Virus record (IMG/VR): IMGVR_UViG_3300042691_015076
Span: 1-33,378 of that record
Direction: 5' to 3' (one strand)
Length of the DNA: 33,378 bases
Source: a virus
Part shown: in pieces, positions 1-33,378 of the stretch
How positions within the stretch are numbered: the stretch's first letter is position 1
Layout: each line of letters begins with the position of its first letter
The notes under the pieces: model-generated
Told to the model about the DNA's origin: nothing
Databases searched by the model: none
What the model saw: the letters and a program-made list of their open reading frames with translations, nothing else
Position numbers and translations under genes: made by a program

Positions 1-5
1 TGCGC

Positions 6-68
6 CTCAGCCGGTCCAACTCACCCGCGTGTCGATGGCTCCTTCGTTGCGCAACCGGGCCGGCTGAG
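6..68. repeat. Inverted repeat at left edge of window
   Basis: CTCAGCCGG at 6-14 is matched by its reverse complement CCGGCTGAG at 60-68, with a short GTTGCGCAAC palindrome in the loop. No open frame crosses it. It lies just before the first gene and could be a terminator-like structure for an upstream unit or a leader hairpin; there is no T tract, so its function is unknown. Confidence 0.45.
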
Positions 69-90
69 ACTTAACTTTATGGAGATAGAT

Positions 91-543
91 ATGGCGAAGC
101 GCAAAATAAACATGCAAATTTCCCTAAACGATTGGGATCTCCCTAAGCTTTCTAACAAAATTGAAAATATAACGGAAAAAACTCACGACAAAATTGAGCG
201 CGCATTAGAAGAATTTATGGATAATTTTTACGATAAAAAAATCGAAAACTTAATAAAAGAAACTGTTGCAGATTTTTTTAAATATGCAGCAAAAGATGGA
301 TATTCAGCTCAATTTTTTCATCCTAGAGACGAGACTGGAGAAATAAATTTTCATTTATCATTCAGCGATTATGATTATGTTGATGTCACGACAACTCTTC
401 GAGAAGAGATACAAGTGCTTCTTTTGTTATATTCAGAAAAAGGTAAAATTGTTGATCATCATCATAAACACTTTGAAGATCTTGCCGAAGAACTTAAATC
501 CCTGTCGCTTATAATCGAAAGCAAACTTAAAAAACAAAGGTAA
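91..543 (+). CDS. Hypothetical AT-rich protein, 150 aa
   Basis: I do not recognise this protein. It is highly charged and probably helical, with Lys/Glu-rich stretches at both ends, a central acidic and aromatic segment (residues about 85-105) and a run of three His near residue 126. The start is the ATG at 91, because GGAGAT lies 6 bases before it; an in-frame ATG at 79 overlaps the ribosome binding site itself. The coding sequence is much richer in A and T than the genes that follow, which suggests recent transfer. It is first in the visible replication operon and ends 4 bases before the RuvC-like gene. No function is proposed. Confidence 0.75.
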   Translation: MAKRKINMQISLNDWDLPKLSNKIENITEKTHDKIERALEEFMDNFYDKKIENLIKETVADFFKYAAKDGYSAQFFHPRDETGEINFHLSFSDYDYVDVTTTLREEIQVLLLLYSEKGKIVDHHHKHFEDLAEELKSLSLIIESKLKKQR

Positions 544-547
544 AGCT

Positions 548-1006
548 ATGACATACACCTGCATCATGGGTCTCGATCCCGGCATGTCTGGGGCAGTTGC
601 GTTTTATTATCCCGATAAACCGCAATTGATTTCTGCTTATGATGTGCCATTAGCTGCGCGGCAGATTAATCCTGCAGCGCTTTATGATCTAATCCGTCAG
701 CATGGTCCTGACATGGCCGTAGTGGAGATCGTGCATGCCATGCCGAAACAAGGTGTCTCGTCCAGCTTTAACTTCGGGATGTCCTACGGCATTGCGCTCG
801 GTGTTATTGGCGCGCTTAAAATCCCTGTTGTCCACGTCAGTCCGGGCAAATGGAAAAAATACTTCGGCCTCACAGCCGACAAAGAACAGTCCCGCAAGCT
901 AGCGATAGATAAATGGCCGGGATGCGAGCACTTCCGTCGCAAGAAAGATAATGGACGCGCAGAAGCAGCTCTTATGGCGCTCTATGGCGCGCAGACGCAA
1001 AGATAG
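548..1006 (+). CDS. RuvC-like Holliday junction resolvase
   Basis: An RNase H-fold endonuclease of the RuvC-like phage family, expected to cut branched DNA left by replication and recombination before packaging. The N-terminal GLDPGMSGA motif carries the first catalytic Asp (residue 10). VVE supplies the second acid (Glu60), and KDNGRAEAAL near the C-terminus gives Asp134 and Glu139, in the place of the paired acids of RuvC. The length of 152 residues fits a single-domain enzyme. It sits 4 bases after the preceding gene and 9 bases before the next, in the same operon as the primase-helicase, which supports a replication/recombination role. Family-level assignment is firm; substrate preference cannot be read from sequence. 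Confidence 0.85.
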   Translation: MTYTCIMGLDPGMSGAVAFYYPDKPQLISAYDVPLAARQINPAALYDLIRQHGPDMAVVEIVHAMPKQGVSSSFNFGMSYGIALGVIGALKIPVVHVSPGKWKKYFGLTADKEQSRKLAIDKWPGCEHFRRKKDNGRAEAALMALYGAQTQR

Positions 1007-1015
1007 GAGATAGAA

Positions 1016-1408
1016 ATGTCAGTATTCCATGTTTATGAGATGAGCCCCGTAGATAACGGATGGTTTTTATTCAAAACCGTTGAAGAAGTGCTATCCGCTT
1101 TGTGTGAGGGACTAAAGCATCAGGCGGAAAATTGCATTACAACTGATACTGATATTTTTTGCTATGAATATCCCGATCCAGAGACATTTATAAAGCAATA
1201 CAATCAATCAAGAACGGCAGCACGAAAGGCTGGATGGGAAGGCGATATGCGCGAAGGCCCTGTCGTCGTTCCCGTTGTTCAGGACGCCGATTGTTGCTTT
1301 GGCTTTATGTGGAAGCAAGACAGCAACGGGACAACCTATGTCGTTATTCCTGTAAAAAACGACAGATTGTTAAAGGTCTCGTATTCTTATCAAGCTGTGA
1401 GATTATAA
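1016..1408 (+). CDS. Hypothetical protein, 130 aa
   Basis: Not recognised. A soluble acidic protein with several Cys and aromatic residues and no membrane segment or obvious motif. The start is supported by TAGGAGATAGAAATG, a close variant of the start module used by many genes on the opposite strand further right. It lies between the RuvC-like and primase-helicase genes, so a replication-associated role is possible but unsupported. The stop runs directly into an A-rich stretch followed by a hairpin. Confidence 0.7.
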   Translation: MSVFHVYEMSPVDNGWFLFKTVEEVLSALCEGLKHQAENCITTDTDIFCYEYPDPETFIKQYNQSRTAARKAGWEGDMREGPVVVPVVQDADCCFGFMWKQDSNGTTYVVIPVKNDRLLKVSYSYQAVRL

Positions 1409-1413
1409 AAAAA

Positions 1414-1433
1414 GAGCGGCCCCTTCGCCGCTC
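1414..1433. terminator. GC hairpin with A tract on its left side
   Basis: GAGCGGC (1414-1420) pairs with GCCGCTC (1427-1433) around a 6-base loop. Seven A residues precede it on the plus strand, so read on the minus strand it looks like an intrinsic terminator. On the plus strand no T tract follows, so it may only attenuate transcription or end stray minus-strand transcripts entering the replication operon. Confidence 0.5.
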
Positions 1434-1461
1434 CAGTCATTCAAGGGAGGAAAACGTCACA

Positions 1462-1500
1462 ATGACAGAGAGCCAAAGTAACAATGCGAATATCTCATAA
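1462..1500 (+). CDS. Possible 12-residue leader peptide
   Basis: ATG at 1462 opens a 12-codon frame (MTESQSNNANIS). GGGAGG lies 12 bases upstream, a strong but rather distant ribosome binding site. It sits in the gap between the hairpin at 1414-1433 and the primase-helicase gene. The strong binding site is the only argument for translation; there is no homology argument, and it could be chance. Confidence 0.25.
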   Translation: MTESQSNNANIS

Positions 1501-1539
1501 ATCATGACGTAAATCAATCGATATAGAAGGCCCCTCAAA

Positions 1540-3738
1540 ATGCTTACAGATTTCAACGAAGACTTCGCAAGTCTTGCAGATTACGCGCGCATGTATCGCG
1601 AGCTTGGGCTGCAGGCTGTGCCGTCACACTATCCGACGCGCCATGTCCATAACTGGAAGCGTCCCGCGCTTGATGGATGGCGTGATTATCAAAACGATCT
1701 GGTCGACGATGTGACGTTCCATAAATGGTTCGACAACATCACGGATAGCAAAAACAATATCGGCATTCTCACCGGCAACTGCAGCGGTCGCGTCTTCGTC
1801 GTCGATCTCGATACGCATTCAAAGCCTGAAGCCGCGCTATGGTGGTCTTGCTGCATGGATATGCAGGAGAAAGCCGACGAGCTTGAATCGCCGACCCAGC
1901 GCACTGGCGGCGGTGGCCTGCAGATCCTTTTCCGTGCGCCTGAAGGCTGGACGTCTCCGACGATCAAGACGTCGATTGGCGTCGATATCCGTGGCGTCGG
2001 CGGCTTCATTGTCGCTGCGCCATCAATGCATGAAAGCGGGACGCGCTATCAGTGGATCGAAGACAAAGAGCCGTGGAATCTTGAGATCGCTGAAGCGCCG
2101 CGCTGGCTGTGCGAGCAGATCGATCTTCTCGCCGAGCAGCATGGCGGCTCGACGCATGCAGGGCCGCACGTCAAGACAGCAACGCCTGATCATCTGCATG
2201 ATGCATGGGGCGCGCTGAAAGACGGTCGCGAAGACTACATGTTCCGCATGATCTGGGCGCGGCTCGTCGACATCGCGCGCGACTGCCCGATCAAGCCGAG
2301 CGATGCAGAGCTTGAACATCAAAGAGATGAGCTTTTCCTTATCTATGTAAGAAAAGTTGAAACAAGATTGCCATATAACGGTCTTATCCAAAAAGAAGAC
2401 CTCCTCGAACGCGAAGGCCGTGGCATCACAGAGTTCAAGGCCAAATGGCGCGCGTCCATAAAAGACTGGGACAAGATCATCGAGGCGGCTAAGGAGCCAA
2501 AGCCAAATCAGAAGACGACAAAATCTTTCGCCGATCAGATCTCGGACGGAATTGCGGAAAATGAAATCAATAAAACGCAATTGACAGAGCCTGAAGAGGA
2601 CTGGGATGCGCCGGCACAAAAGCTACACGTTGCCGATCCAAGAACCTCCTCAAATTTATTCGAGGTTCTTAGTGTCGACGACATCTTCAATCTGCCGGAT
2701 CCGGTTTTCCTGATCCAAGACCTGATCATCGAAGGCGCGACGGCATTCATCTATGGCGCTCCCGGCTGCGGAAAGACGTTCATCGCGATGGATATGGCCT
2801 TCTCGCTGGGCGTCGATGAGATCACGCATTGGTTTGGGAAAAAGATCAATCGGCACGGCCCCATCGTTTATATCTCGTCGGAAGGCACGACGGATATGAA
2901 GTTCCGCATGATGGCATGGGAAAAGGCGAAGAAAGTTCAGATTAATAGGAAGAGATTTCACTATATCAGGCAACCCGTGAACTTTATGGACCCTGCGCAT
3001 ATTGTGAAGTTAATTCAAACAATCAAAATCGAGGTCGAAAACAAGTGCGGCGAGAAGCCTGTCATGATCATCATCGACACGGTCTCGCGCGTCCTGCCGG
3101 GCGCTGACGAGAATCTGCAGAAGGATATGACGCTCTACATTCAAGCCAATGACGCCATGCGTCTTGCTTTCGATTGTTCGGCCACAGGCGCGCATCACGT
3201 CTCCAAGGGCAACGGCAAAGCCCTGCGCGGGTCAAACGTCCTCGAGGGCGCGGCCAACTGCGCCATCTTCGTCGAACGCGAAAAGCCCGGCATGTTCGGC
3301 ACAATGACCATGATGAAGATCAAGGAAGCCAGAGACGGGTGGGAGCTGCCATTCGAGCTGCGAGACATCGATCTGGGCTTCGGCAGAAGCTCGCTGGTGG
3401 CCCTTCCGGTGGATCAGGCTACGGTGACACCTCAGACGCCAGAAGACGCACCAGCGGGCGATTTTGGGGGCGCTCAGGAGACAGGGAAAGAGCCGGACAT
3501 CGATACATGCAAGAAAATGGTTCAGGCTATTCAAGACGCATGGGACGGCGGATATCCGTGGGGAAGAGGAAAAGAATCCGACAGGAACGCCGCAGAGAAG
3601 CTCGCCGATTCGTTCGGCCTGACCATCGAGGTCTGCCAGAAGTATGTCAACATGTGGCATCGTCAGGACGTCATCGTGACTGACATATGGGGCGAAAAGG
3701 GCAACAAAAAGGGCCTCAAAAGAGGAAGGGGACTGTAA
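1540..3738 (+). CDS. Primase-polymerase/helicase replication protein
   Basis: A 732-residue fusion expected to prime and unwind phage DNA. The N-terminal half is the bifunctional DNA primase/polymerase (Prim-Pol) domain: VVDLDT at about residues 86-91 gives the metal-binding Asp pair, followed by the Gly-rich GGGGLQ strand near 123. The C-terminal half is a RecA-fold ATPase of the RepA/AAA_25 type: Walker A GAPGCGKTF at about 405-413, Walker B MIIIDTVSR near 509, and a sensor-like GAHHVSKG stretch near 549. The extreme C-terminus (about 650-732) is basic and may bind DNA. The start at 1540 has only a weak GAAGG upstream. It follows the RuvC-like gene and is followed by a hairpin-rich noncoding region that may be the origin. 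Confidence 0.88.
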   Translation: MLTDFNEDFASLADYARMYRELGLQAVPSHYPTRHVHNWKRPALDGWRDYQNDLVDDVTFHKWFDNITDSKNNIGILTGNCSGRVFVVDLDTHSKPEAALWWSCCMDMQEKADELESPTQRTGGGGLQILFRAPEGWTSPTIKTSIGVDIRGVGGFIVAAPSMHESGTRYQWIEDKEPWNLEIAEAPRWLCEQIDLLAEQHGGSTHAGPHVKTATPDHLHDAWGALKDGREDYMFRMIWARLVDIARDCPIKPSDAELEHQRDELFLIYVRKVETRLPYNGLIQKEDLLEREGRGITEFKAKWRASIKDWDKIIEAAKEPKPNQKTTKSFADQISDGIAENEINKTQLTEPEEDWDAPAQKLHVADPRTSSNLFEVLSVDDIFNLPDPVFLIQDLIIEGATAFIYGAPGCGKTFIAMDMAFSLGVDEITHWFGKKINRHGPIVYISSEGTTDMKFRMMAWEKAKKVQINRKRFHYIRQPVNFMDPAHIVKLIQTIKIEVENKCGEKPVMIIIDTVSRVLPGADENLQKDMTLYIQANDAMRLAFDCSATGAHHVSKGNGKALRGSNVLEGAANCAIFVEREKPGMFGTMTMMKIKEARDGWELPFELRDIDLGFGRSSLVALPVDQATVTPQTPEDAPAGDFGGAQETGKEPDIDTCKKMVQAIQDAWDGGYPWGRGKESDRNAAEKLADSFGLTIEVCQKYVNMWHRQDVIVTDIWGEKGNKKGLKRGRGL

Positions 3739-3957
3739 AAATGACTTATCATAACTCATTGATCTCCGTGGCTTTACGGATTCAAGTATCAAATTTTTCC
3801 TTGGGCTGCTTGATAAGTTATTGTTTTCCAACAGCCTCGCGCGCGCGCGCGCATAAGGGCTTCGCCCTCCCTCCGCTAAGGCTCCGGTCGGGCTTGCCCA
3901 GACCCACGGACTGGCCGCTTGACGGCCTGCGGGTTTTGGGGTTAGCCTTACCGGCGA
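3739..3957. other. Hairpin-rich noncoding region, candidate origin
   Basis: About 220 bases without a convincing gene. In order: ACTTATCA (3744-3751) and its inverse TGATAAGT (3811-3818); a 15-base alternating CG run (3838-3852); GGGC-ttc-GCCC (3857-3867); a GGTCGGGC/GCCC-a-GACC hairpin just after 3880; and a GGCCG-cttga-CGGCC hairpin near 3910. TAAGGCT and AGCCTTA bracket the last two. A frame read through it gives a Pro/Leu/Arg-rich peptide that looks non-coding. Stacked palindromes directly after a primase-helicase gene fit an origin or replication-fork element, but no iteron array is visible, so this is inference. Confidence 0.4.
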
Positions 3958-3960
3958 TTG

Positions 3961-4170
3961 ATGATTTTGGATTTTGAGATGATAGAAAACCCACCCAAAA
4001 ACCTGACCAATGGTCGTATGGAAAAATTCCTAGAGATCGTCAGGAACGCCCCACGGGATCCCTCCTGTGGGTGTGTGAAGCTTGGCGAGACGGCGCGACT
4101 GCTCGTCGAAGCATTGTTTGCCGATCAGAGGGCCGAGGACGCGGCGGCGAAGGGGACCGATGATGAGTGA
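3961..4170 (+). CDS. Small hypothetical protein
   Basis: Not recognised. About 69 residues from the ATG at 3961; an alternative in-frame ATG is at 3979. Neither has a good ribosome binding site, so the start is uncertain. The C-terminal half is acidic and Ala-rich, likely helical. The stop overlaps the start of the next gene, which suggests translational coupling. Confidence 0.5.
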   Translation: MILDFEMIENPPKNLTNGRMEKFLEIVRNAPRDPSCGCVKLGETARLLVEALFADQRAEDAAAKGTDDE

Positions 4171-4480
4171 TGGCGCGATGGCGAGAGACACGGCGCTGGA
4201 TGCGGTCCTGCGGCGCGACTGGATATGGCGCGCTCAGATCCTGTCGTTCATCGAAGACCTGCCGCAGGGCTGGACAGGCACCGGCGAGGACATTCGTCAC
4301 GCGGCGCTTGATGCGGGCCTGCCCCGACCCCATAGCCCCAACGCATGGGGCGCGGCGATTATGAATGCGGTCAAGAATAAACGCTGGCTGATGTGGACCG
4401 GCAAAGTTCAGGCGATGAGGGATAAATCCAGCCACGCCAGAATCACGCGCGTCTATGCGCGCTGGGATCCGATAGATTGA
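4160..4480 (+). CDS. Conserved phage protein with DNA-binding look
   Basis: A basic protein of about 106 residues with the pattern of small phage replication-region proteins that carry a TGEDIRHAAL...PHSPNAWGA core. That core (residues about 40-70) is helix-turn-helix-like, and it is followed by a TRVYARW end typical of a short winged-helix wing (my reading of the pattern, not a profile match). Tandem ATGs at 4160 and 4163 follow AAGGGGA at good distance and overlap the previous stop by 11 bases. The neighbours are all replication genes. DNA binding is inference. Confidence 0.65.
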   Translation: MMSDGAMARDTALDAVLRRDWIWRAQILSFIEDLPQGWTGTGEDIRHAALDAGLPRPHSPNAWGAAIMNAVKNKRWLMWTGKVQAMRDKSSHARITRVYARWDPID

Positions 4481-4498
4481 TATGAAGTGGAGATTGAT

Positions 4499-4717
4499 AT
4501 GGCAAATCAAGGGACGTTTGGAGCACCAAGATCAAGAGCTAGCCGCAGGGGCGGCGATTCGATTGGCTCCGGCAATATCGACGCAAATCCCCCTCGGCTT
4601 ACTTCGCTTCGCACGATAAGGCACGAGAAAAAGCTCGCCGGCGAACTTTACGGCGACACGGCAAAGCAGGCGCGCGCCAACGTCTCTCTTCCCAAGTTCT
4701 CATGGGACAAGGAGTGA
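4499..4717 (+). CDS. Small basic hypothetical protein, 72 aa
   Basis: Not recognised. Rich in Arg, Ser and Gly in the N-terminal half, so probably disordered there, with a charged C-terminal end. Start at 4499 is set by the module GTGGAGATTGATATG, the same ribosome-binding arrangement used through the minus-strand cluster. The next gene begins 3 bases after its stop, and the GGAG at 4711-4714 serving that gene lies within this gene's last codons. Confidence 0.65.
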   Translation: MANQGTFGAPRSRASRRGGDSIGSGNIDANPPRLTSLRTIRHEKKLAGELYGDTAKQARANVSLPKFSWDKE

Positions 4718-4720
4718 CCA

Positions 4721-5395
4721 ATGGCGAAGAAGCCGACAAGGAAGCCGCCCTCAGATAGAGGCGTGGCAGTAAGTTCATATAAGCCCATACCGTGGATGGC
4801 GACGCCGGGGATGTATATCGCCGGCAGAGCTGCACTCGACGAAGCAGACGCGCTCGAGGTGGAATTAGAATTGAAATGGGGGCGTGACCGTCTGCGCCTG
4901 CTGGTGAGCACAGAGCTGCGCGAGAAGTTCGACAGGCAGCGTTATCTGACAAGCAATGCGCGATGGAAGGGAGATCTTGAAGATGTTCGAAGAGAAGCTG
5001 GGCGTATGGCAAAAGCTTGGCGCGCGCTCGACAAGGCGGCGGAAGCTTCTGGCGCGCAAGTCCTTGATCCAGCCATCTGGGAAGTATGCCTTGAAGACGG
5101 CACGGTTGCGACTATCGTCAAAGATCCTTCCCAATGTAACCGCATACTTTCGGAGGGCCGTCGCATCAACGTCTACACATTGGAAGAAATTGCACACATG
5201 ATTTCTGCGTTTCCAGAGATCGCAAAAGTTAAGCAGGAATTTCCCGGTGCGACAGTTACAAAAACAAAAACGCGCGTAGAAGATCCTTTGCAATCTCCTC
5301 TTGGCGCAACGCAAGAAGAGGGTATATTTGATGCATCGGCACCAATCGATAACGTGCAAGGATGGGATAAAGATGGCGACGACATACCATTCTGA
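4721..5395 (+). CDS. Replication-region protein with SSB-like tail
   Basis: A 224-residue protein of unknown family. Residues about 35-105 are helical and charged; about 110-160 look alpha/beta, including a WEVCLEDGTVATIV strand pair and a YTLEEIAHMI helix. Residues about 170-224 are low complexity and acidic, ending in DGDDIPF. The last residues match the acidic tip (DDIPF) by which bacterial single-stranded DNA-binding proteins recruit replication and repair enzymes. I see no OB fold, so it may bind DNA differently or present the tip as a docking signal. AAGGAG sits 6 bases before the ATG. Its position in the replication operon agrees. Confidence 0.7.
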   Translation: MAKKPTRKPPSDRGVAVSSYKPIPWMATPGMYIAGRAALDEADALEVELELKWGRDRLRLLVSTELREKFDRQRYLTSNARWKGDLEDVRREAGRMAKAWRALDKAAEASGAQVLDPAIWEVCLEDGTVATIVKDPSQCNRILSEGRRINVYTLEEIAHMISAFPEIAKVKQEFPGATVTKTKTRVEDPLQSPLGATQEEGIFDASAPIDNVQGWDKDGDDIPF

Positions 5396-5570
5396 ATCAT
5401 CCGTGTTGAAGCACCCAGTAGAAGTTGATCGTGCATTGCGTTACGCAAAAGAAAAAATGCACGACGCTATTTGGGATGAAGACGAAGAGACGCAAAAGGC
5501 TTTGCAGCGTCAGATAGATCGTCTCGAGCTATTGAAGTCTGTCGGCGAAAGATACGACGTCGATCACTGA
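5373..5570 (+). CDS. Small acidic helical protein, 65 aa
   Basis: Not recognised. The start at 5373 lies inside the last codons of the preceding gene, a 23-base overlap in another frame, with AAGGA about 10 bases upstream. The product is mostly one or two charged helices with a heptad-like pattern (EETQKALQRQIDRLELLK), so it may form a coiled coil. It is the last gene of the leftward replication operon; the pseudoknot-capable sequence begins at the base after its stop. Confidence 0.6.
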   Translation: MATTYHSESSVLKHPVEVDRALRYAKEKMHDAIWDEDEETQKALQRQIDRLELLKSVGERYDVDH

Positions 5571-5611
5571 ATTGCAGGCGTCCGCTCCTGCAATCTATGT
5601 ATTAGCGGACG
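5571..5611 (+). ncRNA. Pseudoknot-capable RNA element in 3' UTR
   Basis: ATTGCAGG (5571-5578) pairs perfectly with CCTGCAAT (5587-5594). The entire 8-base loop between them, CGTCCGCT (5579-5586), is perfectly complementary to AGCGGACG (5604-5611). The RNA can therefore form an H-type pseudoknot of two 8-base-pair stems joined by a 9-base linker, or switch between two exclusive hairpins. It starts directly after the stop codon at 5570 and lies about 70 bases before a strong terminator, so it would be in a 3' UTR or a small RNA released from it. It matches no class I can name. Confidence 0.6.
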
Positions 5612-5678
5612 GTTCGAATCCAAAAAACTCGGAGAACGGAATCGGGAGCATCACACGCAGCTATATGCTGACATCGCG

Positions 5679-5722
5679 TAACATAAGGCCCGAGGACGCC
5701 ATGCCTCGGGCCGTTTATGTTA
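5679..5722. terminator. Strong bidirectional terminator between convergent operons
   Basis: TAACATAA plus GGCCCGAGG (5679-5695) pairs with CCTCGGGCC plus TTATGTTA (5704-5722) around an 8-base loop, a 17-pair stem with a 2-base bulge. It lies where the plus-strand replication operon and the minus-strand accessory cluster converge, and overlaps the last codon of the minus-strand gene by three bases. The A/T-rich outer arm works in both directions. Confidence 0.8.
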
Positions 5723-5959
5723 TACAAGATCGACTGAAAATTTTACTCTTACCAACTTCATTTTATCGGCGTCTTTTTCCCTGAACCATCCTGTTCGTTT
5801 ATATGATTCTAGTGTTAGATCGAGAAAGAATTGTGCATCCTGTTTCCTCTGAAATATTGGTGGTGAATATGGAAAGACATGAGAGTTTTCGACGTGTGCG
5901 TGAACAAAATGTCTTTTTCCCCATGCAACAGCCCATCCTGTTTTTCTGCAATTTAACAT
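5720..5959 (-). CDS. Small hypothetical protein, 79 aa
   Basis: Not recognised. Rich in aromatic, His and basic residues, with no membrane segment. The ATG at 5959 overlaps the stop of the upstream HTH gene (TGATG), and AGGAG lies about 9 bases before it; a GTG one codon earlier (5962) is also possible with better spacing. Coupling to the HTH gene suggests a partner or co-regulated product. It is the last gene of the unit started by the promoter at 7095-7123. Confidence 0.6.
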   Translation of the reverse strand: MLNCRKTGWAVAWGKRHFVHAHVENSHVFPYSPPIFQRKQDAQFFLDLTLESYKRTGWFREKDADKMKLVRVKFSVDLV

Positions 5960-6183
5960 CACATTTTCTCCTGTAGTTCGTTCTGTAACGCATTTACAAG
6001 CCAGTCTGCGCTTAACTGTCCTTCATCAAGCGCCAACAACAAAAACGACAGCATCATTGGAACTGGATGCTTCCCTGACCGCCATGACATTACCTGTCGA
6101 TATGTCACGCCGGATATCGAAGCGATATCCTGATTTGACAGACCCTGATTGTTCATTACCTGAATCATTTTTTCTGGCGTCAT
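5959..6183 (-). CDS. Small HTH DNA-binding protein, repressor candidate
   Basis: A 74-residue protein with a Cro/CI-like helix-turn-helix at residues about 15-37: LSNQDIASISGVTYRQVMSW, where QDIASISG is the first helix and turn and TYRQVMSW the recognition helix. The rest is a hydrophobic helix and an amphipathic tail suited to dimerisation. AGAGGA lies about 10 bases upstream. Being in the unit driven by one of four operator-bearing promoters, it is the natural candidate to bind the TGAAG-AAA-CTTCA palindrome and repress the cluster including itself; that link is inference. Its first 158 bases overlap the preceding gene in another frame. Confidence 0.72.
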   Translation of the reverse strand: MTPEKMIQVMNNQGLSNQDIASISGVTYRQVMSWRSGKHPVPMMLSFLLLALDEGQLSADWLVNALQNELQEKM

Positions 6184-6355
6184 TTGGATTTAGTCCTCTT
6201 GCTAGTATTGCGATGACAACGTCTTGCTCAGTCCATAATGCGCTGGGCTGTCCAATAATTCTGCCAGTCAATGCGCAGTATAAGTGCCACAGCGTCGGAT
6301 TAGCCTCGTAGCAAGGCTCAGTGGACGCAAGAATAAAGGGACGCGACTGATCCAT
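6026..6355 (-). CDS. Hypothetical protein overlapping the HTH gene
   Basis: Not recognised; 109 residues from the ATG at 6355, which has GGAGGTTGAT directly upstream. The first 60 residues look like a real folded segment (TLWHLYCALTG, then WTEQDVVIAILARG). The last 50 are Ser/Asn/Asp-rich and are read from the same DNA as the HTH gene in another frame. Either the two genes truly overlap by 158 bases, or a frameshift near 6180 has extended the first gene and the original ended there. The start module is convincing; the end is not. Confidence 0.5.
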   Translation of the reverse strand: MDQSRPFILASTEPCYEANPTLWHLYCALTGRIIGQPSALWTEQDVVIAILARGLNPNDARKNDSGNEQSGSVKSGYRFDIRRDISTGNVMAVREASSSNDAVVFVVGA

Positions 6356-6356
6356 A

Positions 6357-6593
6357 TCAACCTCCAAAGTAACCGTATTCGGGATGCATAACGACGAAGC
6401 CTTCGCCGACCATGTAACGCGCAAGATCGCGCGCAGGACGATGATCGGTGTAGAAGATCGTGCCCATCCACTGCCAATCTTCTATGCCAAGTTCGTTAAT
6501 AAAATCTAAAGCGGCTTCTGTTTTCGGTTCGAAGCCCCACATGGTGGCCCACTCGCCAGCGTGAACGATGAAGTCGGGGTTTGGGTTGGTCAT
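6357..6593 (-). CDS. Small acidic hypothetical protein, 78 aa
   Basis: Not recognised. A compact, Trp- and acid-rich protein (GEWATMWGFEPKTEAALDF, then EDWQWMGTIFYTDH) that looks folded, possibly alpha/beta. The start at 6593 follows ATGGAGATTGAT. Its last codons, GGA GGT TGA, are also the ribosome binding site and spacer of the next gene, so the two are tightly coupled. Confidence 0.68.
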   Translation of the reverse strand: MTNPNPDFIVHAGEWATMWGFEPKTEAALDFINELGIEDWQWMGTIFYTDHRPARDLARYMVGEGFVVMHPEYGYFGG

Positions 6594-6604
6594 ATCAATC
6601 TCCA

Positions 6605-6898
6605 TTACTTTGCGTGATGCTTGTAAGCTTCGATGTCTTTGGCTGCTTCAATAGCAGCCCACAGAGCAAGCTTTTTGGTTTTGAAGGGAACTCCACGGCA
6701 TCCCGTGTCACGATCATGCACGAACCATTTTGCGCCCTTGCAAGGATGCGTGATGATTGAAGCGCAGATCTTGCCGGCACCCGGCAGAACGGGATCGACA
6801 TAGACAGCGATTTCCGACCAATCGCGGCGCTTGTCTTCTTTCACCGTGATGAAAGCTTCCGGGTAAGAAACCTTGATGGTGTTGGCGTTGTCCTGCAT
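6605..6898 (-). CDS. Small hypothetical protein, 97 aa
   Basis: Not recognised. A mixed alpha/beta pattern: two strands (TIKVSYPEAFITV, SEIAVYVDPV), a central loop with two Cys, then a Lys/Ala-rich helix near the C-terminus (KLALWAAIEAAKDIEAY). Start at 6898 after ATGGAGATCGAT. The stop TAA overlaps the start module of the next gene (TAATGGAG). Confidence 0.68.
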   Translation of the reverse strand: MQDNANTIKVSYPEAFITVKEDKRRDWSEIAVYVDPVLPGAGKICASIITHPCKGAKWFVHDRDTGCRGVPFKTKKLALWAAIEAAKDIEAYKHHAK

Positions 6899-6909
6899 AT
6901 CGATCTCCA

Positions 6910-7065
6910 TTACTTGGCTTTGCGAAGAACATAAGTGTATTTGCCGTCAGCCCAGAGCTTTTGGTTGACGAGAACGTATCCACGGCCACGATATTCAGCC
7001 GCAACCTTGTTGCAGTATGAAACCGTTCCAGAAACGATCTTTTCGAAGTAGGGTTGATCGTTCAT
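6910..7065 (-). CDS. Small basic hypothetical protein, 51 aa
   Basis: Not recognised. The first gene after the promoter at 7095-7123. Basic, Tyr-rich and probably all beta (RGYVLVNQKLWADGKYTYVLRK). The start at 7065 follows ATGGAGATTGAG. A longer frame extends upstream to 7116 but would begin inside the promoter, so the shorter form is preferred. Confidence 0.65.
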   Translation of the reverse strand: MNDQPYFEKIVSGTVSYCNKVAAEYRGRGYVLVNQKLWADGKYTYVLRKAK

Positions 7066-7094
7066 CTCAATCTCCATCTCAATCAGTGATTCGT

Positions 7095-7123
7095 AAGGTA
7101 TGGGAAGTTTCTTCACATGTCAA
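7095..7123 (-). promoter_or_regulatory. Promoter P1 with embedded operator
   Basis: On the minus strand: -35 TTGACA, 17-base spacer, -10 TACCTT. The spacer holds TGAAG-AAA-CTTCC, a one-mismatch copy of the palindrome found whole in three other promoters. It drives the genes from 7065 down to 5720. About 30 bases from upstream of -35 through the operator are nearly identical to those of P2. Confidence 0.75.
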
Positions 7124-7140
7124 ATGGGGATTAATAAGAA

Positions 7141-7165
7141 AAAGGGCCCGAAGGCCCTTTTTTTT
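7141..7165. terminator. Bidirectional intrinsic terminator
   Basis: GGGCC-cgaa-GGCCC (7144-7157) is flanked by an A run and eight T residues. On the minus strand it ends the unit carrying the gene at 7164-7607, just before promoter P1 opens the next unit. Confidence 0.85.
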
Positions 7166-7607
7166 ACGCCGCAGCTTTGGGGCTCAGATTCCAGTGCTCG
7201 TCGGCCCTTTGTTTGGCTTCTTCGTCGCCATGCTCCATGACGAAGCTGACCAGAGAACCATTGAAGAACCGCTTCTTGCTGGTCTTGTCTGTCTCGCCAT
7301 CCCAGTCGACGTGATAGGCCTTGACCATCAAGCCGCCCAGCTTGTTCTGGTAGAGCTCATACACATACTCGAGGTCGCCGTGATGGTTGGGGCCCTTGGT
7401 GAAATAGACGTCGCCGCCTCCTTCGTGCTTGTTGCCGGCAATAAATGCAGCGGCAAAGTCGCAGGCCTCAAAGCGTGTGCCGCCCCATGCATAGGGGATG
7501 GCCTTCATGAAGAAGAGCGCAGCGCCTGACGGGTAGCCGTCCCAGTGCTTGTAAACGTGAAAGCGATCATCACCGTCGTTGAAGGTGTAAACAGCGCGAG
7601 TTCCCAT
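7164..7607 (-). CDS. Conserved phage/bacterial protein, 147 aa
   Basis: A family seen in phages and bacteria with no known function, recognised by the opening RAVYTFNDGDDRFHVYKHWDGYP and the following GAALFFMKAI helix. Residues about 50-100 continue with a GGGDVYFTKG turn and a LEYVYEL strand, giving an alpha/beta fold rich in aromatics. The start at 7607 has the ATGGAGATCGAT module; an open frame extends further upstream but runs into the previous gene. It is the second gene of the P2 unit and is followed by a canonical terminator. Confidence 0.75.
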   Translation of the reverse strand: MGTRAVYTFNDGDDRFHVYKHWDGYPSGAALFFMKAIPYAWGGTRFEACDFAAAFIAGNKHEGGGDVYFTKGPNHHGDLEYVYELYQNKLGGLMVKAYHVDWDGETDKTSKKRFFNGSLVSFVMEHGDEEAKQRADEHWNLSPKAAA

Positions 7608-7636
7608 ATCGATCTCCATAAGTTTGAGAGGAAGGT

Positions 7637-7654
7637 GAGGGGCCGTAGCCCCTC
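7637..7654. terminator. Intergenic hairpin
   Basis: GAGGGGC-cgta-GCCCCTC lies 3 bases beyond the stop of the gene at 7657-7989. No T tract follows, so it may partly terminate or protect the 3' end of the upstream mRNA. The same hairpin with changed outer pairs recurs at 8642-8661 and 9707-9720. Confidence 0.55.
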
Positions 7655-7656
7655 GA

Positions 7657-7989
7657 CTAGAAGTTATAATCGTAGAAGCGATACGGACCTTTGGGCGTTT
7701 CTTTAAACGTGCCGCTGGCCCAGCCTTTTTTGCCGAGGCGGATAGTCTTTTTGCGCATGGGGCATTTTCCGGCATAAAGCCACGTCTGTTCGTGCTGGTT
7801 GTCGCAATGACCGGAAAAGCCGCCAACGATGAAGTTCGGTTTAAATTCGGGATCCTTCTCGACCTCAACCGGAACGACGGTCAAGGTCATGCCAGAGGCG
7901 CTGGCGGCGACCACCACCCACGGATTGGCGTCGGACCAGCCGTTCTCGACAAAGTAGCGGCCTTCGGGAGCATTTTTTACGTTAGACAT
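7657..7989 (-). CDS. Hypothetical protein, 110 aa
   Basis: Not recognised. First gene after promoter P2. A basic, probably beta-rich protein with two Cys near the C-terminal third (HCDNQHEQTWLYAGKC) and a His between them, a spacing that could bind a metal. The end is aromatic (PYRFYDYNF). Start at 7989 after ATGGAGATTGAC. Confidence 0.68.
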   Translation of the reverse strand: MSNVKNAPEGRYFVENGWSDANPWVVVAASASGMTLTVVPVEVEKDPEFKPNFIVGGFSGHCDNQHEQTWLYAGKCPMRKKTIRLGKKGWASGTFKETPKGPYRFYDYNF

Positions 7990-8016
7990 GTCAATCTCCA
8001 TCAGTTGATGATTCGG

Positions 8017-8045
8017 ACTGTATATGAAGTTTCTTCACATGTCAA
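8017..8045 (-). promoter_or_regulatory. Promoter P2 with embedded operator
   Basis: On the minus strand: -35 TTGACA, 17-base spacer, -10 TACAGT. The spacer contains the perfect palindrome TGAAG-AAA-CTTCA (8025-8037). It starts the two-gene unit 7989-7164 and sits directly beyond the stop of the gene at 8057-8413. Confidence 0.78.
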
Positions 8046-8056
8046 ATGGAGATTAA

Positions 8057-8413
8057 TCAGCCGTCCCACGGCTCCTCGTTCCACTGAGGCAGATTGCAGA
8101 CAATGTCTTCGGACAGGATCTCGATGGCACGGGAGATCTTCTTGAACAGAGGATCCTGCGGGACATCACCCTCGCTGCACTGATAACGCAGGCAGTGAAG
8201 CGCCTTTACTGCGCCAATCGGCGACACAGGAAACTTGCTGCCTTTAAACACGACTTTCTCTTCCGGTTCTTCGTATCTCTGCGCAACAGCTCTTGCGTTA
8301 AGCTCGAGAAGCTTTTGCCCTAGCTCTTTATTGTATTCGAATGATAGCTTGGCGTAGCACAAGCCCATCAAGCAGCGGTGGATCGTGTTATTGTTGACGA
8401 TGAAAGCTGACAT
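8057..8413 (-). CDS. Helical hypothetical protein, 118 aa
   Basis: Not recognised. Predominantly helical, with a Cys- and Leu-rich first half (residues about 10-50), a KVVFKGSKFPVS strand pair, and a C-terminal helix SRAIEILSEDIV. Start at 8413 follows ATGGAGATTGAT; a longer frame upstream overlaps the previous gene and is not preferred. Last gene of the P3 unit, with promoter P2 directly after it. Confidence 0.68.
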   Translation of the reverse strand: MSAFIVNNNTIHRCLMGLCYAKLSFEYNKELGQKLLELNARAVAQRYEEPEEKVVFKGSKFPVSPIGAVKALHCLRYQCSEGDVPQDPLFKKISRAIEILSEDIVCNLPQWNEEPWDG

Positions 8414-8414
8414 A

Positions 8415-8624
8415 TCAATCTCCATACTGTTTGATGTATTCAAGTGCGCAGCGATATCCGAGCACCTTGTATATTTCATCGATCTTGTTTGCATGATGCT
8501 CGATGATGACAGCGTTCGGCCTGATCTGCATGTCTTGTCTAAAATAGCTGATCAGTTGCTTCAAAGAGCCATCACTTTCATTATGCAGAGGACTGTCGGG
8601 TATTGGCTTGATGATCTCGAGCAT
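8415..8624 (-). CDS. Small helical hypothetical protein, 69 aa
   Basis: Not recognised. Charged helices, ending YIKQYGD. Its final codons GGA GAT TGA are the ribosome binding site and spacer of the next gene, so translation is coupled. Start at 8624 after CCGGAGATTGAT. Confidence 0.65.
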   Translation of the reverse strand: MLEIIKPIPDSPLHNESDGSLKQLISYFRQDMQIRPNAVIIEHHANKIDEIYKVLGYRCALEYIKQYGD

Positions 8625-8641
8625 ATCAATCTCCGGTGTTA

Positions 8642-8661
8642 GATGGGGCCGTAGCCCCATC
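8642..8661. terminator. Intergenic hairpin
   Basis: GATGGGGC-cgta-GCCCCATC, an 8-pair stem, lies between the stop at 8664 and the start module of the gene at 8624. It shares loop and inner stem with the hairpins at 7637 and 9707 but lacks a T tract, so it probably attenuates or stabilises rather than fully ending transcription. Confidence 0.5.
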
Positions 8662-8663
8662 GT

Positions 8664-8951
8664 TTAAGCATATACTTTTACAATCTCATAATCTTTGATC
8701 GGATCGCTTGCGACGCCATTGTAAAATGGATGAAGAAAACCATCGTCATCTGTGACCCATTCTTCAATGCCGGTCGTGTCGAACACGACGACCTTGTATT
8801 CGACGCCTTTCTTGATTTTGAAGACGTGTTTAAAGTCGCGCTTGTATTGCTGAACAGCTTTCGTCGCTGCCTCTGTTTTTCCTTCGGCGCAATACCAAGA
8901 GCAAGTTCCGCCTGCGCGAACGAATGCTGTATATTTTTTATCTTCGCTCAT
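8664..8951 (-). CDS. Hypothetical protein, 95 aa
   Basis: Not recognised. An alpha/beta look: KYTAFVRAGG strand, an Ala/Lys-rich helix (KTEAATKAVQQYKRDF), paired strands (YKVVVFDTTG), then an acidic tail. Start at 8951 after GGGAGAGTGAT. The preceding gene's stop lies in that same stretch. Confidence 0.66.
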   Translation of the reverse strand: MSEDKKYTAFVRAGGTCSWYCAEGKTEAATKAVQQYKRDFKHVFKIKKGVEYKVVVFDTTGIEEWVTDDDGFLHPFYNGVASDPIKDYEIVKVYA

Positions 8952-8952
8952 A

Positions 8953-9183
8953 TCACTCTCCCAAAATCTTTTTGAGTTCAGCTTTAACAGCGCGAGCCTT
9001 CTCGCCGCGCCATGTATTGGCGTTGGCAAGAAAATAACGAACGACTGATTCGCCGCTATCATAGTAATAGTTGTCGTTGATTGAATTAAGCTCGCACATT
9101 GCATCGAGATACGGCACAGCGCCAAAGTAAGGCTTCTTCCAATCAGCGCGGATCTCGCGAGCGATAACAGCAATAGAGCGCAT
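8953..9183 (-). CDS. Hypothetical protein, 76 aa
   Basis: Not recognised. Helical, Arg-rich at the start (RSIAVIAREIRADW), with a Tyr triplet near the middle and a basic C-terminal helix. Start at 9183 after AGGAGAATTGAT. It lies immediately downstream of a hammerhead ribozyme, so ribozyme cleavage would give its mRNA a fresh 5' end about 40 bases before this start. Confidence 0.66.
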   Translation of the reverse strand: MRSIAVIAREIRADWKKPYFGAVPYLDAMCELNSINDNYYYDSGESVVRYFLANANTWRGEKARAVKAELKKILGE

Positions 9184-9196
9184 ATCAATTCTCCTT

Positions 9197-9248
9197 GGTC
9201 TCATCAGTGACGGCCTGACCGTCAGACGCTCCGAAGAGCGTTTCGACC
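9197..9248 (-). ncRNA. Type II hammerhead ribozyme (copy A)
   Basis: A self-cleaving RNA read on the minus strand. In order: GGTC (stem II, 9248-9245), GAAA (9244-9241), CGCTC-ttcg-GAGCG (stem III, closed by a UUCG loop), TC completing the GUC cleavage triplet (cut after 9225), TGACGG-loop-CCGTCA (stem I, 9224-9208), CTGATGA (9207-9201), and GACC (9200-9197) closing stem II. All core bases of the family are present, including the A15.1-U16.1 and G10.1-C11.1 pairs. Stem II is open to the flanks, which defines type II. It lies between the genes at 9251-9403 and 8953-9183 and should cut their shared mRNA. Confidence 0.9.
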
Positions 9249-9250
9249 TA

Positions 9251-9403
9251 TTAGGGCAAATAGACGTTGTTGCCCTTGATCGTGCAGCCGGGAAAGTAAG
9301 CCTTCACCTCCTGCGTATGAAACGAATATGTGCCGAGGTTCTCGCCATCGAACGCATAGATGTTCCACACTTTGATCTTCGAGTTTTTGCGAACCTTGAT
9401 CAT
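9251..9403 (-). CDS. 50-residue gene flanked by two ribozymes
   Basis: Not recognised. A small basic protein (MIKVRKNSKIKVWNIYAF...) that looks like an antiparallel beta sheet with one Cys. Start at 9403 follows ATGGAGATTGAT; the stop ends 2 bases before ribozyme copy A begins. Copy B lies 13 bases upstream of its start. It is thus the sole gene on the 220-base RNA the two ribozymes would release. The sequence alone gives no function. Confidence 0.68.
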   Translation of the reverse strand: MIKVRKNSKIKVWNIYAFDGENLGTYSFHTQEVKAYFPGCTIKGNNVYLP

Positions 9404-9416
9404 ATCAATCTCCATC

Positions 9417-9468
9417 GGTCTCATCAGTGCCCGCATCACGGACAGACGGGCCTTAGCCCGTTTCGACC
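9417..9468 (-). ncRNA. Type II hammerhead ribozyme (copy B)
   Basis: Same architecture as the copy at 9197-9248, same length and no gaps: GGTC (9468-9465), GAAA, CGGGC-taag-GCCCG (stem III), the GUC triplet with cleavage after 9445, a 6-pair stem I (TGTCCG/CGGGCA) around a 5-base loop, CTGATGA (9427-9421) and GACC (9420-9417). Stems I and III differ from the other copy by paired changes that keep base pairing, which is strong evidence that the RNA structure is under selection. It lies between the genes at 9469-9639 and 9251-9403. Confidence 0.9.
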
Positions 9469-9639
9469 TTATTGCTCGTAATAGCCGTCTTTGCACCAGA
9501 AGGTGGAGCCCCAATCAATGAGATTGCCTTCTCCCCAGACACCAACCTTCTGCCAATGGATCAGCCATTTCCAAGTGTAGTAATCAAAAACATGGGAGCC
9601 GCCCGTCTGCTCGTAATCGGCGTGATGCGTATTGGACAT
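9469..9639 (-). CDS. Trp-rich hypothetical protein, 56 aa
   Basis: Not recognised. First gene of the P3 unit. Strikingly rich in Trp and Tyr (YYTWKWLIHWQKVGVWGEG), soluble and probably a small beta domain. Start at 9639 after ATGGAGATCGAT. Hammerhead copy B begins directly at its stop, so cleavage would free this gene's mRNA with a structured 3' end. Confidence 0.66.
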   Translation of the reverse strand: MSNTHHADYEQTGGSHVFDYYTWKWLIHWQKVGVWGEGNLIDWGSTFWCKDGYYEQ

Positions 9640-9664
9640 ATCGATCTCCATCAGTTGATGATTT

Positions 9665-9694
9665 TTTATAGCATGAAGTTTCTTCATACGTCAA
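9665..9694 (-). promoter_or_regulatory. Promoter P3 with embedded operator
   Basis: On the minus strand: -35 TTGACG, 18-base spacer, -10 TATAAA. The perfect palindrome TGAAG-AAA-CTTCA occupies 9674-9686 between them. It drives the six-gene unit 9639-8057 that contains both ribozymes. The sequence just upstream of -35 resembles that of P4. Confidence 0.78.
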
Positions 9695-9706
9695 GCGGAA
9701 AAGAAA

Positions 9707-9727
9707 GGGGCCGTAGCCCCTTTTTTT
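9707..9727. terminator. Intrinsic terminator
   Basis: GGGGC-cgta-GCCCC followed by seven T residues on the plus strand; on the minus strand it is followed by TTTCTTTT. It ends the single-gene unit 10028-9726 just before promoter P3. Confidence 0.8.
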
Positions 9728-10028
9728 AAATTGCCAGCGACAGCTTTGGCTTGATCAGCAGTGACGTCGACGGCTTGCCGATCTTCGTCAGGCTGGCGAT
9801 CTGTTCGTCAGAAGCGCCGAGCTGGCGCAACAGCGCCATCGCGGCATCCTTGTCGAGCGTCGAAGCGCCCTTCTTCTCGACCAGCGCCACGATGCAAGTG
9901 TCGCCGACGAGTTCCTTCTCGCCGTAGGAGACGATTTCGCCCTTGAGCGTTTCGAGGCGAGCCTTTATGGAGGCTTCCTCGTGCTTGAGAGCGGCGTAGG
10001 CGTCGGCGAGAGCGGCGGTGTTGTTCAT
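9726..10028 (-). CDS. Coiled-coil phage protein, 100 aa
   Basis: The only gene of the P4 unit. The N-terminal half is an Ala/Glu/Lys-rich helix with heptad spacing (residues about 8-40), followed by a short beta segment (GDTCIVALVEKKG) and a LDKDAAMALLRQLG helix. This pattern is common among small phage proteins of unknown function. Start at 10028 has GGAGACTGACC before it, a degenerate form of the cluster's start module. The stop overlaps the T tract of its own terminator. Confidence 0.7.
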   Translation of the reverse strand: MNNTAALADAYAALKHEEASIKARLETLKGEIVSYGEKELVGDTCIVALVEKKGASTLDKDAAMALLRQLGASDEQIASLTKIGKPSTSLLIKPKLSLAI

Positions 10029-10063
10029 GGTCAGTCTCCAGTTCAATCTCAATCAATAGAATC

Positions 10064-10092
10064 ACCATATATGAAGTTTCTTCACTCTACAA
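10064..10092 (-). promoter_or_regulatory. Promoter P4 with embedded operator
   Basis: On the minus strand: -35 TTGTAG, 17-base spacer, -10 TATGGT, with the perfect palindrome TGAAG-AAA-CTTCA at 10072-10084. It drives 10028-9726 and faces away from the plus-strand late region that begins at 10106. Confidence 0.72.
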
Positions 10093-10105
10093 GCGGAAAA
10101 TTGAC

Positions 10106-10315
10106 ATGGACGAAAAAAAATTGAAAATAATTTCAGCCGCGATCTGCGGCTTCAATGTCTCTATTGATATATCCGGGCAAATGGTCCCTCAAATATCAAC
10201 AGGAACATGTGAAGAGCCGTGCGATTACTGCCGCGCGGCTGCTGAACACATATGTAGACAACTGGAAGAAGGATTAGACAATGTCGTCAAACAACCAGCT
10301 CAAGGCTCTTGTTGA
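10106..10315 (+). CDS. Small Cys-containing hypothetical protein, 69 aa
   Basis: Not recognised. A TCEEPCDYC segment (residues about 33-41) and a later Cys could bind a metal or form disulphides; the remainder is helical. It has a weak ribosome binding site, and its last 35 bases overlap the next gene. It is the first gene of the plus-strand block, facing away from P4. Confidence 0.5.
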   Translation: MDEKKLKIISAAICGFNVSIDISGQMVPQISTGTCEEPCDYCRAAAEHICRQLEEGLDNVVKQPAQGSC

Positions 10316-10625
10316 GCGAATCGAAAAACTTGAAGAAGAACGCACGGCCCTCGCCGATGACGTCAAGTCCGTATTCTCCGAGGCGAAGGCCAATGGCTTC
10401 GATCCTAAAATCATTAAAAAGGTTCTGGCTCTTCGCAAGAAGGATGCTTCAAAGAGAGCAGAGGAGCAGGCTCTACTTTCAGTTTACATGGATGCTTTGG
10501 GGATGCTGGCTGACACCCCCTTGGGAAAAGCTGCCTTGCTCTCCGAGCAACGCAGTAGCTCGGCAGCAGCGATGGATCGAGCAGCGTCTGCGGTCGACGA
10601 AAACGACGACAGCGATTTTGAATAA
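10281..10625 (+). CDS. GapR-like DNA-binding protein (DUF2312)
   Basis: A phage member of the GapR/DUF2312 family, which in Caulobacter binds overtwisted AT-rich DNA ahead of replication forks and stimulates type II topoisomerases. The family signature is clear: LVERIEKLEEER (residues about 9-20), DDVKSVFSEAKANGFDPKIIKKVLALRKKD (about 27-56, shown here only as a stretch), then EEQALLSVYMDALGM. The C-terminal 30 residues are a phage-specific acidic tail. AAGGA sits 8 bases before the ATG. It could manage supercoiling during phage replication or packaging, or interfere with host GapR. Confidence 0.9.
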   Translation: MSSNNQLKALVERIEKLEEERTALADDVKSVFSEAKANGFDPKIIKKVLALRKKDASKRAEEQALLSVYMDALGMLADTPLGKAALLSEQRSSSAAAMDRAASAVDENDDSDFE

Positions 10626-10635
10626 GTAACAAAAG

Positions 10636-10663
10636 GGTCGGGATGTGTTATCATGTCCCGACC
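10636..10663. terminator. Hairpin after the GapR-like gene
   Basis: GGTCGGGA (10636-10643) pairs with TCCCGACC (10656-10663) over a 12-base loop. No T tract follows, so it is at most a weak or factor-dependent terminator, or an mRNA 3' stabiliser. Confidence 0.5.
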
Positions 10664-10683
10664 AACTAACGGGAGTGTGAGCT

Positions 10684-10824
10684 ATGAAAGAAATTACTTT
10701 GCGGGCGCTGGCTATGGCCGCAACCTATAGTTTCCTCCTTTTGGGCTTCGCGGTCCTAGCAGGATGCACCCCCGCTAAGTATATCTTTCACTGCACCGTA
10801 ACCCAGCCAGAGAATTGTAATTGA
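10684..10824 (+). CDS. Small lipoprotein, 46 aa
   Basis: A short gene: a basic start (MKEITLRA), a hydrophobic segment (residues about 9-25), and a lipobox LAGC with Cys28 as the lipidation site, leaving an 18-residue mature peptide with two more Cys. Lipidation by the host Lgt/Lsp pathway would anchor it in the outer or inner membrane. GGGAG lies 8 bases before the ATG. Tiny phage lipoproteins often act in lysis (outer-membrane spanins) or superinfection exclusion, but no endolysin, holin or inner-membrane spanin partner is in the window, so the role is open. Confidence 0.7.
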   Translation: MKEITLRALAMAATYSFLLLGFAVLAGCTPAKYIFHCTVTQPENCN

Positions 10825-10825
10825 G

Positions 10826-11068
10826 ATGACGTTCGATAGACCGCTCGGGAAAAATGAAAAGGCTTGGCTGGAAGGCCAAGACGTTTACATCGAGGATGAT
10901 CAAGAAGCCAACAGGCATATAAATCTGCAGAAGATAATGCCCGTTGAATATGTAAAGACACAACTCAATATCCTCGAGGATGTTGCAAACGATCTGCGCC
11001 GACAATCGGATGAACTGCGCAACAGGATAAAAGAGATGCGCAAGTTGATCAGTGAGGATGATTTCTGA
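10826..11068 (+). CDS. Charged coiled-coil protein, 80 aa
   Basis: Not recognised. Acidic N-terminal half and a long C-terminal helix (residues about 42-75) with heptad Leu/Ile spacing. Starts 1 base after the lipoprotein stop, and its TGA overlaps the ATG of the terminase small subunit gene, so it is translated with the packaging genes. Confidence 0.62.
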   Translation: MTFDRPLGKNEKAWLEGQDVYIEDDQEANRHINLQKIMPVEYVKTQLNILEDVANDLRRQSDELRNRIKEMRKLISEDDF

Positions 11069-11526
11069 TGGCCGAAGAAGCCCCCAAAAAGCGCCCTGTG
11101 GGCCGCCCGAGCAAGTATAAGCCGGAGTATTGTGAGCGCGTCATCGAGATGGCTTCAGAGGGCGCAAGCATGGCTGAATACGCTGCGGAGTTCGGAATCG
11201 ACCGGACGACGCTGTTTGATTGGCGCGATCAGCATGAAGAATTTTCCACAGCTCTCGCGCGGGCGAAGATCCTCGAGCAAGCATGGTTCGAGCGCGAGGC
11301 GCGTCTGAACATGCGAAACAAGGAGTTTAATTCGAACCTATGGTATCGGTCTGCGCTGTCGCGTTTCCGTGATGACTATGCAGAGAGACGCATCACGGAA
11401 GTCACCGGCGCGGACGGTGGCGCGATCAAGACAGAAACTGTAGCCCGGATCGATACAAAGGCTCTCGACGCAGAACAGCGTGAAGCGCTGAAGGCGGCGC
11501 TCATGGCTGTGGCGGACGACAAATGA
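11068..11526 (+). CDS. Terminase small subunit
   Basis: A 152-residue DNA-recognition subunit of the packaging motor. GRPSKYKPEY at residues about 11-20 opens the family's N-terminal region. A helix-turn-helix follows at about 34-55 (SMAEYAAEFGIDRTTLFDW), then a coiled helical region for oligomerisation and a C-terminal stretch (about 125-152) expected to contact the large subunit. Next to a recognisable large subunit two genes downstream, which supports the call. It would bind the phage pac or cos site; that site is not identified here. Confidence 0.85.
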   Translation: MAEEAPKKRPVGRPSKYKPEYCERVIEMASEGASMAEYAAEFGIDRTTLFDWRDQHEEFSTALARAKILEQAWFEREARLNMRNKEFNSNLWYRSALSRFRDDYAERRITEVTGADGGAIKTETVARIDTKALDAEQREALKAALMAVADDK

Positions 11527-11792
11527 ACGACAATGATTGCGAGATCAGCGAAGAGATGCGCGTTCTCGTTGATGGCGTAAAAGGCATCATGTTAGTTTTA
11601 AGCAGCACAGACGACGCGCATGTCGCCATGCAGATATTGGCGTCTGCATCAGCTTGCATGCTGTGCTCGATGGTCTCGCAAGAAGCAGATGTGCAGGATG
11701 AGTTTCAGATGTTCACTGACGCGATACGAAAGTCAGTCGACATCGCGAAGAGAAATAATATGACCGCATGGATTGAGGGGACGGCGCATTGA
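11523..11792 (+). CDS. Hypothetical protein between terminase genes, 89 aa
   Basis: Not recognised. Acidic, Met- and Cys-containing, probably all helical. It overlaps the terminase small subunit gene by ATGA and the large subunit gene by TTGA, so all three are translationally coupled, which suggests a packaging accessory role. Confidence 0.65.
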   Translation: MNDNDCEISEEMRVLVDGVKGIMLVLSSTDDAHVAMQILASASACMLCSMVSQEADVQDEFQMFTDAIRKSVDIAKRNNMTAWIEGTAH

Positions 11793-13420
11793 TCGTCGAA
11801 TTGTTCGGCAAGAAGATCGACGCGCGTCAGACGCTGATCGATATCAGCCGCGACGAATGCGAGGCAAGTCTCGCCGAGTTTATTCGGCAGGCATGGCACA
11901 TCGTCGAGCCCGGTGCAGATTACGTTCATAACTGGCACGTCGATATGATCTGCGAGCATCTTGAGGCAATTACATATGGCGTCGAGTTCGACGACGGAAC
12001 AAAATATAATCGCCTGTTGATCAACGTCCCACCGGGCATGATGAAATCTTTGTTGACAAACGTCTTCTGGCCGGCATGGGAGTGGGGTCCGCGCAACATG
12101 CCGCACATGCGATATCTTTGCGCGTCGCATTCGATGGATCTTGCAATTCGCGATTCGACAAAAATGCGCAGGCTTATTGAGTCAGAATTTTACCAATCAC
12201 GATGGGGCGACATCGTCCAGATCACCAAAGATCAGAACCAGAAGACCAAGTTCGAACTGACCTCGACCGGCTTCCGGCAGGCTGTGGCCGCCGGCTCCAT
12301 CACTGGCGCGCGCGGCGACCGCGTCATCATCGACGACCCGCACAGCGTTGAAGGTGCGAACTCTGATCAGCAGCGCGCGAGCACGATTGAATGGTTTCTC
12401 GAGGCCGTGCCGACGCGTCTGAATAAGCCGCTCGAATCAGCCATCGTCGTCATCATGCAGCGCCTGCACGAAGAGGACGTGTCAGGCGTCATCCTGAGTA
12501 AGGGGCTCGGCTATGACCATATTATGCTTCCGATGCGCTACGAACCGGGGCGCGCACATGAGACAATGCTCGGCCTCGAGGATCCCCGAACCGAAGAGGG
12601 CCAGCTTCTTTTTCCGTCTCGTTTTCCCGAGATTGTCGTCGATAGGGATGAGAACGCTATGGGACCGTATGCGGTCGCCGGGCAGTTCCAACAGTCCCCA
12701 GAGCCTCGAGGCGGCGGCGTCATTAAGCGCGACTGGTGGATCCGCTGGGATCAACCGTCATACCCGCCCTTCGACTACGTCATAGCCTCAATCGACACCG
12801 CCTATACGACCAAAGCCGAGAACGACCCGAGCGCGATGACTGTCTGGGGCGTCTGGAAGGGCGGCGACCAAACAGCCGTCGTCACCCGAGCGCTGGACAA
12901 AGACGGCCAGATGGCGATCTTGAACCGCCAATACAAGGAAGAGCACCCGCGCTGCATGCTCATGTATGCGTGGGCAGAGCGCCTCGAGCTGCACGAGCTG
13001 ATCGACAAGGTGCAGGAGACGATGGACGCCTATGGCGTCGAGAAGCTTCTCGTCGAAGGCAAAGCCAGCGGCCTGTCTGTCGCGCAGGAAATCCGCCGCG
13101 TTTATGGCTATGACGAGTTCGCCGTGCAACTGATCGACCCGAAGGGTTTCGACAAGCTGGCCCGGCTTTATTCGATTCAGCATCTATTCGCCGAGGGCCT
13201 GATCTACGCGCCCGCCAATCGGCCTTGGGCCGAGATGGTCATCAATCAAGCGGCGCAGTTCCCGCGCGGCAAGCATGACGATCTGGTCGACACCACATCG
13301 ATGGCGTTGAAGCATCTGCGCGAGATCGGCATCCTTGTGCGCGGCGCAGAATGGACGTCCAGTCTCGACGAGAGTAGAATGCATGAAGGCGCTGGCCCGC
13401 AGCCGCTCTATCCCGTTTAA
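11789..13420 (+). CDS. Terminase large subunit
   Basis: ATPase-nuclease of the DNA packaging motor, 543 residues. The N-terminal ATPase has the phage-type Walker A PPGMMKS (residues about 81-87) and Walker B VIIDDP (about 179-184). The C-terminal RNase H-fold nuclease has SIDTAY (first Asp near 335) and a late HDDLVDTTSMAL segment (near 496-507) supplying the last metal-binding acids. The start is TTG at 11789, overlapping the previous stop, with AGGGGA 8 bases upstream. The length is usual for the family. Confidence 0.93.
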   Translation: MIVELFGKKIDARQTLIDISRDECEASLAEFIRQAWHIVEPGADYVHNWHVDMICEHLEAITYGVEFDDGTKYNRLLINVPPGMMKSLLTNVFWPAWEWGPRNMPHMRYLCASHSMDLAIRDSTKMRRLIESEFYQSRWGDIVQITKDQNQKTKFELTSTGFRQAVAAGSITGARGDRVIIDDPHSVEGANSDQQRASTIEWFLEAVPTRLNKPLESAIVVIMQRLHEEDVSGVILSKGLGYDHIMLPMRYEPGRAHETMLGLEDPRTEEGQLLFPSRFPEIVVDRDENAMGPYAVAGQFQQSPEPRGGGVIKRDWWIRWDQPSYPPFDYVIASIDTAYTTKAENDPSAMTVWGVWKGGDQTAVVTRALDKDGQMAILNRQYKEEHPRCMLMYAWAERLELHELIDKVQETMDAYGVEKLLVEGKASGLSVAQEIRRVYGYDEFAVQLIDPKGFDKLARLYSIQHLFAEGLIYAPANRPWAEMVINQAAQFPRGKHDDLVDTTSMALKHLREIGILVRGAEWTSSLDESRMHEGAGPQPLYPV

Positions 13421-13431
13421 TTGGAATCAAG

Positions 13432-13650
13432 ATGATCTATGCAAATGCTGTCGTCGACGTGATCGACGCGCCGCCGGCCCACGGTCAGGGCCTTGGAAAA
13501 TTTAGCGTCACCGTCTGGGGCAAGGAGCCCCACGACTATGTGCGCGTCTATGAGATCCAAGCCAAAGATGATAATATGGCTGCGCGCGAAGGCCTCGAGC
13601 GTTTCGTAGACGAAATTTCACGCCTCCTCGATGAGGACAAGGAAGACTGA
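13432..13650 (+). CDS. Small hypothetical protein, 72 aa
   Basis: Not recognised. A compact alpha/beta pattern: strands KFSVTVWG and YVRVYEIQA, then an acidic C-terminal helix. Small proteins with this position between terminase and portal are common in podovirus-like phages. It starts 11 bases after the terminase stop and ends 2 bases before the portal gene. Confidence 0.65.
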   Translation: MIYANAVVDVIDAPPAHGQGLGKFSVTVWGKEPHDYVRVYEIQAKDDNMAAREGLERFVDEISRLLDEDKED

Positions 13651-13652
13651 TC

Positions 13653-16049
13653 ATGCCATTGACGCCCGGCCTTACACCGTCTCTTCGCCAGCAGCAGGAG
13701 GAGCCCGGTGCCGGGCTTGGCGGTCTCGAGGATATCCTTGTTGAGATCGAACAGGGTCACGACAAGCCAGAGACCGACGACAAGGGAAACATCCTGCGCA
13801 TCGAGCACGATGATGGCTCGGTGAGCGTTTCGCTCGACGGCAATCCTGTGGAGCGCGCCGAAGGCGAGAACCCTCCGGGCTGGTTCGACAATCTTGTTGA
13901 AGACATCGACGGCAGCGATCTTGGCATGATTGCCGATGACTTGCTGCGCGGCATCGAAGACGATCTGACAAGCCGTCAGGATTGGATCGAAGATCGCGCG
14001 CAGGGCATCAAGCTGCTTGGCTTGAAGATCGAGATTCCCGGCCTGCAGGGCGCGTCTGACGGCGCTCCGGTCGAAGGCATGTCGAAGGTGCGCCATCCGC
14101 TTCTGCTTGAGGCGGTGTTGCGCTTTCAGGCTAATGCGCGCAGCGAGCTGTTGCCGACTGACGGTCCTGTGAAGGTGCGCAGCGAAGCTGATGGCACGAC
14201 GATTGAAGAAGACGAGCGCGCCAATGCGCTTGAGGCGGATCTCAATCATTATCTGACGGCTGTCGCGAAGGAGTATTACCCTGACACGGATCGAATGCTT
14301 CTCATGCTGGGCTTTGGCGGAACGGCTTTCAAGAAAGTCTATTTCTGTCCGCTTAGAGGACGCCCGGTTTCCGAATCTGTTGATGCTGATGATCTCATCG
14401 TCAATAACGCGGCAACCGATCTCAGCACGGCTAAAAGGATTACGCATCGCGTCAACCTCAAGCCATCAACCGTCAAGCGGCTTCAGATCCTTGGAGTATA
14501 TCGCGACGTTGATCTCGGAACGCCGAGCTTCGAAGAAGCAGACGCTGTAAAGCGCGAGAAGGCAGATCAGCAAGGCATTGCTGTCGAGGCGCGCAATCCT
14601 GATGACCGTGATCGCGAGATCTATGAAGTTTATTGCGAGTTAGACATTCGCGGCTTCGAACATAAATACAAAGGTAAGATAACGGGGCTCGAGATCCCGT
14701 ATCGTGTAACAATCGACAAAAGCTCAAGGGAAATCCTCTCAATCGTGAGGAACTACGATGAGCCCACAGGTGAAGAGGGCGACGAGCTGCCAGAGGCTCG
14801 CGTCAATTTTGTCAAATATCAGTTTGTTCCCGGTATGGGTTTTTACGATATCGGTCTACTTCATATTCTGGGTAATACCACAAATGCGGTTACTGCCGCG
14901 TGGCGCGAAATGCTGGACGCCGGCATGTATGCGAACTTCCCCGGCTTCCTCATGGCGGACACAGGTGCGCGGCAGAACACAAATATATTCCGTGTGCCGC
15001 CCGGTGGTGGTGCGCTCGTAAAGACTGGCGGCATGCCGATCAATCAGGCTGTCATGCCGTTGCCCTACAAAGAGCCCGGCATGGCGCTGATGAACCTTGT
15101 GCAGAACATGGTCGAGACAGGCCAGCGCGTCGGCACGACAAGCGAGCTGCAGGTTGGTGAAGGCCGAGCCGATGCGCCTGTCGGCACAACGCTCGCGTTG
15201 ATCGATCAGGCGACGAAGATCCTGAACGCTGTGCATAAGCGCATGCACGTTGCGCAGGCTCAGGAGTTCCAGCTTCTGGTGCGTTGCTTCCGCGAACATC
15301 CCGAGAGCTTCTGGGGCAAGAACAGCAAGCCGACGCGCCGCTGGGATGAACAGCAGTTCATTGAAGCTCTCGACGATTACGACATCGTCCCGCAGGCTGA
15401 TCCAAACACCGCATCGCAGACGCAGCGCCTGATGAAGGTGATGGGCCTGAAGCAATTGCAGGCTTCTAATCCCGGCATGTTCGACAGCGAAAAGATTGAC
15501 ATCGTTTGCATGAAGGCGATGGGCTGGAGCAATCCCGAGCAGTTCATTGTACCGCAAGAGAAGCGCGCGCAGATCCCGCCTGAAATGCAAAAGGTCATGG
15601 AGGAGATCAAGATCCTCAAACAGGAAGCGGACGCGAAGAGCTTGGTCGCCAATGCTTCGGTGCAGGAAGCGCAAGTCGAAGGCCAGACGAAGATGATGGA
15701 CGCAGAGACGCGCCGTCTTCTTGCCGAGGCAAAGATGATGGAAGCGCAGGCGAAGACCGGCGGCGAAGGCGGCGACGAATATCGCAGCGTCGACGCAGAG
15801 GCAAAGATGATGGACGCGCACACACGCCGTCAGGACAGCGATCTGAAAGCGCTGAAGATGGGCGTCGATATCCACAAGCTGCGCGAGGATTCAGAACATC
15901 GCGAAGCTGATCGCATGCTTGATGCGCATCATCGCCGCATGGATCGCGAAACAGATTCGATGCATCGTGATGCAGATCGTCAAAGCCAGCAGGCGTTAGA
16001 GCTTGCGAGAACATTGCAGCAGGCTCAGGGCCAGCAGGAGACTGAATAA
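13653..16049 (+). CDS. Portal protein
   Basis: The dodecameric head-to-tail connector through which DNA is packaged, 798 residues. The conserved core (residues about 130-260) carries GMSKVRHPLLLEAVLRFQANARSE (cited as a stretch) and the GFGGTAFKKVYF segment typical of podovirus-like portals. From about 640 on the protein becomes a long charged helical tail with repeated KMMDA/KMMEA and His/Arg-rich heptads, resembling the coiled-coil barrel that projects into the head in P22. Its TAA overlaps the ATG of the next gene by one base. Position after the terminase supports the call. Confidence 0.85.
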   Translation: MPLTPGLTPSLRQQQEEPGAGLGGLEDILVEIEQGHDKPETDDKGNILRIEHDDGSVSVSLDGNPVERAEGENPPGWFDNLVEDIDGSDLGMIADDLLRGIEDDLTSRQDWIEDRAQGIKLLGLKIEIPGLQGASDGAPVEGMSKVRHPLLLEAVLRFQANARSELLPTDGPVKVRSEADGTTIEEDERANALEADLNHYLTAVAKEYYPDTDRMLLMLGFGGTAFKKVYFCPLRGRPVSESVDADDLIVNNAATDLSTAKRITHRVNLKPSTVKRLQILGVYRDVDLGTPSFEEADAVKREKADQQGIAVEARNPDDRDREIYEVYCELDIRGFEHKYKGKITGLEIPYRVTIDKSSREILSIVRNYDEPTGEEGDELPEARVNFVKYQFVPGMGFYDIGLLHILGNTTNAVTAAWREMLDAGMYANFPGFLMADTGARQNTNIFRVPPGGGALVKTGGMPINQAVMPLPYKEPGMALMNLVQNMVETGQRVGTTSELQVGEGRADAPVGTTLALIDQATKILNAVHKRMHVAQAQEFQLLVRCFREHPESFWGKNSKPTRRWDEQQFIEALDDYDIVPQADPNTASQTQRLMKVMGLKQLQASNPGMFDSEKIDIVCMKAMGWSNPEQFIVPQEKRAQIPPEMQKVMEEIKILKQEADAKSLVANASVQEAQVEGQTKMMDAETRRLLAEAKMMEAQAKTGGEGGDEYRSVDAEAKMMDAHTRRQDSDLKALKMGVDIHKLREDSEHREADRMLDAHHRRMDRETDSMHRDADRQSQQALELARTLQQAQGQQETE

Positions 16050-19000
16050 TGGGCAGCATCATTGATCGCGCTCTCGACATCATCAATGATCATCTGAAAG
16101 ATCAGACGTCATCGTTTCGGGTCAGCTCGCCGCTTGCCACGGCCAAGGCGATGGCGCGAGGCGGTCATGTCCTCGAAGACGACTATCCGACGCATTATCT
16201 GCCCGACGTTGGTCGTCAGGTGATGGCCGCCGGTGGTATGCCCGAAGAGCCGATTGGCGGCGCATTAAACGTCGCACGTTCGATTCCTGAAGAAGGTGCT
16301 GCTATCCCCGGCCCGGTCGCCCCGAGGCCGCCTGTGAGCCCGTTTGAGGGCCGTGTGCAGTCTTCTAAGCTGGCTGAGACATTTGCGCGTGAAAATCTGC
16401 CGGGCACCATTGTTTCGCCGCGCCCCGGCAAAGGCTACGGCCCCGCCATCACGCCAGAGCATGGCGTCAGATACGATGAGCCCGAATATACGGGCGTCGG
16501 TGAGCGTGGCGAAGAGCCTTCGTCGCACACAGAATTTTCTTATGCGACGCCAGATATTGGCGGCATGAAGTTGCCGCCGCCTGTTCAGCATCCTGTTCTC
16601 AATAATCCGCGCATGGATCGGCTAACCGATAGCACAGCCGCCATCATGAAAAGCAAAGGCTTCAAGGATCTCTTCCGCGACCATGTTGGCCTTGATCCTG
16701 CGAAGCTAAAAATCACGCCGACTGTCGGATCTTTCCGTGGCGAGCTGGAGCCGTCGTTCTATATCGATCATCCCGATATGCAGCCGGAACACGCACAGAA
16801 GATTGGCAACTTGCTGGGCTTTGGTTTCCAGCAGGATCAGACCGTCAGAACGTCGCACAACCCCAATATTCAGGAAGGCACCCTTGCCGCACTGGTCGGG
16901 CATGGACGCAAGCTTTCGTCCGAAGATATTGATAATATTATGAAATCAGCCGACAAAGAGGGGCTAGATTTTACGGTAACAAAAGACGGAAAGGCTGCGA
17001 AATTTCTTCACTTCGGCGACGATGAGGAGTATCCTGACTTCCTCGACAAGGTCGGGCGCATTGCTGATTCGAATAAACTGAAGGAAAGATATCATGCCCG
17101 CACGGAAGGCTCGCTTATCGATGCACAGGACTACCTCTCTGGACTCTTTGGAGGCCATAGCGGAGGCGAAGGGGTTCAAGAAGGCACCGGCAGATCACCC
17201 GATTTATTCGGAAGGGTCGTCGATCACGTTCTTGCGCCATTCGCCAAAGCAGTCGCAGGAGAGGGATACAGGCTCTCACCAGAGCGCCTTCAAGAAGCAT
17301 ATGGATTAACGGACGACGAAACCGACAAGGTTCGTCAATCGTTACTGCCGACATCTAAGGGGGACCGCACAACGGTTCCCCTTATGACAGGCGAAGAACA
17401 GCTCGACATTCGTCCGACAGGCGCGCACGGCAAATCAACAGTCGATGACGTTCTGTATGCTCTGCAGAATAGAGCTGCACAAAAGGGTCAGATTGAGCCC
17501 GGCGATTACAGCGACGAAGCGAAAAAGCTCATCGCCAATGACATCGCGAAGGAAGTTAAATATCACGTCGATAATTCATCTAAGTCGGCGATTGGTTGGT
17601 ATGACACTGCGCTGAAGAAGGCGAAGAATGTCTATCACCAGATTTTCCCAGAGCTGAAAACAAACAAAGATAATGAGCTTCTGTTCGATGCATTGCTTGG
17701 CATCACGTCGCAGGGCAATGACGTCTATAACAACTCTGTGCATGCTGCGCGTCTTTACGACAAGATCCGCAATGGCGCTTCTGTCAAAGACGCAACGCAA
17801 AGCCTGCGCGGCACGTTCGGCGACAAGACAAGAGCGATTGAGCAGAACCTGAATAAGTTCCACCATCTTATCGAAACCAATGGCTACGATAAGATGCGCG
17901 ACATGTTCAATCAGACGAAGACCGTGTCTGAGTGGCGCAAGATCCTCAATTCTGATCCGAACATGCGCGGCCCCAACGGTGAGAAGCTCACTGTCAAAGG
18001 CGCGTCGGATCAGAAGATCACAGGTTGGTCGGTGTTTGGTCCGAAGATTGGATCGTTCATCAATAACCTGCATGGCGATTACTCGACGCTGACAGCCGAT
18101 CTTTGGTTCAGCCGCACATGGAATCGTTTACTTGGTCACAACTTTATCCATGCGCCGTTGAACGAGCAGAAACAGTATCAGGACTTCAGAGACGCATTTA
18201 AGCAAGAGTTCTTGCACAACAATGGATTCCCGTTCGAGCGCATTCCGTATGCGCTTGAAGGCGGCCAGCCGAAATATAAAAGCGGCAAGCTTGTTCCGTG
18301 GGAGCATGGGCGCGACACAAAGGGCATGACTTACGGTGAGTTCGAGGACATCTACAATGATCCCGACAAGCTGAAGGATTATGCGCAGGGCATCTACAAA
18401 AAGTTTTCCACCGCATCTAAGGGCGTCCCGGCGTTCTCTGAGAAATCAGATCTTCGCCGCCGTGCAAAGAACTGGATGGAGAACCGCGAGCTGTCGCAGG
18501 CCGCGCCGCGTGGAGATTCTGAAAGAAGCTTCCAGCAGAATACTGTCGAAGAAGCGCAGAAGCTTCTGAAGAAAAAGTATGGTTTGAATATTAGCGTCGC
18601 TGATATTCAGGCTGCGCTGTGGTTCCACGAAAAGGAAATGTTCGGCAAGTTCGGCGTTGCTTCTGAACGGGCAAAGCCTGCCGACTATGAAGACGCAGCC
18701 GCGAAGACGATGGAGTTGATCAACAAAGGTGAGCTGTATCGCGTTAAGTCGAAGGAAAAGACAGGCAAGGCTTTCGGCGGCGCGATTACGCCAATCGAGC
18801 TTGGAAACCGCGATCTCGACGACGAGGCGCGTCGTCTGATACTCTGGTCTTATGCTGCGGCCCCAATGTTTCGCCCGCTTTCTCGTGCTGAGGGCGGTCC
18901 AGTTGATGATCCTGTCAATAAAGCTCTCGATATTGTTGGAGCGGGATCGTCGCCGGCCTCGGCGGTAGAGACAGCCCGCAATCTGACGCCGATGGGTTTT

Positions 19001-20314
19001 TACAGCGCCGCGGCTGAGGCGGCCAGCAAAATACCTCAGCGCGCTCCTATCGATCAGATCCTGAATAAGCTGAAGGGGTCGCCCAATGTCAAAGCGGAGG
19101 AGCTTGATCTATCAAATGCTCGAAACGCTTTTGCTGGGCAGAAGAGCGTGGATCCGCAAGATGTGGCGTCGCATCTACAAGCGCAGCTCCCACAGATCAA
19201 AGAAACTGTTTACGGATATGATTCGAAAAGTGGCCGGCAAACAAATATGAGGCCTAACTACGAGCAATATACTTTTCCGGGCGGACATAATTATCGCGAA
19301 TTGTTGATGCATTTGCCGAGCCAGAGGAAGGATTTGCAAAGTCAGCTTTCAATGGCGCGGCAGGATAGAATCAATGCTGTAAAAGAGCATGGTTCTGTTT
19401 GGCAATACGACGACAAAGATCTTGAGCAGGAAAGACTGCAAAAGATAAGAGAAGCCCACAGCAAAGAAAATGAAATCAGGAACGCGCTAGAAAACACGCC
19501 TAAAGAATACAATTCTTCGCATTGGGACACCCCCAATGTTGTTGCGCATTTGCGCATGGCTGATAGAGGCATGTATGGATTAGGCAATCCAGAAGCATTG
19601 CATATTGAGGAAGTGCAAAGCGATTGGGGCCAAGGCAAGCGCGATGGCGAAAATGTTCCAGAAGGGCCGCACGTCGGAAGCACAGAGGGCTGGACAGATC
19701 TCGCGCTGAAGCGCGCTCTTATGGAAGCGGCCAAGGGCAAATACAAGAAGCTGACGTGGACAACAGGCGAAGATCAAGCTGATCGTTATGGTCTGGATAA
19801 GTCATACAGCCAGATTCATTATTCGCCGGATACAAAAGAGCTGTTCGCGAAGGGCAAGGATGGCGTTGAAGATATTCAAGAGCGTGTCCATCCCGACGCG
19901 CTGCATTCGTTTATCGGAAAAGAGCTTGCGCAAAAGCTTCTTGATCGTCCGTTGATTGACAATACGCAGCCATACATCTCTGGCGATAAAGTTCACTCTC
20001 TGATCGGCGGTCAGCTTGCGGTCGAACAGAAAGGCATGCGTGATTACTATGATCGCATGCTGCCTAATCGTCTGCAGAAGCTGGTTAGCAAGTTAGATCC
20101 TGAAGCGAAAGTGAAGCTTTTCGGTCATAAGACTTGGGTGCCTGAAGACGACAACGAGTTCGAAGAAAGCGAGGAAGGCGAATACAAGAAAGTCCACTCG
20201 CTCGAGATCACGCCGAAGCTGCGAGCCGCGATCCTGAAGGGATTGCCGGCGTTTGAGCACGGCGGCGCTGTCGTTGACCGGGCTTTTGATGTATTATCCA
20301 AGCTTCCGCGCTAA
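16049..20314 (+). CDS. Giant polyvalent virion-associated protein, 1421 aa
   Basis: A multidomain protein of the 'polyvalent protein' type described for phages and conjugative elements, likely packaged and injected with DNA. N-terminal 110 residues: low complexity with MARGGHV. Middle (about 500-720): helical domain with YDTALKKAKNVYHQIFPEL and FGPKIGSFINNLHGDY, seen in other large phage proteins. C-terminal about 1155-1415: a polyvalent-associated domain with PNVVAHLRMADR, LHIEEVQSDW, LALKRALMEAA, WTTGEDQADRY and a MRDYYDRMLPN segment. GG-containing tags followed by a RALDII-like helix recur at about 37, 950 and 1405. Function is unknown. Confidence 0.7.
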   Translation: MGSIIDRALDIINDHLKDQTSSFRVSSPLATAKAMARGGHVLEDDYPTHYLPDVGRQVMAAGGMPEEPIGGALNVARSIPEEGAAIPGPVAPRPPVSPFEGRVQSSKLAETFARENLPGTIVSPRPGKGYGPAITPEHGVRYDEPEYTGVGERGEEPSSHTEFSYATPDIGGMKLPPPVQHPVLNNPRMDRLTDSTAAIMKSKGFKDLFRDHVGLDPAKLKITPTVGSFRGELEPSFYIDHPDMQPEHAQKIGNLLGFGFQQDQTVRTSHNPNIQEGTLAALVGHGRKLSSEDIDNIMKSADKEGLDFTVTKDGKAAKFLHFGDDEEYPDFLDKVGRIADSNKLKERYHARTEGSLIDAQDYLSGLFGGHSGGEGVQEGTGRSPDLFGRVVDHVLAPFAKAVAGEGYRLSPERLQEAYGLTDDETDKVRQSLLPTSKGDRTTVPLMTGEEQLDIRPTGAHGKSTVDDVLYALQNRAAQKGQIEPGDYSDEAKKLIANDIAKEVKYHVDNSSKSAIGWYDTALKKAKNVYHQIFPELKTNKDNELLFDALLGITSQGNDVYNNSVHAARLYDKIRNGASVKDATQSLRGTFGDKTRAIEQNLNKFHHLIETNGYDKMRDMFNQTKTVSEWRKILNSDPNMRGPNGEKLTVKGASDQKITGWSVFGPKIGSFINNLHGDYSTLTADLWFSRTWNRLLGHNFIHAPLNEQKQYQDFRDAFKQEFLHNNGFPFERIPYALEGGQPKYKSGKLVPWEHGRDTKGMTYGEFEDIYNDPDKLKDYAQGIYKKFSTASKGVPAFSEKSDLRRRAKNWMENRELSQAAPRGDSERSFQQNTVEEAQKLLKKKYGLNISVADIQAALWFHEKEMFGKFGVASERAKPADYEDAAAKTMELINKGELYRVKSKEKTGKAFGGAITPIELGNRDLDDEARRLILWSYAAAPMFRPLSRAEGGPVDDPVNKALDIVGAGSSPASAVETARNLTPMGFYSAAAEAASKIPQRAPIDQILNKLKGSPNVKAEELDLSNARNAFAGQKSVDPQDVASHLQAQLPQIKETVYGYDSKSGRQTNMRPNYEQYTFPGGHNYRELLMHLPSQRKDLQSQLSMARQDRINAVKEHGSVWQYDDKDLEQERLQKIREAHSKENEIRNALENTPKEYNSSHWDTPNVVAHLRMADRGMYGLGNPEALHIEEVQSDWGQGKRDGENVPEGPHVGSTEGWTDLALKRALMEAAKGKYKKLTWTTGEDQADRYGLDKSYSQIHYSPDTKELFAKGKDGVEDIQERVHPDALHSFIGKELAQKLLDRPLIDNTQPYISGDKVHSLIGGQLAVEQKGMRDYYDRMLPNRLQKLVSKLDPEAKVKLFGHKTWVPEDDNEFEESEEGEYKKVHSLEITPKLRAAILKGLPAFEHGGAVVDRAFDVLSKLPR

Positions 20315-20358
20315 TGCGGGAGCAGGGACGCCTGCATAATTCCGGCTGGAGTTTTAAA

Positions 20359-21717
20359 ATGTCCGAATATTCCGCAAAGAGCTTGCGCGAGAAGATGAAG
20401 GCGAAAGCCCGTTCGCTCGCCGGCGAGAAAGACCAGAAGACTGATTCGAGCGATTGGACCCCTGCGAAGCCGCTGAACGCCAGCGTCAAGACAGGCGCGC
20501 GTCCGATCATGAAGCCGTCCGCCAAGGGCGTTGGTGAGTCGAATGCGGCCCGCGACACTAAGGCGGCCATCGGCAAGGATCTGAAGCGCGGCGGATTCAA
20601 GCGCGGTGGCGCTGTGAAGGACGCCGGCGTGAAGGAAAAGAAGGCGCTCGGCGCTATCGATCCGTCGCCGAAGCGCGGCGCTGCCCAGCATTACAAGAAG
20701 GGCGGCAAGATCAAGAAAGAGGGCGGCGGTTGGATCGACGATATCGCCAATGCTCTCGCCGGCAAAGGCTACATCGATGGCTCGACGTGGATTAAGCCGG
20801 ATCAGCCCATGACGGCTTCGGATGCGGCCATTGCTCCGGTTCGCGCCGCCACGAAGCCCGCTCGTCGCCCCGCGCCGTCGCGTCCGCGTCCTGCGCCGAT
20901 CAAGCGCGTTGAAGATCCGCAGTATCCTTATGGCGACAAGACCATTTCCGGCGCTGAATCGCCGATGGCTTCCGGTGCCTTTATGAAAAAGGGCGGTCGC
21001 GCGAAGCGCGCTGACGGCGGCGGTAGCTGGCTCGAGAAGATGGTCGGCAAGCCGAAATCGACAAGCGATCTGAGCCAAGTCGGCAAGGGCCGCACGTCGT
21101 CCTATTCGAGCAGCGACAAGGCGGCTCTGGGCGATATCGCCAAGGGCGGCAGCGGCAGCACTCTTCCGTCTGATGAGACTGAGTTCGGCAAATCGCAGAA
21201 CTACAAGAAGGGCGGACGTGCAAAGCGCGCGACTGGCGGCTTGATTAACGCGCTGAAGGGCGGCAAGAAAGCGAAAAGCAAAGGCGCGAAAACCGATATC
21301 AACATCGTGATCAACGCGGGACATAAGACACCGATGAAACATCCAGCCGAAGCCCCGATGCCGCCGGTTGGCGGCGATGGTATGCCGCCGATGCCGCCTG
21401 CTGGCGCTCCTGCGCCTGCTATGCCGATGGGCGCTCCTCCGATGCCGCCCGGCGCTGGTCTGCTTCCTCCGGGTCGCAAGGCCGGCGGTCGAATCACCAA
21501 GACGGCTTCATCCTACAAGGACATGGAAGCTGGAGCTGGTTCGGGTGAAGGCCGTCTGCAAAAGACCGATATTGCGAGCAAGCACAAGGATGCTCCGGCC
21601 CGCAAAGAGGGCGGTCGAATCACCAAGGTCGCCAAGTCCTATAAGGACATGGAAGCCGGTGCCGCCAGCGGCGAAGGTCGTCTGCAGAAGACAGACATCG
21701 CGAAAGGCAAAAAGTAA
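20359..21717 (+). CDS. Basic low-complexity protein with GG-motif repeats
   Basis: A 452-residue Lys/Arg/Gly/Pro-rich protein, largely disordered. FKRGG, YKKGG, MKKGG and YKKGG motifs recur across residues about 80-310, a MPP/PAMP-rich hinge lies at about 330-385, and the C-terminus is a tandem repeat of about 38 residues built on GGRITK...SYKDMEAGA...GEGRLQKTDIA. The start at 20359 follows GGAG at good spacing; the ATG at 20314 has no binding site. Placement after the polyvalent gene suggests an internal head or DNA-binding protein. Role is inference. Confidence 0.68.
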   Translation: MSEYSAKSLREKMKAKARSLAGEKDQKTDSSDWTPAKPLNASVKTGARPIMKPSAKGVGESNAARDTKAAIGKDLKRGGFKRGGAVKDAGVKEKKALGAIDPSPKRGAAQHYKKGGKIKKEGGGWIDDIANALAGKGYIDGSTWIKPDQPMTASDAAIAPVRAATKPARRPAPSRPRPAPIKRVEDPQYPYGDKTISGAESPMASGAFMKKGGRAKRADGGGSWLEKMVGKPKSTSDLSQVGKGRTSSYSSSDKAALGDIAKGGSGSTLPSDETEFGKSQNYKKGGRAKRATGGLINALKGGKKAKSKGAKTDINIVINAGHKTPMKHPAEAPMPPVGGDGMPPMPPAGAPAPAMPMGAPPMPPGAGLLPPGRKAGGRITKTASSYKDMEAGAGSGEGRLQKTDIASKHKDAPARKEGGRITKVAKSYKDMEAGAASGEGRLQKTDIAKGKK

Positions 21718-21742
21718 TTCGCGTTGAGCAATTAGCGCGATA

Positions 21743-21777
21743 GGGGACCGCTTCGCCCCTTCCTTGAAGCGGTCCCC
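21743..21777 (+). terminator. Long hairpin terminator
   Basis: GGGGACCGCTTC (21743-21754) pairs perfectly with GAAGCGGTCCCC (21766-21777) over an 11-base loop, followed by GTTATTAC. It lies in the 97-base gap between the GG-motif gene and the next gene; it would partly separate the portal block from the capsid block. Confidence 0.7.
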
Positions 21778-21814
21778 GTTATTACATTAGGAAGGCCAGT
21801 GAAGGGGACTGGAT

Positions 21815-22021
21815 ATGGCGTTGACGACAACGCAGCTTTATCAAAACGAGCTGCGCAAATTAGTTCAGATTGAGATTGAGAGACTATTAGAGCCTATGGC
21901 TAACGGATACGTCGAATCAATCGAAGAATATAAGCATTTGGCTGGCAGAATTGCCGGCCTCAAAGCTGTAGCCGATCTTATTGATGAAGCTGATAAGATT
22001 TGCGCAGAGAAGTATCGGTAA
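21815..22021 (+). CDS. Small helical protein, 68 aa
   Basis: Not recognised as a named family. All helical: QLYQNELRKLVQIEIERLLEP, then a HLAGRIAGLKAVADLIDEAD helix, a form common in small phage genes placed between portal and capsid. AAGGGGA precedes the ATG. It ends 14 bases before the GroES-like gene. Confidence 0.65.
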   Translation: MALTTTQLYQNELRKLVQIEIERLLEPMANGYVESIEEYKHLAGRIAGLKAVADLIDEADKICAEKYR

Positions 22022-22035
22022 GGAAGGGAAAAGAT

Positions 22036-22428
22036 ATGCCACCTATGGTTATGGAACACGAAGTCGATCCGAAAGAAAAACTGCTGACGGATCTTGGTGA
22101 TCTCTCTGGTATTGAGATCTTTAATAATCAGGTGCTCGTTGCGGTATATATCCGTCCGCAGAAAACAAAGAGCGGCCTGTATCTGTCAGATAAAACCATC
22201 GACGAAGATCGTTATCAGGGCAAGGTTGGCTTGCTTGTCGGCATGGGCCCGGCTGCATTCCAAGATGATAACGGACAATGGTTCAATAATGCCAGCTTTG
22301 CGCTGCATGATTGGCTTGTTTTCCGACCGTCTGATGGCTGGAGCATCACAGTGAATGGCGTTCTTTGCAGAATGTTATCTGATACGCAGGTGAAAATGCG
22401 CATCCCGACGCCTGACGCTGCTTGGTAA
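22036..22428 (+). CDS. GroES-like co-chaperonin
   Basis: A 130-residue Cpn10-fold protein. NQVLVAVYIRPQKTKSGLYL (residues about 32-52) matches the GroES first strand and the mobile-loop/KTKSG region, and QGKVGLLVGMGPAAF corresponds to the GroES core strand. It is longer than GroES by inserts near residues 80-110. By analogy with T4 gp31, such proteins cap host GroEL to enlarge the folding chamber for the major capsid protein; the adjacent scaffold and capsid genes support this, though interaction is inference. The start at 22036 follows AAGGAAGGGAAA. The stop slightly precedes the next gene's AAGGAG. Confidence 0.8.
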   Translation: MPPMVMEHEVDPKEKLLTDLGDLSGIEIFNNQVLVAVYIRPQKTKSGLYLSDKTIDEDRYQGKVGLLVGMGPAAFQDDNGQWFNNASFALHDWLVFRPSDGWSITVNGVLCRMLSDTQVKMRIPTPDAAW

Positions 22429-22439
22429 GGAGAAAATCA

Positions 22440-23363
22440 ATGGCTGATGATGAAAATGGTATTGATGTCGTGCTTGAAGACGCGAAGAATCAGGACGAAA
22501 CGCTGCCGGAAGTCGAAATTGCTGATGAAAAAGTAGAAAAATCAGCAAAAAAAGAAGAAAAGCAGGAAGTTTCGCCTGAAGAAGGCATTCTTGAGCTGAA
22601 AAAGAACCTCGAGCGCGAGAAAAATGCGCGCATAGAGGCTGAACGTCGTGCTCAAGAGGCTCAAACGCGCGCTCAAAAGGCTCATGTTGAGAAATCCGAC
22701 TCGGATTATCAGCTCGTCGTCAACGCAATCGAGACGGTGAAGGGCAGAAAAGAGCAACTGAAGAATGCATATGCTGAAGCGATGAATCTTCAGGATTATG
22801 CGCGCGCCGCTGAGATCCAATCGGATCTCAACATGAATGCGCAGCAACTTTCTGAGTTGAAGAAGGGCGAAAAGGCGATGAAAGAACGCCTTGAAGCCGC
22901 TGAGAAAGAGCCTTTGCATTCTGCGCCGCAGGGAGACCTTGTCGATCAGCTCGCCTCGCAGGTTTCTCCGCGTTCGGCAGCATGGCTGCGTGATTCGAGA
23001 GAGCATCTGAAGAGCGAGCGCGAAGTCCGTAAGATGTTTCGCGCTCATGAAGACGCTATCGATGATGGCATCGCGCCTGATTCGGATGAATACTTTCAGT
23101 ATATCGAGCAGCGTCTTGGCATTCGCAGAAACATAGATGAGCAAGGCACGAGCACGTCGGCAGAAAGCCCGATGTCTGCTGCTGCTGCGCCAAAGCGCGC
23201 CGTTCAGCCATCTCCGGCACCTGTGTCGCGTGGATCTTCGCGTCCGAACGTCATGCGCCTCACGGCGGCTGAAGCTGAAACGGCTTCCGCTCTTGGCATG
23301 ACGCCGGAAGAGTATGCGAAGAACAAGAATCTACTGCAGAAAGAAGGCCGCTACGGCCATTAA
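22440..23363 (+). CDS. Probable scaffolding protein
   Basis: A 307-residue acidic, coiled-coil-rich protein typical of phage scaffolds, which guide capsid shell assembly and then leave. Residues about 1-50 are very acidic; about 55-165 form a long helical coiled coil (charged heptads, LKKNLEREKNARIEAERR); the C-terminal part is Pro/Ser/Ala-rich and ends in a short basic helix, where many scaffolds bind the coat. Start at 22440 has AAGGAG upstream. Assigned from composition and location; no motif is diagnostic. Confidence 0.62.
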   Translation: MADDENGIDVVLEDAKNQDETLPEVEIADEKVEKSAKKEEKQEVSPEEGILELKKNLEREKNARIEAERRAQEAQTRAQKAHVEKSDSDYQLVVNAIETVKGRKEQLKNAYAEAMNLQDYARAAEIQSDLNMNAQQLSELKKGEKAMKERLEAAEKEPLHSAPQGDLVDQLASQVSPRSAAWLRDSREHLKSEREVRKMFRAHEDAIDDGIAPDSDEYFQYIEQRLGIRRNIDEQGTSTSAESPMSAAAAPKRAVQPSPAPVSRGSSRPNVMRLTAAEAETASALGMTPEEYAKNKNLLQKEGRYGH

Positions 23364-23372
23364 GGATTGAAA

Positions 23373-23978
23373 ATGGAAACTATCTCTCGTCGTCCCGGCA
23401 AGTTCGCTTCCGCCGCTAAAGTGAAGCGCGAAACAGTTCAGGAAACGGTTGCCGATGCCGAATATGGTGGCATTCCGCCTGAAGCCAATCCGATGAGGCC
23501 GCCTATGCGCGAAGAAGATTCCCGCGCTGCAGCCGCCAAGCGCGCCGCCCAGCTCCGCGAGCACCTTGGCGACGTCGTCGACGGTCAGGATGACTTCTAC
23601 ATCCCGCTCGATGAAATCCCTGATGGCTGGACGTATGAATGGAAGCGCCACACGCTGATGGGTCAGGAAGATCCGGCCTATCAGATCCAGCTCCTGCGCG
23701 CGGGCTGGGAGCCTGTGCCTGCGGTTCGTCATCCTTGGATGATGCCGCATAACACGGAAAGCCAGACAATCTTGCGCAAGGGCATGATCCTGATGCAGTG
23801 CCCGACAGATATCATCGACGAGCGTCGACTGGCCGAACAGCGCAAGGCGCGCAATCAGGTTCGGGCGAAGGAAGCTCAGATCGCTGGAACACCGGATGGC
23901 ACGATGACCCGCGACGACGCCCGCGTTCGTCCGCAGATCAAAAAGTCCTACGAGGCTATGCCTATACCGGAGAAGTGA
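23373..23978 (+). CDS. Conserved phage structural-region protein, 201 aa
   Basis: A family that commonly sits before the decoration and capsid genes in related phages, of unknown function. The core is FYIPLDEIPDGWTYEWKRHTLMG (cited as a stretch, residues about 72-95) followed by an LLRAGWEPVP segment; the C-terminal part is a charged helix. The N-terminal 50 residues are basic and disordered. AAGGA precedes the ATG. It may be a head-associated protein. Confidence 0.7.
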   Translation: METISRRPGKFASAAKVKRETVQETVADAEYGGIPPEANPMRPPMREEDSRAAAAKRAAQLREHLGDVVDGQDDFYIPLDEIPDGWTYEWKRHTLMGQEDPAYQIQLLRAGWEPVPAVRHPWMMPHNTESQTILRKGMILMQCPTDIIDERRLAEQRKARNQVRAKEAQIAGTPDGTMTRDDARVRPQIKKSYEAMPIPEK

Positions 23979-23979
23979 G

Positions 23980-24195
23980 ATGCATAAGTCTACTTTTCAG
24001 TATCTCAAACCAACCGATGATCAATTATCCATTATGGATATGGTTAGATCGGATTTTGCGGCATTCTCTGATATGTTGGATCACCTGCTCCCTGAAGGCG
24101 CTGACAAGGATCATGTTATTCGCCTGATTCGAGACGCTGCCATGTGGGCTAATGTCGCAATAACGCGCGAGGCGGACGGTTCGCCTAGGGAATGA
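23980..24195 (+). CDS. Acb2/Tad1-hairpin-like protein, anti-CBASS candidate
   Basis: A 71-residue all-helical protein whose pattern matches the Acb2/Tad1 hairpin family: a first helix (DQLSIMDMVRSDFAAFSDMLDHLL), a LPEGADKDHVIRL loop-helix, and a final DAAMWANVAITR, where family members read MWANAAIAR or similar. Acb2 forms oligomers that sequester cyclic nucleotide signals and so block CBASS and related defences. Start at 23980 has GGAG 7 bases before. It sits with capsid genes rather than in the accessory block, which is common for this family. Assigned by eye; a structure or profile match is needed to separate Acb2 from look-alikes. Confidence 0.62.
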   Translation: MHKSTFQYLKPTDDQLSIMDMVRSDFAAFSDMLDHLLPEGADKDHVIRLIRDAAMWANVAITREADGSPRE

Positions 24196-24203
24196 TCTTC
24201 ATC

Positions 24204-24251
24204 CCGTCAGGCAAGACTTGACGGATTGGCGGGCGGCTTTGGTCGCCCGTC
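24204..24251 (+). terminator. Tandem hairpins before the tRNA
   Basis: CCGTCA/TGACGG (24204-24224) and GGCGGGCG/CGCCCGTC (24228-24251, one G-U pair) form two hairpins after the Acb2-like gene stop and before the tRNA. No T tract, so attenuation or tRNA 5' processing is as likely as termination. Confidence 0.5.
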
Positions 24252-24260
24252 ATACTTTCA

Positions 24261-24336
24261 GCCCGCTTAGCTCAGCCGGTAGAGCAACTGATTTGTAATC
24301 AGTAGGCCGGGAGTTCGAATCTCTCAGCGGGCACCA
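24261..24336 (+). tRNA. tRNA-Thr (anticodon UGU)
   Basis: A full cloverleaf of 76 bases: acceptor GCCCGCT/AGCGGGC, D arm GCTC/GAGC, anticodon stem ACTGA/TCAGT with loop TTTGTAA (UGU, reading ACA), T arm GGGAG/CTCTC with TTCGAAT, discriminator A, and an encoded CCA end. It would read ACA codons in phage mRNA. It lies in the gap between the Acb2-like gene and the decoration protein gene, directly before a probable promoter. Confidence 0.95.
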
Positions 24337-24337
24337 T

Positions 24338-24366
24338 TTTACTTTTATGCCTTGTCAATATATAAT
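24338..24366 (+). promoter_or_regulatory. Probable sigma70-type promoter for capsid genes
   Basis: TTTACT (24338-24343), a 17-base spacer and a perfect TATAAT (24361-24366), immediately after the tRNA. It would give decoration and major capsid genes their own transcript. No operator like the minus-strand one is seen. Confidence 0.55.
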
Positions 24367-24482
24367 TACGCCAAGTCTGAAAAATGGCCTGAGCTTCCCC
24401 GGCGTGAAGCATTAACTTTTCCCGGTTCTATAGTCGCCCCGGCGCGCGATGACAGAGCCTCCTGTAAAAAGGAGATTCCGTT

Positions 24483-25100
24483 ATGGCGAATACAGATGCG
24501 CCTTTCGGTTTCCGTCAATACAGCGGTAACGGGTCTGCCCCGACGTATGAGCAGATCGCTGTTAATATCGCATATAATGCGACCGCTATTTTCTACGGCG
24601 ATCCGGTCATCCCGACCGCCGGTGGCGGCGTAGCTATTGCCCCCAGCACATCGACGAGCCGCCCTGATCAGGACACCCCGATCATCGGCGTTTTCATCGG
24701 CTGCAAATATCTTTCTTCGTCCCAGAAGCGCACTGTTTGGTCGAACTATTGGCCGGGCAGCGACGTTGCTTCTAATCAGGTCGTTGAAGGCTACATCGTC
24801 AATGATCCGAACGCCAAGTTTGTTGTTCAGACGGACGCCACCGGTCTCGGTGTTGCCGCCATCAACGGCACGATTGGCTTCACCACAGGTTCGGGCAACA
24901 CGGCCAATGGCCTGTCGACGACCTATCTCAACTCGAGCACCCTCAACACGGCGACATACTCTACTTACAACCCCTTCCGGGTTGTGAGCATTGTTGATGC
25001 TCCTCCGGGTTCGCAGGGCACGTTGTCGAACGGTCAGGCCTACGACTGGGCAATTGTCCAGTTTAACTGGGCCATGCCGCGTAACTTCAACGGCATTTAA
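24483..25100 (+). CDS. Head decoration/structural protein
   Basis: A 205-residue virion protein just before the major capsid gene. The opening MANTDAPFGFRQY is typical of a family of phage head decoration or stabilising proteins, followed by an IFYGDPVIPTAGG segment and a TPIIGVFIGCKYL strand with the family's GVF-G-C-Y pattern. The middle and end are Ser/Thr/Asn-rich, fitting a beta-rich surface protein. AAAGGAG lies 6 bases before the start. The 140-base gap before it holds the promoter. Confidence 0.72.
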   Translation: MANTDAPFGFRQYSGNGSAPTYEQIAVNIAYNATAIFYGDPVIPTAGGGVAIAPSTSTSRPDQDTPIIGVFIGCKYLSSSQKRTVWSNYWPGSDVASNQVVEGYIVNDPNAKFVVQTDATGLGVAAINGTIGFTTGSGNTANGLSTTYLNSSTLNTATYSTYNPFRVVSIVDAPPGSQGTLSNGQAYDWAIVQFNWAMPRNFNGI

Positions 25101-25113
25101 GGAGTAAGGACCA

Positions 25114-26025
25114 ATGGCTGTTAATCTCTCGGCTATTAAAGACCTTCTCCTCCCCGGCCTGCGGGGTATTGAAGGCAAGTATGAGATGATCCCATCTCAA
25201 TACGACAAGATCTTCACGAAGCACGATTCCAAAATGGCGCTCGAGCGCACTGCGGAAATGCGCTTCTTGGGTCTTGCCCAGTTGAAGACAGAAGGTGCGC
25301 AGACGGCGTTTGATAACGCTGCCGGCGAGCGTTACGTCTATAATCAGGAGCACACAGAAATTGCTCTTGGTTATTCGATCACACGCAAGGCCATCGACGA
25401 TAACCTGTATAAGTCACAGTTTATGCCGTCGAACCTCGGCCTCATCGAGTCGTTCCAGCAGACGAAGGAAATTTACGGCGCGAACGTGCTCAACACGGCC
25501 ACGACGTATAATGCTTCCATCGGCGGTGACGGTGTCGCGCTTTGCTCGACCAGCCACCCGATTGATGGCGGCACTGTTGCGAACCGTCCTGCGGTTGACG
25601 TTGATCTTAACGAGTCCACGCTGCTGAACGCGATGATCGCGATCCGCACGAACTTCAAAGATCAGGCCGGCCTGAAGGTCTTCGCGCGTGGCCGTCGTCT
25701 TGTTGTGCCGCCGGCTCTCGAGCCGACCGCGATCCGTCTGACAAAGACGGAACTGCGTCCGGGCACAGCGGACAACGACGTCAACGCGATCATGATGACT
25801 GCCGGCGGTCTGCCGGAAGGCTACATGGTCAACGACTTCTTGACCTCGGCTTCGGCGTGGTTCCTGCTGACGAACATTGACGGTCTCTCCTACATGGAGC
25901 GCGTTAAGTTCGAAACAGACATGCAGGTTGATTTCGTGACCGACAACCTTCTGGTTAAGGGTTACGAGCGCTATAGCTTCGGCTACTACAACTGGCGTTC
26001 GATCTTCGGATCGTTCCCGTCGTAA
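25114..26025 (+). CDS. Major capsid protein
   Basis: A 303-residue major head subunit, expected to adopt the HK97 fold. A Tyr-rich amphipathic N-terminal helix region is followed by E-loop-like YNQEHTEIALGYSITRKAIDD (about residues 76-96), a spine-helix-like LIESFQQTKEIYGANVLNTA, and late strands (GRRLVVPPAL, YMVNDFLTSASAWFLLTNID) near the axial region. No N-terminal delta domain is apparent, agreeing with a separate scaffold gene upstream. GGAG precedes the ATG. Position between decoration and further structural proteins supports the call. Confidence 0.85.
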   Translation: MAVNLSAIKDLLLPGLRGIEGKYEMIPSQYDKIFTKHDSKMALERTAEMRFLGLAQLKTEGAQTAFDNAAGERYVYNQEHTEIALGYSITRKAIDDNLYKSQFMPSNLGLIESFQQTKEIYGANVLNTATTYNASIGGDGVALCSTSHPIDGGTVANRPAVDVDLNESTLLNAMIAIRTNFKDQAGLKVFARGRRLVVPPALEPTAIRLTKTELRPGTADNDVNAIMMTAGGLPEGYMVNDFLTSASAWFLLTNIDGLSYMERVKFETDMQVDFVTDNLLVKGYERYSFGYYNWRSIFGSFPS

Positions 26026-26033
26026 TGTGAATT

Positions 26034-26065
26034 GAATGGCGGGATCAATAATGTTCTCGCCATTC
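26034..26065 (+). terminator. Hairpin downstream of major capsid gene
   Basis: GAATGGCG (26034-26041) pairs with CGCCATTC (26058-26065), extended by three further pairs including one G-U. A weak T run follows. Within the 120-base gap it may reduce transcription past the capsid gene so that capsid mRNA is in excess. Confidence 0.55.
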
Positions 26066-26145
26066 ATCTTGGCGCATCAGTTACGTCGACCGGCCAAGCG
26101 GACGCTGCACAGACGACGTGACGACACCTTGTGCAGGAGGATCTC

Positions 26146-26622
26146 ATGACAACAACATTTACCGGGCCGATCAAGTCCGGCAATGTTCTCGACACAACTG
26201 GCACGACAGTTGGCTCGTTGAAGAACGTCGGAACAGTTATGACGACTCAGTCGTCGGCTATTACGCAGGCTACAAACGGCTCCACAGCCGGCCTCTACAC
26301 CACCAACATCGTCATCCCGGCTAACAGCCAGATCATTTCGATCAAGCTGTTTGTCACGACGGCTTGGTCGGGCGTTGCTGCGACGTTTAACGTCGGCACA
26401 AGCGCCACGGCGACTGAGCTTGCCGTTGCCGCTACAGCCGCGAATACCGGCACAGCGGTTGGCGTTGTTGATGTGTCTCCGGGCACTGACGCCACGCGCA
26501 CTGGCAAGTGGATCGACGTTGGCGCGACCGACGCTCGCATCTATATGCTTTCGACAAACACCGGCAACGGCGTTGGCGTTCTGTCGGTCACTTATGTTCA
26601 GGCTCTGAACCTGACTGCGTAA
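26146..26622 (+). CDS. Small beta-rich virion protein, 158 aa
   Basis: Thr/Ala/Gly/Val-rich, with alternating strands such as LYTTNIVIPANSQIISIKLF and GVAATFNVGTSA, in the pattern of phage head fibre or decoration proteins. No catalytic motif. Start at 26146 follows GCAGGAGGATCTC, a strong ribosome binding site, suggesting high expression. Located directly after the major capsid gene. Confidence 0.65.
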   Translation: MTTTFTGPIKSGNVLDTTGTTVGSLKNVGTVMTTQSSAITQATNGSTAGLYTTNIVIPANSQIISIKLFVTTAWSGVAATFNVGTSATATELAVAATAANTGTAVGVVDVSPGTDATRTGKWIDVGATDARIYMLSTNTGNGVGVLSVTYVQALNLTA

Positions 26623-26634
26623 TAGGAGGCTACA

Positions 26635-26844
26635 ATGGGTGCTTACAAAGGTCCGGCTTCGACAATCAAGGACGCCGACGACAAGACTGACGGCTTCAAG
26701 AAGGGCGGAAGCTGCATGAAGAAGGGCGGCAAGGCCGTCATGTCGACAGCCGCGAAGGGCAAGAAGCCCGCTCGCGCGTCGGGCGGTGGTGTGTTCTCGT
26801 CGGCCAAGGCCGGCACACCGCGCGGCAAGGCTTCGCACTACTGA
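26635..26844 (+). CDS. Small basic KKGG protein, 69 aa
   Basis: A Lys/Gly/Ala-rich short protein with FKKGGS, MKKGGK and ASGGGV segments, the same motif family as the 452-residue protein at 20359-21717. Probably disordered. AGGAGG lies 6 bases before the start. It may bind DNA inside the head or carry a processing or targeting signal; that is inference. Confidence 0.65.
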   Translation: MGAYKGPASTIKDADDKTDGFKKGGSCMKKGGKAVMSTAAKGKKPARASGGGVFSSAKAGTPRGKASHY

Positions 26845-26860
26845 GTTATCAGTGACAAAG

Positions 26861-26890
26861 TCGACGGGATTTTTTGGTAAATCCCGTCGA
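26861..26890 (+). terminator. Perfect 12-pair hairpin
   Basis: TCGACGGGATTT (26861-26872) pairs with AAATCCCGTCGA (26879-26890) over a 6-base loop. The next gene's GGAGG follows closely, so it could end transcription partly or shield the ribosome binding site region. Confidence 0.6.
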
Positions 26891-26906
26891 TCTCTTGGAG
26901 GCGAAG

Positions 26907-27176
26907 ATGGCTAAAAGCCCTGCTTGGCAGCGCAAAGCTGGTAAGAATCCTGAAGGCGGATTAAACGCCAAAGGCCGCGCATCGGCGAAGGCTGAAGGTC
27001 ATAATCTCAAGCCACCTGTTTCAAAAGAACAGGCTGCGAAAAGCGACAAAGCAGCATCGCGCCGTTCTTCATTTTGTGCCCGCATGACTGGCATGAAAAA
27101 GAAATTAACCGGCTCCGCAAAGGCCGCAGATCCGAATAGTCGGATCAATAAATCTCTCAGAAAGTGGGATTGCTGA
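26907..27176 (+). CDS. DUF6321-like protein, 89 aa
   Basis: The pattern PAWQRKAGKNPEGGLNAKGRAS near residues 5-26, then GHNLKPPV and RRSSFCARMTGM near 52-64, ending SLRKWDC, matches the DUF6321 family common in phages from environmental metagenomes. Basic, with Cys near the centre and at the C-terminus. Function is unknown. TTGGAGG precedes the ATG at 26907, and the stop overlaps the next start (TGATG). Confidence 0.8.
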   Translation: MAKSPAWQRKAGKNPEGGLNAKGRASAKAEGHNLKPPVSKEQAAKSDKAASRRSSFCARMTGMKKKLTGSAKAADPNSRINKSLRKWDC

Positions 27177-27349
27177 TGAGCAAGCCATTTTGGGAAAAAG
27201 ATGCACCTAAAGACGTAAAGCACAAGGCTTTAAGCGCAAAAGGTGTTAAGATGGCGAAAGCTAGGGCTCGTGCTGCTGGCCGCCCATATCCGAATTTAGT
27301 TGATAACGCTGCGGCTGCGAGAGCCGGGCGCACGAAAGGAAAAAGCTAA
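27176..27349 (+). CDS. Small basic protein, 57 aa
   Basis: Not a named family, but the KMAKARARAAGRPYPNLVDN segment resembles short basic proteins often found next to DUF6321 genes. Strongly basic, likely helical then disordered. Coupled to both neighbours (TGATG upstream, TAATG downstream). Confidence 0.65.
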   Translation: MSKPFWEKDAPKDVKHKALSAKGVKMAKARARAAGRPYPNLVDNAAAARAGRTKGKS

Positions 27350-28005
27350 TGCGCCCTGTTATTGTGACCGTTGGTCCTCTTGCTTCTGCTTCGGCCAACA
27401 ACATTGCCACAAGTCAGACGGTGACTGGTGCGGCGGCTGTAACTCTTAACGGATCTCTTGTCACCGGCGGCGTCGCATATCTCGATACGCCTCGACGTGT
27501 TCTCATCACCAATGTCGGTAACGACAGTGGCATCACATTTACCGTGACGGGCACAAGCTTCACTGGTGGATCGATCAGCGAAACGCTGACGGGCACAAGC
27601 GGCAGCACTGTCGCCACGACGCTCGATTTCGCGACAGTGACGTCTATTGTCACAAGCGGCTCGACAAGCGCCTCCGGCATCACTGTCGGCACAAACGGCG
27701 TTGCTGGCAGCTCTTGGATCCGCCTCGACGATTGGGCCCCGGCGACATGGAGCATTCAGGTCGACGTCAGTGGCACTGTCAATTACACTGTTCAGACGAC
27801 GCTTGATGATCCGAACGATCCGACAGATCCTGTCGCCATCGGTAGCGTCACTTGGTTGAGTTCTTCTGACTCGAATCTTGTTGGCGCGGCTGCGGCGAAG
27901 TATGGAGTTTTCACCGGCGCTCCGAGATATGTCCGCGTTCTTCTGAATAGCGGCTCCGGGTCGGCTACGGCGACCGTCCTGCAGTCCAGCAACGGCCCGA
28001 TCTAA
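27349..28005 (+). CDS. Beta-rich structural protein, 218 aa
   Basis: A Ser/Thr/Gly/Val-rich protein recognisable by MRPVIVTVGPLASASANNIA, RRVLITNVGNDSGITFTVTG and YTVQTTLDDPNDPTDPVA, a family found among environmental phages near capsid and adaptor genes. The pattern is of repeated beta sandwiches. Its role (head fibre, decoration or connector) is not known. Confidence 0.68.
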   Translation: MRPVIVTVGPLASASANNIATSQTVTGAAAVTLNGSLVTGGVAYLDTPRRVLITNVGNDSGITFTVTGTSFTGGSISETLTGTSGSTVATTLDFATVTSIVTSGSTSASGITVGTNGVAGSSWIRLDDWAPATWSIQVDVSGTVNYTVQTTLDDPNDPTDPVAIGSVTWLSSSDSNLVGAAAAKYGVFTGAPRYVRVLLNSGSGSATATVLQSSNGPI

Positions 28006-28019
28006 TATAAGGGGCTCGC

Positions 28020-28700
28020 ATGTCAACGAGCGGCACATACACGTTTAATCCGTCGCTCGGCGAGCTTACGATCTATGCCTATCAGTTGATTGGCGTTCGA
28101 CCGACGGCGCTGCTTCAGGAGCACATGGACGCCGCTCGTCTTTCGACGAACATGATGTTCACGCGTTGGAGCAATCAGGGTGTAAATCTTTGGGAAGTTG
28201 AGCTTGTAACGGTTCCGCTCGTCGCCGGAACATCGACATATAACGTCGATGCAAACACCGTTGTTATGCTTGACGCCTATATCGAATACGGCTCCCCGGC
28301 GATTGATCGAATCATTATGCCGATCAGTCGAACAGAATATGCGTCTTATCCAAATAAAACGCAGCAGGGTTTCCCGACTGTGTTTTGGTTTGATCGCCTA
28401 CTCGCGCCGACCGTGACTATCTGGCCTGTCCCAGACGGTTCGCAGACAAGCCTGAAATATTACAAAGTCAACCGCATTCAAGACGCCAATATGAATGGCA
28501 CTCAGCAAGTCGATATACCGCCAATTTGGTTAGAAGCGATGGCTTATGGTCTTGCTCACAGATTGGCTGTTATTTGGGCCCCTGACAAGGTTGCGCTCAT
28601 GAAGCCACTAGCTGACGAAGCTTATCAGATTGCCGCCAATCAGAACGTCGAAACGGCGAATCAATATATCTCGCCGCAAATCAGTGGATATTGGAGATGA
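28020..28700 (+). CDS. Head-tail adaptor, gp4-like
   Basis: A 226-residue protein matching the P22 gp4/podovirus head-closure pattern: an N-terminal helix pair (LGELTIYAYQLIGVRP, then EHMDAARLSTNMMFTRW), a strand region with TSTYNVDANTVVMLDAYIE, SRTEYASYPNKTQQGFPTVFWF, and a final helix bundle (WLEAMAYGLAHRLA, MKPLADEAYQIA). Such proteins attach under the portal and start tail assembly. AAGGGG lies before the ATG. Its stop overlaps the next start. Confidence 0.78.
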   Translation: MSTSGTYTFNPSLGELTIYAYQLIGVRPTALLQEHMDAARLSTNMMFTRWSNQGVNLWEVELVTVPLVAGTSTYNVDANTVVMLDAYIEYGSPAIDRIIMPISRTEYASYPNKTQQGFPTVFWFDRLLAPTVTIWPVPDGSQTSLKYYKVNRIQDANMNGTQQVDIPPIWLEAMAYGLAHRLAVIWAPDKVALMKPLADEAYQIAANQNVETANQYISPQISGYWR

Positions 28701-29458
28701 GGCCGCATGGCCGCGCCAGAGTAAGCGCGCGCAATCCGCAGGCGTTTGGTATCTGCGATAGATGCGGGATCCTCTATAACCACAATCAGCTTCAATGGCA
28801 GTTTGATTGGGCTGGCGCTTCTCTGATTAATAAGCGCATTCTTGTTTGTGACACATGCAATGATGTGCCACAAAATCAGTTGCGCGCCATCGTGTTACCG
28901 GCGGACCCGACGCCGATTTTGAACCCGCGCGTTCAAGATTATGGGACGGCTGAGACTGATTATAGGATCACTCAAGGAAATACGACAAATACTCAAACAG
29001 GCATTCCTGTTCCGGGTGGAGATCCTCGAGTTACTCAATCCGATGACAATCGCGTAACGCAGGAAATTGGCGGCACTCGTTATGACCTTAACGAGCAGCC
29101 GGGTCTTGATCAAAATGCCGTAATGCCGTTGCAGACAAATGAAACAACCGTTTCTGCGTATTATGTTTCAATTCCGCTGACGTCTGTTGCTTCTAATGGC
29201 GCTGGCCTTGCAACAATTACATGCCCATCTGCGCATGGTCTTTCGACAGGTGATCAGATTACGGTCGAAGGACTATCGGAAGCAACTGCAAACGGCTTCT
29301 ATACTATCACTGTTACGACAGCCACGGCTTTCACATATCAGCTTAATCCTGTATTATCGGCTGGTTCTTTGCTGACAAGCACGACGAAAATGGTTACGTC
29401 GAATGCTGGTCTGCCTTATAACTTTAACCAAGTTCCGCAGACGGGGCCGCTACGTTGA
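28697..29458 (+). CDS. Zn-ribbon-containing structural protein
   Basis: The N-terminal 70 residues carry ICDRCG and VCDTCN, two CxxC pairs about 31 residues apart around a strand-rich loop (LQWQFDWAG), a zinc-ribbon layout. The remainder is beta-rich, with an ITCPSAHGLSTGDQITVEG segment seen in phage tail and fibre proteins. The ATG at 28697 overlaps the previous stop, and a TTG at 28691 is an alternative. Located between the adaptor and HNH/fibre genes, it is likely a tail component; function is inferred from place. Confidence 0.65.
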   Translation: MRPHGRARVSARNPQAFGICDRCGILYNHNQLQWQFDWAGASLINKRILVCDTCNDVPQNQLRAIVLPADPTPILNPRVQDYGTAETDYRITQGNTTNTQTGIPVPGGDPRVTQSDDNRVTQEIGGTRYDLNEQPGLDQNAVMPLQTNETTVSAYYVSIPLTSVASNGAGLATITCPSAHGLSTGDQITVEGLSEATANGFYTITVTTATAFTYQLNPVLSAGSLLTSTTKMVTSNAGLPYNFNQVPQTGPLR

Positions 29459-30015
29459 TTGTTTGTCGTATATGCAATGAAGAAAAAGATGAAAGCTCTT
29501 TCTATTTAAGGAAAGAGACTGGCAAATATCGTTCAGAATGCAAACAATGCCACGGAATTAGAGCATCAGCTTGGCAGAATAAAAATAGAAACAAGGTTCG
29601 CGGATATGTTCGCAAATCTTGCAAAAAGGCTTATGACGCCAACCCGGAAAAATATAAGGAAAAATCCCGCAATAAAAGAATGGCAAATCCTGAAAGAGCT
29701 AGAGAAATAGTCAACAAAAGTTTTAAAAAGAAATATTATTCAATGCATACCACAGAGAGGGCCCGCCTTAATCAATTAAACGCCAGCAGAAGATCGGCGA
29801 CACCTAAATGGTTATCTGCTATACATAGGGCTCAAATAATGGAGTTTTATGATCTAGCGAGAGCAAAAACGATGCAGACTGGCGTCATGTATCATGTGGA
29901 TCATATAATTCCTGTTAATGGCAAAAACGTCAGCGGTCTTCATGTGCCGTGGAATTTGCAACTTTTAACTCAGGCAGAGAATTGCGCTAAGAAAAATAGC
30001 GTTTGGGAGATCTGA
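29455..30015 (+). CDS. HNH endonuclease (probable homing type)
   Basis: A 186-residue HNH nuclease. N-terminal CRICNEEK...CKQCHG gives a CxxC/CxxC zinc knuckle; the middle is Lys/Arg/Asn-rich; the catalytic part is [11 protein letters not shown] (DH pair) followed by [20 protein letters not shown]. It starts with TTG overlapping the previous stop, and is clearly more A+T-rich than its neighbours, as expected of an inserted free-standing homing endonuclease. It lies between two structural genes. Confidence 0.85.
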
Positions 30016-30017
30016 TC

Positions 30018-32069
<2,052 letters not shown>

Positions 32070-32070
32070 T

Positions 32071-32688
32071 ATGCCCGTAGCACTTAAAGGCTCCACATCA
32101 GGACAGGTGACGCTAGACGTTCCGGCGGCTGCTGGCACGAACACGCTGACGCTTCCGGCCAAAACCGGCAATCTCATCACGTCTGCGGATAGCGGGACTG
32201 TTACGCAGACGATGCTGGCTACAGGCGTTGCGAGCGTTGGCCCTGCTTTTAGCGCCTACGCTAACGCATCTCAAACGCCGATTTCTTCAGATACTTGGAC
32301 AAAAATTGCGCTTCAAGCTGAAGATTTCGATACGGCTAACTGCTTTGATAGTTCAACAAACTATCGGTTTACGCCGAATGTCGCCGGATATTATCAAATT
32401 AACGGTGTTCTGTATTTGAAAGGTAGCGGAACAAGCACGACACAAGGGTGTCTTGCTGTTTATAAAAACGGAAGCACCTACTCACGATTAACAGACCTTA
32501 ACCCAAGCGCTGCGTTAAACTCTAATGGTTCCGTTAACATAAATGGCTGCGTAATTGTGTATCTGAATGGTTCAACAGATTATGTTGAGCTATACGGATA
32601 TTATTATCTTGGCACTTGCACATTCAGCCAATCCGGCAACGCCGGAGTTAATAGCCGCTTTACTGGCGCATTAGTGAGGGCTGCATAA
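32071..32688 (+). CDS. Second fibre-like protein, 205 aa
   Basis: The opening VALKGSTSGQVTLDVPAAAGTNTLTLPAKTG (cited as a stretch) is a recurring phage fibre segment, and the remainder (residues about 60-205) has a C1q-like beta sandwich pattern: FTPNVAGYYQINGVLYLKG, then DYVELYGYYYL. Starts one base after the preceding fibre stop, so the two are made together. Likely a receptor-binding tip or short fibre; specificity unknown. Confidence 0.72.
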   Translation: MPVALKGSTSGQVTLDVPAAAGTNTLTLPAKTGNLITSADSGTVTQTMLATGVASVGPAFSAYANASQTPISSDTWTKIALQAEDFDTANCFDSSTNYRFTPNVAGYYQINGVLYLKGSGTSTTQGCLAVYKNGSTYSRLTDLNPSAALNSNGSVNINGCVIVYLNGSTDYVELYGYYYLGTCTFSQSGNAGVNSRFTGALVRAA

Positions 32689-32861
32689 TGACGCTGGCTG
32701 AAAAAATAGCCGTGATTTACCCAGCGCTTGCTGACGTAAAATTGTCCGATAACGGGATAATTCTTCAAAACGACAGCGATGGACGCGGCGACTACATCGC
32801 GTTTTGGCGTCATCCAGAATATCCAGAGCCTACGCAGGAGCAGCTTGATGCCATCCAATGA
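32688..32861 (+). CDS. XkdW-like small tail protein, 57 aa
   Basis: Matches the XkdW family of small tail-associated proteins (MTLAEKIAVIYPALAD, then YIAFWRHPEYPEPTQEQLDA). Its ATG overlaps the fibre stop by one base (TAATG). The reading frame is closed by TGA overlapping the start of the HNH gene. A similar C-terminal sequence reappears after the HNH gene. Confidence 0.72.
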   Translation: MTLAEKIAVIYPALADVKLSDNGIILQNDSDGRGDYIAFWRHPEYPEPTQEQLDAIQ

Positions 32862-33336
32862 GATGACAAAAGAATACGCCTGTGCGCTGTTTGACTACAG
32901 TGATGGCAAGCTGTTCTGGAAAGTCAATCTGACGACTAGAAACTATATTGGGCGCGAGGCTGGATCGCCAGCGCACGGTTATAAGACTGTAATGGTGAAC
33001 GGAAGAAACTGGCGGATACACCGCCTAGTCTATCTGATGCACTACGGCTATCTGCCTGATGTTATAGATCACATCAATGGCGATAGAAGCGACAATAGAA
33101 TTGAAAATCTTCGTGACGCCGGAACAGTCGGAAATGCCCGGAATGCCCGGATGCGCTCAAATAACCGAACAGGCGTCAAAGGCGTTTCGTGGGACAAGAA
33201 CCGGGATAAATGGGTTGTCCGCGTGAAGGCAAACGGCAGGATCAATCAGAAATACGTATCTGACTTTAACACGGCTGCAAAAGTCGCAGCCGGAATGAGA
33301 CAGGCGCTTCATGGAGAATATGCCAATCATGGTTGA
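32848..33336 (+). CDS. HNH endonuclease with AP2-like C-terminal domain
   Basis: A 162-residue homing-type nuclease. VIDHINGDRSDNRIENL (about residues 70-87) supplies the HNH core; NRTGVKGVSWDKNRDKWVVRV (about 109-130) is the AP2-like DNA-binding domain common in such phage enzymes. Start at 32848 has GGAG 8 bases upstream and overlaps the XkdW-like gene by 14 bases. The short ORF after it carries a similar C-terminal XkdW-like sequence, so it may have inserted near a duplicated tail gene. Confidence 0.85.
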   Translation: MPSNEMTKEYACALFDYSDGKLFWKVNLTTRNYIGREAGSPAHGYKTVMVNGRNWRIHRLVYLMHYGYLPDVIDHINGDRSDNRIENLRDAGTVGNARNARMRSNNRTGVKGVSWDKNRDKWVVRVKANGRINQKYVSDFNTAAKVAAGMRQALHGEYANHG

Positions 33337-33378
33337 ACATCCTGACTACCCGCGCCCGACAGACGAACAACTCGCGGA
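33320..33378 (+). CDS. XkdW-like gene start (partial, runs off window)
   Basis: MPIMVEHPDYPRPTDEQLA from 33320 (or 33329) repeats the HPxYPxPTxEQL signature of the XkdW-like protein at 32688-32861. It overlaps the end of the HNH gene in another frame. Too short here to say whether it is a second paralog or a displaced end. Confidence 0.5.
   Translation, partial: MPIMVEHPDYPRPTDEQLA

Follow-up and report, generated by a model that had tools for sequence, protein, structure and literature searches.

What are the two RNA elements that separate three small genes on the minus strand of this phage genome, and what might they do to the message in which they would be made? The window (the whole stretch of DNA analysed here) is a virus record of 33,378 bases, and at 33 kb may be incomplete. 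Its terminase is nearest to that of a Manatee Spring phage genome (62%). Next come Paracoccus, Aeromonas and Roseobacter phages, and a Rhizobium phage gives a partial match; because of these nearest matches, the host is likely to be alphaproteobacterial.

A pair of type II hammerheads and their operon

Type II hammerhead ribozymes combine a core of CUGANGA, GAAA and an NUH triplet with stems I and III that are closed by loops and a stem II that is open. Using a core pattern, folding and covariance models, we find this arrangement twice on the minus strand, at 9417..9468 (ribozyme 1) and 9197..9248 (ribozyme 2), with CUGAUGA, GAAA and GUC all correctly placed, and with stems I and III closed and stem II open in both. 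The shared 52-nt layout reads GGUC GAA, a 16-nt stem III, C, the cut, a 17-nt stem-loop I, CUGAUGA and GACC, such that GGUC/GACC forms stem II and stem III has 6 bp. In ribozyme 1, stem II joins 9468-9465 to 9420-9417, and between the two strands lie GAA (9464-9462), stem III (9461-9446), the cleavage C (9445), stem-loop I (9444-9428, loop UGAUG) and CUGAUGA (9427-9421). In ribozyme 2 the equivalent parts are stem II (9248-9245/9200-9197), stem III (9241-9226, with a UUCG loop), the cleavage C (9225), stem-loop I (9224-9208, loop UCAGG) and CUGAUGA (9207-9201). The predicted cuts fall at 9445|9444 and 9225|9224.

The core pattern GTCGAAAC-N-GTC-N-CTGATGAGAC is found nowhere else in the window and gave no match in 100 shuffles, which rules out a chance origin; a hammerhead finder recovers both copies and returned no match in a control of 346 kb of reversed sequence. 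For both ribozymes, the three-way junction is the minimum-energy as well as the centroid fold, with folding z-scores of -3.0 and -1.5 for the bare 52-mers. Compensatory changes are seen in all three stems of the wider subclass described below, and also between relatives of the window. By core sequence, fold, covariation and homology, then, these elements are type II hammerheads, and we would expect both to be self-cleaving. The first-pass annotation had placed them at 9248-9197 and 9468-9417, which proves exact to the base; it was also right that the copies align without gaps at equal length (both 52 nt), that stems I and III differ between them with pairing kept, as they do between related phages, and that the predicted cleavage sites follow 9445 and 9225.

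Its expectation of clean hits to the type II model was borne out in extent and not in score: both copies match Rfam RF02276 (Hammerhead_II) over its full length, at 33.5 and 29.6 bits (E of 0.003 and 0.032 for the window), and so fall below the curated gathering cut-off of 37 bits, which is a listing threshold and not a feature of ribozymes. They do so because they lack the pairing between loop I and tail that the Rfam consensus appears to reflect. Copies in most of the records tested likewise score under the cut-off, and of four relatives' records only one (L144) has a copy above it, at 37.7 bits. As a first covariance model (R1) had included the window copies, a second (R2) drew on 49 hammerheads of other contigs and excluded the window and its relatives; it scores the two ribozymes at 71.4 and 73.1 bits, with E about 1e-18. 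Run over the window with filters off, model R1 found no further hammerheads, the next best match reaching 9.5 bits as against 72-74 for the pair.

A minus-strand cluster of small genes contains both ribozymes, in sense orientation, within a unit that runs from a promoter-like element through gene A, ribozyme 1, gene B and ribozyme 2 to gene C. The probable promoter, TTGACG-18-TATAAA at 9665..9694 (-), is a member of repeat family D4 that falls under the threshold of the automatic scan, and carries the inverted repeat ATGAAG-AAA-CTTCAT between its hexamers. Gene A (9469..9639 (-), MSNTHHADYEQ...), without a family match, ends in a UAA stop directly 5' of ribozyme 1. Gene B (9251..9403 (-), 50 aa, MIKVRKNSK...) lies between the ribozymes and stops 2 nt 5' of ribozyme 2; it, too, has no family match, and homologues were found only in L294 and L168 among the loci compared. 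Gene C (8953..9183 (-), 76 aa, MRSIAVIAREIRADWK...), whose start codon is 13 nt 3' of ribozyme 2, belongs to PHROG 13953, a family without known function. It does not attract hammerheads per se, for besides L294 only two of 65 other gene C loci (L316 and L358) have one. Each ribozyme is followed by a short leader, GATGGAGATTGAT or AAGGAGAATTGAT, of a kind in use throughout the cluster; the gene B leader, GATGGAGATTGAT at 9404..9416 (-), lies directly 3' of ribozyme 1 and resembles those before some ten genes of the window. Both ribozymes are thereby placed between a stop codon and the stereotyped leader ATGGAGATTGATATG.

This leader sits 13-14 nt before the start codon, would read MEIDM if translation started early, and accompanies about ten minus-strand genes in 6347-9659, with further occurrences on the plus strand at 79 and 4487. 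A promoter-like repeat, TTGACATGTGAAGAAACTTCATATA, is present in four minus-strand copies (7102-7131, 8024-8053, 9673-9702 and 10071-10100), each with an inverted repeat between its -35 and -10 hexamers; these are probably co-regulated phage promoters. The ORF at 6183-5959 (-) codes for a small helix-turn-helix protein.

Relatives and a recurrent loop subclass

Both ribozymes are present in three related contigs (L294, L168 and L144) and one of them in two more (L182 and L190). Across most of the stretch shared with L294, DNA identity is about 84-96%. In the window copies and those of related phages alike, the core bases are intact while stems and loops diverge: stem III appears as GGGC-UAAG-GCCC and as variants resembling GGGGC-UCCG-GCCCC and GGGGC-GAAA-GCCCC, and stem II as AGUC/GACU in L168, all with pairing kept, and loop I as UGAUG, UCAAG, UCAGG, UAAAG or UAAGG across the window and its relatives.

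The surrounding genes have been less constant. In L294, L168 and L144, a homologue of window gene Z (10028-9726) adjoins ribozyme 1; the window has an additional unit at this point, absent from all three and consisting of a terminator, a promoter and gene A, and here the gene A stop codon in turn adjoins ribozyme 1. In L168, ribozyme 2 is followed not by gene C but by a protein that, on reading the sequences, resembles the product of the window ORF at 7606, and L144 has different genes between its two ribozymes. In these loci the ribozymes keep their boundary position while neighbouring genes are exchanged, as Perreault et al. observed more generally of gene exchange around fixed hammerheads (PMC3088659). 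L144 also has a weak third match to the pentaloop model (1487-1537 (-), 18.8 bits), perhaps a decayed hammerhead. The subclass gave no hit in the parts covered of four annotated phage records with proteins in common with those of the window (MW202675, Rhizobium phage RHph_X3_2, DSL-LC05 and Iwokeuplikedis).

A wider view comes from three scans of a viral collection. The first, made with the core pattern and free lengths, returned at least 120 stretches, with counts to be taken as samples and the listed loci as a subset. Among the matches listed, 29 of the 30 ribozymes with a GGUC/GACC stem II have a stem-loop I of 17 nt, and 60 of the 65 with a 3-bp stem II have one of 20-24 nt, mostly with pairing of at least four bases between loop I and tail. 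With 17 nt fixed and the loop free, at least 124 distinct ribozymes were recovered, carrying UNANG (76), UNNNU (24) or other loops (24), and an A stands immediately 5' of stem II in 123 of the 124 among the matches listed. Their 3' tails begin AUCA in 14 of 24 UNNNU ribozymes versus 2 of 76 with UNANG loops (Fisher p = 4e-9, for sequences that are not fully independent); there is a hint here, at the level of sequence, that the UNNNU loop and tail touch. Finally, when the UNANG loop was held constant and stem II constrained only in its first pair, stem II has exactly 4 bp in 90 of 94 matches listed, in 17 different sequences overall, with A directly 5' in 90 of 90 of those listed. Across 71 aligned members of the subclass, both sides have changed in 13 of 16 pairs, and sliding the pairing partner by 1-3 columns lowers the covariation score from 0.84 to about 0.1; these members were selected with pairing as a criterion, such that their 100% pairing is partly by construction, which is not true of the covariation or of the architectural rule.

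Both window copies show a 4-bp stem II with A directly 5', a 6-bp stem I and a 5-nt UNANG loop, and neither UGAUG nor UCAGG has a partner of at least four bases in its tail (GAUGGAG and AAGGAG, respectively). Judged by these sequence characters, the pair belongs to a recurrent loop subclass with a 4-bp stem II, an A 5' to it, a 6-bp stem I and, mostly, a UNANG loop. In the accessible literature, which included the main text of PMC3088659, we found no description of a UNANG pentaloop class.

The prophage type II hammerheads described in 2011 share with the window pair the open stem II permutation and the core (PMC3088659; RF02276), a position just upstream of genes, and a tendency for several copies per operon to flank single small genes whose identities are not constant (PMC3088659). 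The published consensus has a loop I-3' tail pseudoknot where the window copies have a 4-bp stem II, a 6-bp stem I and a UNANG pentaloop; that pseudoknot was itself regarded as common and not universal, many hammerheads being without it and other contacts possibly existing (PMC3088659), and the pentaloop subclass would be a predicted answer to this remark. The pseudoknot aids fast cleavage in related ribozymes and is absent here, such that cleavage of the window copies at cellular Mg2+ may not be fast. A model of the subclass would bring in phage ribozymes that are passed over at the current Rfam threshold.

A close parallel is the Agrobacterium tumefaciens triple hammerhead around ardA, likewise tandem and in an alphaproteobacterial prophage context, which cuts a polycistronic RNA into single-gene pieces (PMC3088659), as we would infer for the window; it differs in that the window has no ardA, its ribozyme-adjacent genes being without known function. 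Cleavage of clustered prophage hammerheads has been shown in vitro and, for the Agrobacterium set, also in vivo in E. coli (PMC3088659). In haloviruses HF1/HF2, the HHphage hammerhead also lies 13 nt upstream of a start codon (PMC3088659), with an altered, salt-dependent core, whereas that of the window is canonical. The suggestion in the first-pass annotation that a pair in one phage operon is notable does not, therefore, stand: tandem type II hammerheads flanking single prophage genes have been known since 2011 (PMC3088659), other phages have up to ten, and contigs with 2 to 10 copies are common in the viral collection among the matches listed. The pair by itself adds one clean case to an arrangement already known, and the value of the finding lies in the subclass rule and in the stop-codon anchoring set out below, both of which come from comparison rather than from the window alone. 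Long runs, with 8 to 10 hammerheads within a single phage, occur in L215 (a 67.6-kb contig) and L151 (43.5 kb), and in L215 stem II is nearly constant within the contig while stems I and III are variable.

Stop-codon placement and a proposed model for message processing

The placement of ribozymes 1 and 2, starting directly after the gene A stop codon and 2 nt after that of gene B, is the rule among their kind. Flanking sequence was sufficient for 381 sampled hammerheads, and 302 of them (79%) start -3 to +6 nt from the stop codon of the upstream ORF, compared with 4% at positions shifted by 60-1000 nt and 8% at intergenic positions, for mechanically called ORFs of at least 40 codons and related contigs that are not independent. 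With ORFs of at least 60 codons, the pattern is seen in 278 of 383 cases in sense and in 16 of 383 in the antisense mirror. The commonest offsets are -1, 0 and +2 nt, consistent with the A on the 5' side of stem II lying in, or near, the stop codon; the next start codon follows a median of 22-24 nt downstream of the hammerhead. Both architectures, pentaloop and pseudoknotted, are anchored in this way. Chance is an implausible cause because the effect is large, despite mechanical ORF calls and contig kinship. The main text of PMC3088659 makes no mention of stop codons.

Drawing these observations together, we propose that the elements are catalytic type II hammerheads of the pentaloop subclass that process one polycistronic phage transcript, a reading in which we have considerable confidence. 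RNA polymerase would start at about 9660 and transcribe gene A, ribozyme 1, gene B, ribozyme 2 and gene C, with each ribozyme folding once synthesised and cutting after its GUC. With the ribozyme starting at the stop codon, the upstream message would end 24-27 nt past that codon, in the stem III hairpin and a 2',3'-cyclic phosphate; because stem I follows the cut, the downstream message would carry its 5'-OH on the stem I hairpin itself, and its own ribosome-binding leader would come next. The operon RNA A-B-C would in this way be converted to single-gene messages with hairpin-capped ends, such that decay and translation of neighbouring genes could be uncoupled, no terminator and promoter being needed at each boundary. 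Cleavage in these two copies, the capping role and any effect on expression or on the fate of the mRNAs are predictions of this model.

Hairpins at other boundaries of the cluster are relevant to this proposal. Plain GGGGCUACGGCCCC hairpins lie 3-7 nt past the stop codon at three of them and match stem III of ribozyme 1 in L294 and L168 at 13 of 14 bases, suggesting selection for hairpin-ended messages. After gene Z, the terminator hairpin GGGGCTACGGCCCC with its T tract (9707..9720 (-)) has 13 of 14 bases in common with stem III of ribozyme 1 in L294 and L168. Two further GGGGCTACGGCCCC hairpins, without a T tract, occur a few nt past stop codons at 8658-8645 and 7652-7639 (-), identical to the terminator hairpin at 9720 and near-identical to the relatives' stem III.

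A ribosome in the act of terminating occupies about a dozen nt on the 3' side of the stop codon. With ribozymes starting 0-2 nt from the window's stop codons, and within -3 to +6 nt in 79% of the wider sample, this footprint would cover the 5' strand of stem II and the GAAA, and the elements might accordingly act as translation-gated switches, which fold, and so cut, only while no ribosome is finishing the upstream gene. We think this unlikely, as the same placement would be expected if the sole aim were a short, hairpin-ended 3' UTR, and released ribosomes would free the ribozyme within seconds.

Considerably less probable, in our view, is that the 220-nt piece 9444-9225, which carries gene B, is re-ligated into an RNA circle by the reverse hammerhead reaction or by an RtcB-type ligase. 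The excised piece would have 5'-OH and 2',3'-cyclic phosphate ends, and GACC in its 5' part pairs with GGUC in its 3' part in the minimum-energy fold of the 220-mer, but that fold makes up 0.4% of the ensemble and the pairing is absent from the centroid; moreover, Perreault et al. sought circular or spliced products and found none (PMC3088659). We also considered stem II cross-pairing between neighbouring ribozymes as a general sign of circles: the halves are compatible in 30 of 52 informative neighbour pairs across phages, against 31% at random, an excess that shared ancestry can explain, and in 22 of 52 they do not fully match, so that cross-pairing is not required. Least credible of all is that the elements are decayed, non-catalytic relics or plain hairpins protecting RNA ends, as the sub-threshold Rfam scores and the plain hairpins at equivalent positions on other boundaries might suggest, for both copies and those of related phages keep every core base even as their stems and loops diverge, and a mere hairpin role would not preserve GAAA, CUGAUGA, GUC and stem II.

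Within the processing model that we favour, cutting could, by analogy, destabilise the downstream message rather than insulate it, because RNase J1 is known to enter at the 5'-OH end that glmS ribozyme cleavage creates (PMC3997798). Like the predicted cuts of the window, glmS self-cleavage in an mRNA leader leaves a 5'-OH downstream message; the glmS ribozyme differs in its fold, in its dependence on a metabolite and in its position in a 5' UTR rather than between genes, and its cutting triggers decay. Stem-loops at the 5' end protect mRNA in E. coli, where RNase E favours ends with a 5'-monophosphate (PMC3997798 and works cited there).

The reason for the association of hammerheads with genes was described as unknown in 2023 (PMC10085705), and stop-codon anchoring gives the question of their purpose in bacteria and phages a concrete, testable form. 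Putting the comparisons together, we tentatively entertain a joint reading, to which we would give slightly less than even weight: that phages have at least two type II architectures, differing in how stem I docks on stem II, of which the UNANG version docks its pentaloop, on a fixed 6-bp stem I, against a fixed 4-bp stem II with an invariant A above it, doing without the pseudoknot and mostly escaping detection at the Rfam cut-off, and that the stop-codon anchoring of both points to a general device for making message ends, a self-acting substitute for terminator and promoter.

Other features of the window

At 1399-1473 (-), there is a full-length, sub-threshold match to RF00519 (the alphaproteobacterial suhB/mmgR sRNA), scoring 25.3 bits where the cut-off is 41 and including a CUCCCU motif and a terminator-like hairpin followed by a U run; this is possibly a phage-borne relative of a host sRNA. 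The 688-aa protein encoded at 30003-32069 (+), with long collagen-like G-P-T-G repeats, is probably a tail fibre, and beside the tail genes two proteins that read as HNH-type homing endonuclease-like are encoded at 29455-30015 and 32779-33336 (+).
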